Shown piece after piece: positions 1 to 64,000 of a DNA stretch of 64,000 nt. Under the pieces are notes generated by a model. It had not been told where the DNA came from, searched no databases, and was given only the letters and a program-made list of their open reading frames with translations. Positions within the stretch are counted from its first letter, which is position 1. The number at the start of each line of letters is the position of its first letter. Position numbers and translations under genes: made by a program. The DNA is from Rhizobium sp. SEMIA4064 (lineage in GTDB: Bacteria > Pseudomonadota > Alphaproteobacteria > Rhizobiales > Rhizobiaceae): NCBI RefSeq assembly GCF_003025035.1, contig NZ_PYJN01000022.1, positions 62,001 to 126,000 on the forward strand, read 5' to 3'.

Positions 1-915
1 ATCACCCTGATCGGCGTTCCGCTCGAGGAAGGCTCCGGCCGCCGCGGCGCCGGCATGGGCCCGACAGCCCTGCGCATCGCCGGCATCGAGACGATGCTGA
101 CCGAACTCAACCATCGTGTCACAGACAGCGGCGACCTGCATCCGGCCCCCGCCGCCGATCTGCCGGACCATCCGAAGGCACATAATCTGAAGGTTGTTGG
201 CGCCTTCACCCGTGCCCTGGAAGCCAAGGTCTACGACGTTGCCTCATCCGGTAGCTTTCCGCTGATCCTGGGCGGTGATCACAGCCTCTCCATGGGCAGC
301 GTCTCCGGCATGGCCCGCCATGCCGCCGAGGTCGGCCGGCCGCTGTTCGTGCTCTGGCTGGATGCGCATTCGGACTTCAACTCCCCGGCCACATCGCCGT
401 CGGGCAATATTCACGGCATGCCGGTCGCCTTCTTCTGCGGCGAAGCCGAGATTGCGGATATCCTGCCGGCCTCCCGCCCGCTGGTCGATCCGAAGAAGGT
501 ATTCCAGGTCGGCATACGCTCCGTCGACCCGCACGAGCGCCAGGAAATCCGCGAGCACGGCGTCAACGTCTTCGATATGCGCTCCCTCGACGAGCAGGGC
601 GTGGCCGCGATCATGCGCCGGGTGCTCGATACGATCAGCGCCGCCAACGGCCTGCTGCATGTCAGCTTCGACGTCGATTTCCTCGATCCGGATATCGCGC
701 CGGGTGTCGGGACGACGGTACCCGGCGGCGCGACCTTCCGCGAAGCCCATCTCATCATGGAAATGCTGTCCGACAGCGGCCTCGTCTCGTCGCTCGATCT
801 GGTCGAGCTCAATCCGTTCCTCGACGATCGCGGCAAGAGCGCCCGCGTCCTGGTGGAAATGACGGCGAGCCTCTTCGGACGGCGCATTTTCGATCGCCCG
901 ACAAGGGCAGCATAG
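1..915 (+). CDS. rocF: Arginase (5' end outside the window)
   Basis: Hydrolyses arginine to ornithine and urea in the cytoplasm. The reading frame is open from base 1 and codes ITLIGVPLEEGSGRRGAGMGP, so the true start lies upstream; the ATG at 55 is internal, because the conserved N-terminal arginase strand precedes it. Binuclear manganese motifs of the ureohydrolase family are present: GGDHS (about nt 271-285), DAHSD (about nt 361-375) and DVDFLDP (about nt 670-690). It is followed after 18 bp by ornithine aminotransferase, so the pair converts arginine to glutamate semialdehyde. Agmatinase is a related family, but the overall pattern and the rocD neighbour favour arginase. Confidence 0.93.
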   Translation: MTLIGVPLEEGSGRRGAGMGPTALRIAGIETMLTELNHRVTDSGDLHPAPAADLPDHPKAHNLKVVGAFTRALEAKVYDVASSGSFPLILGGDHSLSMGSVSGMARHAAEVGRPLFVLWLDAHSDFNSPATSPSGNIHGMPVAFFCGEAEIADILPASRPLVDPKKVFQVGIRSVDPHERQEIREHGVNVFDMRSLDEQGVAAIMRRVLDTISAANGLLHVSFDVDFLDPDIAPGVGTTVPGGATFREAHLIMEMLSDSGLVSSLDLVELNPFLDDRGKSARVLVEMTASLFGRRIFDRPTRAA

Positions 916-933
916 GTCTGGGGGGAAATTATC

Positions 934-2136
934 ATGAGCGTATCGACCGATCTCATCGCCACCGAACAGCGCCTCGGCGCCCATAATTACAAGCCGCTCG
1001 ACGTCGTGCTGACCCGCGGCGAAGGCGTCTATGTCTGGGATACCGACGGCAAGCGCTATCTCGATTGTCTCTCTGCCTATTCGGCGGTCAACCAGGGCCA
1101 TTGCCATCCGAAGATCCGCGAAGCGATGATCGAGCAGGCCGGTAAGCTGACGCTTACCTCCCGCGCCTTCCGCAACGACCAGCTCGCCTATCTCTACGAA
1201 GAGTTGGCGGCGCTGACCGGCTCGCACAAGATCCTGCCGATGAACTCCGGCGCCGAGGCCGTCGAGACGGCGATCAAAGCCGTGCGCAAATGGGGCTACG
1301 AGGTGAAGGGCGTTCCGGAAAACCAGGCGGAAATCATCGTCTGCTCCAACAATTTTCACGGCCGGACGCTCAGCATCATCAGCTTCTCCACCGATCCGGA
1401 TGCCCGTACCGGCTTCGGCCCCTATACGCCAGGCTTCCGCACCGTTCCCTTCGGCGATGCCAACGCCCTTGCCGCAGCTATCAACAAAAACACCGTCGCA
1501 GTGCTGATCGAGCCGATCCAGGGCGAGGCTGGGGTCATCATTCCCGCACCCGGCTACTTCACCCGCGTGCGGGAACTCTGCACCGTCAACAACGTCACCC
1601 TTATCCTCGATGAGATCCAGACGGGCCTCGGCCGCACCGGCAAGCTGCTCGCCGAAGAGCATGAGGGCATCGAGGCCGACGTGACGCTGATCGGCAAAGC
1701 CCTGTCGGGCGGTTTCTACCCCGTCTCCGCCGTGCTCTCCAATTCTGAAGTCCTCGGCGTCTTGAAGCCCGGCCAGCATGGTTCCACCTTCGGCGGTAAT
1801 CCGCTGGCCTGCGCCGTCGCTCGCGCCGCGCTGCGCGTGCTCACCGAGGAGGGCATGATCGAGAATGCCGCCGTCATGGGCGATTATTTCCTCGAAGGCC
1901 TACGTTCGATCCGCTCGAATATCGTGAAGGACGTGCGCGGCCGCGGCCTGATGATGGCAGTAGAGCTGGTGCCGGAAGCCGGCGGGGCACGGCAATATTG
2001 CTATCAGCTCAAGGATCTCGGCCTGCTCGCCAAGGATACGCACGATCACACGATCCGCCTTGCGCCTCCATTGGTCATCACCCGCGATCAGGTCGATTGG
2101 GCGCTGGAACAGATCGATAAGGTGCTGGCTCAATAG
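934..2136 (+). CDS. rocD: Ornithine aminotransferase
   Basis: A PLP-dependent class III aminotransferase of 400 residues, the normal length for this family. It transfers the delta-amino group of ornithine to 2-oxoglutarate, giving glutamate-5-semialdehyde. The PLP lysine lies in [15 protein letters not shown] (about residue 255), preceded by the [14 protein letters not shown] cofactor segment; [17 protein letters not shown] is also typical. A GGGGG ribosome site sits just before the ATG at 934. It lies 18 bp after the arginase stop, so the two genes almost certainly form one arginine-catabolic transcript. An IS end begins only 11 bp after its stop codon. Confidence 0.95.
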
Positions 2137-2252
2137 GCCAGCCCTTGGAGCCTGATCCAAAATTAAGTTGAATGGTATCAGCGGCTTATTCTTGACGGAT
2201 GCCCAATTCGTTGATTCTGCGGTTTTGCTAAATACCGGAGGAGATCGGTAGC

Positions 2253-3350
2253 GTCTCAGTTTGAATTTCCGCTTTCGCTCCATTCCTCGCCATCCACGTG
2301 CCGGTTATTCCATGTCAAACCGCAAGATCGGACGAGCGCGCTTAAGCCATAAACGCCTAACTGATGCCGCTACGGAGTAAAGGACGATGAAGGCGGCATT
2401 TCAAAACTATCATGCTCGAATGCAACGAGTTCTGGAATATATCGACCAGCATCTCGATGACGATCTCAATCTTGATGTTCTGAGTAGTATCGCGGCCTTC
2501 TCGAAGTTTCATTTCCACCGGCAGTTCACGGCGACCTTCGGGTTGTCCGTGCATCGCTATGTCCAGCTCGCCCGCATGAAGCGCGCTTCATACCGGCTGG
2601 CCTATCGCGACGCCCAAAGCGTCACGGACATAGCGATGGATGCCGGCTACGATGCACCCGATGCCTTCGCCCGCGCCTTTCGGCAACGGGTCGGGCAATC
2701 GCCTTCGTCGTTCCGAAAATCTCCCGATTGGGAGCCGTGGCTTGCCGCTTTTGGCCCTCTCGACAATGCACGGAGCAAACTTATGCAAAAGACCTTTACC
2801 CCCGACGACGTGACGATCCGCGAAGTGGTCTCGACCCCCGTGGCAATCATGGAGCATCGGGGCGATCCGGCGATGATCGGCGCGACGATCCAGCGTTTCA
2901 TCGCGTGGCGCAAGGCGACCGGCCTGACTCCAAAGACAAGCCCGACCTTCAACGTCTTCCACTCCGATCCGCACACCACGCCCCAGTCCGAGTACCGGAT
3001 GGACTTATGTGTCGGCATCGACCGGTCGTTCGAACGGGAAGACGGGCAGATCAAGGCTGGCGTGATCCCCGGAGGCCGCTGCGCGGTGCTGCGGGTCGTC
3101 GGCAACACCGGCAATCTGGAGCCTGCCGCGCTCTACCTGTATCGCGAGTGGCTTCCAGCCAGCGGCGAAGAAACACGCGACTTCCCGATCTATTGCCAGC
3201 GGCTGAGCTTCTTCCCGGAGGTGCCGGAGCATGAGGCGGTCGCAGAGTTGTTTTTGCCCCTGAAATAACGAATTCTGGCGAAGGCTTGTCCTTTCCGATC
3301 GCCAGAGGCAGACAAGCCGCTAACCGACAAGTCAAAGTTCAAACTGAGAC
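2253..3350. repeat. 13-bp perfect inverted repeat flanking the AraC gene inside the IS
   Basis: GTCTCAGTTTGAA at 2253-2265 is exactly repeated in inverted orientation as TTCAAACTGAGAC at 3338-3350. The pair brackets the AraC-type gene (2387-3268) and lies inside the outer IS repeats. It may mark the ends of the passenger segment inserted into the IS. No direct repeat is evident beside either copy. Confidence 0.55.
2387..3268 (+). CDS. AraC-family transcriptional regulator with C-terminal GyrI-like ligand domain
   Basis: A 293-residue protein. Residues about 8-107 form the AraC double helix-turn-helix (LDVLSSIAAFSKFHFHRQF and VTDIAMDAGYDAPDAFARAF, ending in GQSPSSFR). Residues about 130-293 resemble the GyrI/Rob C-terminal small-molecule-binding fold. 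This architecture is typical of drug- or effector-sensing regulators such as Rob and SbmC relatives. The ATG at 2387 follows GGAGTAAAGGACG. No efflux pump or other obvious target lies alongside; its neighbours are the IS transposase and, outside the IS, rocD. Effector and targets are unknown. Confidence 0.85.
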   Translation: MKAAFQNYHARMQRVLEYIDQHLDDDLNLDVLSSIAAFSKFHFHRQFTATFGLSVHRYVQLARMKRASYRLAYRDAQSVTDIAMDAGYDAPDAFARAFRQRVGQSPSSFRKSPDWEPWLAAFGPLDNARSKLMQKTFTPDDVTIREVVSTPVAIMEHRGDPAMIGATIQRFIAWRKATGLTPKTSPTFNVFHSDPHTTPQSEYRMDLCVGIDRSFEREDGQIKAGVIPGGRCAVLRVVGNTGNLEPAALYLYREWLPASGEETRDFPIYCQRLSFFPEVPEHEAVAELFLPLK

Positions 3351-3368
3351 ACCACCAGGAAATTGACG

Positions 3369-4189
3369 ATGTGGACCGACACCACTCGGGTGCAGTATGC
3401 CCGCGCGGAACTGAATTTGCCAAGCGATTTGACCGATGCCGAATGGGCGGTTCTGGAACCGTTTTTCCCGCCACCGTCCTATGTCGGGCGCCCACGCAAG
3501 TGGCCGCTGCGGCGGATTGTTGAAGCGATCCTCTATCTGCTGCGCGGTGGCCTGCCGTGGCGGATGCTGCCGCCCTGCTTCCGCCGGCCTCGACGGTGCG
3601 GCGCTGGTTCTACCTGTGGCGGGACAATCGGCTGTGGCTTTCGCTCAATCATGCTCTGTTACTGATGGCGCGCGAGGCGGCGGGTCGGGAGGCCAGCCCA
3701 AGCGCGGGTGTCATCGACAGCCAGAGGGTCAAAACCACGGAAAGCGGCGGGCTTCTAGGCTATGATGCGGGCAAGAGGATCAAGGGCCGCAAGCGCCATA
3801 TCCTCACCGACACCGATGGCAATCTGGTTCACGCCGTGATTCACACCGCCGACATCCAAGACCGCGACGGTGCACCGATGGTGCTGGCCGAAATCATCCG
3901 GCGCTTCCCGTGGCTGCGCCATGTGTTCGCAGATGGCGGCTATGCCGGCGACAAGCTGAGGGACGCACTGCGCCGGATCGGCAAATGGACTGTAGAGATC
4001 GTCAAACGATCCGATACCGCCAAAGGCTTCGTGATCCTCCCGCGTCGCTGGGTGGTGGAGCGCACCTTGGCATGGCTGAGCCGAAATCGCCGTCTCGCCA
4101 AGGACTTCGAGCAAACCATCGCATCAGCAACCGCATGGCTCTTCATCGCCTCGATCCAGCTTTTCGCGCGGCGTATCGCAAGATTATGA
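3369..4189 (+). pseudogene. IS5-family transposase, frameshifted
   Basis: A DDE transposase split into two frames. The first part (from ATG 3369, after AGGAAATTGACG) codes an N-terminal DUF4096-type domain: LTDAEWAVLEPFFPP and LRRIVEAILYLLRGGLPWRMLPP. The reading then moves to the -1 frame near 3580-3590, which continues with LPPASTVRRWFYLWRDN, the catalytic-core segments VIDSQRVKTTESGG and HVFADGGYAGDKL, and RRWVVERTLAWLSRNRRL before the stop at 4189. The junction reads CCCTGCTTCCGCC; one missing base would explain it. No slippery A or T run is present, so an inactivating deletion is more likely than programmed frameshifting. Confidence 0.85.
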
Positions 4190-4220
4190 AAGTATGCGGA
4201 ATAATTTTGAATCAGACTCT

Positions 4221-4323
4221 TAGAGCACTTCCAGGAAAAGTGCGCAGCGGTTTTCCGTCCGGAATGCGTCAAAACAAAGGGATAGAGCGGGAAAGCGATT
4301 CCGTGAAACGCTGAACCGCTCTA
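4221..4323. repeat. Rhizobial palindromic-type intergenic repeat, copy 1
   Basis: A block of about 100 bp directly beside the right end of the IS. It starts TAGAGC and ends GCTCTA, and contains GTGCGCAGCGGTTTTCCGTC and a GATAGAGCGGGAAAGCGATT segment, which resemble short palindromic elements scattered through rhizobial genomes (family recognised from memory). A degenerate partial copy lies just after cheW. Confidence 0.6.
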
Positions 4324-4444
4324 AAAAGACCGCAAGTATATCCTTCCGAAATCTCTTCTGCGGTTTAGGTTTGAGCAACATTCTTGCGCTATCTTCGTGA
4401 TAGCGCGCCAGATTTGGCGCCATGCTTCAATGGAAAGAGTGTTC

Positions 4445-4924
4445 ATGGCCACGATCAATTCCACCAGCTTCAGCGGCGACACTTTGGAGATCATTGCCTT
4501 CCGGCTTCATGATCAGGAGTTCTGCGTCAAGACCACCACCATCCGCGAAATCCGCGGCTGGGCGCCGTCGACGCCGATCCCGCATTCGCCGGCCGATGTG
4601 ATCGGCGTCATGAACCTGCGCGGCTCGGTCATTCCGATCATCGACCTCGCCTACAAGCTCGGTATGAAGAGCACGGTCGCGAATGAACGCAGCGCCATCG
4701 TCGTCGCCGAAGTCCACAACATGGTCATCGGCATGCTGGTCGACCGCGTCTCCGACATCCTGACGATCTCCTCGAGCCAGGTTCAGCCGGTCCCCGAAGT
4801 CACCGCTTCCTTCGACCGCGCCTATTGCGAAGGCATCATCGCCACCGAAAGCGGCATGATCTGCTTCCTCAACCTCGCGAAGATGTTCAAGGAAAACGAA
4901 ACGGACGAACTCGTCGCCGCTTAA
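4445..4924 (+). CDS. cheW: CheW-type chemotaxis coupling protein
   Basis: A 159-residue single-domain CheW protein, which links chemoreceptors to the CheA kinase in membrane arrays. Family features: EIIAFRLHDQEFCVKTTTIREI at the N-terminus, VIGVMNLRGSVIPIIDL in the middle and IGMLVDRVSDILTI. The ATG at 4445 was chosen over the upstream 4397 start because GGAAAG lies a normal distance before it and the CheW fold begins there. No cheA, receptor or flagellar gene is nearby, so this is an orphan coupling protein. It sits between two copies of an intergenic repeat and is followed by a strong terminator. Confidence 0.92.
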   Translation: MATINSTSFSGDTLEIIAFRLHDQEFCVKTTTIREIRGWAPSTPIPHSPADVIGVMNLRGSVIPIIDLAYKLGMKSTVANERSAIVVAEVHNMVIGMLVDRVSDILTISSSQVQPVPEVTASFDRAYCEGIIATESGMICFLNLAKMFKENETDELVAA

Positions 4925-4978
4925 GGCGATTTCGGGAAACGCGCCCAGCGGTTTCCGTCTGGAATTGGCAAAGAATAA
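4925..4978. repeat. Degenerate partial rhizobial intergenic repeat, copy 2
   Basis: The segment GGGAAACGCGCCCAGCGGTT followed by TCCGTCTGGAATTGGCAAAG aligns by eye with the core of the repeat at 4221-4323 (AGTGCGCAGCGGTTTTCCGT). It lacks the TAGAGC-type ends. It lies between the cheW stop and the terminator. Confidence 0.5.
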
Positions 4979-4980
4979 AG

Positions 4981-5014
4981 ATAAAGCCGCCGCGGTTTTC
5001 CGAGGCGGCTTTAT
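4981..5014. terminator. Bidirectional rho-independent terminator between cheW and the OFA transporter
   Basis: A perfect 11-bp inverted repeat, ATAAAGCCGCC (4981-4991) and GGCGGCTTTAT (5004-5014), with a 12-nt loop. It lies between two convergent genes. The A/T ends give a short U run on both strands, so it can serve both. Confidence 0.85.
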
Positions 5015-5037
5015 TCATGCAATCAGTATGTCCGGGT

Positions 5038-6696
5038 TCAGCCAAACAGCGCGTATGTGCTCTTGATCGTTACCCAGACACCCCAAAGCAGCGGGATGCC
5101 GACGATCGCCCAAGCGATCAACGCCTTGGCGTCGAGACCGCCTGTTCCGATGCCGAAGGAACCGGCAGGGCCGGCGTTGGAGGCAGCGCTTTTCGCCTGC
5201 AGAGCCGCAACCTCGCCATCCGACATGAACCATTTGTCCGAAAGCGGCTTCACCAACGCATTGGCGATCAGGCCCAGTGCCAGCATGCCGGCGAGGATAT
5301 ACATGGTGAAGCTGTAAAGCTGCGCGCCTTCGACGCCGGCGGCCTTCTGCGCCTCACGGATATAATTGACCACCACCGGACCGATGATGCCAGCCGTCGC
5401 CCAGGCGGTGAGCAATCGGCCATGGATGGCGCCGACGAACTGCGTGCCAAAGATATCGGCGAGGTAGGCGGGAACCGTGGCGAAGCCGCCGCCATACATC
5501 GACAGGATGATGCACAATGCGCCGACGAACAGTACTTTGCTGTGAATACCTGCCGCCCACGGAGCAAGCGTATAAAGCGAGATGCCGAGGATGAAGAAGC
5601 AGTAATAGGTGTTCTTGCGGCCGATCTTGTCGGAGAGCGACGCCCAGAAGAAGCGTCCGCCGATATTGAATAGCGACAGCAGACCGGCAAAGCCTGCGGC
5701 GATCGCGGCAACGGCGGCCACTTGGTCCTTGCCGAGAGCGGCGAACTTCACGTCCGGCAGACCGATCAGCGCACCGCCGAAGATTTCCTGCAGCATCGGC
5801 GAGGCCATGCCGATGACACCGATGCCGGCCGAGACGTTCAGGCACAGCACGGCCCAGATCAGCCAGAACTGCTTGGTCTTGTGGGCATCGCGCAGATGCA
5901 CATGCTTGGTCGTGATCATCGTGCTCTTGGCAGCGGGCGGCGTCCAGCCTTCCGGGCGCCAGCCGGCCGGCGGCAGGCGATAGCCGAAAGCGCCACCCAT
6001 CATGAAGACGAAATAGATCGCCGCCATGACGACGAATGTCTGCCAGACTCCGACCGAACCGTCGCCGCGGAAGCTGGTCATCAGCAGGTTGGCGAGCGGC
6101 GCGCCGATCATCGCTCCTCCACCGAAGCCCATGATCGCCATGCCCGTTGCCATGCCGCGCCGGTCAGGGAACCATTTGATCAGCGTCGACACCGGCGAGA
6201 TATAGCCGAGACCGAGACCTATGCCGCCGATCATGCCGGCGCCGGCCCACATCAGCCAGAGCTGGTGGAAAATGACGCCGATCGCGGCGATCAGGATACC
6301 GCCACACCAGCAGCAAGCCGAGACGACGCCCGCTTTGCGCGGACCGACCCGCTCCAGCCAGCCACCCCAGATGGCGGCCGAGGAACCGAGCAGCACGAAA
6401 AACAACGTATAGATCCAGCCAAGATCGCTGACGCGCCAATCGCAAGTGGTGGTGACGAGGGCAGAGAGAAGATTAAGGCTGGCGCATTCGGCCGCCGGGG
6501 TCGACGTACCGAGCGCTTTCGACAATGGCAGCCAGAAGACACTGAAGCCGTAAGCCATGCCGATGCAAAGATGGATCGCCAGGGCAGCCGGTGGCACCAG
6601 CCATCGATTGAAGCCGGGCTTGGCGATGATGCGCTCGCGATCGAGCAAACCTGATGTTACCGATTCTCTTGAAAGATCTGTTTCCGCAGTCGTCAT
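5038..6696 (-). CDS. OFA-family MFS transporter (oxalate/formate antiporter type)
   Basis: A 552-residue inner-membrane protein of the major facilitator superfamily with about twelve hydrophobic segments. The N-terminal GMAYGFSVFWLPLSKALG, GWIYTLFFVLLGSSAAIWGG and GLGLGYISPVSTLIKWFPDR and the central GRFFWASLSDKIGRKNTY are typical of the oxalate/formate antiporter family. The ATG at 6696 has AAGGAAAAG ahead of it; a longer reading to 6735 lacks such a site. It follows the formate dehydrogenase genes on the same strand after 118 bp, so formate or a related small carboxylate is the likely substrate. This is inference from context. Confidence 0.85.
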   Translation of the reverse strand: MTTAETDLSRESVTSGLLDRERIIAKPGFNRWLVPPAALAIHLCIGMAYGFSVFWLPLSKALGTSTPAAECASLNLLSALVTTTCDWRVSDLGWIYTLFFVLLGSSAAIWGGWLERVGPRKAGVVSACCWCGGILIAAIGVIFHQLWLMWAGAGMIGGIGLGLGYISPVSTLIKWFPDRRGMATGMAIMGFGGGAMIGAPLANLLMTSFRGDGSVGVWQTFVVMAAIYFVFMMGGAFGYRLPPAGWRPEGWTPPAAKSTMITTKHVHLRDAHKTKQFWLIWAVLCLNVSAGIGVIGMASPMLQEIFGGALIGLPDVKFAALGKDQVAAVAAIAAGFAGLLSLFNIGGRFFWASLSDKIGRKNTYYCFFILGISLYTLAPWAAGIHSKVLFVGALCIILSMYGGGFATVPAYLADIFGTQFVGAIHGRLLTAWATAGIIGPVVVNYIREAQKAAGVEGAQLYSFTMYILAGMLALGLIANALVKPLSDKWFMSDGEVAALQAKSAASNAGPAGSFGIGTGGLDAKALIAWAIVGIPLLWGVWVTIKSTYALFG

Positions 6697-6737
6697 GAAC
6701 AACTTTTCCTTGATTCGAAGACTTAGGATTCGCAATT

Positions 6738-6766
6738 ATTCTATTTTAAATTGTAACGACGAACAA
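6738..6766 (-). promoter_or_regulatory. Candidate sigma-70 promoter for the OFA transporter
   Basis: On the minus strand, TTGTTC (6761-6766) and TAGAAT (6738-6743) are separated by exactly 17 bp, in an AT-rich gap 41 bp before the transporter ATG. This suggests that the transporter can be expressed separately from fdsGBA-fdhD-fdsD. Confidence 0.4.
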
Positions 6767-6814
6767 ATTTCGCCGCCCCATTATCGTACTACTAATACTT
6801 AATGATTAGAAGGA

Positions 6815-7072
6815 TTAATCCTGTTTGACCGGCTCCGGCCTGTGGATCAAAGAGGCCGCTTCCAGCACCAGGGGATCCAGCCCGCTGTTTCCATTATCGA
6901 TTATTTCGAAAAACTGCCGCCGCATCCGCGGCTCCCAGAATTTATTGATATGCGTCGCAACGCCTTGCGCTGCCTCATTGGCCGGCTGCGTTTTGAAGAA
7001 AGTGGCAATCTGGTTCGCCATATAGACGAGCTTGGCTGACGTTTTGCCGTGGTGTGTTTCGTCAGGCGACAT
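6815..7072 (-). CDS. fdsD: Formate dehydrogenase delta subunit
   Basis: A small 85-residue FdsD-family protein, recognised by KLVYMANQIATFFKTQP and INKFWEPRMRRQFFEII. FdsD is required for active NAD-dependent formate dehydrogenase, though its structural role is poorly defined. The ATG at 7072 lies inside the end of fdhD (11-bp overlap) with AGGGAG upstream, so translation is probably coupled. It is the last gene of the fds operon before an AT-rich gap. Confidence 0.9.
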   Translation of the reverse strand: MSPDETHHGKTSAKLVYMANQIATFFKTQPANEAAQGVATHINKFWEPRMRRQFFEIIDNGNSGLDPLVLEAASLIHRPEPVKQD

Positions 7073-7889
7073 CGGCGATGCTCCCTGGGGTAATGCGCTG
7101 CGGATGGGTGAAAATCTCGAAATCGTCGCCGCGCACCAGTGCCACCAGCGTCATGCCGGACTCCTCGGCTGTGCGGATGGCAAGTGCCGTCGGCGCGGAA
7201 ATGGCAACGAGGACAGAGCTGCCCAATACTGCAGCCTTCTGCACCATCTCGACCGAAAGACGGCTGGTGACGGCAACGATGCCCTCGGAGCCCTCACGGC
7301 CGGAACGGATGATGGCGCCGCAGAGCTTGTCCAACGCATTATGGCGTCCGACATCCTCGCGCAGGGCGATCAATCCTTCGCCCGGAATATAAAAGCCCGC
7401 CCCATGCACGGCGCGGGTCTCGCGGTTCAACAACTGCGCATCGCTCAACAGAGCGACCGCTTTGATGATATCCTCATGGGAGACCGTCAGCGCGACCGCC
7501 GAAACATCCGGAACCTTGCGCACCGCCTGTTCGATCGATTCGATGCCGCAGAGCCCGCAGCCGACCGGCCCGGCCATATGCCGCCGCCGGACACGCAATG
7601 CATCGGCCGCGTCATCGACCAAGGTGATCTGCACATCGATCCCCCGCTCGTCCTCGACAGGCTCCACTGCGGCGATCTGATCGATATTGGTGATGATGCC
7701 CTCGGTCAGACTGAATCCGACTGCAAAATCGTTAATGTCGGCAGGCGTCCCCATCATCACCGCATGCGAGGAACCACCATAGGAAAAAGCGATTGGCACT
7801 TCTTCCGGCACGATGCGCGATCCAGAGCGGACAATGCCGTTGCGGCGCACGGTTTCGGATGCGGTGGTCGTGGGTTTGAAACGGGTCAT
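7062..7889 (-). CDS. fdhD: Formate dehydrogenase accessory sulfurtransferase FdhD
   Basis: A 275-residue protein that passes sulfur from a cysteine desulfurase to the molybdenum cofactor of formate dehydrogenase. The sulfur-relay motif CGLCG is present, with the two cysteines near residues 111 and 114, followed by the typical VHGAGFY and REDVGRHNALDK. The ATG at 7889 was chosen because homology begins at about MTRFKP; the upstream extension to 7997 looks non-coding. The gene lies between fdsA and fdsD, where the equivalent fdsC sits in other bacteria. Confidence 0.93.
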   Translation of the reverse strand: MTRFKPTTTASETVRRNGIVRSGSRIVPEEVPIAFSYGGSSHAVMMGTPADINDFAVGFSLTEGIITNIDQIAAVEPVEDERGIDVQITLVDDAADALRVRRRHMAGPVGCGLCGIESIEQAVRKVPDVSAVALTVSHEDIIKAVALLSDAQLLNRETRAVHGAGFYIPGEGLIALREDVGRHNALDKLCGAIIRSGREGSEGIVAVTSRLSVEMVQKAAVLGSSVLVAISAPTALAIRTAEESGMTLVALVRGDDFEIFTHPQRITPGSIADVA

Positions 7890-8006
7890 GTAGCTGCGAT
7901 ACCAGCAATTTCTTGGGCAGGATCGCTCTGCCCTGCGACACCCACAGACAACGTTTCCAACGGGATAATGTTCATTATGTTGCGAGGAGAGTGCCACACA
8001 TTAACG

Positions 8007-8029
8007 ATCTCCCCCTTTGCGGGGGAGAT
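8007..8029. repeat. Intergenic hairpin repeat between fdsA and fdhD
   Basis: A perfect inverted repeat, ATCTCCCCC (8007-8015) and GGGGGAGAT (8021-8029), with a 5-nt loop. It resembles a widespread rhizobial intergenic repeat. In the fds message it would form a strong hairpin between fdsA and fdhD without a following U run, so it may alter mRNA stability rather than terminate. Confidence 0.6.
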
Positions 8030-8073
8030 GTCACGATGGTGACAGAGGGGGGTATCTCTCCACACACTCCGAC

Positions 8074-10953
8074 TCACTCAGCCGCCTCCAGCTTCCCGGC
8101 AATCCGACGAGATTGCCGCGCCTGTTCGTCATAATCGATCTGCCATTGCGACGGACCGTTGGAGGGCGAGACCTGCACCGCCGTCACCTTGTATTCCGGG
8201 CAGTTCGTCGCCCAGTCGGTATAGTCCGTGGTGATGACGTTTGCCTGCGTGTTCGGATGATGGAAGGTCGTATAGACGACGCCGGGGGCAACGCGGTCGG
8301 TAATCAATGCCCTGAGCGTCGTATCGCCGGAGCGGCTGGCGAGCTTGATCCAATCGCCATCGCGGATGCCGCGCTGCTCCGCATCGTGCGGATGGATTTC
8401 CAGGCGATCCTCCGCATGCCACACGACATTCTCGGTGCGCCGCGTCTGCGCGCCGACATTGTACTGGCTGAGGATACGCCCGGTGGTGAGCAGCAGCGGG
8501 AATCGTGGGCCGGTACGCTCATCGGTCGGAACATATTCCGTGCGGATGAACTTGCCCTTGCCACGCACGAAGCCGTCGACATGCATGATCGGCGAGCCGA
8601 GCGGCGTCTTCTCGTTGCAGGGCCACTGCACGGAGCCCATTTTCTCGAGATAGTCATAAGAGACAAGCGCGAAGCTCGGCGTCGTCGCGGCGATCTCGTC
8701 CATGATCTCGGACGGATGCGCGTAGTTCCAGCCAAGACCCATGGCTTGCGCCATCTTCTGCGTCACTTCCCAATCGGCATAACCGTTGAGCGGGCTCATC
8801 ACCCTGCGCACGCGGTTGATGCGGCGTTCGGCATTGGTGAAGGTGCCGTCCTTTTCCAGGAAGGTCGAACCGGGCAGGAAGACATGCGCGTAATTGGCGG
8901 TCTCGTTCAGGAAGAGATCGTGAACGACGACGCATTCCATCGCCGCAAGACCGGCGGCAACATGCTTGGTATCCGGATCGGACTGGAGGATATCCTCTCC
9001 CTGAATGTAGATGCCCTTGAACGTGCCCTCGACGGCGGCATCGAGCATATTGGGAATGCGCAAGCCGGGCTCGTTGTTGAGCTTCACGCCCCAGAGCTTT
9101 TCGAAGATATCGCGGGTCGCATCGTCGGAGATGTGGCGATAACCTGTCAGTTCGTGCGGGAAGGAACCCATATCGCACGAGCCCTGCACGTTGTTCTGAC
9201 CGCGCAGCGGGTTCACGCCGACGCCCGGACGGCCGATATTGCCCGTCACCATGGCGAGGTTGGCGATCGCCATGACCGTGGTCGAGCCCTGGCTGTGCTC
9301 GGTGACGCCGAGGCCGTAATAGATCGCGCCATTGCCGCCCTTGGCATAAAGGCGGGCAGCGCCGCGCACCAGATCGGCGGGAACGCCGGTGTATTTTTCC
9401 GATTCCTCCGGGCTGTGCTGCGGCTCGGCGACAAAAGCGGCCCAATCTTCGAATTCGGACCAGTCACAGCGTTCGCGGATGAACTTCTCGTCGAAAAGGC
9501 CTTCCGTGACGATGACATGGGCCAGCGCCGTCAGCATGGCGACGTTGGTGCCCGGCTTCAGCGGCAGGTGATAGCTCGCCTCGACATGCGGCGTGCGCAC
9601 CAGATCGATGCGGCGCGGATCGATGACGATCAGCTTGGCACCTTGACGCAGCCGCTTCTTCAGTCGCGAGCCGAACACCGGGTGACCATCCGTCGGATTG
9701 GCGCCGATGACGATGACGACATCGGAATATTCGACGCTGTCGAAATTCTGCGTGCCGGCCGAGGTGCCGAAAGCCTGGCCGAGGCCGTAACCGGTCGGCG
9801 AGTGGCAGACGCGGGCGCAGGTATCGACGTTGTTGTTGCCGAAGCCGGCGCGCACCAGCTTCTGCACTAGGTAGGTCTCTTCGTTGGTGCAGCGCGACGA
9901 GGTGATGCCGCCGACGGAGTCGCGGCCATACTGATATTGAAGCCGCTTGAACTCGGTGGCGATATGGGCAAAGGCCTCATCCCAGGTCACTTCGCGCCAC
10001 GGGTCGGTGATCTTCTCACGGACCATCGGATTGAGGATGCGGTCCTTGTGGGTCGAATAGCCATAGGCGAAGCGGCCCTTGACGCAGGAATGGCCGCGAT
10101 TGGCCTGGCCATCCTTCCACGGCACCATGCGTACCACTTCCTCGCCACGCATCTCCGCCTTGAAGGAGCAGCCGACGCCGCAATAGGCGCAGGTGGTGAC
10201 AACGGAATGTTCCGGCTGGCCGATCGAAATCACCGATTTCTCGGTCAGCGTCGCGGTCGGGCAAGCCTGCACGCAGGCACCGCAAGAGACGCACTCGCTA
10301 TCGATGAAATTCTCGTGCATGCCGGCCGAGACGCGGGAGTCGAAGCCGCGTCCCTCGATGGTCAGCGCGAACGTGCCCTGCACTTCCTCGCAGGCGCGTA
10401 CGCAGCGGGAGCAAACGATGCACTTCGAAGCATCATAGGTGAAATAGGGATTGGACTCGTCCTTCGGCGCCCACTTCAGATTGATCTCGCCGTTGTCGCG
10501 TGCCTTGACGTGATTGTCGCCCTCGTAGCCATAACGCACATCGCGCAGGCCGACGGCGCCGGCCATGTCCTGCAATTCGCAATCGCCGTTGGCGGCGCAG
10601 GTCAGGCAGTCCAGTGGGTGATCCGAAATATAGAGCTCCATCACGCCGCGGCGGATGTCCTTCAGCCGGCCGGTCTGCGTGTGGACGACGATGCCCGGCG
10701 CTACGGGCGTCGTGCACGAGGCCGGCGTGCCGTTGCGGCCTTCGATCTCGACGAGACAGAGCCGGCAGGAACCGAATGCATCGATCATATCGGTGGCGCA
10801 GAGCTTCGGCACCTCAATGCCGGCTTCCATCGAAGCGCGCATGATCGACGTGCCTTCCGGCACCGTAATCTGGCGGCCGTCGATGGTCAGCGTCACCTGG
10901 TTTTCGGACTGGGAGGCGGGTGTACCGTAGTCGATTTCGTGAACGAGGGACAT
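8074..10953 (-). CDS. fdsA: NAD-dependent formate dehydrogenase, molybdenum-binding alpha subunit
   Basis: The 959-residue catalytic subunit oxidises formate to CO2 at a bis-MGD molybdenum centre. The N-terminus carries NuoG-like clusters: a [2Fe-2S] site (cysteines about 52, 63, 66, 80), HPLDCLTCAANGDC (about 112-125), CIVCSRCVRACEE (about 178-190), CVSCGACVQACP (about 221-232) and CAYCGVGC (about 255-262). The molybdenum ligand is the cysteine in CARVCHSPT (about residue 383), so this is a cysteine, not a selenocysteine, enzyme. The ATG at 10953 (MSLVHEIDYG) was chosen over the longer frame because it begins at the ferredoxin domain, just 5 bp after fdsB. Confidence 0.96.
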   Translation of the reverse strand: MSLVHEIDYGTPASQSENQVTLTIDGRQITVPEGTSIMRASMEAGIEVPKLCATDMIDAFGSCRLCLVEIEGRNGTPASCTTPVAPGIVVHTQTGRLKDIRRGVMELYISDHPLDCLTCAANGDCELQDMAGAVGLRDVRYGYEGDNHVKARDNGEINLKWAPKDESNPYFTYDASKCIVCSRCVRACEEVQGTFALTIEGRGFDSRVSAGMHENFIDSECVSCGACVQACPTATLTEKSVISIGQPEHSVVTTCAYCGVGCSFKAEMRGEEVVRMVPWKDGQANRGHSCVKGRFAYGYSTHKDRILNPMVREKITDPWREVTWDEAFAHIATEFKRLQYQYGRDSVGGITSSRCTNEETYLVQKLVRAGFGNNNVDTCARVCHSPTGYGLGQAFGTSAGTQNFDSVEYSDVVIVIGANPTDGHPVFGSRLKKRLRQGAKLIVIDPRRIDLVRTPHVEASYHLPLKPGTNVAMLTALAHVIVTEGLFDEKFIRERCDWSEFEDWAAFVAEPQHSPEESEKYTGVPADLVRGAARLYAKGGNGAIYYGLGVTEHSQGSTTVMAIANLAMVTGNIGRPGVGVNPLRGQNNVQGSCDMGSFPHELTGYRHISDDATRDIFEKLWGVKLNNEPGLRIPNMLDAAVEGTFKGIYIQGEDILQSDPDTKHVAAGLAAMECVVVHDLFLNETANYAHVFLPGSTFLEKDGTFTNAERRINRVRRVMSPLNGYADWEVTQKMAQAMGLGWNYAHPSEIMDEIAATTPSFALVSYDYLEKMGSVQWPCNEKTPLGSPIMHVDGFVRGKGKFIRTEYVPTDERTGPRFPLLLTTGRILSQYNVGAQTRRTENVVWHAEDRLEIHPHDAEQRGIRDGDWIKLASRSGDTTLRALITDRVAPGVVYTTFHHPNTQANVITTDYTDWATNCPEYKVTAVQVSPSNGPSQWQIDYDEQARQSRRIAGKLEAAE

Positions 10954-10958
10954 GGCTC

Positions 10959-12515
10959 TTACTCCGCCGCTTCGATCAAGGGAACCGGAGAAAAGTCCTC
11001 CGGAAAATGCGTCATCGCGCTCATGACGGGATAGGGCGTAAAGCCGCCGAGTGCACAGAGCGAACCAAATTTCATTGTGTTGCAGAGATCGGCAAGCAGG
11101 ACCCGGTTCTTCTCCGGTTCGATGCCGCCTGCAATCTTGTCGACCGTCTCTACGCCGCGCGTCGAACCGATGCGGCAGGGCGTGCACTTGCCACAGCTTT
11201 CCACCGCACAGAATTCCATCGCGAAACGCGCCTGTTTCAGCATGTCGGCGGTATCGTCGAAAACCACGAGGCCGGCATGGCCAATCAGGCCGTCCTTAGC
11301 CGCAAAGGCTTCATAGTCGAACGGCGTGTCGAACAAGGCGCGCGGGAAATAAGCCCCGAGGGGCCCGCCCACCTGCACCGCCTTGACCGGTCGTCCCGTT
11401 GCAGTACCGCCGCCGATCCTGTCGACGATATCGCCAAGAGACAGGCCGAAGGCCGTCTCGTAGAGGCCGGCATATTTGACGTTGCCCGCGATCTGGAGGG
11501 GAATGGTGCCGCGCGACCGGCCCATGCCGAAATCACGATAGAAGGCTGCGCCCTTGTCCATGATCACCGGGACGGAGGCGAGCGAAATGACGTTGTTGAT
11601 GACGGTCGGGCAGTCGAACAGACCCTTATGCGCCGGCAATGGCGGCTTGGCGCGGACCACGCCGCGCTTGCCTTCCAGGCTGTTCAGGAGCGCCGTCTCC
11701 TCGCCACAGACATAGGCGCCGGCGCCAGTGCGGATCTCCACATCGAAAGCCTTGCCGCAGCCGAGAACGGAAGGCCCGAGAATGCCGGCCTTGCGCGCGA
11801 TCTCGACCGCCTCGGTCATCACGGCGATCGCATGCGGATATTCCGAACGCGTATAGACGAAGCCCTTGGTCGCGCCGGTTGCGAGGCCGGCAATCGCCAT
11901 GCCCTCGATCAGTACGAAGGGATCGCCTTCCATGATCATGCGGTCGGCAAAGGTGCCGCTATCGCCCTCGTCGGCATTGCAGACGATGTATTTGCGGTCG
12001 CCCGCGGCGTCGAGCACCGTCTTCCATTTGATGCCGGTCGGGAAGCCCGCACCGCCGCGGCCGCGCAGGCCGGAGTCGGTCACTTCCTTCACAATGTCGG
12101 CCGCAACCATGCCGACGGCACGACGCAGGCCCTTCAGGCCACCATGGGCTTCATAGTCTTGCAGCGAAAGAGGATCGGTGACGCCGCAGCGGGCGAAGGT
12201 GAGGCGGGTCTGCTCCTTGAGGAATGGGAGGTTCTCGACCTCCCCAAGACAGAGCGGATGATCGCCGCCGGTGATCAGCCCGGCATCGAAGATACCAACC
12301 ACATCCTTGGCCTTCATCGGCCCATAGCCGATACGCTTGCCGTCGACCTCGACTTCGACCAGCGGTTCCAGCCAGAACATGCCGCGCGAGCCGTTGCGCA
12401 CGATCTGCGCATCAAGACCCCGGCCGGCAATCTCCTGCGCGACAGCCTTCGCCACCTTCTCGGCCCCGAGGGCAAGAGCGGCGGCATCGCGGGGGATGTA
12501 AATCTTCACCGTCAT
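10959..12515 (-). CDS. fdsB: NAD-dependent formate dehydrogenase beta subunit
   Basis: The 518-residue NuoF-like subunit passes electrons from fdsA clusters to NAD through FMN. A thioredoxin-like N-terminal region is followed by the FMN/NADH motifs SGLRGRGGAGFPTGIKWK (about 148-165) and NADEGDSGTFADR (about 182-194). The [4Fe-4S] ligands lie in ESCGKCTPCR (about 440) and GSLCALGG (about 485). Its ATG overlaps the fdsG stop by 4 bp, and fdsA follows after 5 bp, showing a tight operon. Confidence 0.95.
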   Translation of the reverse strand: MTVKIYIPRDAAALALGAEKVAKAVAQEIAGRGLDAQIVRNGSRGMFWLEPLVEVEVDGKRIGYGPMKAKDVVGIFDAGLITGGDHPLCLGEVENLPFLKEQTRLTFARCGVTDPLSLQDYEAHGGLKGLRRAVGMVAADIVKEVTDSGLRGRGGAGFPTGIKWKTVLDAAGDRKYIVCNADEGDSGTFADRMIMEGDPFVLIEGMAIAGLATGATKGFVYTRSEYPHAIAVMTEAVEIARKAGILGPSVLGCGKAFDVEIRTGAGAYVCGEETALLNSLEGKRGVVRAKPPLPAHKGLFDCPTVINNVISLASVPVIMDKGAAFYRDFGMGRSRGTIPLQIAGNVKYAGLYETAFGLSLGDIVDRIGGGTATGRPVKAVQVGGPLGAYFPRALFDTPFDYEAFAAKDGLIGHAGLVVFDDTADMLKQARFAMEFCAVESCGKCTPCRIGSTRGVETVDKIAGGIEPEKNRVLLADLCNTMKFGSLCALGGFTPYPVMSAMTHFPEDFSPVPLIEAAE

Positions 12516-12991
12516 CGGCGCGCCTCCATCACGAGATCTTCGACGGCCTCATCATCCAGGCGGCCATGAAGCTCACCGTCGAGCATCGCCGACGGCGCAC
12601 AGGCGCACAGGCCGAGACAGTATACCGGCTCCAGCGTCACGCCGCCATCCAGTGTCGTCTGGTGGAAATCGATGCCGAGCAATTGCTTGACCCGCTCGGC
12701 GAGCCGGTCGCCGCCCATCGACTGACAGGCTTCGGCGCGACAGAGCTTCAGCACATGACGGCCGGCGGGATGATCGCGATAATCATGGTAGAAGGTCATC
12801 ACGCCATGCACTTCGGCGCGAGACAGGTTCAGCGCCTTTGCGATGAGCGGCAGCGTATCCTGCGGCACATAGCCGAACTCCTCCTGGATCCCGTGCAGGA
12901 TCGGCAGGAGCGGCCCTTCCATCGACTTCATGCGGTCGATGATAACGCCGGCGCGGGCCGCGATCTCGCCCGAACCAAGATGCAAACTCAT
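12512..12991 (-). CDS. fdsG: NAD-dependent formate dehydrogenase gamma subunit
   Basis: A 159-residue NuoE-like subunit with one [2Fe-2S] cluster. Ligands are visible at CRAEACQS (cysteines about 84 and 89) and CLGLCACAP (about 125-131). The ATG at 12991 was chosen because GGGAGG lies just upstream; the longer frame to 13048 is not supported. It is the first structural gene of the operon, 116 bp after the LysR gene. Confidence 0.94.
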   Translation of the reverse strand: MSLHLGSGEIAARAGVIIDRMKSMEGPLLPILHGIQEEFGYVPQDTLPLIAKALNLSRAEVHGVMTFYHDYRDHPAGRHVLKLCRAEACQSMGGDRLAERVKQLLGIDFHQTTLDGGVTLEPVYCLGLCACAPSAMLDGELHGRLDDEAVEDLVMEARR

Positions 12992-13091
12992 AAGCAGCCT
13001 CCCAGGCTTCTCCTCAGCGAACACGCGAACGCATGGCCAATGAAACAAAAATCGCAGGGAAGAGCGGAGGAATCAATAACGCAGCCCCGTT

Positions 13092-13116
13092 AATCGATAG
13101 AAAATTTCTATCGATT
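13092..13116. promoter_or_regulatory. Palindromic LysR-type operator candidate ahead of fdsG
   Basis: Arms AATCGATAGAAA (13092-13103) and TTTCTATCGATT (13105-13116) form a perfect odd palindrome around one central base. The inner part reads ATAG-N7-CTAT, the T-N11-A pattern bound by LysR-type regulators and identical in form to an OxyR half-site. It overlaps the stop codon of the LysR gene (13108-13110) and lies about 100 bp before fdsG. It could alternatively be a weak AT-rich terminator for the LysR gene. Confidence 0.6.
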
Positions 13117-14004
13117 TTTATCGGCTTCAGCTAACAATCGCGCCTCATGCAACAAAGCGGAGACGAGCGGCGTAAACGGCTCGCGATGCGTCGCAACCAG
13201 ACCAACGAGATGTTCCGCATCCGGTTCCGTGATGGGAATCTTGTGAATATCAGCGGGAAAGCCGAAGGAATCCGCGATATTCTTCGGCATGATGCTCGCC
13301 CAGCGTCCGGTCTGGACGTGGGCAAACAGCACAATCATCGAATTGGACTCCAGCGTCGGCTGCACCACCGCCCCCGCTTCGGCGAGATGCCGGTTGATGA
13401 TCCGGCGGTTTTGCATATCAGCAGTTAATAGACAAAGCCGAAGATGGCCCACTTCCTTCCAGGTCACGCTTGCGCGCTCGGCCAGCGGACTGCCCGCTGC
13501 CGTGATCAGATGGTAGCGCTCGGCATAAAGCGGCACGCTGGTGACGCGGCCAAGCGGCTCATTTTCCAGATAGGTGATGCCCGCGTCGATCTCGAGATTT
13601 TCGAGCAGGCTCAACACCTGCAGCGAATTGCGCGAGGTGATGGAGAAGGTAACGTCGGGATGCCGCTCCTGAAACGGCGCGGTGATTTTCGGCACCATGG
13701 CAAGCGCCGTCGGAATGGCGGCGATGCGGATATGGCCGGCAAGCCCCTTGCGCGCCGCCCGCATTTCCTCGCGCATGGTCCTAGTATCGCCGACGATGCG
13801 CCGCGCCCACTCCAGCACCCGCTGGCCCTCCGGCGTCAAACCCTGAAAGCGCGAGCCGCGACTGACGAGCATGACACCGAGCTGATCCTCCAACTGCCTG
13901 ATCGCGGCCGACAATGTCGGCTGCGTTATCCCGCATTCCTCCGCAGCACGGCCGAAATGCTTCTGGTTGGCAAGCGCGATGAAGAATTCCAGCTTGTCGA
14001 TCAT
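13108..14004 (-). CDS. LysR-family regulator of the formate dehydrogenase operon (probable)
   Basis: A 298-residue LysR protein: winged helix at residues about 1-60 (LANQKHFGRAAEECGITQPTLSAAIRQLEDQLG) and a substrate-binding domain at about 90-298. It lies directly upstream of fdsG on the same strand. In other bacteria a LysR protein (FdsR) controls fds genes, often from a divergent position, so control of fdsGBA is likely but inferred. Its start codon is preceded by a perfect hairpin that contains the ribosome site. Confidence 0.88.
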   Translation of the reverse strand: MIDKLEFFIALANQKHFGRAAEECGITQPTLSAAIRQLEDQLGVMLVSRGSRFQGLTPEGQRVLEWARRIVGDTRTMREEMRAARKGLAGHIRIAAIPTALAMVPKITAPFQERHPDVTFSITSRNSLQVLSLLENLEIDAGITYLENEPLGRVTSVPLYAERYHLITAAGSPLAERASVTWKEVGHLRLCLLTADMQNRRIINRHLAEAGAVVQPTLESNSMIVLFAHVQTGRWASIMPKNIADSFGFPADIHKIPITEPDAEHLVGLVATHREPFTPLVSALLHEARLLAEADKNR

Positions 14005-14031
14005 TTAACTCTCCTGAATACGAGAGTTAAA
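14004..14031 (-). promoter_or_regulatory. Hairpin overlapping the ribosome site of the formate LysR gene
   Basis: TTTAACTCTC (14004-14013) and GAGAGTTAAA (14022-14031) are perfect 10-bp arms with an 8-nt loop. On the mRNA the arm next to the ATG contains GGAGAG, so the probable Shine-Dalgarno sequence would be paired. It could control translation, or act as a DNA operator for autoregulation. Confidence 0.5.
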
Positions 14032-14117
14032 CGCGCCAAGGCATCAGCGCAACATTGGAAAACGGAGGCGTGGCATGGGGCGCATGTCCGCCTTGAGGCT
14101 AGGCCTCCGGAAACTCC

Positions 14118-14333
14118 CTAGAGACCTGCCTCGCCACCGGCGGATAGACGCTCAATGAAAACGGGAGGGACGAGCGGCATCGCACTCTTTTCGGCAGAAG
14201 CCGCATTTCTCGCACGGGCCGTTTTCTTCAGAAGCGTCGCAAAGTCGCTCAGCGACACGCGATCGGCACGGAGCATCTGCCGGATCATCGGATCGCGCAG
14301 AACTTCCGACATGGTCATCTCATTATTCTGCAT
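14118..14333 (-). CDS. Small protein of unknown function
   Basis: A 71-residue open frame with a strong ribosome site (AGAAGGAGGAT) 5-6 bases before its ATG, which is the main support that it is a gene. The sequence has an acidic/basic helical N-terminus (MSEVLRDPMIRQMLRADRVS, then LSDFATLLKKTARAR) and a Pro/Gly C-terminus. No signal peptide or membrane segment is seen, and the composition matches a small cytoplasmic protein. It lies between the formate LysR gene and an ArsR gene. I cannot assign a function. Confidence 0.6.
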   Translation of the reverse strand: MQNNEMTMSEVLRDPMIRQMLRADRVSLSDFATLLKKTARARNAASAEKSAMPLVPPVFIERLSAGGEAGL

Positions 14334-14466
14334 GAGCCTATCCTCCTTCTATGTTTTGAGGGAGTATTAGCGTCTCTGCATAACACTGTCGTGTCAGTCA
14401 GTTGACGATACGATGATGAATTGAAGGCCAAACCAAGGCTTCAGGAATTTCCGACTTTCCGGATGA

Positions 14467-14805
14467 TCAGCAATCGCCCTTGCAGAAGGACTGCTGCAGC
14501 GAATCGAGCACCGCGCAGATTTCGGAACTGGCGACGGCATAATAGACGAGCCGGCCCTCCCGGCGGGTATCGACCAGCTTTTCCAGCCGCAACCGCGCCA
14601 GATGCTGCGAAACCACTGCCTGCTGCAGGCCGAGAAGCCCCTCGATCTCCGTGACCGTCTTTTCGCGCTTGGCCAGCATGAAGAGGATGCTCAGCCGCGT
14701 CTCGTGCGACAGAGCTTTCAACAGGATACTCGCCCTTCGAGCCCTCGCAGTCAGTTCCTCGACATTATGCTCGATGGCACCGCCAAGCGGTGGAGACAGC
14801 GACAT
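14467..14805 (-). CDS. ArsR-family transcriptional regulator
   Basis: A 112-residue ArsR/SmtB winged-helix protein: ALSHETRLSILFMLAKREKTV, then VTEIEGLLGLQQAVVSQHLARL (recognition helix), then the wing VDTRREGRLVYYAV. The only cysteines are near the C-terminus (EICAVLD and FCKGDC); the classic alpha-3 ELCVC metal site is absent, so the signal is not an obvious ArsR-type metalloid site. Neighbours do not reveal a target; it may control the SDR gene at 14908-15681, or itself. Confidence 0.88.
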   Translation of the reverse strand: MSLSPPLGGAIEHNVEELTARARRASILLKALSHETRLSILFMLAKREKTVTEIEGLLGLQQAVVSQHLARLRLEKLVDTRREGRLVYYAVASSEICAVLDSLQQSFCKGDC

Positions 14806-14907
14806 AGAATGGCCTCTAGTGATAAACTCACATAGAGATATGCTTATAATATTATGAATCCATAAGCTGGTTCAAAAGGTCGCAGAACACCAAAAAAGGT
14901 CCGATTA

Positions 14908-15681
14908 TCAGCAGATAAGCTGCCCGCCGTTGATCTCGATGACCTGTCCCGTGATGTAGCCGGAGAGCGTCGGCGCGGCGAGGAAGAGATAGGCAGGCGC
15001 GCAATCCTCCGCCGTCCCCAGGCGCTGCAGCGGGATCGATCGCCGCGTCTGTTCGAGTTTTTCCTTCGACGAGTAACGATCGTGGAAATCGGTGGCGATG
15101 GTTCCCGGCGATACGCAGTTCACCCGGATACCCTCCGGCGCCAGCTCGCGCGCCAAAGCCTTCGAATAGGTTGCGACGAAGGCCTTGGAGGCGGAATAGA
15201 TCGCCGACCCCGGGCTGCCGCCGGTCAAAGCCGAGATCGAAACTGTATTGACGATTGCCGCCTGCCCGGCCGCCCGCAATAGCGGCAACAGCGCCCTTGT
15301 CACCTCGACGACGGAGGTCTGGTTGAGCTGGACGATCCGGTCATACCATTCGTCGGTCAATTCGCCGGCCGGAAAGCGGCCGACCATGGTACCGGCATTG
15401 TTGACCAGCACGTCGATGCGGTCGAACACGTCAGCAGCGGCAAGAGCAAAGTCCCTCGTGCCGGTCTCGCTCGTGAAATCAGCGGGAACGAGAAAGGCGC
15501 GGCGATCGAGCTCGGCCTCTAGCAGAAAATCGGGCAGCTCGCGGCCGGGATCGCGGCCGACATGGACGAGAACGCGCGCGCTGCAATCGAGAAACTGTCG
15601 CGCCACCTCCAGCCCGATGCCACGGCCGGCGCCGGTAACCACGACATTGCGATTTTCGAATAGCTTCGGATGAAACACCAT
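14908..15681 (-). CDS. Short-chain dehydrogenase/reductase
   Basis: A 257-residue classical SDR with the cofactor motif TGAGRGIG (about 16-23), NNAG (about 92-95) and the catalytic serine plus YSASK (about 159-163). It ends with the usual ASGYITGQ-like stretch (LSGYITGQVIEINGG). Substrate cannot be predicted. The ATG at 15681 has a GGGGAGG site. It is divergent from the DeoR/glpR-like gene, sharing a 95-bp intergenic region. Confidence 0.85.
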   Translation of the reverse strand: MVFHPKLFENRNVVVTGAGRGIGLEVARQFLDCSARVLVHVGRDPGRELPDFLLEAELDRRAFLVPADFTSETGTRDFALAAADVFDRIDVLVNNAGTMVGRFPAGELTDEWYDRIVQLNQTSVVEVTRALLPLLRAAGQAAIVNTVSISALTGGSPGSAIYSASKAFVATYSKALARELAPEGIRVNCVSPGTIATDFHDRYSSKEKLEQTRRSIPLQRLGTAEDCAPAYLFLAAPTLSGYITGQVIEINGGQLIC

Positions 15682-15746
15682 GACCTCCCCAATTCGCAGA
15701 ATCCGCGCGTCGGCAATTGCGGAATTTTCACTTTATCATATGATGA

Positions 15747-15759
15747 CGAAAAAACGAAA
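15747..15759. promoter_or_regulatory. Paired ACGAAA motifs ahead of the DeoR-type regulator
   Basis: ACGAAA occurs twice within 14 bp just before the DeoR-family gene. The same motif in inverted form, TTTCGT, is clustered ahead of glpD. This makes it a candidate recognition element for the regulator and for autoregulation. Confidence 0.4.
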
Positions 15760-15776
15760 GAAAGGGAGCGTCGACA

Positions 15777-16550
15777 ATGTTCCTATCAGGACGCCAGACG
15801 GAGATTCTGGAAATCGCCAAGACTGAGGGGCGCGTGCTGGTGGAGGAACTGGCGCTTCGCTTCTCCGTAACGCCGCAAACCATCCGCAAGGACCTGAACG
15901 ACCTGTGCGACGGCCGCGTTCTATCGCGCGTCCATGGCGGTGCGCTCTTTCCAGGCGGCACGGAAAACGTCAAATACGAAGCGCGCCGCTCCATCGCCGC
16001 CCCCGAAAAGCAGGCGATCGGCCGCGCCGCCGCCGGCCTGATCCCCAACAATACCTCTCTTTTCATCAATATCGGCACCACCACGGAAGCGGTCGGCGAG
16101 GCCCTTCTCGGCCATCACGAACTGATGGTCATCACCAATAATATCAACGTCGCCAATAAGTTACGCATCTTCCCCTCGATCGAGGTGGTCATCGCCGGCG
16201 GCGTCGTGCGCGGCTCGGACGGCGGCATTGTCGGGGAGGCGGCGGTCGACTTCATTAAGCAATTCAAGGTGGATTACGCCGTCATCGGCACCTCGGCCGT
16301 CGATGCCGATGGCGCACTTCTGGATTTCGATTTCCGCGAAGTGAAAGTGGCGCAGGCGATCATCGCCAATGCTCGCCATGTCATCCTGGTGGCCGACAGC
16401 ACCAAGTTCGAACGCACCGCCCCGGTGCGCATCGGCCATCTCTCGCAAGTCCACACGTTCGTTACCGACGAATGTCGTGTCGAGTCCGTCCGCGCCGCCG
16501 CGGCCGAACATGGCGTTCGCCTGGTGGAAACCTCACGCCGCCAGAATTGA
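15777..16550 (+). CDS. glpR: DeoR/GlpR-family transcriptional repressor
   Basis: A 257-residue DeoR-type regulator: helix-turn-helix at about 5-55 (LVEELALRFSVTPQTIRKDL, with RVHGGA) and a sugar-phosphate-sensing ISOCOT domain at about 75-230 (NIGTTTEAV, VIAGGVVRGSDGGIVGEAA, ADSTKF). It is followed on the same strand by glpD, as in other glycerol-3-phosphate regulons, so glycerol-3-phosphate is the likely effector. The symbol rests on that context. GGGAG precedes the ATG. Confidence 0.85.
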   Translation: MFLSGRQTEILEIAKTEGRVLVEELALRFSVTPQTIRKDLNDLCDGRVLSRVHGGALFPGGTENVKYEARRSIAAPEKQAIGRAAAGLIPNNTSLFINIGTTTEAVGEALLGHHELMVITNNINVANKLRIFPSIEVVIAGGVVRGSDGGIVGEAAVDFIKQFKVDYAVIGTSAVDADGALLDFDFREVKVAQAIIANARHVILVADSTKFERTAPVRIGHLSQVHTFVTDECRVESVRAAAAEHGVRLVETSRRQN

Positions 16551-16562
16551 TCGTCTCATCGC

Positions 16563-16611
16563 TTTCGTCACGAAACGTTCGTTTGACATTCGGATTGATT
16601 TCGTTTTAGAT
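16563..16611 (+). promoter_or_regulatory. glpD promoter with overlapping TTTCGT operators
   Basis: A strong promoter is visible: TTGACA at 16583-16588 and TTAGAT at 16606-16611 with a 17-bp spacer. TTTCGTCACGAAA (16563-16575) is a perfect palindrome, and TTCGTTT (16578-16584) and TTTCGTTTT (16599-16607) overlap the -35 and -10. Occupation by the adjacent GlpR-like repressor would block RNA polymerase. Confidence 0.6.
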
Positions 16612-16667
16612 GAATCAATTTTCGAATTTTCCATTTCTCAAAATGGCAGACCTTTTCGGAGGGGCGG

Positions 16668-18179
16668 GTGAGCGAGCAGATTTACGACATTTTCGTTATC
16701 GGCGGCGGCATCAACGGCTGCGGCATCGCTCGTGACGCAGCCGGGCGCGGCTACAAGGTGGCTCTTGCGGAAATGAATGATTTCGCCTCCGGCACATCGT
16801 CCGGAGCCACCAAGCTCATCCATGGCGGCCTGCGCTATCTCGAACATTACGAATTCCGCCTTGTGCGCGAGTCGCTGATGGAGCGTGAAGTGCTCTGGGC
16901 GATGGCGCCGCACATCATCTGGCCGATGCGTTTCGTATTGCCCTATCACAAGGGCGGCATCCGCCCGGCTTGGCTCATCCGCCTTGGCCTCTTCCTCTAT
17001 GATCACCTCGGCGGCCGCAAGCTGCTGCCTGCCACCGCGACGCTCGACATGAAGAGGGACCCGGCGGGAAAACCACTGAAGGCGCTGTTCACCAAGGCTT
17101 TCGAATATTCCGACGGATGGGTGGACGATGCGCGCATGGTCGTGCTCAACGCCCGCGACGCGGCCGATCGCGGCGCAACGATCATGCCGCGGACGAAGGT
17201 AACCTCCGCCCGCCGTGAAGGTGCTGCCTGGACGATCGAAACGCAGGACACCGTCACCGGCGAAAAACGCGCCTTCCAGTCGCGCATGCTGGTCAACGCC
17301 GCCGGTCCCTGGGTCGATCATGTTCTGTCCGACGCGTTTGGCAAGAACCAGGTGCACAATGTCCGTCTCGTGCAGGGCAGCCATATTATCGTCCGCAAGA
17401 AGTTTGACGATCCCCGCGCCTATTTCTTCCAGAATCCGGATAACCGCATCATCTTCGCGATCCCCTACGAACAGGATTTCACCCTGATCGGCACGACGGA
17501 CCGCGACTACAAGGATGATCCCAAGGACGTGAAGATTTCCGACGAGGAAACGACCTATCTCTGCAACGCTGCCAGCGAATATTTCAAGGAGCCGGTCCGC
17601 CGCGAGGATATCGTCTGGACCTATTCCGCCGTACGTCCGCTCTATGACGACGGCGCCTCCAAGGCGCAGGAAGCGACGCGCGATTATGTGCTGAAGGTCG
17701 AAGGTGCCGAAGGTCAGCCGCCATTGCTCAACGTCTTCGGCGGCAAGCTCACCACCTATCGTCGCTTAAGCGAACATGCGCTGGAAAAGATCGGCGAGGT
17801 TATCGGCCTCAAGGGTACGCCGTGGACGGCCAAGAGCTCTCTGCCGGGCGGCGACTTCCCGGTTCGTGGCTATGAGGCTGAAGTTGCGAAGCTGAAGGGA
17901 CGCTACCCCTTCCTCGCCGATCCGCATGCCCGCCGGCTCGTGCGCCGGTATGGCACCCGCGCCGCCATGCTCCTTGGAGAGGCAAAGACCACGGCCGATC
18001 TCGGCCGCAGCTTCGGCAGCGATCTCTACGAGGCGGAAGTCCGCTATCTCATGGCACATGAATGGGCCTATACCGCCGCCGACGTCCTTTGGCGCCGTTC
18101 GAAGAAGGGCCTCTATCTCTCGAAGGACGAAGCCGCCGCGCTGGACGATTACATGGCCGGCACACGCGTTCATGCTTGA
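16668..18179 (+). CDS. glpD: Glycerol-3-phosphate dehydrogenase, FAD-dependent (aerobic)
   Basis: A 503-residue membrane-associated flavoenzyme that oxidises glycerol-3-phosphate to dihydroxyacetone phosphate and feeds the quinone pool. The FAD-binding motif DIFVIGGGINGCGIARDAAG is at the N-terminus, followed by GTSSGATKLIHGGLRYLEHYEF, both typical. The start is GTG at 16668 with GGAGGGGCG just upstream. No glpK or glycerol transporter is adjacent within the window. Its presence alongside gpsA (59.2 kb) gives both directions of glycerol-3-phosphate metabolism. Confidence 0.95.
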   Translation: MSEQIYDIFVIGGGINGCGIARDAAGRGYKVALAEMNDFASGTSSGATKLIHGGLRYLEHYEFRLVRESLMEREVLWAMAPHIIWPMRFVLPYHKGGIRPAWLIRLGLFLYDHLGGRKLLPATATLDMKRDPAGKPLKALFTKAFEYSDGWVDDARMVVLNARDAADRGATIMPRTKVTSARREGAAWTIETQDTVTGEKRAFQSRMLVNAAGPWVDHVLSDAFGKNQVHNVRLVQGSHIIVRKKFDDPRAYFFQNPDNRIIFAIPYEQDFTLIGTTDRDYKDDPKDVKISDEETTYLCNAASEYFKEPVRREDIVWTYSAVRPLYDDGASKAQEATRDYVLKVEGAEGQPPLLNVFGGKLTTYRRLSEHALEKIGEVIGLKGTPWTAKSSLPGGDFPVRGYEAEVAKLKGRYPFLADPHARRLVRRYGTRAAMLLGEAKTTADLGRSFGSDLYEAEVRYLMAHEWAYTAADVLWRRSKKGLYLSKDEAAALDDYMAGTRVHA

Positions 18180-18249
18180 GTAGGCGAAGGCTCCAGCCGA
18201 ATTCCCAGCAAGTGCTTCGGGATTGGCCAAGCGCCATTGGGCGCGGCGG

Positions 18250-18708
18250 CTATGGATCCAGCAGACGCGGCCCAGGCCCCTCTTTTGCCAATTCATCCAA
18301 CGGATTACGCAGGGGGCAGCTCTGCATTGAGAGACAGCCGCAGCCGATGCAGCCGTCGAGCTTATCGCGCAGGCCCTGCAGCCGCCTGATCCTGTTATCG
18401 AGATCATCCTTCCACTGCGCCGAAAGCGCCCGCCAATCGGCCCCTGTCGGCGTCCGGCTTTGCGGCAGCGTATCAAGTGCCGCCTGAATCTCGGCAAGCT
18501 GAATGCCGACGCGCTGCGCTACCTTGATGACCGCCACCCGGCGCAAGACCTCGCGGGCGTAGCGCCGCTGATTGCCGCTGCTGCGATGGCTCTCGATCAG
18601 TCCCTTTGCCTCGTAGAAATGCAGCGCCGAAACCGCAATGCCGCTGCGCGCTGCCACCTCGCCCACCGTCAATAATTTGGAAAATTGATCGGATTCGATT
18701 TTTCCCAT
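18250..18708 (-). CDS. soxR: Redox-sensitive transcriptional activator SoxR
   Basis: A 152-residue MerR-family protein. The helix-turn-helix at about 12-50 ([20 protein letters not shown]) is followed by a coiled-coil and the [2Fe-2S] sensor motif [12 protein letters not shown] with cysteines at about 120, 123, 125 and 131, diagnostic for SoxR. It responds to redox-cycling compounds. It is divergent from a flavin reductase, and a SoxR box fills the intergenic region; no soxS is present, as in most non-enteric bacteria. Confidence 0.97.
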
Positions 18709-18717
18709 AATGAGCCC

Positions 18718-18748
18718 TTGACCTCAACTTTACTTGAGGTTCTATAGC
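18718..18748 (+). promoter_or_regulatory. SoxR box and MerR-type promoter for the FMN reductase
   Basis: ACCTCAACTTTACTTGAGGT at 18721-18740 is a near-exact SoxR operator with perfect ACCTCAA/TTGAGGT arms. It lies between TTGACC (18718-18723) and TATAGC (18743-18748), separated by 19 bp, the over-long spacer expected for MerR/SoxR-activated promoters. Confidence 0.88.
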
Positions 18749-18782
18749 TCCTGCTCCGAAGCGCGTAAAGCAGGAGCAATGC

Positions 18783-19358
18783 ATGACAGAACCAACCCGG
18801 CTGGCAATTCTCTACGGCAGCACCCGCAAGGGCCGACTATGTGACCGCGTGGTCAATTGGGTCGTCCGTGAGCTGGCGAACTATCCATTGATCGATCTCG
18901 ACATTATCGATCCATTGGAATTCGGCCTGCCGGTCCACCACGACAAGGAGCATCCGGCCGTCGCGGACCTCGCCGAGCGGCTCTCCGAGGCGGATGCCTT
19001 CATCGTCGTCACACCGGAATACAATCATAGCTTCACGGCCGCGCTGAAATTCGTGCTCGATCTCGTTTACGAGCCATGGCAGGGCAAGCCGGTTGCTTTC
19101 GTCTCCTATGGCGGCATTTCCGGCGGGCTTCGCGCCGTTGAACAGTTGCGGCTGGTCTTTGCCGAGCTGCATGCCGTCACGGTGCGCGATACCGTCAGTT
19201 TCGCCAATCCCTGGGGCCGGTTCGCCGAGGATGGCTCCCTCGAAAACCCGATCGAAGCCCGTCAGGCGCTGGTGCAAATGATGGCGCGGCTGAATTGGTG
19301 GAGCGCGGCATTGAAGCCAGCCCGGGCAACGCGCCCCTATCGCTCCGTCGCCGCTTGA
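18783..19358 (+). CDS. NADPH-dependent FMN reductase, SoxR-controlled
   Basis: A 191-residue flavodoxin-fold protein of the NADPH-dependent FMN reductase family. The FMN phosphate loop LYGSTRKGRL is at about 10-19 and the flavin-binding TPEYNHSFTAALK is at about 78-90. Relatives reduce quinones, azo dyes or chromate. Divergence from soxR and the shared SoxR box place it in the redox-cycling response. GCAGGAGC lies before the ATG. The exact electron acceptor is unknown. Confidence 0.9.
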   Translation: MTEPTRLAILYGSTRKGRLCDRVVNWVVRELANYPLIDLDIIDPLEFGLPVHHDKEHPAVADLAERLSEADAFIVVTPEYNHSFTAALKFVLDLVYEPWQGKPVAFVSYGGISGGLRAVEQLRLVFAELHAVTVRDTVSFANPWGRFAEDGSLENPIEARQALVQMMARLNWWSAALKPARATRPYRSVAA

Positions 19359-19380
19359 TCGTCTTCAACAATATCCGAAT

Positions 19381-19415
19381 CCGGTCTTTCGTTTCTGGCA
19401 GGTACGGAAGACCGG
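19381..19415. other. Hairpin in the gap between the FMN reductase and acyltransferase genes
   Basis: CCGGTCTT (19381-19388) and AAGACCGG (19408-19415) form perfect 8-bp arms with a 19-nt loop. There is no U run, so it is not a classical terminator. The rest of the 19359-19551 gap shows nothing recognisable. Confidence 0.4.
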
Positions 19416-19551
19416 CTCGACGCCCGGATCTGGCATCCCCAGGTTCGGGCGTCTGTTGTGCACCCAGAAGTTTACCTTGCCGGAAAGCTGCACTTGCCGA
19501 AGTCGCCTCGATGACCTAACCCAATAGCAAGGCAGTTTCGGCGGTACAGGG

Positions 19552-20802
19552 ATGGAGAACGAGAAACGTCTGGGAGGAGCGGATTTCATGCGCGCCGTCG
19601 CATGTCTGATGGTGCTTGCTCACCATCTCGCGCTTCGAATGAACTTCTACAAAATCCCGCCCGGTTTGGACCTGACCTTCATGCTGGCGCGCTTCGGCAA
19701 TCACGGCGTCTCGGTCTTCTTCGTGCTCAGTGGCTTTCTTCTCTCGCGTCCCTTCTGGCTGGCGCTGGATAAAGCCCAACCACTGCCTTCATTGAAGATC
19801 TACACCATGCGTCGTGCTGCGCGCATCCTGCCGGGCTTCTGGTTTGCCCTGACGGTCGGCTTCGTGCTCAGCTTCACGGTCTATGGGTTTCCGCTCGATG
19901 GGGAGCTGATAGGCCGCTACATCGCTGGCTTCTTTCTGATGAGCCAATGGCATTGGCGCACCTTTTTTCCAGTGCAGGGTGACGGGCCACTATGGTCGAT
20001 CCCCTTTGAGACGACCTGCTACGTTCTGTTGCCGATCGGCTTCCTGCTGCCGTTCTATGCGAAGCCGAGATCGCGCTCCCCTCTCGTCAGCCGCCTGTTC
20101 TGGATCGGCTTTATCGCCGCCTCGCTGCTCGGCCACTGGCTGGTAGTGACCTATCTCCCGACGGACAGCGTCGGGCGGGGATGGGAATACGGCTTCGAGG
20201 GCGGCGCCAAGGAATGGATGCCGCGCTACAACCCCATCGGCTTCTTCGCGATATTCGCGATCGGGGCGCTGGCAGCCGGAATCCAGACCATCATCCCGGC
20301 TCGCCGCTCGGCGATCTACGATGTCATTGGAGCGCTCGCGATTGTTATGGGCGCATGGCAGTTGCCGCAGTCCATCGGCGGTGCAGCGGAAGGCTATGCC
20401 TGGCTTGGCATCCCCTATCAATTCCCGCTACTTCCCCTGGGAGTCGCTATTGCGCTTACCACGCTTCCGCAATCGCTGTTGTTGGCAAAGCTGCTCGACA
20501 ACCCCATCATCCGTTATGTCGCCACCGTCTCCTTCGGCGTCTATATCTGGCAGGATATCGTGCTGACGCTGATGACCACGCTCTTCCCCTGGAGCTTCGG
20601 CATTGGCTCAAATGACGTGCTCGGCGGATGGATCACATCGAGCCTCGTCGCAATCGTCATCATCTTCACGATCGGGACTGCCAGCTATTTTCTCCTGGAA
20701 CGCCCGGTCATTCGTTGGGCCCGCACGCGCGAGCAGACGGCACGCACGGCACCAACATCCGAGAAAAAGGCCGTCCAAGGGAAACCATTGGGCGGCAGAT
20801 AA
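19552..20802 (+). CDS. Acyltransferase 3 (OafA/YrhL-type) membrane protein
   Basis: A 416-residue polytopic membrane protein with about ten hydrophobic segments. The N-terminal ADFMRAVACLMVLAHHLAL contains the family's conserved helix with the essential histidine, followed by GVSVFFVLSGFLLSRPFW. Such enzymes O-acylate extracellular sugars, lipopolysaccharide, exopolysaccharide or macrolides. ATG 19552 was kept because the family motif begins before the next ATG at 19588, although GGGAGGAGC precedes that second ATG. It is isolated from other polysaccharide genes, so the substrate is unknown. Confidence 0.85.
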   Translation: MENEKRLGGADFMRAVACLMVLAHHLALRMNFYKIPPGLDLTFMLARFGNHGVSVFFVLSGFLLSRPFWLALDKAQPLPSLKIYTMRRAARILPGFWFALTVGFVLSFTVYGFPLDGELIGRYIAGFFLMSQWHWRTFFPVQGDGPLWSIPFETTCYVLLPIGFLLPFYAKPRSRSPLVSRLFWIGFIAASLLGHWLVVTYLPTDSVGRGWEYGFEGGAKEWMPRYNPIGFFAIFAIGALAAGIQTIIPARRSAIYDVIGALAIVMGAWQLPQSIGGAAEGYAWLGIPYQFPLLPLGVAIALTTLPQSLLLAKLLDNPIIRYVATVSFGVYIWQDIVLTLMTTLFPWSFGIGSNDVLGGWITSSLVAIVIIFTIGTASYFLLERPVIRWARTREQTARTAPTSEKKAVQGKPLGGR

Positions 20803-20844
20803 GGTGGGAAACGAAACCCAGCCGGGGAGAGGCCGAGTATCATG

Positions 20845-21966
20845 TCAGATGCGGGTGACCTTCAGGCGCTCTTCATCGAGAACGACGCCGAGGCCGGGAG
20901 ATAGCCCCAAATCCAGCCAACCCTGATCGTGCTTGAGCGGCATCGCCATCGGATAGTCACGACGGGCCTCGCTCCACTCCGGATTGTCATAGGGATATTC
21001 GAGCCAGGGCGCATCACCGACACCCGCCGTCAAATGCGCATTGGCCAGCACACCGATACCATTCGTCCATGAGTGCGGCGTAAATTGAACACCCGCCTCC
21101 CGCGCCTGGTAAGCCACCCGCCGGCAGCCGGTGATGCCGCCGACCAGCGCCACATCCGGCTGGACGACATCGAAGGCACGGTCTTCGATAATGTCTCGGA
21201 ACTCATAGAGCTCTCGCGTCATCTCGCCGCCGGCGATGCGTACCGACGTCGCCTGCTTCAGCTCCTTCATGCCCTTGCGGTCCGAACGGTGCAGCGGCTC
21301 CTCCATCCAATAGATGCCGAGCCGCTCCAGCTCTTTCGCAACCGCCAACGCGTCCTTGAAGGTCCAGGGCAATGTCGTATCCCAGGGCATGCGCCAACCC
21401 TGGTTGCAGTCCACCATCAACTCCAGCTTGGTGCCGACGCGCGCGCGGATTGCCTCCAGAGCCTTCACATCATCTAGCCAACCGCCGCGCCCACCTGCGG
21501 ATGAAGAGAAGCGCACCTTCATCGCGGGAAAGCCCTCTTCGAGATAACGCTCCGCCTGCTCAGCCAACGCGGCCGGCTCGCGCAATACGCCGGAGGAAGC
21601 ATAGAGCCGCACGCGGCTGGCGCGGCCGCCAAGCATCCGCCAGACGGGTTCGCCGGTGATTTTGCCGGAAAGATCCCACAGCGCCAGGTCCATCGGCCAG
21701 CAGCGGCCATAATGGAAATTGATATGCGACAGGACCTCGTAGTGACGCTCCAGATGCCGCGGGTCCTGGCCGATGAACAGATCCTCGTGCCCCTCGAAAC
21801 CCTTCATGAGATCGCCGGACCCGATACCCTCGCGGCCCTCGTCATCCCGCACGCGGACGATCGTCGCATCGAAATGCCGGCGTGGCCTGCCATCCCAGCT
21901 CGCCTTGAACGGCGGATCGAGCGGCAGGCGGTGATGGGTGATCTCTATGGAAACGATCTTGCTCAT
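20845..21966 (-). CDS. Mandelate racemase/muconate lactonizing enzyme-family protein
   Basis: A 373-residue enolase-superfamily protein. A catalytic KVR motif lies after FPAM (about 157-159), the metal ligands appear in LMVDCNQGW, YWMEEPL and AGGEMT, and the general base His is in TPHSWTNGIG near residue 305. The His-type base places it in the mandelate racemase subgroup, which includes many acid-sugar dehydratases. The ATG at 21966 follows GGGGAGG. It is the last gene of the ADH-ALDH operon. The substrate is unknown. Confidence 0.85.
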   Translation of the reverse strand: MSKIVSIEITHHRLPLDPPFKASWDGRPRRHFDATIVRVRDDEGREGIGSGDLMKGFEGHEDLFIGQDPRHLERHYEVLSHINFHYGRCWPMDLALWDLSGKITGEPVWRMLGGRASRVRLYASSGVLREPAALAEQAERYLEEGFPAMKVRFSSSAGGRGGWLDDVKALEAIRARVGTKLELMVDCNQGWRMPWDTTLPWTFKDALAVAKELERLGIYWMEEPLHRSDRKGMKELKQATSVRIAGGEMTRELYEFRDIIEDRAFDVVQPDVALVGGITGCRRVAYQAREAGVQFTPHSWTNGIGVLANAHLTAGVGDAPWLEYPYDNPEWSEARRDYPMAMPLKHDQGWLDLGLSPGLGVVLDEERLKVTRI

Positions 21967-21987
21967 GGTCGTGCCTCCCCGCAAACC

Positions 21988-23487
21988 TCAGCCGAACTGC
22001 TGCCAGATGGTCTTGTAATCGCAATATTTGTCGATCGCATGCACTGAACGGTCACGGCCGAAACCGGATTGCTTGAAGCCGCCGAAAGGTGTCGCGAAAT
22101 TCGACATATCGTAGGTGTTGATCCACACGGTGCCCGCATGGATCGCCTCGGAAAAGCGGTGGGCGCGGTCCATGTCTTTGGTGAAGACGGCGCCGGCAAG
22201 GCCATAGATCGTATCGTTGGCGATCTTGAGCGCTTCCTCCTCGGTGTCGAAGGGAATGGCGGCAAGCACCGGCCCAAAAATCTCCTGCCGCGCCAGGCTC
22301 ATATCGTTGGTCATGTCGACGAAGACGCCGGGCGAGACATAGTAACCGCCGGTCTCGCTCAGCACCCGCTCTGCGCCGAAAGCACGTCGAGCGCCTTCCT
22401 TCTCACCAGCAGCGATCATAGAGAGCACCTTGTTCATGTGCTCCTCCTCGATCAGCGCGCCGATCTGCGCGGACGGATCAAGCGGGTGTTTGAGCGTAAT
22501 ATCGGACCGCGTCACCGCCTCGATCTTCGCAATCAGCTTCTCCTGGACCGAGCGCTGCACGATCAGCCGCGTCGAGGCGTGGCAGGTCTCGCCGGAATTG
22601 TAGAAGCAGCCCCAGGCGGCCGCGCTCGCCGCCGCATCGAGATCGGCATCTTCGAAAACGACCAGCGGCGACTTGCCGCCGAGTTCCAGCGCTACGCGCT
22701 TGACGTTCGACTGCGCTGCATACCCCATGATCAGCTTTCCGACCTCGGTCGAGCCGGTGAAGGCGATCATGTCGACATCCATGTGCAGCGCCAGCGGTTT
22801 GCCGGTCTCTTCGCCATAACCGGTGACGACATTGAAGACGCCGGCGGGCAGGCCTGCTTCAGAAGCAAGTTCAGCCAGGCGGAGGGCCGAGAGCGAGGAT
22901 TGTTCGGCCGGCTTCAGCAGCACGGAATTACCTGCGGCAATCGCTGGCCCGAGCTTCCAGGCATCGATGATCATCGGATAGTTCCACGGCGTAATCGCCC
23001 CGACGACGCCGATCGGCACCTTGCGCACCAAAGCGCGCGCATTCGGCCCGGTCGGCGCGATCTCGTCATACATCTTGTCGATCATCTCGCCGTAGAATTG
23101 AATGCCATCGGCGCAAAGGCGGACATCGACCGTCAGCGACGCCATGACCGGTTTGCCGACATCCAGCGTTTCGAGCATGGCGAGTTCTTCGCCATGGGCG
23201 CGGATCAGTTCGGCCCAGCGAAGCATGATCCTCTTCTTTGCCATAGGGTCCTTTTTGCGCCAGATGCCGCTTTCGAAAGTCGCACGGGCAGCAGCCACGG
23301 CCGCGTCGACATCAGCGGCGTTGCCGCGCGCCAATTCCGGCCCTGCTCTGCCATCCATCGGTCGGATGCGGGTGAAAGTCGTGCCGGACGAGGAGGGACG
23401 ATAGGCGCCATCGATGAAATGCCTCCCTTCGAGCTTAAGGCCGGACAAAACGCCTTCCCAATACTCGCGTGTGTAGGTCTTGCTCAT
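21988..23487 (-). CDS. Aldehyde dehydrogenase, NAD(P)-dependent
   Basis: A 499-residue ALDH-superfamily enzyme. It has the cofactor segment TPWNYPMIIDAWKLGPAIAAGN, AFTGSTEVGK, the glutamate region VALELGGKSPLVVFEDAD and the catalytic cysteine in SGETCHAST (about residue 300). It resembles betaine- or gamma-glutamyl-aminobutyraldehyde dehydrogenases in general sequence. The ATG at 23487 lies just after the alcohol dehydrogenase stop, with AAAGGAA as ribosome site. It likely oxidises the aldehyde made by the upstream alcohol dehydrogenase. Confidence 0.92.
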   Translation of the reverse strand: MSKTYTREYWEGVLSGLKLEGRHFIDGAYRPSSSGTTFTRIRPMDGRAGPELARGNAADVDAAVAAARATFESGIWRKKDPMAKKRIMLRWAELIRAHGEELAMLETLDVGKPVMASLTVDVRLCADGIQFYGEMIDKMYDEIAPTGPNARALVRKVPIGVVGAITPWNYPMIIDAWKLGPAIAAGNSVLLKPAEQSSLSALRLAELASEAGLPAGVFNVVTGYGEETGKPLALHMDVDMIAFTGSTEVGKLIMGYAAQSNVKRVALELGGKSPLVVFEDADLDAAASAAAWGCFYNSGETCHASTRLIVQRSVQEKLIAKIEAVTRSDITLKHPLDPSAQIGALIEEEHMNKVLSMIAAGEKEGARRAFGAERVLSETGGYYVSPGVFVDMTNDMSLARQEIFGPVLAAIPFDTEEEALKIANDTIYGLAGAVFTKDMDRAHRFSEAIHAGTVWINTYDMSNFATPFGGFKQSGFGRDRSVHAIDKYCDYKTIWQQFG

Positions 23488-23488
23488 C

Positions 23489-24634
23489 TCAAATTCCTTT
23501 CGGCAGCGCCATGACGGCAGCGGCGAATCGGTCGATATCGGCATCCGTCACATCGCGGACGGTCGAGCGCCGCATCGGCTGGTTTTCCGGAGCGCGCATT
23601 TCCCGCGCGAGATCGGTTGCGGCGAAGGGCATGAACGCCGCCGGCAGGGCGCGGACGATGCCGCAGCGGTCCATCCAATCGGAAACGAAGGCAGGTAGAG
23701 CCGCCGCACTTTTGAGCCCACAGGCTCTCGCGGCGGCATTGAGCTCGCCCGTATCCGCCTCCACCAGCCAGGGCAGCGTTACTTCAAAGCCGAGAGCGGT
23801 TGCGAGCCCATGGTGAACCGGCGCAAGCCCCGCCAGCGCATGGCTGATATTGTGGGCGATCGCCGTGCCGCAATTGTCAATGGCGATGCCGGCAAGGCAG
23901 GAACCGAGCAGCACGTCGCCCCGCGCCTCTATATTACCGGGCTCCTTCACCGCCGTTTCCAGAGCGCCGATGATTAGCCGCAGCGCCTGATGGGCGTAGA
24001 GCTGCGCACCGCGATGCGTGTTCCGGTTCGTCGCCGCCTCGAAAGCATGGATGAAGGCGTCAAGGCCGCACCAGGCGGTGAGATTGGCCGGCAGCGTGGT
24101 CGTCAGCGTCGGATCGAGGATGACGAGATCGGCCTTGCTCTCCGATCCCCAGATCCAGAGCTTCTTGCCTTCCGGACCGGCGAAGATATTGGTGGCCGAG
24201 GTCTCCGAGCCAGTGCCGGCTGTCGTCGGCACCATGATCTTCTTCAGCGGGTTCTTCGGGAGGGGGTTGGCCGCAAGCGCATAAAACATCGGGTCTTCTC
24301 CCGACGCTGCGCAACAGGCGACGATCTTGGCGATATCCAGCGCCGAGCCGCCACCGACGCCGATCACCATGTCGGCGCCCTGCCCCAGCTTGATCGCCGC
24401 ATGCAGATGCGCAAGCTTCGGCTCGCCAGCAAAAGCGGAAAAAACCTGCGTCTTCACACCCGCTTCGGCAAGCTCGCCGCTGATCTCGGCGGCAAGGCCC
24501 GATTGCGCCAGGAAGGCGTCGACCACAAGCAGAACAGCACCAACGCCGTCGAAGGATTTGATGGCGGCCGGAAGGCCGGAGAGGGCGCCTTCGCCGAAAC
24601 GAATGTCCGGAATGGCGGAGAGGGAGAAGAACAC
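23489..24634 (-). CDS. Iron-containing (group III) alcohol dehydrogenase
   Basis: A 381-residue Fe-ADH-family protein. NAD-binding GVGGGSALDIAKIVA is at about 93-107, and PTTAGTGSETSATNIF at about 135-150. Metal-site residues are visible in the region CGLDAFIHAFEA and in HNISHALAGLAPVHHGLA. It is the first gene of a three-gene operon with ALDH and an enolase-superfamily enzyme, facing a LysR gene, which suggests degradation of an alcohol- or hydroxyacid-containing compound. Its substrate cannot be read from sequence. Confidence 0.9.
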   Translation of the reverse strand: MFFSLSAIPDIRFGEGALSGLPAAIKSFDGVGAVLLVVDAFLAQSGLAAEISGELAEAGVKTQVFSAFAGEPKLAHLHAAIKLGQGADMVIGVGGGSALDIAKIVACCAASGEDPMFYALAANPLPKNPLKKIMVPTTAGTGSETSATNIFAGPEGKKLWIWGSESKADLVILDPTLTTTLPANLTAWCGLDAFIHAFEAATNRNTHRGAQLYAHQALRLIIGALETAVKEPGNIEARGDVLLGSCLAGIAIDNCGTAIAHNISHALAGLAPVHHGLATALGFEVTLPWLVEADTGELNAAARACGLKSAAALPAFVSDWMDRCGIVRALPAAFMPFAATDLAREMRAPENQPMRRSTVRDVTDADIDRFAAAVMALPKGI

Positions 24635-24749
24635 GAAGAATCCCCTTGGGAAACGGCTGAAACGATGCCGTAATCCTGCATCACAATTTCAGCTCTTCAA
24701 ATCTGGCCATTTATCGGGAATATTGATGATCTGAAGTTATGGAGGAGTG

Positions 24750-25655
24750 ATGCTCGAAAAGATACCGCTGGAGGCCTTCCGCGTGTTCGACGCCGCAGCC
24801 CGCGCCATGAACTTTTCCCGCGCCGGCCGCGAGTTGAACATTACCCAGGCGGCCGTCAGCCGGCGCATCAAGGGATTGGAGGATCACCTGGGCGCCGCGC
24901 TCTTTACCCGGCGCGGCCGCAACCTGGCGCTGACGCCGGATGGCGAGCGACTGTTCCAGCGCGTGCGGGCGACACTCGAATATCTTGAAGAGAGCCTGGA
25001 GCCTTTCCGCGCAGGCACGGGCGAGATCATTTCGATCGCCGCCAGCGGTTCTGTCTCGCATCTCTGGCTCGGACAGCGGCTCAAGGATTTCGGCAAGGAG
25101 AGCCCCGGCATTTCCGTCCGCCTGCTGACGACGGACTCACCCTCGGAACTTGCCTCGGAGACCAATGACCTCGTCATTCTCTATTCCACTGGTGAGCATC
25201 CGCGCTGGAACCTGACGCTGCTGATGAAGGAAGTGCTGGTGCCGATTGCCTCGCCGGATTATCTGGCCAGTCGCGGTCTGGAGCCGCAGGCGTTGACATC
25301 GGCCGATATCGCCGCGTTGGATCTGATCGACTACGAGCGTTTCAACGCCCACTGGATCAGCTTCCGCCAATGGTTCGGTCGTATCGGCAATCCACCGAAG
25401 GGCAAACTGCCGCGACCGCGGCTGTCTTTCTCCACCTATATCATGGCGGTCGAGGCGGCCTTGCGCGGCGAAGGCATCGCGCTCGGCAGCCTCGGGCTTA
25501 TCGAAGAGCACCTGCGCTCTGGCGCACTGGTTACGATCGGCAATGACCGGGTCGAAAGCGGCTTCGGTTATTATCTCGGCGCACCGCGCTTCCGCGCCCT
25601 CTCGCCGGAAGCGGGTCAGTTGCATCGGCATCTGCTGGGCGGCTATCAGGGCTGA
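24750..25655 (+). CDS. LysR-family regulator, GcvA-like
   Basis: A 301-residue LysR protein resembling GcvA-type regulators. The DNA-binding domain covers about 1-60 (PLEAFRVFDAAARAMNFSRA, ELNITQAAVSRRIKGLEDHL) and a periplasmic-binding-like effector domain follows. The ATG at 24750 has GGAGG four bases upstream; a GTG at 24747 is too close to that site. It is divergent from the ADH-ALDH-enolase operon across 115 bp, so it most likely controls that operon. Confidence 0.9.
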   Translation: MLEKIPLEAFRVFDAAARAMNFSRAGRELNITQAAVSRRIKGLEDHLGAALFTRRGRNLALTPDGERLFQRVRATLEYLEESLEPFRAGTGEIISIAASGSVSHLWLGQRLKDFGKESPGISVRLLTTDSPSELASETNDLVILYSTGEHPRWNLTLLMKEVLVPIASPDYLASRGLEPQALTSADIAALDLIDYERFNAHWISFRQWFGRIGNPPKGKLPRPRLSFSTYIMAVEAALRGEGIALGSLGLIEEHLRSGALVTIGNDRVESGFGYYLGAPRFRALSPEAGQLHRHLLGGYQG

Positions 25656-25681
25656 TAGAGACCAAGCCGCGCAACAAAAAA

Positions 25682-25701
25682 GCGGCCCCGAAAGGCCGCT
25701 C
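25682..25701. terminator. Rho-independent terminator between lysR and the atp operon
   Basis: AGCGGCC (25682-25688) and GGCCGCT (25695-25701) form a GC-rich stem. On the minus strand it is followed by TTTTTTG, a strong terminator for atpHAGDC. It can also act on the convergent LysR gene. Confidence 0.85.
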
Positions 25702-25730
25702 TCATTCGAAACCTAAGACTAGGTACCGGA

Positions 25731-26138
25731 TCAATCTTGCCCGATTGCGCCGCGCAGCCGCGTCATTTCCATGATGTAATGCTCAAGGCGCGACTTGTGC
25801 TCGTGATGTTCGGCATCTTCGAGTTCTGCCCTGGCGAGATCGATACGACGCGTCAACTCGTCCTGTCTCAGGTCTTCGACCGGAATTGCGGATTCCGCAA
25901 GCAGCGTGCAGCCGGTCGGCAGGATGTCGGCGAAGCCGCCGAACACGACGTAGTCCTGCTTCTTACCCGATGCTGCATGCACCTTGACGACGCCCGGCTT
26001 GATCGTCGTCATCGTCGGAGCATGATGAGCCATGACGGTCATTTCGCCTTCGCTGGCGGGAATGACGACATCAACAACCTGCTCCGACAGGAGCAGACGC
26101 TCCGGAGACACCAGTTCGAAATTGAAATTGTCAGGCAT
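25731..26138 (-). CDS. atpC: ATP synthase epsilon subunit
   Basis: A 135-residue F1 epsilon subunit. The N-terminal beta-sandwich (FNFELVSPERLLLSEQVVDVVIPASEGEMTV, then HHAPTMTTIKPGVV) and a C-terminal helical hairpin rich in charged residues (EDLRQDELTRRIDLARAELEDAEHHEHKSRLEHYI) are present. It couples rotation to the gamma shaft and modulates ATPase activity. It is the last gene of the operon, 75 bp after atpD and just before the terminator. Confidence 0.97.
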   Translation of the reverse strand: MPDNFNFELVSPERLLLSEQVVDVVIPASEGEMTVMAHHAPTMTTIKPGVVKVHAASGKKQDYVVFGGFADILPTGCTLLAESAIPVEDLRQDELTRRIDLARAELEDAEHHEHKSRLEHYIMEMTRLRGAIGQD

Positions 26139-26213
26139 GACCGGTCACTTCTCGATTGTCTTTATTTCAAGGCAACGGCGCACGAAACTTCGCGCGCCGT
26201 TCGATCGGCTCTA

Positions 26214-28552
<2,339 letters not shown>

Positions 28553-28581
28553 CCGGTATCCGTCCTAGAAGTGAGGCCCGA

Positions 28582-30110
<1,529 letters not shown>

Positions 30111-30111
<1 letters not shown>

Positions 30112-30677
30112 CAGCCGACCTCTTTCAATGCAAGCTTAAGGGTGGAGAGTTTGGTGCGAAGGGACGTATCGATCTGGCGGGAGCCGACCTTGACGATCAG
30201 GCCACCGAGAATCGACGGATCGACGGTGACGGCGATCGCCACATCCTTGCCGGTGACGCCCTTCAGCGCCGCCTTCAATTCATCTTCCTGCGCCGGGGTC
30301 AGCGCATGCGCCGAGGTGATCTCGGCGGAAACTTCACCGCGATGCTGCGCGGCAATAATACGGAAAGCCTTGATCATGCCCGGCAGCGCAAAAAGGCGCC
30401 GGTTGCCTGCCACGACCTTGAGGAAATTGGTGACGTAATTGCCGAAGCCGGCCTTGGTCGCCAGCGCCTGCACGGCACCGACCTGCTCTTCAGCCGAAAA
30501 GACCGGGCTCGAGACGAAACGCTTCAGATCATCGCTGTCGTCCAGCATGGCTTGGAACCGATCGAGATCGGCGGTCACGGCCGGGACGGCACCCTCCTCG
30601 AGGGCCAGCTCGAACAATGACGAGGCATATCGTTCTGCAACACCAGAAATATGCTGGGATGTGTCTGCCACGGGCAC
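30111..30677 (-). CDS. atpH: ATP synthase delta subunit
   Basis: The 188-residue peripheral-stalk subunit that binds F1 to the b subunits. It has the N-terminal helical bundle ([20 protein letters not shown]) and the C-terminal [31 protein letters not shown] motif. The GTG at 30677 (PVADTSQ) is chosen because AGGGAA lies 4-5 bases before it and relatives begin with this sequence; a TTG at 30695 would add six residues. It is the first gene of atpHAGDC. The Fo genes are not here, which is usual in alphaproteobacteria. Confidence 0.95.
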
Positions 30678-30845
30678 AAAATTCCCTGATTTCAACCCAA
30701 GAATCCGGCTTCCGAGAGACGGAAGTCACATGTTCTTGAATTCGTTTTGATTTCCCCCAGAAATCAGCAGGAGCTTCCCCCTACCTCATCCGAAATTCGG
30801 GGTTCGTCTAACATAGGATATTGAGACTCGCAACACGCGTAATCG

Positions 30846-30862
30846 CCGAATACGCTATTCGG
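30846..30862. promoter_or_regulatory. Palindrome upstream of the atp operon
   Basis: CCGAATA (30846-30852) and TATTCGG (30856-30862) are perfect 7-bp arms around a 3-bp centre, in the 261-bp gap before atpH. It could be a binding site or a hairpin at the end of the preceding gene. No U run follows. Apart from it the gap shows only AT-rich DNA that probably contains the atp promoter. Confidence 0.35.
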
Positions 30863-30938
30863 GTGAATTTATGGTGGCAAAAATTCAAAACTATGGGGAT
30901 AGCGCAGGCATTAGCAGCCGAAGCGAGAGCATTTTCGC

Positions 30939-31322
30939 TCAAATATAGCCCAAGCCATAAAGAAGCGGTAGAGCCGCCAAAACCGCTTGCACAACCAGAA
31001 GTGCAATATTCAAAAGAAAGCTTCCGCGATCCGACATGATCGAGAGAATGCGGCCGAAGGCCGCAACGGCAAACGACGCCCCGAGCGCCAGATAGACCAT
31101 CGGCTGGGCGAGCAGAATCGCAACCAGCCCGAAGCCCAGATAGAAGCCGCCGGTCGCACGCCCCTCGGCATAGGCTTCCGGCCGCCCTTCCCGCACCTGC
31201 AGCTTAAGGAAACGATAGGTGTAGCCGGGCGCGAACATCGCGAGGAAGCCGATGAGCGCCGTAAACGCCGCCGAGCAATAGGCAAGCTGCTCGCCGAGAT
31301 CTGTCGGAAAATAAAGCTCCAT
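30939..31322 (-). CDS. Small four-helix membrane protein (DUF4345-like)
   Basis: A 127-residue protein with about four hydrophobic segments (YCSAAFTALIGFLAMFAPG, GGFYLGFGLVAILLAQP, VYLALGASFAVAAFGRILSI and a C-terminal LLNIALLVVQAVLAALPLLY). The pattern resembles DUF4345 membrane proteins, whose function is unknown; I give this family with moderate certainty. The ATG at 31322 was taken because the first helix follows soon after. It lies between priA and the atp operon on the same strand, with its own gaps on both sides. Confidence 0.7.
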   Translation of the reverse strand: MELYFPTDLGEQLAYCSAAFTALIGFLAMFAPGYTYRFLKLQVREGRPEAYAEGRATGGFYLGFGLVAILLAQPMVYLALGASFAVAAFGRILSIMSDRGSFLLNIALLVVQAVLAALPLLYGLGYI

Positions 31323-31430
31323 CGGTCGTCCCCAAATCAACCTAAACCAAATCAATCATATCAACAGGCCGACTTATGGCATGAACAGGCGAAACAGGGG
31401 AAGACGCCGGGAAGGCGCCGTTTCACCAAA

Positions 31431-33662
31431 CTACAGGAAACTCTGTGGATCGATGTCGAGTTGCACCTGCACGGAGCCGCGCTCCTTCGGAGATTGTGTC
31501 AGCAAAGCGCGCAGGAATCCCTGCATGTCCGAGTTGCGCCGTCCATGCACGAGCAGGCGGAAGCGGTGGCGGCCGCGCACCAGGGCGAGCGGCGCTTCGG
31601 CTGGCCCGAGCACCGATATGCCCTGCACCTGCGGCGCCGCGTTGCGCATGCCGCGTGCATGGGTCTCGGCATCCTGCCGAGTATCAGCCGAGACGATGAT
31701 CGAGGCGAGCCGGCCGAAGGGCGGCAATATGGCTCTTTCGCGCTCCGAAATCTCGCGCTCATAAAAGGCGCTGGCATCGCCGGAGACGATCGCCTGCATG
31801 ACGGGGTGCTGCGGCTGATAGGTCTGCAACAAGCCATGGCTCTTGAGGCCGGTTCGCCCAGCGCGGCCGGTCACCTGCGACAGAAGCTGGAATGTCCGCT
31901 CGGCGGCACGCGGATCGCCGTTGGCAAGGCCGAGATCGGCGTCGACGATGCCGACCAGCGTCATCAGCGGGAAATTATGGCCCTTGGCGACGAGCTGCGT
32001 GCCGATGACGATATCCGCCTCGCCCTTGGCAATAGCCTCAAGTTCCAGCCGCAGCCGCTTGACGCCGCCCATGATATCGGAGGAGAGCACGATCGTCCGC
32101 GCTTCGGGAAAATGCCGCTCGACCTCCTCCGCAATGCGCTCGACGCCCGGCCCGCAGGCGACGAGATGGTCGAGCGTGCCGCATTCCGGGCAGGCCTCGG
32201 GTGTCCGTTCGGCATAGCCGCATTGATGGCATTGGATCTGGCCACGGAAACGGTGTTCCACCAGCCAGCTCGAACATTGCGGACATTGGAAGCGGTGCCC
32301 GCAGACACGGCAGAGCGTCAACGGCGCATAGCCGCGCCTGTTGAGGAACAACAGCGACTGCTGGCCCTTCTCCACTGTCTTGCCGATCGCCCGGATCAGC
32401 AACGGCGAGAGGAAACCGCCGCGCTCCGGCGCATGCCGGCGCATGTCGATCAGATGCAGGTCCGGAAGAGCTGCATCCCCGAAGCGGGTCGGCAGATGGA
32501 TGGTGCTGTAGCGCCCGCTCTGGCCGTTGACCTGACTCTCGACCGAAGGTGTCGCCGACACCAGCACCACCGGAAAATCGCCGATCCGGCCACGCACGAC
32601 CGCCATGTCGCGGGCATTGTAATAGACGCGATCCTCCTGCTTGTAGGCGGGATCATGCTCTTCATCGACGATGATCAAGCCCAGCTCTTCGAAGGGCAGG
32701 AACAGCGCCGAGCGCGCGCCGGCCACAACGCGCACCTCACCGGTCACGGCTTGCCGCCAGACTTTTTCGCGCATGCGCGGCGCCAGATCCGAATGCCACT
32801 CGGCCGGCTTGGCGCCGAAACGATCCTGGAAGCGCTCGAGAAAACTGGCGGTCAGTGCGATTTCCGGCAGCAGGATCAGCACCTGCTTGCCGCGCTTCAG
32901 CGTCTCGGCGATCGCCTCGAAATAGACCTCGGTCTTGCCCGAGCCGGTGACGCCATCAATCAGCGAAACGGCAAACTCGCCCTTGCGCACCTCGGCAAGG
33001 ATTTCATCGGCCGCTTCGCGCTGCGGGCCTTCGAGCCGCGAGGCGATGTAATCCGGATCTGGCCTCGCCACGACCGGCGGCGGCGGCAGGAATACGGTTT
33101 CGAAAATACCCTGCGTGATCAGCCCGTCGATGACGCTGGTCGAAACCCCGGCAGCATGCGCCAGCCCGCTGCGCGTCCATGACAGGCCGTCATTTGCCGT
33201 CTCCATGACCCGGGCGCGGGCCGGTGTCAGCCGCTCCGGCGTGCCGCCGATAAAACGCAAGCCCTCGATCATCGGTTCGGGATCGAAGGCTGCGGGTGCA
33301 CGCAGCGCCATGCGCGCCACCAGCCCCGGCGGTGACAGCGTATAGGCGGCCACCCAGTCGATGAAATCGCGCATCTCCCTGTTGAGCGGCGGGCAATCGA
33401 AGACATGGCTGATCGGCCGCAGCTTCTTCGGATCGACGCCGCCCTCGTCACCGCCGTCCCAGACGACGCCGATCACCTGCCTCGGCCCAAGCGGCACCTG
33501 CACGACCGAGCCGGGCTCGACCGCCATGCCTTCCGGCACCGCATAGGAATAGGGCTTCGGCGCCGGCATCGGCACCAGAACCGGGACCGTGCGGCTCATG
33601 GTCAAGTTTGCGGGCGCGGCTTCAAACAGCGCACCGAACAGATCGGACGAATCTTTAGTCAT
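31431..33662 (-). CDS. priA: Primosomal protein N' (replication restart helicase)
   Basis: The 743-residue PriA helicase rebuilds stalled replication forks. The N-terminal 3'-DNA-binding domain (VPVLVPMPAPKPYSYAVPEG) precedes the helicase core with Walker A GVTGSGKTEVYF (about 240) and Walker B LIIVDEEHDPAYKQ (about 340). The two-zinc cysteine domain is intact: CRVCGHRFQCPQC, CHQCGYAE and CPECG at about 460-500. Length matches the family. No obvious operon partner; xerC lies 1.3 kb away on the other strand. Confidence 0.97.
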   Translation of the reverse strand: MTKDSSDLFGALFEAAPANLTMSRTVPVLVPMPAPKPYSYAVPEGMAVEPGSVVQVPLGPRQVIGVVWDGGDEGGVDPKKLRPISHVFDCPPLNREMRDFIDWVAAYTLSPPGLVARMALRAPAAFDPEPMIEGLRFIGGTPERLTPARARVMETANDGLSWTRSGLAHAAGVSTSVIDGLITQGIFETVFLPPPPVVARPDPDYIASRLEGPQREAADEILAEVRKGEFAVSLIDGVTGSGKTEVYFEAIAETLKRGKQVLILLPEIALTASFLERFQDRFGAKPAEWHSDLAPRMREKVWRQAVTGEVRVVAGARSALFLPFEELGLIIVDEEHDPAYKQEDRVYYNARDMAVVRGRIGDFPVVLVSATPSVESQVNGQSGRYSTIHLPTRFGDAALPDLHLIDMRRHAPERGGFLSPLLIRAIGKTVEKGQQSLLFLNRRGYAPLTLCRVCGHRFQCPQCSSWLVEHRFRGQIQCHQCGYAERTPEACPECGTLDHLVACGPGVERIAEEVERHFPEARTIVLSSDIMGGVKRLRLELEAIAKGEADIVIGTQLVAKGHNFPLMTLVGIVDADLGLANGDPRAAERTFQLLSQVTGRAGRTGLKSHGLLQTYQPQHPVMQAIVSGDASAFYEREISERERAILPPFGRLASIIVSADTRQDAETHARGMRNAAPQVQGISVLGPAEAPLALVRGRHRFRLLVHGRRNSDMQGFLRALLTQSPKERGSVQVQLDIDPQSFL

Positions 33663-33758
33663 CGCGCCAGACCATGCCCCGAGCGGCGATAAAAGGAAAC
33701 CCGGGAGTGGTTCGGCAGGTATCGTCCGAAAGACGCTTCAATGAACTGCCGACAGCCG

Positions 33759-34715
33759 TCAAACGGAATGTTCGGCGACGACCGCGGCCGTATCCTCGAC
33801 CGCAACCGGAGGACCGATTGGCGTGAAAGTCGCGTTTCCGTCCGCCGCCAGATCGAACACCGTGTGCTTCTCCAGCGCCTTCGTCACTTCGTTGACGTCG
33901 CCGTCCAGATGCTCGACGGGGATGAGATTGCCGATCAGGAAATCGAAGCGGTCATCGCGCTTGTTGAGGAGTTCATGGAACACCGTCATGTCACGCAGCT
34001 CGGTCGACCATTTGGCGAACCAATAGAACAGGCCGGAATTGCGCGCCGTCAGATGCACGGGCAGGATCGGCAGATTATACTTGCGCGCCAGCCCGACAGC
34101 CGACGTCTTCCATGGCCGCTCGTTCAACTTGCCGTTAGCCCAATAGGCGATGCGGCCGGAGGGGAAGAGCACGGTGACCTTGCCCTCGGCAACGGCGCGA
34201 TTGGTGAGCTGCAGCGTCTCGCGCGTCTTCGGCTTGCTCTTATATTCCTCACGCCATTCGACCGGAATGATCATCTCGGCGAATCGCGGATTGACGCGGA
34301 CGGCGTCGCGATTGGCGAAAACCATCATATCGGGCCGGCGCGTCTTCAGAAGATCGAAAACGGCGACACCATCGGCAATGCCGGTCGGGTGGTTGCTGAC
34401 GAGGATGAAGCCGCCGGAAGCCGGGATGCGCTCGGCATAGGTCACCCCGATATCAAGCCGCAGCAGATCGCTCATATATTCGAAGCACTGGAAACCCGGC
34501 AGATTGGCGATATCGTCGGCGAATTCGATCGCCTTGTTGTAGCGCAGCAGCGTGTAGAGAAAGGGCCGCATCAACGGCCAAAGCGGGTTGCGAACGATCT
34601 TCTGACCGCGTTCGGCGATCAGCGTATCGACAATATGTCCGGGCTGGCCCTGGGACACCAAAGCGATCGCTTCTGCAAGTTGTCCCAGTGCAGTTATCGA
34701 ACCGCGACGTGCCAT
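33759..34715 (-). CDS. PlsC-type lysophospholipid acyltransferase-family protein
   Basis: A 318-residue protein. The acyltransferase motif NHPTGIADG fits the H-x4-D catalytic box near residue 109, followed by FPSGRIAYW in the position of the FPEG-type acceptor motif. This resembles PlsC/LPLAT-related rhizobial proteins, possibly acting on glycerol- or ornithine-lipid precursors. No signal peptide is obvious. The FPSG variant and the unusual NHPTG box make the substrate uncertain. AGGG lies six bases before the ATG. Confidence 0.75.
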   Translation of the reverse strand: MARRGSITALGQLAEAIALVSQGQPGHIVDTLIAERGQKIVRNPLWPLMRPFLYTLLRYNKAIEFADDIANLPGFQCFEYMSDLLRLDIGVTYAERIPASGGFILVSNHPTGIADGVAVFDLLKTRRPDMMVFANRDAVRVNPRFAEMIIPVEWREEYKSKPKTRETLQLTNRAVAEGKVTVLFPSGRIAYWANGKLNERPWKTSAVGLARKYNLPILPVHLTARNSGLFYWFAKWSTELRDMTVFHELLNKRDDRFDFLIGNLIPVEHLDGDVNEVTKALEKHTVFDLAADGNATFTPIGPPVAVEDTAAVVAEHSV

Positions 34716-34970
34716 GAAATGCCCTGAATGGTTGGGTTATACTCTATTGCAATCGAATATGATCGAAGCATGACAAAGCGCCTCGCGTATAACCGCCTAA
34801 ATCGATTTTGATTTAAGAAACAGCTTATACGCAGTTGAAAAGTTCTACTGCGATCTTTCCATACACAAAGGAGAGGCACGGCACAGTAGGAATGTTAGCG
34901 ATTCCATAACCTTCCCTCCTTCAAAGTGGCAGAAGGAATTTGAATTTCAAGGGGTTTTCCACTGAACGAG

Positions 34971-35897
34971 TTGCTGATTATCGCCGATCCTGAGTTGATG
35001 ACCGAGCGCAGCCGATGGCTGGAAACGCTCGGTGAGGAGCGGCGGCTTTCCGCCCATACGCTGGATGCCTACGAGCGCGATACCCGGCAATTCCTGACCT
35101 TTCTGACCGGCCATCTCGGCGGCCCGGCGACGATCAAGGACATCCATGCGTTGCGCCCCGCCGACTTCCGCGGTTTTCTGGCCGCCCGCCGCAAGGATGG
35201 CGCCGGCGCGCGTTCGCTCGGGCGCAACCTGGCCGGTCTTCGGTCGCTGCTGCGCTATCTCGAAAAGAAGGGGCTGGTGAATGCGGCCGGCGCGGCAGCG
35301 GTGCGGTCGCCGAAACAACCGAAATCGCTGCCGAAGCCACTGTCGGATACCCAGGCGATCACCGTTGTCAGCGACGAGGCGCAGATGCACGACGAGCCTT
35401 GGATCGCCGCGCGCGATACGGCCGTGCTGACCCTGCTCTATGGCTGCGGCCTGCGCATCTCCGAAGCATTGGATTTGACGCCAGAAGACGTGCGCCCCGG
35501 CGCGACCGCGCTGCGCGTCACCGGCAAGGGCAACAAGACCCGGCTGGTGCCGCTGTTGCCCATCGTCGTCGAAGCGGTGGAAAAATACCGCGCGCTTTGC
35601 CCCTATCATCTCGACGTAGCTAGTCCGCTCTTTCGCGGCGCGCGCGGCGGCAAGTTGCAGCAGGGCATCATCCAGCGCGGCATGCAGAAGCTGCGCAGCG
35701 CCTTCGGGCTGCCGGACACGGCAACGCCGCATGCGCTGCGCCATTCTTTCGCCACGCATCTGCTCGCAGGTGGCGGTGACCTGCGCACGATCCAGGAATT
35801 GCTCGGCCATGCCAGCCTTTCGACGACGCAGGTCTATACTGGCGTCGATTCATCACGGCTGCTGGAAGTCTATGATCGGGCTCATCCGCGAGCATAA
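34971..35897 (+). CDS. xerC: Tyrosine recombinase XerC
   Basis: Resolves chromosome dimers at dif with XerD. From TTG 34971 it codes 308 residues: an N-terminal SAM-like DNA-binding domain, then the catalytic residues Arg (GCGLRISEAL, about 162), Lys (TGKGNKTR, about 186), His and Arg (HALRHSF, about 254 and 257), His (LLGHAS, about 280) and Tyr (QVYTG, about 289). All are intact. The start is uncertain: AAGGGG (34949-34954) is best spaced for an in-frame CTG at 34962, which would give LNELLII; TTG 34971 and ATG 34998 are alternatives. XerC versus XerD is judged from neighbours. Confidence 0.88.
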   Translation: MLIIADPELMTERSRWLETLGEERRLSAHTLDAYERDTRQFLTFLTGHLGGPATIKDIHALRPADFRGFLAARRKDGAGARSLGRNLAGLRSLLRYLEKKGLVNAAGAAAVRSPKQPKSLPKPLSDTQAITVVSDEAQMHDEPWIAARDTAVLTLLYGCGLRISEALDLTPEDVRPGATALRVTGKGNKTRLVPLLPIVVEAVEKYRALCPYHLDVASPLFRGARGGKLQQGIIQRGMQKLRSAFGLPDTATPHALRHSFATHLLAGGGDLRTIQELLGHASLSTTQVYTGVDSSRLLEVYDRAHPRA

Positions 35898-36027
35898 GAA
35901 AGCGTTAACCTCTCGCGTTAAGGGAATATGCGTCTCAGGCGGATAGAGCAGAAGCATGTATCCGCATGTCTCGCGAAAACCACGTTCGCGCTTTACGAGT
36001 CATGCCCTCTGCCAGCGGAAGGTTTAG

Positions 36028-37119
36028 ATGATTTCTGCCCTCGAACCTAAGACGATGCGGTCGATGAAACCGGCAATCGGCGACCTTCTCCTTTGGCTCG
36101 CCGCAGCCTTTCCGTTGATGCTGGCAGCTCTGTTGATCACAACCATACTCAGCTTGCAGCCGGCGCATGCCGACGAGACGGCATCCGATAGCTGCGGCGG
36201 CAAGGATCTGATGGCTGAACTGCAGAAAAGCGATCCCGCGAAATATGCCTCGATCCTCGCCGAGGGTGACAAGGTGGCGAACGGCAAAAGCATTTTCTGG
36301 AAGATCGAAAAGCCCGACCTGAAACCCTCCTGGTTGCTCGGCACCATGCATGTCAGCGACGCGCGCGTGCTGACCATGCCGAAGGGTGTAGCCGAAGCAA
36401 GTGCCGCGGCCGATACGATCGTCGTCGAATCCGACGAAATCCTTGACGATAAAAAAGCGGCGGCAGCGCTCTTCGTCAATCCGTCTTTGACCATGCTGAC
36501 CGATGGCTCGACCATCAGCCAGCATCTGTCGCCCGAAGAGAATGCCAAGCTGGAAGCGGGCCTCAAGGAGCGCGGCGTGCCGCTCGCCGCCGTCGCCCAC
36601 ATGCAACCCTGGTTGATCTCAAGTTCCTTCGAAATGACAAGCTGCGAAGTCCGCCGCAAGGCGACCGGCATGAAGTTCCTCGATCAGAAGCTTGCGAGCG
36701 ATGCGGCCGCTAGCGGGAGGCAAGTAAAAGGCCTGGAAACATTGGCCGAACAGGCCAAGGCGATGAGCGATCTGCCGATCGAACTGCACCTGAAATCACT
36801 CATTCAGACGTTGGAACTCGGCGATAAGATCAACGACGTCAACGAAACCATGACCGACCTCTATCTCGCCGGCAATATCGGCGCGATGATACCGATGCTG
36901 AAGAATATCGTGCCGGACCAGAATTTGTCCGAGGATGATACCGCCGCCTTCGAACAACGCATCATCCTCGACCGCAACAAGGTCATGGTGGAGCGCGCCG
37001 CACCCATCCTCGCCAAGGGCAACACCTTCATCGCCGTCGGTGCGCTGCATCTCGTGGGCGATCAGGGTCTTGTCGAGTTGCTGCGCAAGCAGGGTTTCAC
37101 GGTAACGGCGGTGAATTGA
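36028..37119 (+). CDS. TraB/GumN-family protein, membrane-anchored or exported
   Basis: A 363-residue protein. A hydrophobic segment at about 18-47 ending in PAHADE looks like a signal peptide or anchor. The conserved TraB/GumN motifs WLLGTMHVSD (about 105-114) and the C-terminal FIAVGALHLVGDQGLVELLRKQGF are present; these resemble a metal-dependent protease fold (Tiki-like). The biological role is not established. Its end overlaps the convergent downstream gene by 23 bp. Confidence 0.85.
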   Translation: MISALEPKTMRSMKPAIGDLLLWLAAAFPLMLAALLITTILSLQPAHADETASDSCGGKDLMAELQKSDPAKYASILAEGDKVANGKSIFWKIEKPDLKPSWLLGTMHVSDARVLTMPKGVAEASAAADTIVVESDEILDDKKAAAALFVNPSLTMLTDGSTISQHLSPEENAKLEAGLKERGVPLAAVAHMQPWLISSSFEMTSCEVRRKATGMKFLDQKLASDAAASGRQVKGLETLAEQAKAMSDLPIELHLKSLIQTLELGDKINDVNETMTDLYLAGNIGAMIPMLKNIVPDQNLSEDDTAAFEQRIILDRNKVMVERAAPILAKGNTFIAVGALHLVGDQGLVELLRKQGFTVTAVN

Positions 37120-37609
37120 GCGCGCCCATTCGTTTGCCGAAGTCAGTCAGCACTGTCTCGACAATCAACCGATGGAACGGCGTGATCACAGCGATATAGA
37201 TCTGGCCGAGCAAGATTTTCCGTTTCACGAGCGTCGTTATATCGATGAGTCGACGCCCCTGACCATCATCCCGCACATCGATTACGACACGGAAATCAAG
37301 GTGCTTGTCGTCGAAGCCGAGAACAACTTGGTTCTCTGATTTGCTGACGATCGGAAAGAAGCCGATTGTCTCCGACGTATTTAGGGAGTGATGTCCCGTA
37401 GATTTCAGGCCGAAGACACTGACGACCGTATCGCGCAGCTTCAGCAGCGACCGCACCCAAAAAGGAAAATTGCAGAACATCGTGCGCGCTGCAGCGACTG
37501 CCGTAAAATCCGATTCCTGTACCTGTAGCTCGTAACAATCAGCCCAGTCCGCGCCCGGCAATGCGGGATGCGGCATATGTGGTTTAACCATTATGGGCTT
37601 TGTCGGCAT
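37097..37609 (-). CDS. DUF2867-like protein
   Basis: A 170-residue protein with the pattern ALPGADWADCYELQV, SLLKLRDTVVSVFGLK and GFDDKHLDFRVVIDV, resembling DUF2867, a family near NAD(P)H-binding epimerase-like proteins. The assignment is from recall and moderate. The start is uncertain: ATG 37609 is chosen because an upstream extension to 37744 includes GC-rich, non-conserved-looking sequence and a hairpin. The 3' end overlaps the TraB/GumN gene by 23 bp in opposite orientation. Confidence 0.6.
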   Translation of the reverse strand: MPTKPIMVKPHMPHPALPGADWADCYELQVQESDFTAVAAARTMFCNFPFWVRSLLKLRDTVVSVFGLKSTGHHSLNTSETIGFFPIVSKSENQVVLGFDDKHLDFRVVIDVRDDGQGRRLIDITTLVKRKILLGQIYIAVITPFHRLIVETVLTDFGKRMGALNSPPLP

Positions 37610-37710
37610 TTTGTCGTCTGCTGTTTCACTCTCTGCAAAGTAGCATAGCCAACGTATAGCCAGACATACAAACGACGGCTGCGGCAATTCGCTCACGACA
37701 GCCCGCAAAA

Positions 37711-37740
37711 GGAAACGGCGGCCGTCATCACCGCCGCCGC
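37711..37740 (-). terminator. Likely terminator downstream of lpd
   Basis: On the minus strand a GC-rich stem, CGGCGG and CCGCCG with a 9-nt loop, is followed by TTTCCTTTT. It lies about 28 bp after the lpd stop and would end the mdh-suc-lpd transcript. Confidence 0.6.
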
Positions 37741-37767
37741 TCACATCAAAGGATACGTCTCTATAAT

Positions 37768-39174
37768 TTACATATGGATCGGCTTGAAGAAGGTCGCGAG
37801 GGCGGCTTCCTTCACGGCTTCCGACATGGTCGGATGCGCATGGCAGGTGCGGCCGAGATCTTCCGACGAGCCGCCGAATTCCATCAGCACCGCAATCTCG
37901 TGGATCATTTCGCCAGCGCCGAAGCCGACGATGTGGCCGCCGAGAACGCGATCGGTCTCCTTGTCCGCCAGGATCTTGACGAAGCCATCCGTCGCGAGCA
38001 TCGCGCGGGCGCGGCCGTTGGCGGTGAAGGGGAATTTGCCGACCTTGTAGGCAATACCCGCGGCCTTCAGCTCTTCCTCGGTCTTGCCGACGGAGGCGAC
38101 TTCCGGCTGCGTGTAGACCACGCTCGGAATGACGTCGTAGTTCACGTGGCCTGCCTGGCCGGCGAGGATTTCGGCGAGCGCCACGCCCTCGTCTTCCGCC
38201 TTGTGCGCCAGCATCGGGCCCTTCACCACATCGCCGATGGCATAGATGCCGGCGACATTGGTCTTGAAGTGGCCATCAATCTCGACGCGGCCTCTGGCGT
38301 CGAGGGCAACGCCCGCCTCTTCCAGGCCGAGACCGGCCGTGTACGGCTTGCGGCCGGTCGACACCAGCACGACATCGGCATCGAGCACCACCTTGTCGCC
38401 GCCCTTGACCGGCTCGAAGGTGACCTTGGCGCCGTTGCCGACCTTCTCGACGCCGGTGACCTTCGCACTGAGATGGAAGTCGACGCCCTGCTTGGCCAGC
38501 ATACGCTGGAACTGTTTCGAAACTTCGCCGTCCATGCCGCCGAGAATCGTGTCGAGATATTCGACGACGGTGACCTTGGCGCCGAGGCGCGACCAGACCG
38601 AGCCGAGTTCGAGGCCGATGACGCCGCCGCCGACGACGATCATGTTGGCCGGCACCTTGTCGAGCGCGATGCCGCCGGTGGACGAAATGATCACCTTCTC
38701 ATCGATTTCGAGGGACACGCCCGGAATGCCAGCAACGTCGGAGCCGGTGGCGATGACGATGTTCTTGCCTTCGATCTCAGTCACCTTGCCGTCATCGGCC
38801 GTGACGGAAACCTTGCCGGCAGCGACGATCTTACCGGTGCCCTGGAAGGCATCGATCTTGTTCTTCTTGAAGAGGAAGGCGACGCCGTCGACATTCGACT
38901 TCACCGTCGCATCCTTGTGCGCCATCATCTTCGAGAGATTGAGCGTCGGTGCTGCGACTTCGATGCCGAGCGCGTCCATGCCGTGGCCGGCATGATGGAA
39001 CATTTCGGAGGCATGCAGCAGCGCCTTGGACGGGATGCAACCGACATTGAGGCAGGTGCCGCCGAACGTGGTGCGCTTTTCGATGACTGCCACCTTGAGG
39101 CCGAGCTGCGCCGCCTTGATAGCGCAGACGTAGCCGCCAGGGCCGGTTCCGATAATGATCACATCGTAGGACAT
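37768..39174 (-). CDS. lpd: Dihydrolipoamide dehydrogenase (E3)
   Basis: The 468-residue flavoprotein reoxidises the lipoyl groups of 2-oxoglutarate dehydrogenase. FAD motif DVIIIGTGPGGYVCAIKAAQ, redox disulfide GGTCLNVGCIPSK (C41 and C46), NAD-binding VVGGGVIGLELGSVW and the C-terminal His-Glu pair in HAHPTMSEAVKEAAL are all present. It is the last gene of the TCA block on the minus strand, separated from sucB by four smaller genes. Confidence 0.98.
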   Translation of the reverse strand: MSYDVIIIGTGPGGYVCAIKAAQLGLKVAVIEKRTTFGGTCLNVGCIPSKALLHASEMFHHAGHGMDALGIEVAAPTLNLSKMMAHKDATVKSNVDGVAFLFKKNKIDAFQGTGKIVAAGKVSVTADDGKVTEIEGKNIVIATGSDVAGIPGVSLEIDEKVIISSTGGIALDKVPANMIVVGGGVIGLELGSVWSRLGAKVTVVEYLDTILGGMDGEVSKQFQRMLAKQGVDFHLSAKVTGVEKVGNGAKVTFEPVKGGDKVVLDADVVLVSTGRKPYTAGLGLEEAGVALDARGRVEIDGHFKTNVAGIYAIGDVVKGPMLAHKAEDEGVALAEILAGQAGHVNYDVIPSVVYTQPEVASVGKTEEELKAAGIAYKVGKFPFTANGRARAMLATDGFVKILADKETDRVLGGHIVGFGAGEMIHEIAVLMEFGGSSEDLGRTCHAHPTMSEAVKEAALATFFKPIHM

Positions 39175-39203
39175 GGTTTTAATTTCCTTGTTTTGTAACT
39201 CTG

Positions 39204-39842
39204 TTAGTCAGCCGCCCGCGCCAATGCGAGGCGGATGCCGAAGCCGACAAGTGCCGCTCCGGTGATGCGGTTGAACCATTTGCCGCTGGCGATGAAGCGA
39301 TCGCGGACCGGCTTGACGGTAAAGAAGACGGAGACGCCGGCAAACCAGGCGACGAGTGCCGTCGCCATGCCGATGCCATAGGAAAACTGGATCAGCGCCG
39401 GCGTGTCGTGATGCACGAGCGTCGAAAACAGCGACAGGAAAAACAGCACCGGCTTCGGATTGAGCGCGTTGGTGATGAAACCCGTCGCCAGGCAGCGCCA
39501 GATGGAAACCGGCTTGCGGTCCTCCTCGCCGATCTCGATCTCCTTCACCTTGAAGCCCGGCTCCCGGAAGGACTTGATGCCGAGATAGGCGAGATAAAGG
39601 ACGCCGGCCCATTTGATCAGGCTGAAGAGCATCAGCGATTTCGAAACGATGAGGCCGAGACCGAGAATGGTGTAGCTGATATGGAAGAGCAGCGAGAAGC
39701 CCATGCCGAGGCCGGTCATGACGGCCGCGCGGCGGCCATGCACGATGCTCTGGCGCAGGATGACAGCGAAATCAGCGCCCGGTGCGACGATGAAAATCGA
39801 AAACACCGCCATCAGGCCGAGGAATTCCAACACATATTGCAT
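39204..39842 (-). CDS. LysE/RhtB-family exporter
   Basis: A 212-residue inner-membrane protein with six predicted helices. The family start FIVAPGADFAVILRQSI, with the G(A/P)xx(A/G) core, then GMGFSLLFHISYTILGLG and GFITNALNPKPVLFFLSLF, are typical of amino-acid exporters. The ATG at 39842 follows GGAAAGGG; a GTG two codons upstream is less well spaced. It lies between an SDR gene and lpd in the same direction. Substrate is unknown. Confidence 0.85.
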   Translation of the reverse strand: MQYVLEFLGLMAVFSIFIVAPGADFAVILRQSIVHGRRAAVMTGLGMGFSLLFHISYTILGLGLIVSKSLMLFSLIKWAGVLYLAYLGIKSFREPGFKVKEIEIGEEDRKPVSIWRCLATGFITNALNPKPVLFFLSLFSTLVHHDTPALIQFSYGIGMATALVAWFAGVSVFFTVKPVRDRFIASGKWFNRITGAALVGFGIRLALARAAD

Positions 39843-39860
39843 GATCACTGCCCTTTCCGA

Positions 39861-40616
39861 TCAACGACCGCCGCTCACATCGAGGATGGCGCCCGTTATA
39901 TAGGATGCCTGGGGGCCTAAGAGGTAGAGGATGGCGTCAGCGACTTCTTCCGCCGTCCCCGCCCTCTTCATCGGCAGTTGCGGTGCGATCGCGCTCGCCC
40001 GATCGGGCAGGCCAGCAGCCGCGTGAATTTCAGTATCGATGATGCCCGGCCGCACCGCGTTCACCCTTATGCCCTCAGCCGCCACCTCTCGCGCCAGACC
40101 GACCGTGAACGTATCGATCGCACCCTTGGACGCAGCATAATCGACATACTGTCCGCCGCCGCCCAACGTGGCCGCGACGGACGAGAGATTGACGATCGCG
40201 CCTCCCTTGCCGCCATGGCGGGTGGACATGCGGCGGATGGCTTCCGCAGCCGCAAGCAACGAGCCGGTGATGTTGATGCGAAACATCCGGTCGAGCCGCT
40301 CCGGCGTCATCTCATCCAGACGCTGCACACGGTCAACGATGCCGGCATTGTTGACGAGGCCGTCCAGCCGGCCGAAATGCCCGTCGACTACCGAGAAAAT
40401 CGACCGGATGTCCTCGGGCGAGCCGACATCGCCAGCAATCACAATTGCCTCCCCGCCGGCATCGCGGATCGCGGTGACGACCGTGTCCGCGGCCGCTTTG
40501 TTCGAGGCATAATTGACGGCCACGGCCCAGCCTTGCCGGGCAGCGGCAATCGAAACCGCCGCCCCGATGCCGCGGCTGCCGCCGGTGACGAGAAGAACAG
40601 GGGATTTGCCAGTCAT
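39861..40616 (-). CDS. Short-chain dehydrogenase/reductase in the suc operon
   Basis: A 251-residue classical SDR. TGGSRGIG is at about 9-16, NNAG at about 89-92, catalytic Ser followed by YAASK (about 160), and SYITGAILDVSGG near the end, typical of 3-oxoacyl-ACP reductase-like enzymes. Its ATG overlaps the stop of the preceding exported-protein gene as ATGA, so both are translationally coupled. Function in the TCA operon is unknown. Confidence 0.85.
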   Translation of the reverse strand: MTGKSPVLLVTGGSRGIGAAVSIAAARQGWAVAVNYASNKAAADTVVTAIRDAGGEAIVIAGDVGSPEDIRSIFSVVDGHFGRLDGLVNNAGIVDRVQRLDEMTPERLDRMFRINITGSLLAAAEAIRRMSTRHGGKGGAIVNLSSVAATLGGGGQYVDYAASKGAIDTFTVGLAREVAAEGIRVNAVRPGIIDTEIHAAAGLPDRASAIAPQLPMKRAGTAEEVADAILYLLGPQASYITGAILDVSGGR

Positions 40617-41137
40617 TCGCCGCATCCTTTCAAGGTCAGGACATCCCAGGGGGCGACGGTCGCTTTGCCTTTGCCCCAGATGGAGGATTCACGGATCGAA
40701 GGTCCGAGCGCCGGCAGGACCAGCCGCGCTGCGGCGCCAGCACCCTCCGCCGGCAACACGCTGATATTGCCCGTCACGTCGGAGGCATAGATCATGCCCT
40801 GCCAGACGGTGCAGGCACGCAGATCGGCGCCCGTCACATCGCCTTCCGGGCAGTTGAACATGATCAGGCCGTTGGCGCGCAGTTGATCATCCGAGCGCAT
40901 CACCACACCATCCGCCACGATCGGCGTATTGCGCACAGTAAATTTGAACTTGTTGCTGGCGGCCGCCGCCTCGGAACCGATCGGCTCGAAACGCAGCTCG
41001 TAGGCATTCTCCATGTCGCCGTAGACTGCTTTTTCCTGCACGCATTCATCGGCCAGCGCGGGGGTAGGAATGGCTGTAAACGCCATTATCGCCCAATGCA
41101 CGGGGGCCAATCGCGCCATCGCGTGGTTTGTCGGCAT
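40613..41137 (-). CDS. Exported protein of unknown function, 174 residues
   Basis: An N-terminal segment (APVHWAIMAFTAIPTPALA, then DECVQE) looks like a signal peptide cleaved after ALA. The mature part has four cysteines, including DECVQ, FNCPEG and LRACTVW, which suggests disulfides in the periplasm, and ends LTLKGCGE. I do not recognise a domain. It begins three bases after the preceding small exported gene and overlaps the SDR start, so the three are co-transcribed with the suc genes. Confidence 0.75.
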   Translation of the reverse strand: MPTNHAMARLAPVHWAIMAFTAIPTPALADECVQEKAVYGDMENAYELRFEPIGSEAAAASNKFKFTVRNTPIVADGVVMRSDDQLRANGLIMFNCPEGDVTGADLRACTVWQGMIYASDVTGNISVLPAEGAGAAARLVLPALGPSIRESSIWGKGKATVAPWDVLTLKGCGE

Positions 41138-41139
41138 GG

Positions 41140-41382
41140 TTATTTCCCCCTCGGCTTGGCCAGAGGATCGCTGGCGACAATGCGGCCGGAGGTCCGTTCG
41201 ACATCGCCCATATGGAAGACGGTGATCGACCGGGCGGTGGGATCGGCGTCGCTCAGCGACGCCAGATCGAAATTGCCGCTGAGCTTTACTACGTCGAAAT
41301 CATCCGCGACAGCGGAAAATGGCATCCACGCGGCGACGGCGCACAAGAGTCCGCGCATCGTCCGCATGGGCCATTTCGACAT
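41140..41382 (-). CDS. Small exported protein, 80 residues
   Basis: An N-terminal basic region and hydrophobic core (RTMRGLLCAVAAWMPFSAVA) form a typical signal peptide, followed by DDFDVVKLSGNFDLASLSDA. No family is recognised. AGGGAG lies before its ATG at 41382, which is 14 bp after the sucB stop, and its stop is immediately followed by the next exported gene. The tight spacing and signal peptide are the evidence for a real gene. Confidence 0.65.
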   Translation of the reverse strand: MSKWPMRTMRGLLCAVAAWMPFSAVADDFDVVKLSGNFDLASLSDADPTARSITVFHMGDVERTSGRIVASDPLAKPRGK

Positions 41383-41396
41383 GAGCCAGCGCTCCC

Positions 41397-42620
41397 TTAG
41401 AGATCGAGAACCAGACGTTCCGGATCTTCCAGGCTTTCCTTGACGCGCACGAGGAAGGTCACGGCTTCCTTGCCGTCGACGATGCGGTGATCGTAGGAGA
41501 GCGCCAGATACATCATCGGGCGGATAACGACCTGACCGCCGATGGCGACCGGACGTTCCTGGATCTTGTGCATGCCGAGAATGCCCGACTGCGGCGCATT
41601 CAGGATCGGCGAGGACATCAACGAGCCGTAGACACCACCGTTGGAGATGGTGAAGGTGCCGCCCTGCATGTCAGCCATGGAGAGCTGGCCGTCACGGGCT
41701 GCCTTGCCGAGGCGGCCGATTTCCTTCTCGATCTCGGCGATCGACATCTGGTCGGCATCGCGCACGATCGGAACCACGAGACCCTTGTCCGTGCCGACGG
41801 CGACGCCGATGTGGCAGTAGTTCTTGTAGATGATGTCGGTGCCGTCGATCTCGGCGTTGACGGCCGGGAGTTCCTTCAGGGCGTGCGTGACGGCCTTGGT
41901 GAAGAAGCCCATGAAGCCGAGCTTCACGCCATGCTTCTTCTCGAAGATGTCCTTGTACTTATTGCGCAGGTCCATGACGGCCTTCATGTCCACCTCGTTA
42001 TAGGTGGTGAGCATGGCGGCGGTGTTCTGCGCATCCTTGAGGCGCTTGGCGATCGTCTGGCGCAGACGGGTCATCTTGACCCGCTCTTCGCGGCCGGCAT
42101 CTTCGACGGTGGTCGGCGCACGGGCGGCAACCGGAGCAGCCGGTGCGGCGGCAGGCGCCGAGGCAGCCTTGGCAACAGCGGCAATGACATCGCCCTTCAG
42201 GACCTGGCCGCGCTTGCCGCTGCCATCGACCTGATCGGCGGAGAGATTGCTTTCGGCAAGCAGCTTGGCGGCAGCAGGGGCCGGCGGCATGGCGGAAGCC
42301 GATGCGGCAACCGGAGCAGCGGGTGCCGGCGCGGCGGCAGCAGCCGGTGCGGCAGCCTGGGCCGGAGCAGCCGCAGCGCCGTTGCCGGCGCTGATCTGGC
42401 CGAGCAGCGCGCCGAGGCCGACGGTTTCACCGGCCTGGACAACGATTTCGGACAGCGTGCCGGCTGCGGGTGCGGGAACTTCGATCGTCACCTTGTCGGT
42501 TTCCAGCTCGAGAATCGGCTCATCGGCCTTGATGGCATCGCCGACCTTCTTGAACCAGGTGCCGACGGTCGCCTCGCTGACGGATTCGCCGAGGGTAGGA
42601 ACGCGGATTTCAGTGGCCAT
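41397..42620 (-). CDS. sucB: 2-Oxoglutarate dehydrogenase E2, dihydrolipoamide succinyltransferase
   Basis: A 407-residue E2 subunit. The lipoyl domain has its modified lysine in [11 protein letters not shown] (K43). An Ala/Pro-rich linker follows, then the peripheral subunit-binding domain ([26 protein letters not shown], about 115-145), a second linker and the catalytic acyltransferase domain ending with [13 protein letters not shown], which holds the HxxxDG active site. Length and order match SucB. A YciI-like gene separates it from sucA. Confidence 0.98.
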
Positions 42621-42652
42621 TGTTCAGATCCTGATTTTTCGTCGTTATAAAC

Positions 42653-42973
42653 TTAGATGGAATTTCCAGCGGCAGATGGCCGGAGAATGATCGAGGGCAT
42701 TGGCGAGATTTCGATTCGGAAACCGAGCCCGGCGAGAAGGACGGGATCGGCATCACCAAGCGCCTTGGCGGCATCGGCGTCTTCCACGTCGACGACAGCC
42801 ATGCCGAAAGCACCGTCGGCCGCGAAAACCGGACCGACGACTACAGCCGTTCCGGCATCCGCATGTTCGCGCCAATAGGCGGCATGTTGCTGCATGGCGG
42901 CCATCTCCTCCCCTGTGGCGTCATGTGGGAAGCTGGGGCGCGGCGGCATGAGTTTCAGATGAAAATAGGCCAT
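42653..42973 (-). CDS. YciI-like protein between sucA and sucB
   Basis: A 106-residue protein of the YCII-related family: FHLKLMPPRPSFPHDATGEE, HAAYWREHADAGTAVVVGPV and DADPVLLAGLGFRIEISPM follow the family's ferredoxin-like pattern. YciI-domain proteins are small dimers with a His-Asp pair and are mostly of unknown function. It lies 17 bp after the sucA stop and 32 bp before sucB, on the same strand, so it is part of the suc operon. Confidence 0.8.
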   Translation of the reverse strand: MAYFHLKLMPPRPSFPHDATGEEMAAMQQHAAYWREHADAGTAVVVGPVFAADGAFGMAVVDVEDADAAKALGDADPVLLAGLGFRIEISPMPSIILRPSAAGNSI

Positions 42974-42990
42974 CGCGCACCCCTATCGCT

Positions 42991-45975
42991 TTAACCGCCC
43001 AGCGCATCCTCAAGGAATGCAGCGAGCTGCGCCAGATGCTTGGACATCAGGCCCGTCGCCGGAGAGGCGGCGGCCGGACGGCCGGTGTAGCGAACCCGCT
43101 GGTACTTGGCATCGATATGGGCAAGCACCCATTCCAGATAAGGATCGATGAAGGACCATGCGCCCATGTTCTTCGGCTCTTCCTGGCACCAGACCATCTC
43201 CGCATTGCGGAAGCGGCTGAGCTCGTTGATGAGCGCCTTGGCCGGGAACGGATAGAGCTGTTCGATACGCAGCAGGTAGATATCGTCGATGCCGCGCTTC
43301 TCGCGCTCTTCCAGGAGATCGTAATAGACCTTGCCCGAGCAGATGACGACGCGACGGATCTTGTTGTCCTTCTGCAGCTTGATCGGGCCGTCCTTGATGA
43401 CCTCCGCATCGTCCCAGAGCAGGCGATGGAACGAGGTTTCCCCCGCCATCTCCGCCAGGCTCGACACTGCACGCTTGTGACGCAGCAGCGACTTCGGCGT
43501 CATCAGAATGAGCGGCTTGCGGAAATCGCGCTTCAACTGACGGCGCAGGATGTGGAAGTAGTTCGCCGGCGTGGTGACATTGGCGACCTGCATGTTGTCT
43601 TCGGCACAGAGCTGCAGATAACGCTCGAGACGGGCCGAGGAGTGTTCCGGACCTTGACCTTCATAGCCGTGCGGCAGCAGGCAGACGAGGCCGGACATGC
43701 GCAGCCACTTGCGTTCGCCCGACGAGATGAACTGGTCGAAGATGACCTGCGCACCGTTGGCGAAGTCGCCGAACTGCGCTTCCCAAAGCGTCAACGCATT
43801 CGGACGAGCCAGCGAATAGCCGTATTCGAAGCCGAGAACCGCCTCTTCCGACAGCATCGAGTTGATGACTTCGTAGCGGGCCTGGGTCGGCGACAGGTTG
43901 GCGAGCGGGATGTAGCGCTCTTCGGTTTCCTGATCGTAGAGAACCGAATGACGCTGCGAGAAGGTGCCGCGCTCGCAATCCTGACCGGACAGGCGGATCT
44001 TGTGGCCTTCGACCACCAGCGAGCCGAAAGCCAGCGCTTCCGCCATTGCCCAGTCGATGCCTTCACCTGTCTGGACCATGCCGGCGCGGTTTTCCATGAA
44101 GCGCTGGATGGTGCGATGCGCATGGAAGCCCGCCGGGATTTCCGACAGCTTGCGGCCGATATCCTTCAGGCTCTTCATCGGCACGGCAGTCTTGCCGCGA
44201 CGCTGCTCGTCGGCATTGTCGGCCGTATGCAAACCCGACCACTCGCCGTCCAGCCAGTCGGCCTTGTTCGGCTTGTAGGATTGGCCAGCCTCGAACTCCT
44301 GTTCGAGATGGGCGCGCCAGTCGGCCTTCATCTTCTCGACTTCGCCTTCGGTCAACACGCCTTCGCCGACCAGCCGCTCGGAATAGAGCTGCAGCACCGT
44401 CTTGTGGGCGCGAATGACCTTGTACATCTTCGGCTGCGTGAAGGACGGCTCGTCGCCTTCATTGTGGCCGTAGCGGCGGTAGCAGAACATGTCGATCACG
44501 ACCGGCTTGTGGAACTTCATCCGGAATTCGGTCGCGATCTTCGCGGCATAGACGACCGCTTCCGGATCGTCGCCGTTGACGTGGAAGATCGGCGCTTCGA
44601 TCATCTTGGCAACGTCGGACGGATAGGGCGACGAACGCGAGAAGGCTGGATTGGTGGTGAAGCCGATCTGGTTGTTGATGATGACGTGCATCGTGCCGGC
44701 GACGCGGTGGCCGCGCAGACCGGAAAGGCCGAGGATTTCAGCCACGACGCCCTGACCGGCGAAAGCGGCATCGCCATGGATCAGCAGCGGCACGACCTTG
44801 GCGCGTTCGGAGAGCGGAATGATATCGCCATCCCAGAGGGTGGCGCTCATATCCTGCTTGGCGCGGACCTTGCCCATGACGACAGGGTTGACGATTTCCA
44901 GATGCGACGGATTGGCCGTCAGCGAAACGTGCACCTTGGTGCCGTCGAAATCGCGGTCCGAGGAAGCGCCAAGGTGGTACTTGACGTCGCCCGAGCCTTC
45001 GACTTCGTCCGGCGCGTAGGAGCCGCCCTTGAACTCGTGGAAGATTGCACGATGCGGCTTGGCCATGACCTGCGAAAGCACGTTCAGACGGCCGCGATGG
45101 GCCATACCAAACACGGCTTCCTTGAGTCCAAGCTGGCTACCGCTCTTGAGAATCTGCTCCAGCGCCGGGATGAGCGATTCACCGCCATCGAGGCCGAAAC
45201 GCTTGGTGCCCTTGAACTTGACGTCGAGGAACTGCTCGTAGCCTTCGGATTCGATCACCTTCTGCAGGATCGCCTTTTTGCGGTCCGCGCTGAAGTTGAT
45301 GCCCTTGTTGACGCCCTCGATGCGTTCCTGAATCCAGGCCTTCTCTTCCGGATTGGAGATATGCATGAATTCGACGCCGAGCGTCGAACAATAGGTGCGC
45401 TCGAGGATTTCCATCATCTCGCGCACGCTTGCATATTCAAGGCCGAGCACGTTGTCGATGAAGATCTTACGGTCGAGGTCGGCCTCGGTGAAGCCATAAG
45501 CTTCCGGCGACAGCTCCTTGTAGTCTTCCACGGCGGCAGCGATGCCGAGCGGGTCGAGCTTGGCGTGCAGGTGGCCGCGCATGCGATAGGCGCGGATCAT
45601 CATGATGGCGCGGACGGAATCGCGCGTCGCCTGCAGGACGTCGGCGGTATCGGTCGGCTTGCCGGCGGCTTCGGCCTTGGCCTTCACCTTGGTCTCGATG
45701 ACCTTCTCGACGATGCCCCAGTTGCCGTCGAGTGCGGAAACGAGTTCGCCGTTTGCCTGGATCGGCCAGTTCTTGCGCTGCCAGGAGGCGCCCTTGGCCG
45801 CCTTCTTCACATCGTCGGGACTGTCTTCCAGTGCCTTGAAGAACGACTGCCACTCGTCGGCCACCGACGATGGGTCTTCCTCGTAGCGCGCATAAAGCTG
45901 CTCGATATAAGCAGCGTTGGCGCCGTCCAGGAACGAGGTGATTTGAAATTGCTCGTTGGCTTCTTGCCTTGCCAT
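42991..45975 (-). CDS. sucA: 2-Oxoglutarate dehydrogenase E1
   Basis: The 994-residue thiamine-diphosphate subunit decarboxylates 2-oxoglutarate and transfers succinyl to SucB. The N-terminal FLDGANAAYIEQLYARYEEDP, the ThDP region MAHRGRLNVLSQVM, HGDAAFAGQGVVAEIL and GDDPEAVVYAAKIA, and the C-terminal LPHGYEGQGPEHSSARLERYLQL are all typical. The ATG at 45975 has no ribosome site next to it; GGGAGG lies 25 bases upstream beyond a hairpin. Confidence 0.98.
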   Translation of the reverse strand: MARQEANEQFQITSFLDGANAAYIEQLYARYEEDPSSVADEWQSFFKALEDSPDDVKKAAKGASWQRKNWPIQANGELVSALDGNWGIVEKVIETKVKAKAEAAGKPTDTADVLQATRDSVRAIMMIRAYRMRGHLHAKLDPLGIAAAVEDYKELSPEAYGFTEADLDRKIFIDNVLGLEYASVREMMEILERTYCSTLGVEFMHISNPEEKAWIQERIEGVNKGINFSADRKKAILQKVIESEGYEQFLDVKFKGTKRFGLDGGESLIPALEQILKSGSQLGLKEAVFGMAHRGRLNVLSQVMAKPHRAIFHEFKGGSYAPDEVEGSGDVKYHLGASSDRDFDGTKVHVSLTANPSHLEIVNPVVMGKVRAKQDMSATLWDGDIIPLSERAKVVPLLIHGDAAFAGQGVVAEILGLSGLRGHRVAGTMHVIINNQIGFTTNPAFSRSSPYPSDVAKMIEAPIFHVNGDDPEAVVYAAKIATEFRMKFHKPVVIDMFCYRRYGHNEGDEPSFTQPKMYKVIRAHKTVLQLYSERLVGEGVLTEGEVEKMKADWRAHLEQEFEAGQSYKPNKADWLDGEWSGLHTADNADEQRRGKTAVPMKSLKDIGRKLSEIPAGFHAHRTIQRFMENRAGMVQTGEGIDWAMAEALAFGSLVVEGHKIRLSGQDCERGTFSQRHSVLYDQETEERYIPLANLSPTQARYEVINSMLSEEAVLGFEYGYSLARPNALTLWEAQFGDFANGAQVIFDQFISSGERKWLRMSGLVCLLPHGYEGQGPEHSSARLERYLQLCAEDNMQVANVTTPANYFHILRRQLKRDFRKPLILMTPKSLLRHKRAVSSLAEMAGETSFHRLLWDDAEVIKDGPIKLQKDNKIRRVVICSGKVYYDLLEEREKRGIDDIYLLRIEQLYPFPAKALINELSRFRNAEMVWCQEEPKNMGAWSFIDPYLEWVLAHIDAKYQRVRYTGRPAAASPATGLMSKHLAQLAAFLEDALGG

Positions 45976-45983
45976 GGTGATAT

Positions 45984-46006
45984 GCGGACGCTCTCGTCCG
46001 CCTCCC
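45984..46006 (-). promoter_or_regulatory. Hairpin between the sucA ribosome site and start codon
   Basis: GCGGAC (45984-45989) and GTCCGC (45996-46001) form a 6-bp stem with a 6-nt loop. The only good Shine-Dalgarno sequence, GGGAGG (46001-46006), is 25 nt from the ATG. Folding of the hairpin would bring it to about 9 nt. This may make sucA translation depend on the structure. Confidence 0.5.
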
Positions 46007-46098
46007 GACTTGTTTACTTTGCCGGCTTATGGAAATCCGGCGACCACATTTCGTCTGCGATCCCGTGGACCGTACATCTGCTCTTACAAATTCAAAAG

Positions 46099-46133
46099 CC
46101 GGACGGGATGTGCGGATGCCGCTACCCGTCCGG
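46099..46133 (-). other. Hairpin between sucD and sucA (possible attenuator)
   Basis: CCGGACGGG and CCCGTCCGG are perfect 9-bp arms (46099-46107 and 46125-46133) with a 17-nt loop. On the transcript the stem is followed by CTTTTG, a short U run. It lies about 20 bp after the sucD stop, in a 176-bp gap. It could reduce read-through from mdh-sucCD into sucAB. Confidence 0.55.
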
Positions 46134-46151
46134 GTCTTGCTACAGGTAGGA

Positions 46152-47054
46152 TCAGCCCTTCAGGACTTCCACAAGCGTCTTGCCGAGACGTGCCGGCGAA
46201 GGCGACACGCGAATGCCTGCCGCTTCCATCGCTGCAATCTTGTCTTCCGCGCCGCCCTTGCCGCCGGAAATCACGGCGCCAGCATGGCCCATGGTGCGGC
46301 CGGGAGGTGCCGTGCGGCCGGCGATGAAGCCGACCATCGGCTTCTTGCGGCCCTTCTTGGCTTCGTCCTTGAGGAACTGCGCGGCTTCTTCTTCAGCCGA
46401 ACCGCCGATTTCGCCTATCATGATGATCGACTTCGTTTCGTCGTCGGCGAGGAACATTTCCAGGACGTCGATGAATTCGGTGCCCTTGACCGGGTCGCCG
46501 CCGATGCCGACAGCCGTCGTCTGGCCGAGGCCTTCATTGGTGGTCTGGAACACGGCTTCATAGGTCAGCGTGCCGGAACGCGAGAGAACACCGACGGAGC
46601 CCTTCTTGAAGATGGAGCCCGGCATGATGCCGATCTTGCATTCGTTCGGGGTGAGCACGCCCGGGCAGTTCGGCCCGATCAAGCGCGACTTCGACTTCTG
46701 GAGGCGATCCTTGACCTTGACCATGTCGGCAACCGGAATGCCTTCCGTGATGCAGACGATCAGCGGGATTTCAGCTTCGATCGCTTCGAGGATCGCAGCA
46801 GCAGCGCCGGCCGGCGGAACGTAGATGACTGAGGCGTTGGCGCCGGTGGCGTCCTTGCCTTCGGCGACGGACTTGAAGATCGGCAGCTTTTCGCCGTCCT
46901 TGCCGGTCCAGGTTTCACCACCCTTGGAGGGGTGGATACCGCCGACCATCTTCGTGCCGTGATAGGCAAGCGCCTGTTCGGTGTGGAAGGTACCGGTCTT
47001 GCCGGTCAGGCCCTGAACCAGAACCTTGGTGTCTTTGTTGATGAGAATAGACAT
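46152..47054 (-). CDS. sucD: Succinyl-CoA ligase alpha subunit
   Basis: The 300-residue alpha subunit binds CoA and carries the phosphohistidine. The CoA-binding N-terminus [38 protein letters not shown] and the active-site histidine in [21 protein letters not shown] (about residue 250) are intact. It follows sucC, from which it is separated by a DUF1579-like gene; this order is unusual compared with the adjacent sucC-sucD of most bacteria. Confidence 0.98.
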
Positions 47055-47066
47055 GCGAGGCCTTTG

Positions 47067-47558
47067 TTACGAGAGGTTGGAAGACGCGGAGGCAACGCGA
47101 CGATAGACGCCGCTGACGACCTCCTGCCATGTATCGCTGCCGGCGGGCGAGAAAGTGACGCCCATGCGGTAGCAGTCTTCATTTTCGAACTGGAAGAGAG
47201 TGCATTGCGAACCGCGCGGCGAGACCTTGGTCAGGACAAGCTTGTCGTCGATCCATTCGCCGGAGGCCGGCGCGGCGGGCACGAAGCCCACCGTATCGAA
47301 CTGATAAAGCTTGTAGGCCTGATCCGCAGCGTCGAAGCCGAGAATGTTCCGGGCTTCGAACGATGTGCTGCCGTCCCGCATCTGTACGTAGCGCTGTTCG
47401 ACGAAAAATCCGCCGAACAGACACTCGGCCGTGAGCTGCGCGGTTGCCGTTCCTTCCTTCGTCCAGGCCGAAGCCGCGACACGCTCTTCCCCTTCCCAGG
47501 TGCCTGCAAAGGCACCGAGGCGGAGATGAGCAGCCGTTGGAGCGAAGGAAGCAGCCAT
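47067..47558 (-). CDS. DUF1579-like protein between sucC and sucD
   Basis: A 163-residue protein. [20 protein letters not shown], then [34 protein letters not shown] and [16 protein letters not shown] match the lipocalin-like pattern of DUF1579. No signal peptide, so cytoplasmic. It sits 5 bp after the sucC stop and 12 bp before sucD, so it is firmly within the operon. The function is unknown; a role near succinyl-CoA synthetase can only be guessed from position. Confidence 0.8.
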
Positions 47559-47563
47559 CCCGA

Positions 47564-48757
<1,194 letters not shown>

Positions 48758-48784
48758 GGATTTATCCCTGTTGGAACGCGGAAA

Positions 48785-49849
<1,065 letters not shown>

Positions 49850-49884
49850 TTATTTTTGGATCAGGGATTTCAATCGGTTAGATC

Positions 49885-49915
49885 AAAAATGTCTTACGTA
49901 AACGTAAGACATTTT
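49885..49915 (-). terminator. Long palindromic terminator after zapE
   Basis: AAAATGTCTTACG (49886-49898) and CGTAAGACATTTT (49903-49915) are perfect 13-bp arms with a TAAA loop. On the zapE transcript the stem ends in TTTTT. It lies 12 bp after the zapE stop and separates zapE from mdh. The stem is AT-rich for a terminator, so it may have another role. Confidence 0.7.
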
Positions 49916-49927
49916 GTCACCAAATCG

Positions 49928-51091
49928 TTACTCGGCCGCACGTTTTCCGTGAGTCTGGGCGAGATATTCCGCGCTGCGCATCTCGAAAAGCCGCGATGCG
50001 GTGCGGTCGAACTCGAAGCCTTCGGTGCCGCGCCTTTCGATCAGAAGGTCTTCCGGCATCGCCTCGGCCGACACGAAAAGCCGGACCGAATGATCGTAAA
50101 GCGTGTCGATGAGAATGATGAAACGCTTGGTTTGGTTGCGCTTTTCCGGCCCGAGCTTCGGAACGCGATCGAGAAAGATTGTATCGAACCGTTTGGCGAT
50201 GGCCAGGAAATCGGCCGCACCCAGGGGCTGCTCGCAGAGATCGGCGAAGGAGAAACGCGCCATACGATCGGCGGCAAGCGGCACATGGATCGAACGTCCC
50301 TTCATCGGGATCTCCAGCGGCTGCGCCTTGCGTCCGTGCAGCGCCTGCACCCACGACGCATCCATCGCCATATCCGTGCGCTCGTTGATCGGGATCAAAT
50401 AAACCGGCTGGCTGTTCAGCTTCTCCATGCGGTAATCCGTCGGCGAGTCCAGCGTGACGATATCGACATGACGCTTGAGAAGATCGATGAAGGGCAGGAA
50501 CAGGCCGCGATTGAGGCCGTCACGATAGAGATTGTCCGGCTCGACATTCGACGTGGCAACCAATACGCAGCCGAGTGAAAACAGCTCGGAAAACAGCCGC
50601 GACAGGATCATCGCATCGGCAATATCGGTCACCGTGAATTCGTCGAAGCAAAGCAGCTCTGCCTGACCATAAAGCTCGGCTGCGACCGGCGGCACCGGAT
50701 CGGCCTGCTTGGTCTCGCCGTTCTTGAACTTCAGCCGATGGGCGGCGATGCGGTTATGTACGTCCGCCATGAACTCATGGAAATGCGCCCGGCGTTTTTT
50801 GCTGCATGGCGCCATGCCGAAGAACATGTCCATCAGCATGGTCTTGCCGCGCCCGACACTGCCATGGATATAGAGACCGCGGACGATCTGGGCCGGCTTC
50901 TTGCGCGCCGCAAACATCCAGCCGAGCGCGCTCGATTTGGTCGCCGGTCGTTTCCGCTTGAGATCTGCAAGCACGCGATCGAGGGATTTCGCCACATCCA
51001 TCTGCGCCGAATCCACCTGAAGCGATCCGGAAGCCGTCAGCGTCTTTAGGTGTTCGACGACGCTGATGGAATAGTCGGGCATGGGCTGCAT
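49928..51091 (-). CDS. zapE: AFG1-family ATPase, ZapE-type
   Basis: A 387-residue AAA-type ATPase similar to the division-associated ZapE and mitochondrial AFG1. The N-terminal [13 protein letters not shown] precedes Walker [19 protein letters not shown] (about 87-104), then [16 protein letters not shown] and Walker [20 protein letters not shown]-terminal [21 protein letters not shown] completes it. It lies 63 bp after an Omp19-like gene and ahead of mdh, an arrangement seen in relatives. It may be an inner-membrane or division-site factor. Confidence 0.9.
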
Positions 51092-51154
51092 GGGGAGATA
51101 CCCGCCTGTGCAAGGAGGAAGCGGCCGGTATGGTCCAACCGCTTCAAAAGAGCT

Positions 51155-51673
51155 TTATCGGCTGAGGCTGAGCGGCTGGCCGGACGCCGTGGAACCGTTG
51201 AAGCGCGAATCGGCCGTCTTGTAGAGCGTGCCGATCTGGCTGCCATCACGGTTCTTCAAGATAACCTGCTTGCCGGAAACTTCCCAGGAACCCATCGTCG
51301 TGAGTTCGCCCGCGCAACCGCGCGTTCCGCCGCGCGAACCACTGCCGAGATTGGTGAGCGTCAGGAACATGTCGCAGCTCGCACCGCCATTGCTGACCTT
51401 CCAGCTACCGACCATGGATTCCTTGGTCACGTCCTGCGCAGAAGCGGCCATCGCCTGCTGTTGCTGCTGATTACCCGCATTCGGCGTATTCGTTGGCGCC
51501 GCAGGAAACTGCGAGGCACCGGTCGTGGGCGGAAGCTGGCTGGATTGGACAGAAGGAACGGGCTGAGCCTGCAGTGGCGCGGCAGAATAATCGTCGTTGT
51601 TGTATGCTGTGCGCTGGCAACCGGCAAGCGACAGACTGATCGCCGCAGCCGTCGCTGCATATCTCAATTGCAT
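51155..51673 (-). CDS. Omp19-like lipoprotein with AprI/Inh inhibitor-type domain
   Basis: A 172-residue lipoprotein. The lipobox LSLAGC places the lipidated cysteine near residue 19. A low-complexity Pro/Gln-rich linker is followed by a lipocalin-like AprI/Inh domain ([20 protein letters not shown] to [17 protein letters not shown]). Brucella Omp19 has the same architecture and inhibits proteases. The third ATG (51673) is chosen because AGGAG is 7-8 bases from it and only 1-2 from the first ATG. Outer-membrane location is likely. Confidence 0.85.
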
Positions 51674-51815
51674 CATCATACTCCTAATTGTCCACCATCG
51701 AGGTTTGCAAACTGGCGCTTAGTTAGGTTGGGATTATCGTATTTCACTTTGGTTAATCAAGTCGCTACACAGCACAAATCGCTAGGGGCCATAGCTCCGC
51801 AAGAATCCGGTCATT

Positions 51816-52622
51816 TCAAGGCTTAACCCGACGAACCTCATCCAGATAGAAATGATTGGCGAGTTCTTGCATCTTTTTATCGCGGTCGGCGTCCTGACGA
51901 AGTTTGCTGGAAAAATCGGAATAACGTGCAAGCGAGCTCGACAAGAATTCCATGAGCGGCGCTGGCGGCGCGCCTTCGCCCATCTCGCGTGTCTCTTTCT
52001 TGAGAGCTACCAATTGCAGAATTGCTGCCCGCATTTTTTCGGCTATGTCGATGTCTTCAAGGCATTCGAGCATGTTCATCGGCGGCAGTTTTGAGAAATC
52101 GGTCTGCCGCATCCACTCCAGCGCTATGGCCGGTCGAATGCCGTAAAGCAACTTTTTTAACCGTACTGGCTCGGCTCCATCGCCCGGCTGGTGCTGTTTC
52201 ATCAGGCCGATATAGTGATGAGCAACCTTTCCCGGCACCATGATCGCTTCCAGCAAAGCGCCAAGACGCTCGCGAAAGCCAGGCTCTTCTTCATAGACAA
52301 GCGGGGATTTCAACCATTCGACAAGAACGGCATTGCCTTTCAGCGCTAGGAGCAGCGCCTTGCGCAAGTCCCAGCCGCCGGTGTCGATGTCTCCCACAAT
52401 GGGAAATTCAATGACATCGCGATGCGGAAACAGGGAAAAATGATCCCGCTCTGGCCTGACATAGACAAAGCGGCAATCATAGTCGCTATCGGGTGACGGG
52501 AACCCCCAGGCTCGGCTTCCGCTTTCGATGGCAAGGCCGATGCGAATGCCTTCAGATTTGACCGAGGCAAGCCGCAAGCGAATTTCAGCTACTGCCTCCG
52601 GCGCAAAGCCTTCCATCGTCAT
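51816..52622 (-). CDS. RlaP-type (YcgL) DNA polymerase beta superfamily nucleotidyltransferase
   Basis: A 268-residue protein. The nucleotidyltransferase core GSRAWGFPSPDSDYDCRFVYV (about 35-55) has the GS-x-DxD signature, followed by VEWLKSPLVYEEEPGF and KKLLYGIRPAIALEWM, typical of the RlaP/YcgL family linked elsewhere to RNA repair. No RNA ligase or Hen1 gene is present nearby. It starts 40 bp after the sdhB stop in the same orientation, so it may be the last gene of the sdh operon. GGGGAT lies about nine bases before the ATG. Confidence 0.75.
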   Translation of the reverse strand: MTMEGFAPEAVAEIRLRLASVKSEGIRIGLAIESGSRAWGFPSPDSDYDCRFVYVRPERDHFSLFPHRDVIEFPIVGDIDTGGWDLRKALLLALKGNAVLVEWLKSPLVYEEEPGFRERLGALLEAIMVPGKVAHHYIGLMKQHQPGDGAEPVRLKKLLYGIRPAIALEWMRQTDFSKLPPMNMLECLEDIDIAEKMRAAILQLVALKKETREMGEGAPPAPLMEFLSSSLARYSDFSSKLRQDADRDKKMQELANHFYLDEVRRVKP

Positions 52623-52662
52623 GCGACTTCGATCCCCATCACCTCGCGATGTCGGGCGCCGG

Positions 52663-53442
52663 TCAGATCCGCCGCTCGACCATCATCTTCTTGATTTCGG
52701 CGATCGCCTTGGCCGGGTTCAGACCCTTGGGGCAGGTCTGGGCGCAGTTCATGATCGTGTGGCAGCGATAAAGGCGGAACGGATCTTCGAGATTGTCGAG
52801 ACGCTCGCCCTTTGCCTCGTCGCGGCTGTCGATCAGCCAGCGATAGGCCTGCAGAAGGACAGCCGGGCCGAGATAACGGTCGCCGTTCCACCAATAGCTC
52901 GGACAGGAGGTCGAGCAGCAGGCGCAGAGGATGCATTCATAAAGGCCGTCGAGCTTCAGACGATCCTCATGGCTCTGCTTCCATTCCTTTGCTGGCGGCG
53001 GCGACACCGTCTTCAGCCAGGGCTCGATCGAGCGATGCTGAGCATAGAAGTTCGTCAGATCCGGCACGAGATCCTTGACGACGGGCATATGCGGCAGCGG
53101 ATAGATTTTCACCGTGCCCTTGATCTCGTCCAGGCCTTTGGTGCAGGCGAGCGTATTGGTGCCGTCGATGTTCATCGCGCAGGAGCCGCAAATGCCTTCG
53201 CGGCAGGAACGGCGCAGCGTCAGCGTCGGGTCGATCTTGTTCTTGATGTAGAGCAGGCCGTCGAGCACCATCGGGCCGCAATCATCGACGTCGATATAAT
53301 AGGTGTCTATGCTCGGGTTCAGGCCGTCGTCCGGGCTCCAGCGATAGACACGGAATTCCCGCGTATTCGTCGCGCCTGCCGGCTTCGGCCAGACCTTGCC
53401 TTCACGCATCTGAGAGTTCTTGGGGAGAGCGAGTTCAACCAT
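52663..53442 (-). CDS. sdhB: Succinate dehydrogenase iron-sulfur subunit
   Basis: A 259-residue protein carrying three clusters. [2Fe-2S] ligands are in [10 protein letters not shown] and LACTK (C80, C85, C88 and about C100), [4Fe-4S] in [12 protein letters not shown] and [3Fe-4S] in [17 protein letters not shown]. It transfers electrons from the SdhA flavin to quinone at the SdhCD membrane domain. It follows sdhA after 17 bp. Confidence 0.98.
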
Positions 53443-53459
53443 GGTCAGTTCCTCTCAGA

Positions 53460-55316
53460 TCAGTACACGCGTGCCTTCGGCTCGATCTTGTGCGGATCGA
53501 TGCCTTCGGCAATCAGGTCGGTATGAACGGGACGATAGTCGAGCTTCACGTCGCCGGCTTCGTTGACCCAGGCGAGCGTATGCTTGCGCCAGTTCTCGTC
53601 GTTGCGGCCGGCGAACTTGCCCTCGGTATAATCCTCGCGGGCATGCGAGCCGCGGCTTTCCTTGCGGGCTTCGGCGCCGTAGATCGTCGTGATGGCGTTG
53701 GCCATCAGATTGTGCAGTTCCAGCGTCTCGACAAGGTCGGAATTCCAGATCAGCGAACGGTCGGTGACCTTGATGTCGGGCAGTTCCTTCCAGATCGCGG
53801 AAAGGCGGCGGCAGCCGGATTCCAGCGATTCCTGCGTACGGAACACGGCGGCGTCTTCCTGCATGGCGCGCTGCATCTTTTCGCGCAGCACCGCCGTCGG
53901 TGTTCCACCGCTGGCATGGCGCAGACCATCGAAGCGCTCCATGATCTTGTCGCAAGCGGCCACATTGACCGGCGGCACCGGACTTGCCCGGTCAATGACC
54001 TGACCGGCGCGGATGGCGGCGGCGCGGCCGAAGACCACGAGGTCGATCAGCGAGTTGGAACCGAGGCGATTGGCGCCGTGCACGGAGGCGCAGCCGGCTT
54101 CACCAACGGCCATCAGACCCGGCAGAACGCGCTCCGGATTATTGCTGTCGGCATTCAGCACTTCACCCCAATAGTTCGTCGGAATGCCGCCCATGTTGTA
54201 GTGAACGGTCGGCAGAACCGGGATCGGCTCGCGGGTCACGTCGACACCGGCGAAGATGCGCGCGCTCTCGGAAATGCCGGGAAGGCGCTCATGCAGCACG
54301 GCCGGATCGAGATGGTCGAGATGCAGGAAGATGTGGTCCTTGCTCTTGCCAACGCCGCGACCCTCGCGGATTTCCAGCGTCATACAGCGCGAAACGACGT
54401 CACGCGAGGCAAGGTCCTTGGCCGACGGCGCATAGCGCTCCATGAAGCGCTCGCCTTCGGAGTTGACGAGATAGCCGCCTTCGCCGCGCGCCCCTTCCGT
54501 GATCAGACAGCCAGAACCGTAGATGCCTGTCGGATGGAATTGCACGAACTCCATGTCCTGCAGAGGCAGGCCGGCGCGGGCAACCATGCCGCCGCCATCG
54601 CCGGTGCAGGTGTGAGCCGAGGTTGCCGAGAAATACGCGCGGCCGTAGCCGCCGGTCGCCAGCACCACCATCTTGGCGGCGAAGCGATGGATCGTGCCAT
54701 CGTCCAGGCACCAGGCGACGACGCCGGTGCAGCGGCTGCCATCGTCGGACATGATCAGATCGAGCGCGAAATATTCGATGAAGAATTCAGCGTTGTTGCG
54801 CAGCGACTGGCCATAAAGCGTATGCAGGATGGCGTGACCGGTGCGGTCGGCTGCGGCGCAGGTGCGTTGCACCGGCGGGCCTTCGCCGTAGTTCTGCATG
54901 TGGCCGCCGAACGGGCGCTGATAGATCTTGCCTTCCTCGTTACGCGAGAACGGCACGCCGTAATGCTCGAGCTCATAGACCGCCTTCGGCGCTTCCATGG
55001 CGAGATACTGCATGGCGTCGACGTCGCCGAGCCAGTCGGAACCCTTGACGGTGTCGTAGAGATGCCACTGCCAGCTATCCGGCGTCATGTTCTGCAGCGA
55101 GGCGGCGATACCGCCCTGGGCTGCGACCGTATGTGAGCGGGTCGGGAATACCTTGGTTATGCAGGCCGTGCGGAAACCCTGCTCGGCCATGCCGAGCGTG
55201 GCGCGGAGGCCCGCGCCGCCGGCGCCGACGACGATCACATCATAGGAGTGATCGACATATTTGTAGGCTTTTCCGTTTTGAGCGGGCCCATTCTGAGGGG
55301 ATGAGTTCGGTGCCAT
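53460..55316 (-). CDS. sdhA: Succinate dehydrogenase flavoprotein subunit
   Basis: The 618-residue catalytic subunit. [19 protein letters not shown] binds FAD, and the histidine in [15 protein letters not shown] carries the covalent [23 protein letters not shown] and the catalytic region [20 protein letters not shown] are intact. It oxidises succinate to fumarate at the inner membrane. sdhD precedes it by 6 bp. Confidence 0.98.
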
Positions 55317-55322
55317 CGGTAA

Positions 55323-55703
55323 TTATCCTACGAACGCGATCTTCAGAATGGCGAAGAGACAGAGCCCGGCCACGAAAATCGCGAAGAATGTGTTGAGCAT
55401 GAGAAGGACGATCTTGCTGATCTCGCTGTGGACATAGTCCTCGATGATGACCTGCATGCCGATCCTCATGTGAATGACGCCGGAGATCACCATCAGGCCG
55501 AAGATAACGGCGACGATCGGGTTCGACAGCGCGTGCACGACTTCCGCGTAGGGCGCGCCGGCATAGATCATCAGGAAGATGACAAAGAAGATGATGAGGG
55601 GAACGTTGGCAACGGCGGTCAGGCGCTGACGCCAGAAATGCTCGGTGCCTTCCTTGGCGGAACCAAGACCGCGGACTTTGCCCAGAGGAGTGCGCATATC
55701 CAT
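55323..55703 (-). CDS. sdhD: Succinate dehydrogenase membrane anchor
   Basis: A 126-residue membrane protein with three hydrophobic helices. The heme-ligating histidine is probably in [20 protein letters not shown], a pattern conserved in SdhD. It anchors SdhAB together with SdhC and forms the quinone site. A 65-bp repeat-like gap separates it from sdhC. Confidence 0.93.
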
Positions 55704-55715
55704 GAGAAATATCCT

Positions 55716-55765
55716 TTAAAGCATGATCCCGAAAGGCGCCTGAGCGCTTCCGAGAGCAATCATGC
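55716..55765. repeat. Rhizobial intergenic repeat fragment between sdhC and sdhD
   Basis: The segment AAGCATGATCCCGAAAGGCG, with AGCGCTTCCGAGAGCAATCA after it, resembles one half of a palindromic repeat common in rhizobia (GCATGATCCCGAAA and its inverse). It occupies the gap between two genes of one operon, where it would be transcribed. Confidence 0.45.
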
Positions 55766-55768
55766 CAA

Positions 55769-56167
55769 TCAAATCAGCCGGATGGCGATGCCGATGATCC
55801 AGACCAGCGCGGTCAGACAGAGCGAACCGACGAGCGTCGCCTTGGCCATCCTGGTCGAGACAGCGGGATCATAGCCGTATCCGAGATCCCAAATAAAATG
55901 CCGGAAGCCGCCAAGCATATGGTGCAGCAGCGCCCAGGTATAGCCGAGCAGAACGAGCCGGCCGATGATCGAACCCATGATCCAGTTGACCAGCTCGAAA
56001 TAGCCCTGGCCGGTCGCCGCCGCGATCAGCCACCAGGCGACCAGCAGCGTGCCGAAATAAAGCGCGCCGCCGGTGATGCGGTGGACAATCGACATGACCA
56101 TGGTGGGAATAAGTTTGTAGACTTGCAAATGCGGCGACAGGGGCCGGTTTTGTGTGACGTTCGCCAT
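55769..56167 (-). CDS. sdhC: Succinate dehydrogenase cytochrome b556 subunit
   Basis: A 132-residue membrane subunit with three hydrophobic helices. RPLSPHLQVYKLIPTMVMSI and VHRITGGALYFGTLL, then the heme histidines in LLHHMLGGFRHFIWDLGYG, are diagnostic. It is the first gene of sdhCDAB, divergent from an exported-protein gene across 311 bp. Confidence 0.96.
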   Translation of the reverse strand: MANVTQNRPLSPHLQVYKLIPTMVMSIVHRITGGALYFGTLLVAWWLIAAATGQGYFELVNWIMGSIIGRLVLLGYTWALLHHMLGGFRHFIWDLGYGYDPAVSTRMAKATLVGSLCLTALVWIIGIAIRLI

Positions 56168-56478
56168 CAGAACCTCGCGGCGTTACGATACGCTTCTATC
56201 CCAGATATCTCCGGGGCAACACACGCTTGGGGGAAGTGCTGTGTGCGTTGCATCAATTGCGACCATTAATCACGGAAAGGCATGTCGACAAGCACAATTG
56301 CTGTCTGCCTTGAATTTAATCGATTCGGATCAGCGGACACTTTTAGCGAGTGCGCAGAAACGACATTCTCCGATTGGCCGCTCGATACGATTTTCCCGCC
56401 AACCGAGTGGACTTGACGTCGCTCTTGAGGCACTCTGCTCTTCATACTTTATTAAGCATTTGGAGCGCGAGGCAACCT
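56168..56478. other. 311-bp intergenic region between sdhC and an exported-protein gene
   Basis: It must contain the sdhCDAB promoter on one side and a promoter for the gene at 56479 on the other. TTGAGG followed 17 bp later by TTTATT near 56424-56452 is a possible weak plus-strand promoter. I see no RNA gene, terminator or clear operator. The ORF reading through its right part (from 56350) has no ribosome site. Confidence 0.4.
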
Positions 56479-56982
56479 ATGGGACGGCATCTTTTCAAGG
56501 CAGCAACGCTCGTCTTAGCGGCAGCCGCCGCCCTGTCGTCCATGTCGGCCTCCGCCGGCGGCTATCATGATGGGTACCGCCCGTTCCGACATCACGGGCC
56601 ATTTCCGCTGCACCCGGCCCGCGTCAGTGCTTTAGCCACGGCGGCCGCCTTTTCGACCGACTATCGCCATGGATATCGGCCGTTCCGCCATCGTGGCCTG
56701 GTTCGGTTGCAACAAATCTCCTGGCCGCAGCACTACGCTCAGCCGCAACCGGCCAGAATCATTCTCATGGATCGGCAATATGCGGCTAACGTCGGCACCT
56801 ATGCGGGCACGGCCGACATGTATCAGGCCGATGGCGGGACCTATATTGTCGGCTATGGCGGCGGCTACGATCCATATCGAGGCGAATCCACTGCGCTGAA
56901 GCCGAGGGCCAAGGTCATCAACGTCAAACGTGCCGGCAATGCCTGCTCCTACGAGGCCGGCGTCTGTGTGATTCGCCCCTGA
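56479..56982 (+). CDS. Exported Gly/His/Tyr-rich protein of unknown function
   Basis: A 167-residue protein with a clear signal peptide (KAATLVLAAAAALSSMSASA, then GGYHDG). The mature part repeats GYHDGYRPFRHHGPFPL and YRHGYRPFRHRGLVRL, two imperfect copies of a GYRPFRH motif, then has a GGGYDPYRGES segment and two cysteines near the end (NACSYEAGVCVIRP). The His-rich repeats may bind metals, which is inference. The ATG at 56479 starts the signal peptide; a longer frame lacks support. Confidence 0.75.
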   Translation: MGRHLFKAATLVLAAAAALSSMSASAGGYHDGYRPFRHHGPFPLHPARVSALATAAAFSTDYRHGYRPFRHRGLVRLQQISWPQHYAQPQPARIILMDRQYAANVGTYAGTADMYQADGGTYIVGYGGGYDPYRGESTALKPRAKVINVKRAGNACSYEAGVCVIRP

Positions 56983-56988
56983 CGGTCG

Positions 56989-57639
56989 TTAGCCGGCAAG
57001 AAAGCGCCAGACCGTCGTCTTCTTGACCTCGCTATCCTCCAGCGCCCGCGTCACCGGCACCTGATAGCTGGCCTCAGCCTCCAGACGATCCTTGGGCAGA
57101 TATGCCCTGCCCGGATCGCCCACCAGCACAAGACGACCCTCTCCCGCCAACTGCCGAAACCATGGAATGAGGCGATCGGCGAAATCGCGATCATAAAAGA
57201 CATCGCCGGCAAGGATGACGTCGGCGTCCGTCATCCGGTCAATGAGATTGTCACCGGTGAAGTCGAGCACGACACCGTTTTCCGTCGCATTCAGCCTTGT
57301 TGCGGTTTCAGCCCAGGGATCGATATCGGCGGCGAGCACATGGCTCGCACCCGCAAGCTTCGCCGCAATCGCGACGAGGCCGGAGCCGCTGGCGAAATCC
57401 AGGACCCGTTTTCCGGCAACCGTATCGGGATGATCGAGCACATAGCGCGCAAGCCCCTGCCCGCCCGCCCAGGCGAAAGCCCAAAACGGCGGCGGCAGAC
57501 CGATCGCCTCGAGTTCTTCCTCCGTCTTCAGCCAGAGATCATGGGCTTCGCTTGCCAGATGCAGTCGGATTTCCGGCACATGCGGCGGCGCCATGAGACT
57601 GGTGTTCGCACGAATGAAACTTTCCGGATCGGTCTTCAA
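56989..57639 (-). CDS. ETF-beta lysine methyltransferase-like SAM-dependent methyltransferase
   Basis: A 216-residue class I methyltransferase. PPPFWAFAWAGGQGLARYVLD (about 49-69), the SAM motif VLDFASGSGLVAIAAKLAGA and ADIDPWAETATRLN, then GDVFYDRDFADRLIPWF and VGDPGRAYLPKDRL closely follow the mammalian ETFBKMT pattern (WAFYWPGGQALxRY, GDPGR). Those enzymes trimethylate lysines on the electron-transfer flavoprotein beta subunit. The assignment to ETF-beta is by motif similarity. It begins a minus-strand group with EVE and YciI genes downstream in the same orientation from 58.4 kb. Confidence 0.8.
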   Translation of the reverse strand: MKTDPESFIRANTSLMAPPHVPEIRLHLASEAHDLWLKTEEELEAIGLPPPFWAFAWAGGQGLARYVLDHPDTVAGKRVLDFASGSGLVAIAAKLAGASHVLAADIDPWAETATRLNATENGVVLDFTGDNLIDRMTDADVILAGDVFYDRDFADRLIPWFRQLAGEGRLVLVGDPGRAYLPKDRLEAEASYQVPVTRALEDSEVKKTTVWRFLAG

Positions 57640-57658
57640 ATCATCCTCGAGCTAAGTG

Positions 57659-58090
57659 TCAGACGGGCGGATTGTCGAGTTCGCCCATGCGGCAGACTTC
57701 GAGATATTCCTCGTCAGTCACCGGCTGCACGGAAAGCCGCATCGACGTGACGAGCGACATCTGCGAAAGTTTCGGATTGGCCTTGATATCCTTCAGCGAG
57801 ACGGGCTTCGGCATGTCGCAAACGGCGCGGATATCCACGCAATCCCAGCGCGGATCGTCCTTGGCGGTCGAATCCGGATGCGACAGCGCGCAGACCTCGA
57901 CAATGCCGACGATCTCAAGCCCGTCATTGGAATGATAGAAGAAGCCCTTGTCGCCGATCTGCATCGCCCGCATGTTGTTGCGGGCGAGATAGTTGCGTAC
58001 GCCGGTCCATTCCGTGCCCTTCTCGCCAGCCTTTTTCTGGGCCTCCCAGGACCAGGAAGACGGCTCGGATTTATACAGCCAATGCGCCAT
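57659..58090 (-). CDS. EVE-domain protein
   Basis: A 143-residue EVE (PUA-like) protein. The N-terminal HWLYKSEPSSWSW, then WTGVRNYLARNNMRAMQIGDKGFFYHSN and VGIVEV fit the thymocyte nuclear protein 1 family, which binds modified bases in DNA or RNA. It lies 3 bp after the YciI-like gene and 19 bp before the methyltransferase gene, suggesting one transcript. Ligand is unknown. Confidence 0.9.
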   Translation of the reverse strand: MAHWLYKSEPSSWSWEAQKKAGEKGTEWTGVRNYLARNNMRAMQIGDKGFFYHSNDGLEIVGIVEVCALSHPDSTAKDDPRWDCVDIRAVCDMPKPVSLKDIKANPKLSQMSLVTSMRLSVQPVTDEEYLEVCRMGELDNPPV

Positions 58091-58093
58091 GTT

Positions 58094-58387
58094 TCATGCC
58101 TCCGGATTGTTGAAGACCCAGTTGAACGGCTTGATCTCGACGCTCTCGAACAGGCCGACCTTTGTATAGGGATCGGCATCGGCGATCGCCTTCGCCGCTT
58201 CGATCGTTTCGGCGCTGACGATGGCGAGGGTGCCATTCGACTTTCCATCCGCATCGAGGAATGGACCCGCCATCTTCAGCGTACCCTCGGCATTGAGCTT
58301 GTTCAGATACTCGAGATGGGCGGGGCGCGTGTCCATGCGGACATTCAGGTGACCGGGCTTGTCCTTGCAGACAAAGGCAAACAGCAT
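58094..58387 (-). CDS. YciI-family protein
   Basis: A 97-residue YCII-domain protein: LFAFVCKDKPGHLNVRMDTR, then PAHLEYLNKLNAEGTLKMAGPFLDADGK and ADADPYTKVGLFESVEIKPF. The His in RPAHLEY and the aspartate in DADPY are the typical dyad. It is the second YciI-type gene in this window. It is followed by the EVE gene after 3 bp; the PIN toxin gene ends 67 bp upstream. Confidence 0.88.
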   Translation of the reverse strand: MLFAFVCKDKPGHLNVRMDTRPAHLEYLNKLNAEGTLKMAGPFLDADGKSNGTLAIVSAETIEAAKAIADADPYTKVGLFESVEIKPFNWVFNNPEA

Positions 58388-58454
58388 GTTTTCATTCTCC
58401 TATGGGAATCAGCAGATCATTGATGGTGATGGATGAAGCCTTGCACGCCGCCAG

Positions 58455-58889
58455 TCATCCTGTCCCTGCGCGAAGGGGGTTGACGATGTCGAGGCCCCAA
58501 AAGTCCGCCTCGTTGTCCGTTGCGATAATGCATTCATTCGCAATTGCCACGGAGGCGATCAACATGTCCATGGGGTCACGCTGTCGCCCGGCCGCTCGCC
58601 CCTCCGCCATGAGTTGCGCCCATATTAGGGCAGCACTCTCGTCGAAGGGAAGAATGCGTCCGGCAAAATATGCCAACGGTCCCTGTGCGCCAAGAAACCA
58701 GGTTTCGAGATCGTCCCGTTTGCGTCCTGCTGGCTTGATCAAAATCCCACGCTGAATCTCGGCGATCGTGGACGCTGCGATGAAGAGGTCATCATCTATC
58801 TGTGCTTGAAACCAGCCGGCAAGACTAGGCGCCGGCTCCGGCTTGACCGTATTGCTGATAATATTGGTATCGAGCAAATAACGGGTCAA
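58455..58889 (-). CDS. PIN-domain toxin, VapC-like
   Basis: A 144-residue PIN-domain ribonuclease. The catalytic acidic residues appear in RYLLDTNIIS (D7), STIAEIQRG (E44), DPMDMLIASVAI and the C-terminal ATDNEADF. Such toxins cleave RNA, often tRNA. Its ATG overlaps the stop of the antitoxin gene as ATGA, the usual toxin-antitoxin coupling. It stands between gpsA and the yciI/EVE genes. Confidence 0.9.
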   Translation of the reverse strand: MTRYLLDTNIISNTVKPEPAPSLAGWFQAQIDDDLFIAASTIAEIQRGILIKPAGRKRDDLETWFLGAQGPLAYFAGRILPFDESAALIWAQLMAEGRAAGRQRDPMDMLIASVAIANECIIATDNEADFWGLDIVNPLRAGTG

Positions 58890-59185
58890 AGATCGATCTC
58901 GCGCACTTCGCCGTGAACCCGTTCAAGATCGAGATCCGCTCCAACAAGCGGCGAACTGCGCAGCCACGCATAAACGCCACCCTTCTTCTTCGGCTCGCCG
59001 GCGATCGCCTGGTTCAGGACATTACGGATATGGGCCGCATCGGTCCCCCCTTCCGCCAGACGCCGCGCGAGCGAGCGAATGAGCGCACGATCGCCATCAA
59101 GGCCAAGCACCTCGAAACGGGCTAGACCACGTTCTTCAAGACGCGACCGATAATTTTTGATTGCACGCTTTTGGGAACTGCTCAT
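58886..59185 (-). CDS. Antitoxin partner of the PIN toxin
   Basis: A 99-residue protein upstream of and overlapping the toxin gene. The basic N-terminal half (SQKRAIKNYRSRLEERGL, ARFEVLGLDGDRALIRSLAR) may hold the DNA-binding part and the C-terminal SPLVGADLDLERVHGEVREIDL probably binds the toxin. It is not a clear VapB, RelB or Phd family member to my reading. The ATG at 59185 has GGAGG ahead, while a longer frame to 59245 runs through the repeat operator. Confidence 0.8.
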   Translation of the reverse strand: MSSSQKRAIKNYRSRLEERGLARFEVLGLDGDRALIRSLARRLAEGGTDAAHIRNVLNQAIAGEPKKKGGVYAWLRSSPLVGADLDLERVHGEVREIDL

Positions 59186-59200
59186 CGCGGCCTCCGACTT

Positions 59201-59224
59201 ATTACCAGTAATATATCCAGTAAT
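59201..59224 (-). promoter_or_regulatory. Direct-repeat operator candidate ahead of the antitoxin
   Basis: CCAGTAAT occurs at 59205-59212 and 59217-59224, exactly 12 bp apart, in the AT-rich gap before the antitoxin ATG. ATTACCAGTAAT (59201-59212) is also nearly palindromic. The position fits autoregulation by the toxin-antitoxin complex. Confidence 0.5.
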
Positions 59225-59246
59225 CGCCCCACACTCAAGCGCCAAG

Positions 59247-60236
59247 TCATTCCGTCGTAATCGGCCGCGTCATCAACTGCTCGATTGCCGTCGGGATATC
59301 CAGTTTGCCGTCGATGATGGCCGAGACCGCTTCGGCGATCGGCATATCGACCCCAAGCTTGCGTGCCAGCCGCGCCGCGATGGAGGCGGCATAGGCGCCT
59401 TCGACGAGATCGCCATGCGATGGGTCCGCCGCCTCGCCGCGGCCGAGCGCGATGCCGAAACGCAGGTTGCGGGATTGGTGGCTGGTCGCGGTCAGCACGA
59501 GATCGCCGAGGCCAGAGAGCCCGCGCACCGTTTCCGCCTTGCCGCCCTTGGCGCAGACAAAGCGCGACATTTCCGCCAGACCGCGGCTGATCAGCGCCGC
59601 GCGTGCCGAATCGCCGATGCCGCGCCCTTCGACAATGCCGCAGGCAATGGCCAAAACATTCTTCAGCGCGCCGCCAAGCTGCACGCCGACGCGATCGTCG
59701 GACGCATAGAGACGGAATGTCGGCCCGGAAATCGCCTGCGCCAGTCGTTCCGCCACCGCCATGTCGCCGGCGGCGATCGCCATTGCCGTCGGCAGGCCCT
59801 TGGCAATATCGGTCGCAAAGCCCGGACCGGAGAGAACCGCGATGGCGTGATGCGGCAATTCCCGCTCCAGCATGTCGGTCAAGAGATCGCCGGAGACCTT
59901 GTCGATGCCCTTGGCACAGGTAACGACGACGGCATCCTCTGCGAGATAAGGTCCGTAATGACGTGCCGCATCCGCCTGCGCCTGCGACGGCATGGCAAAC
60001 AGCACGATGCCGGCGTCCGAAACCGCGTCCGGCTCGGCGGAAAATTGCAGCGAATCCGGCAAATCGATACCCGGCAACGCCGCATCATGGATCCGGTCAG
60101 CGCTGAGATCGGCCATGACAGCCGCATTGCGCCCGACCAGTGTCACCTGGCTCTTACCGGTCAAGGCGATGACGGAGGCGAGCGCCGTGCCGAAGGCGCC
60201 GGCGCCGATCACTGCAATGCGTTCATTGCCGCTCAT
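59247..60236 (-). CDS. gpsA: Glycerol-3-phosphate dehydrogenase, NAD(P)-dependent
   Basis: A 329-residue cytoplasmic enzyme that makes sn-glycerol-3-phosphate for phospholipids. The N-terminal cofactor motif [16 protein letters not shown], the central [16 protein letters not shown], the catalytic lysine segment [27 protein letters not shown] and [19 protein letters not shown] are intact. Its ATG overlaps the tsaD stop by 4 bp (ATGA), so both are translationally coupled. Confidence 0.97.
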
Positions 60237-61330
60237 GCCTTTGCTCCTCGTTTGCCATGCCCCAAAAGAGTCTCCGCCTTCTGATCGAGCGGCCAGCGCG
60301 AGCGCGGCTGCACATCGAGGCCGTCGGGTGCCGCGCCTGTCGCCATGCGCTCCAGCCCCGCCCAGGCGATCATCACGGCATTATCGGTGCAGAGCCGCAG
60401 CGGCGGCGCGATGAAACGGAACCCATTGAGATCGCAGAGTTCCTGTAGCGTGCGCCGCAGCTCGAGATTGGCCGCGACCCCGCCGGCAACCACCAGCGCC
60501 GGCTTGTCCGCCGTCTTCGGAAATTCCTTCTTGAAGCGCTGCAGGCCGCGCCCGATCCGGTCCTTCAAGGTGCGCGAAATCGCCTTCTGGAAGGAGGCGC
60601 AGATGTCGGCGATATCCTGTTCGGTCACCGGCGCGATCGCCGTTGCCGCCTGCCGCACCGCGGTCTTGAGGCCGGAGAAGGAGAAATCAAGGCGGGTCTC
60701 GCCGACCAGCGGCCGCGGAAAATCGAATCGATCCGGATTACCGTTCTTCGCCGCCTCTTCGACCGCCGGACCACCGGGATAGGGAAGACCGAGCAGCTTC
60801 GCCGTCTTGTCGAAGGCTTCGCCCAGCGCATCGTCGATGGTCGTGCCCCAGCGCTCGTATTCGCCGACGCCGCGCACCAGGATCAATTGCGTATGGCCGC
60901 CGGAGACGAGCAGCATCAGATAAGGAAAGGTGAGACCATCCGTCAGCCTTGCCGTCAGCGCATGGCCCTCTAAATGGTTGATAGCGTAGAGCGGCTTGCC
61001 GGTCGCCCTCGATATCGCCTTGCCGGTCATCAGCCCGACGAGCAGGCCGCCGATCAGACCGGGACCGGATGTGGCAGCGATGGCATCGACATCGGACAGC
61101 GACACATTGGCGCGCTTCAGGGCCTCGTCGATCAACGTATCCAGCGCCTCGACATGGGCCCGCGCAGCAATTTCGGGCACGACGCCGCCATAGGCGCTAT
61201 GCTCATCCAACTGGCTCAAAACCACGTCGGAGGCAATCGTGGCCGTGCCGTCGTCCCGGCGCTCGACAATGGCCGCGGCGGTTTCGTCGCAGCTTGTTTC
61301 GATGCCGAGAATGCGAAGAAATGGCGCCAT
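60233..61330 (-). CDS. tsaD: tRNA N6-threonylcarbamoyladenosine transferase TsaD
   Basis: A 365-residue ASKHA-fold protein that completes the t6A37 modification of ANN-decoding tRNAs with TsaB and TsaE. The N-terminal [16 protein letters not shown], the metal site [10 protein letters not shown] (H119 and H123), [10 protein letters not shown] and [14 protein letters not shown] are diagnostic. It is divergent from hemC across 84 bp and coupled to gpsA downstream. Confidence 0.98.
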
Positions 61331-61414
61331 GGAAGCTGTTCGTTGCCTGTTGGTCGATTGCGATGAAGCGGAAATATGGTTACGGGAACTGTCGGTAACA
61401 ACGGATCAAAGCGG

Positions 61415-62344
61415 ATGCAAACAAAACCTTTCCGGATCGGCACGCGTGGCAGCCCACTTGCGTTGGCGCAGGCGCACGAGACCCGCGACCGCCTGATGGC
61501 GGCGCATGGCTTGCCGGAGGAGATGTTCGAGATCGTCGTTCTGAGCACCAAGGGCGACCGCATTACCGATCGTTCGCTGGCGGCGATCGGCGGCAAAGGC
61601 CTGTTCACGGAAGAGCTGGAACAGAAACTGATCACAGGCGAACTCGACTTTGCCGTTCATTCGGCCAAGGACATGGCGACGAAGCTGCCCGAAGGGCTGT
61701 CGCTATCTGCCTATCTGCCGCGCGAAGATATCCGCGACTCCTTTATTGGCCGCACCGCGCCGAAGCTGATCGAGCTGCCGCACGGCGCGACCGTCGGCTC
61801 TGCGTCGCTGCGCCGCCAGGCGCTGATCCGGCGCCTACGTCCCGATATCAACGTCATTGTCTTCCGCGGCTTGGTCGAAACGCGGCTGCGCAAGCTGGAA
61901 GAAGGCCAGGCGGACGCAACCCTCTTGGCGCTTGCCGGCCTGAAGCGGCTCGGCAAGGTGGATGTAATCACCGACATTCTCGACCCGGACGAATTCCCGC
62001 CAGCGCCGGCACAAGGTGCGATCTGCATCGAAAGCCGCATCGGTGACGACAGGACGAACGACCTGCTCTCCGCCATCAATGACGGACCGACCTTCGACAC
62101 CGTTTCGTGCGAGCGCGGTTTCCTGGCAGCGCTCGACGGCTCCTGCCGCACGCCGATTGCCGGCTATGCTGTCTGCGAGGGCGATCACATCAGGTTCTTC
62201 GGCATGATCCTGACGCCCGACGGCCAGCAGGTGTACACCACCACCATCGAAGGTCACCGTCGGGATGCCGAGGCGCTCGGCACCAATGCCGGCCAGGCGA
62301 TCCGCGCCGAAGCAGGCACCACCTTCTTCGAAAACTGGACCTGA
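61415..62344 (+). CDS. hemC: Porphobilinogen deaminase (hydroxymethylbilane synthase)
   Basis: A 309-residue heme-pathway enzyme that joins four porphobilinogens. [19 protein letters not shown], the ALKTLPTxx-like region [16 protein letters not shown] and RREDIRD-like [11 protein letters not shown], and the cofactor cysteine in [12 protein letters not shown] (about 240) are present. The ATG at 61415 is preferred because the family begins near [11 protein letters not shown]; the upstream frame to 61376 is non-conserved. hemD follows after 6 bp. Confidence 0.97.
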
Positions 62345-62350
62345 TACCGG

Positions 62351-63079
62351 ATGCGCGTCGTCGTCACCCGTCCTGAGCATTCGGGTGAACGCACCGCCCG
62401 CAGGCTTGCGGAGATGGGGCATGAGGCAGTGCTCCTGCCACTATCAAAGCCTGTCCGCCATGTCGACGCGACCCGACAAGCCCTGTCGAACACCGAGGGC
62501 ACTGTTGCCGTTACCAGTGCCGAAGCTATCCGCACATTGGGCGCGATAGGCCAGCCCCTCAAGCCTCATCTCAGCCGCCCGCTTTTCGCAGTCGGCAAAG
62601 CGACCGCTGACGAGGCTCAAAAACTTGGTTTCATCCATGTTTTCGCATCCGAGGGCAGCGGCGCCGAGCTGGCGGAACTGGTTTCCCGCGAATGGACCGA
62701 TATTTCTCAAGCCCCGCTGCTCTATCTCGCAGGTTCACCACGCGCCGCAGGTTTCGAAGCAAGATTGAAGGGGCTGAATATCCCGTTCCAGACGGTCGAG
62801 TGCTACCGGATGCAGGATATCGTCATCGACGACGCGACCCTTCGCCGGCTCTTTCTCGATGCTTCCGCCGATGCGGTGCTGCTCTATTCGCATCTGACGG
62901 CGAAACGATTCTTCAGCCTGCCTTTCCTGCAACGCCACTCGAACCTCCTCACTTCGACAAGATTCCTCTGTCTTAGCGAAGTGATTGCCGAGGCCGTCCC
63001 GACTTCGCTGCATTCTCATGTGGATATCGCTAATATGCCGGATGAAGACAGCCTTCTGGCGCTTCTTGCCGCGAAGTGA
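62351..63079 (+). CDS. hemD: Uroporphyrinogen-III synthase
   Basis: A 242-residue enzyme that cyclises hydroxymethylbilane to uroporphyrinogen III. Sequence is poorly conserved in this family, but RVVVTRPEHSGERTARRLAE, VTSAEAIRTL, FAVGKATADEA and a C-terminal LLYSHLTAKRFF are typical. Placement 6 bp after hemC supports the call. The following Mic60-like gene begins 79 bp later. Confidence 0.93.
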   Translation: MRVVVTRPEHSGERTARRLAEMGHEAVLLPLSKPVRHVDATRQALSNTEGTVAVTSAEAIRTLGAIGQPLKPHLSRPLFAVGKATADEAQKLGFIHVFASEGSGAELAELVSREWTDISQAPLLYLAGSPRAAGFEARLKGLNIPFQTVECYRMQDIVIDDATLRRLFLDASADAVLLYSHLTAKRFFSLPFLQRHSNLLTSTRFLCLSEVIAEAVPTSLHSHVDIANMPDEDSLLALLAAK

Positions 63080-63158
63080 GGTCGCAATTTTGATCTAAGC
63101 TCTTTCCATAATCGACTTGTCTGTCTACTTTCGCTGCAGCGCATGAAAAGAGGACCTC

Positions 63159-64000
63159 ATGGTATCGGGAAATCCGCCAAACCATTCGAAGCCCAACGAT
63201 GAGCCGATCACGATTGATCTGGAAGCTGAGGAAACCGCTCAAGCCGCGGCTTCCGAAGAGATGACGGAGCGCCATCACAGCGAACCCGGCAGCTCGTCCG
63301 CCAATGAGGTGGAAATACCGCCGGAAACGGAAAAGGAGCCGTTAGAGGAGGAGGCCGATCGGCCAGTCGCGGAAACTGCGGCGGAAGATGAAAAGGTCGC
63401 AACCGCCCCCGAACCAGAACCCGCGCGTTCCTATGCCGAACAACCCTCCGCGCCCCAGCGGCAGCCCGGCGCAACGTCTGGCCTGATCGCCGCGGGCATT
63501 GTCGGCGGCCTGATCTCCCTCATCTGCGTCGGCGCCATCCAATATGCCGGCCTCCTGCCCGGCAGCAGGCCGGCAAAAGATCATTCCGCCGATATTGCCG
63601 CGCTTAGCGACGAAATCGACGGCCTGAAGCAGACCGTGTCCAAGCTCGCCGGTGCTCCATCGCCCGACGCCACCCTTACCGCCCGCGTCGCAGCCCTCGA
63701 GACAGCGGCCGCCAACAATACGGCCGCAGGCGGATCGTCGGGTACGAGTAGCGGCGATGCCGACCAGAAGATCGCCGCGCTCAGCGCCGAAGTGGATCAA
63801 TTGAAGGCGAGCCTCGCCCAGGCGACGCAAAGTCAGGCCTCATCCGACGCCGATGTCAGCAAGCGTCTTGAAGACGCTGAAAAGAAGCTGAACGCGCCTA
63901 GCCAGGAAAGCGCAGTCGCCCGCGCTATCGCGGCGGCGGCCCTGAAGGCGGCGATCGATCGCGGCGGCCCATTCCAGCCGGAGCTCGATACCTACGCCAA
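63159..64000 (+). CDS. Mic60/mitofilin-like membrane protein (3' end outside the window)
   Basis: An open frame from ATG 63159, preceded by AAAGAGGACC, runs off the end of the window after 280 codons. The first 100 residues are acidic and Pro/Glu-rich; a single hydrophobic helix (GLIAAGIVGGLISLICVGAI, about 108-132) is followed by a long segment with heptad-like charge pattern (AALSDEIDGLKQTVSKLAG, AALSAEVDQLKASLAQAT), a coiled coil. This matches alphaproteobacterial Mic60 homologues, which are known to lie next to heme genes and shape the inner membrane. The C-terminal mitofilin domain itself is not in view. Confidence 0.8.
   Translation, partial: MVSGNPPNHSKPNDEPITIDLEAEETAQAAASEEMTERHHSEPGSSSANEVEIPPETEKEPLEEEADRPVAETAAEDEKVATAPEPEPARSYAEQPSAPQRQPGATSGLIAAGIVGGLISLICVGAIQYAGLLPGSRPAKDHSADIAALSDEIDGLKQTVSKLAGAPSPDATLTARVAALETAAANNTAAGGSSGTSSGDADQKIAALSAEVDQLKASLAQATQSQASSDADVSKRLEDAEKKLNAPSQESAVARAIAAAALKAAIDRGGPFQPELDTYA

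Follow-up and report, generated by a model that had tools for sequence, protein, structure and literature searches.

The locus considered here raises a simple question, namely why four accessory genes lie between sucB and lpd in a Rhizobium genome and whether they have anything to do with the 2-oxoglutarate dehydrogenase genes that enclose them. In the window, that is, the whole stretch of 64,000 nucleotides that was analysed, the four open reading frames are all present on the minus strand (Table 1), as the initial annotation had reported. The reading favoured here, to which a probability of about 0.6 is given, is that they form a lineage-specific accessory cassette in the 2-oxoglutarate dehydrogenase operon of Rhizobiaceae, most likely co-transcribed with it, in which a DUF4241 gene has been cut to a stub and which may have a role in metabolite overflow.

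Table 1. Features of the locus in the window (positions in nucleotides of the window).
Feature	Coordinates	Strand	Remark
mdh	48785-49747	-	PF00056/PF02866 above cut-off
sucC	47564-48757	-	PF08442/PF00549 above cut-off
DUF1579 gene, 163 aa	47067-47558	-	PF07617, E 5.6e-12
sucD	46152-47054	-	PF00549/PF02629 above cut-off
sucA (2-oxoglutarate dehydrogenase E1)	42991-45975	-	PF16870 and PF00676 above cut-off
YciI-like gene, sucA/sucB interval	42653-42973	-	PF03795, 42.5 bits vs cut-off 24
sucB (2-oxoglutarate dehydrogenase E2)	41397-42620	-	NF004309 and TIGR01347 above cut-off
80-aa ORF	41140-41382	-	N-terminal stub of a secreted DUF4241 protein
174-aa exported protein ORF	40613-41137	-	family without prior description
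SDR oxidoreductase, classical	39861-40625	-	alternative start 40616
LysE/RhtB-type exporter	39204-39848	-	GTG start; PF01810
lpd (dihydrolipoyl dehydrogenase)	37768-39174	-	TIGR01350, 585.1 bits vs cut-off 408.8
DUF2867 protein gene, directly after lpd	37097-37744	-	PF11066

Along the minus strand the genes follow each other in the order mdh, sucC, DUF1579, sucD, sucA, YciI-like, sucB, 80-aa ORF, 174-aa ORF, SDR, LysE, and lpd. The DUF1579 gene between sucC and sucD adds another accessory insertion to this operon, and the DUF2867 gene is found near the locus in only some relatives.

The spacing between the genes is short. A gap of 14 nt separates sucB from the 80-aa ORF, 2 nt (TAA CC ATG) the 80-aa from the 174-aa ORF, 12 nt the SDR from the LysE gene, and 29 nt the LysE gene from lpd. 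The 174-aa ORF overlaps the SDR gene by 13 nt with the SDR start at 40625 and by 4 nt (ATGA) with the start at 40616; among 34 same-genus loci, the ATGA-type start was chosen by script in 8. ATGA overlaps and short spacers had been taken by the initial annotation as the sign of an operon, with the SDR translationally coupled to the 174-aa gene. The spacers are indeed short or overlapping and the overlap at the SDR is real, but the junction between the 80-aa and 174-aa ORFs has no ATGA, and the SDR has it only with the alternative start. A scan of positions 37000-43200 on the coding strand for sigma-70 and terminator consensus sequences, a poor guide in rhizobia, found no promoter- or terminator-like site from sucB to lpd. 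Short spacers, conserved order (see below), and the lack of a promoter or terminator match on the coding strand argue that the accessory genes are very probably co-transcribed with the 2-oxoglutarate dehydrogenase operon, and in this respect the earlier assignment was probably right. In the accessible part of the respective sources, PckR is a predicted activator of mdh-sucCDAB in Rhizobiales (PMC4052901), sucA and sucB mutants of R. leguminosarum are growth-impaired (PMC5118466), and the exoproteome of R. etli includes SucA, SucB, and LpdA (PMC9855851). A term search of the accessible text of the latter paper found none of the accessory cassette genes.

The initial annotation described the first two ORFs as tiny exported proteins. 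This description survives for the 174-aa protein, which belongs to an exported family, and is wrong for the 80-aa ORF, which is a truncated form of a 249-aa DUF4241 precursor. The 80-aa ORF does have a signal-peptide-like N-terminus, as read directly from the sequence. When it was searched against 61 genomes (the window's own, 36 of the same genus, and 24 of other families), 27 gave a match: the window's, 25 of the same genus, and one of another family, which is marginal (G051, E 0.0098). In the 25 same-genus genomes, the end of the match is separated from the 174-aa match by at least about 500 bp, with the exception of G013 (R. leucaenae), in which the distance is 5 nt, like that of the window. 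Over residues 1-77, the 80-aa ORF shares 88% identity with the first part of an ORF in G018 and 84% with that of an ORF in G036. In G018 the match is the beginning of a 249-aa ORF that carries PF14025 (DUF4241) at residues 61-230 (E 3.1e-44, 151.8 bits vs a gathering threshold of 27). The 80-aa ORF itself gave no family in a Pfam scan, PF14025 included, because the domain sits in the missing part; the window ORF keeps only about 16 residues of it.

DNA alignment places the loss precisely. Window and G013 lack the stretch from about codon 75 to the last few codons, and the distance from start codon to start codon of the 174-aa gene is 245 nt in the stub vs 752 nt, which makes the net deletion 507 nt, exactly 169 codons. 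With whole codons lost, the old stop position two bases ahead of the next ATG has been kept. The stub thus consists of the signal peptide and the first 50 or so mature residues, with the final few residues and the stop from the old 3′ end. In the same genus, 34 loci carry the 174-aa gene, that of the window among them; the DUF4241 gene is complete (245-249 aa) in 24 of these, is a stub in two (window and G013), and was not detected in eight. Of the named loci, which comprise the 80 best among 232 relatives, 60 also have a DUF4241 gene; 59 of these are full length and one, in Rhizobium leucaenae USDA 9039, is a stub of 80 aa. The G-numbered and named sets share genomes, and their counts are not additive. 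In a tree built from sucB, SDR, lpd, and the 174-aa gene (37 rows), window and R. leucaenae are sisters (SH-aLRT 99), and G018, with its full gene, adjoins them. This topology points to a single event; on the alignment and the tree together, the in-frame deletion of 507 bp is shown to have arisen once, in the common ancestor of the window strain and R. leucaenae.

With a completeness of 82%, the draft genome of the window strain would leave room for an artefact of assembly or sequencing; this is hardly credible, as the identical junction, with later substitutions, occurs in a second species (R. leucaenae NZ_AUFB01000004.1). The anatomy of the locus and the truncation of the DUF4241 gene can therefore be regarded as practically certain. 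The idea that the 80-aa and 174-aa ORFs are one split gene was also discarded, as each aligns to its own neighbouring gene in relatives. Neither the window genome, at its 82% completeness, nor G013 yielded a further PF14025 gene; in the same kind of genome search, G018 and G036 were positive and 14 control genomes were negative. Pfam lists DUF4241 as a domain of unknown function, and no paper was found for it by name in the open literature. The predicted model of the DUF4241 protein, with a mean pLDDT of 49.6, is too poor for a structural comparison, and its sequence gave chance-level rows only against the PDB (E 0.025). Without the DUF4241 domain, the stub probably has no DUF4241 function, and the label of a small exported protein, likely an annotation error, should be corrected to that of a truncated DUF4241 gene.

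Whether the stub is still of use can be judged from its substitutions. Between window and R. leucaenae it has 13 non-synonymous and 9 synonymous changes, with a dN/dS of 0.43 over 75 codons and of 0.49 without the signal peptide. In the same pair, the ratio is 12:34 in the 174-aa gene and 14:58 in the SDR, from both of which the stub differs (Fisher P 0.015 and 0.0008, respectively), and two intact DUF4241 pairs show no such gap relative to their own 174-aa gene (P 0.52 and 0.56). The stub does not differ significantly (P 0.14) from the same codons of four intact pairs (26.5:42.5, rounded); these four have a dN/dS of 0.15-0.24, rising to as much as 0.32 without the signal peptide. The stub may have found a new use after the deletion as a functional small exported peptide. 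The deletion is in frame, and the open frame, signal peptide, and stop are retained in two species; yet an in-frame result has a one-in-three chance for any deletion, and the dN/dS of the stub pair (0.43-0.49) exceeds both that of five intact pairs over the same codons (0.10-0.32) and that of four neighbouring genes of the stub pair (0.03-0.16), although the counts are small. Such a peptide is accordingly considered improbable. The figures weakly hint at relaxed constraint, and the stub is probably a decaying remnant. Since neither the stop nor the two bases that separate it from the next start have been lost, translational coupling is possible, and the stub may pass ribosomes to the 174-aa gene.

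The 174-aa protein is of a different kind. The window protein matched no Pfam or NCBIfam family. A Pfam scan of 29 members of its family gave up to three hits at E 0.048 to one unlikely family, and among 31 diverse members one was hit at E 0.023 (Pfam) and one at 0.018-0.1 (NCBIfam); all of these were taken as chance. Against the PDB, the family gave by sequence only chance-level rows (E 0.36-0.44). As judged from these searches, the family has no earlier description and no convincing Pfam, NCBIfam, or PDB relative. A signal-peptide test, crude in that it combines hydropathy with the -3/-1 positions, was positive in 69 of 69 members, and 31 diverse members all share four cysteines (Cys32, Cys96, Cys109, and Cys172). 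From these features, the protein would be periplasmic and held by two disulphides, for which the order of the strands suggests the pairs Cys32-Cys172 and Cys96-Cys109. One in-frame TGA was observed within the matched stretch of the homologs at L128, L131, and L132 (G277, G294, and G215).

The AlphaFold2 model of the 174-aa protein has a mean pLDDT of 80, with values below 50 only at residues 3-28, and the mature part consists mostly of strands. Foldseek found no match at E <= 0.001 for this model (best E 0.28). After structural realignment, avidin-like proteins and designed small barrels rank at the top, with Z up to 8.1; this value belongs to bradavidin2 (4ggr), with an rmsd of 4.1 over 99 residues. 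With a Foldseek E of 0.28 and an identity of 9-10%, such a Z may mean only a common arrangement. The model suggests that the mature domain is probably a small beta-barrel. A bolder picture would be that of a disulphide-braced periplasmic barrel that binds a small molecule, nearly specific to Rhizobiaceae and with its synthesis tied to that of 2-oxoglutarate dehydrogenase, through which the envelope, together with LysE and SDR, reads or handles a metabolite of TCA flux; it is speculative and rather unlikely.

The position of the 174-aa gene is constant in the loci examined. The gene is present in 33 of 36 same-genus genomes besides the window's, and in all 34 same-genus loci, window included, the order is sucB-...-174aa-SDR-...-lpd. 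All 80 named loci, the best among 232 relatives, keep this order, and each of 40 other-genus loci (34 genera), which were picked from the 131 genomes with a 174-aa homolog, has the gene in the sucB-lpd interval. Absence or scattering in close relatives, named by the initial annotation as the outcome that would speak against it, is thus not what is seen, and its expectation of synteny is borne out at each of these levels. Within the family (GTDB, Rhizobiaceae), homologs occur in 131 of 247 genomes, the window's own included, and in 59 of 109 genera; each of the 131 has a single match, at the sucB-lpd locus in all examined. A single-sequence search found none in 24 genomes of other families. An order-wide profile search of 249 genomes found 10 with a match and, among the matches listed, one (G411) outside the family. 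In G483, a second partial match (G483:C3:149714-149896, profile positions 108-168) lies on another contig than the 174-aa gene itself (L271, G483:C6), the only second copy seen. Genome G003 is not classifiable, as its sucB runs off the contig. An exported protein without a known domain has therefore been kept between sucB and lpd across the sampled genera, in an operon relevant for growth, and the fixation of this family in the 2-oxoglutarate dehydrogenase operon is the lasting point of the analysis.

Around the window, its stable companion is the SDR. This enzyme is a classical SDR by family score (PF13561, E 1.2e-55; PF00106, E 4e-49) and by the motifs TGGSRGIG, NNAG, and YAASK. No equivalog model reached its curated cut-off among the best 25 of 231 matches; NF004777 (PRK06123), for example, gave 340.5 bits and lies below its cut-off of 383. 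Against the PDB, the SDR matches 4e3z (E 1.2e-109), a "putative" oxidoreductase that is 98.8% identical over 248 residues to the locus SDR of R. croatiense (L196). The SDR accompanies the 174-aa gene in each of the 34 same-genus loci that have the latter and also occurs in two genomes without it (G030 and G035); among other-genus loci, it was detected in 27 of 40. The SDR of the sucB-lpd locus in S. meliloti is presumably SMc02486. This protein is considered to have a role in the TCA cycle, according to the accessible text of PMC6558427, which cites Jacob et al. 2008.

The LysE exporter is less constant. The window protein belongs to the LysE/RhtB exporters by PF01810 (120.4 bits vs a cut-off of 25.6) and falls short of TIGR00949 (153.5 vs 183.95 bits); a sequence search against the PDB gave nothing up to E 1. 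Its gene stands after the SDR in the window and close relatives and ahead of the 174-aa gene in 10 of the 80 named loci and, for other genera, in 20 of the 23 loci whose interval contains a LysE match. It was not found in 9 of the 34 same-genus loci, and for this reason the export of TCA-linked amino acids, which the initial annotation had suggested beside a relation to envelope state, cannot explain the whole cassette. Six of the 80 named loci (L193, L194, L196, L209, L211, and L217) have a C-terminal lysE match only, and degraded lysE remnants were seen in the SDR-lpd gap of L082 and L107. From these sequences, the exporter seems to have been eroded in several Rhizobium lineages. In a LysE tree, 49 of the 53 rows from the locus group in a single clade, from which the 14 further LysE rows of the window genome are separate; the tree is weak, with an SH-aLRT of 88 for the clade, long branches around it, and two of the 14 own rows badly cut (30 and 132 aa). 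Outside the clade are L252, beside a very long row, and L235 and L250, which are 25-29% identical to the window LysE and group with the other LysE genes of the genome; the LysE of L244 lies outside the sucB-lpd interval. An origin of the locus LysEs in many separate recruitments was discarded in view of the single clade; recruitment more than once is possible.

A MAPEG gene (in L087, PF01124, 79 bits vs 23.4) stands on the sucB side in many strains and occurs in 19 of 40 other-genus loci. The same families appear where the 174-aa gene is missing. In 19 family genomes without it, taken from 20 listed (of 116), the stretch adjoining sucB held an SDR in 10, MAPEG in nine, LysE in four, and a DUF4241-like match in two, one of which (L289) was confirmed as PF14025 by score. 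The stretches of L276 and L283 end at the contig end, and L277 and L289 show no lpd.

Near the window, the stable members of the cassette are thus the 174-aa protein and the SDR; LysE, DUF4241, and MAPEG come and go in the same slot. Expression of the operon would follow carbon flux, and the cassette would be made alongside 2-oxoglutarate dehydrogenase. LysE might then export an amino acid derived from TCA intermediates, the SDR might recycle a TCA-linked carbonyl or hydroxy compound, and the 174-aa protein would act outside the inner membrane, so that side products or overflow could be dealt with at high 2-oxoglutarate flux. This overflow reading, drawn from family names and membership, is tentative and has clearly less than an even chance. 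As LysE was not found in part of the same-genus loci, nor the SDR in 13 of the 40 loci from other genera, no single pathway requires every member of the cassette.

The main rival explanation is that a strongly expressed operon is simply a tolerated landing place, in which genes stay by chromosomal inertia and without any link to 2-oxoglutarate. The patchy gene content fits this: DUF4241, MAPEG, LysE, and YciI vary among strains, lysE is reduced to its C-terminal part in the six loci given above, L279 has none of the set and other ORFs in the interval, and in G483 a second, partial 174-aa-like match lies elsewhere. Chance settlement accounts less well for the recurrence of the same few families, even in genomes that lack the 174-aa gene, for the single clade of most locus LysEs, and for the 174-aa gene, which has a single match per genome, at this locus in every one examined. 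Mere hitchhiking is on balance possible, short of probable. A search of the open literature under RL4429-RL4432, RHE_CH03870-03875, and Atu2633-2636 returned no paper, and under SMc02484-SMc02486 one; these tags are presumed ones, and the silence means little. Taken as an accessory cassette of the 2-oxoglutarate dehydrogenase operon, these genes provide, for rhizobia, a clear set of candidates for a role in metabolite overflow or in the envelope.

The interval between lysE and lpd deserves a last remark. R. leucaenae (G013) and the genome G021 share there an intergenic palindromic repeat (L066 3418-3564 and L071 9285-9430), presumably similar to the RIME-type rhizobial repeats, and the window has just 29 nt at this site. 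The palindromic repeat is found again in L082, after the degraded lysE.
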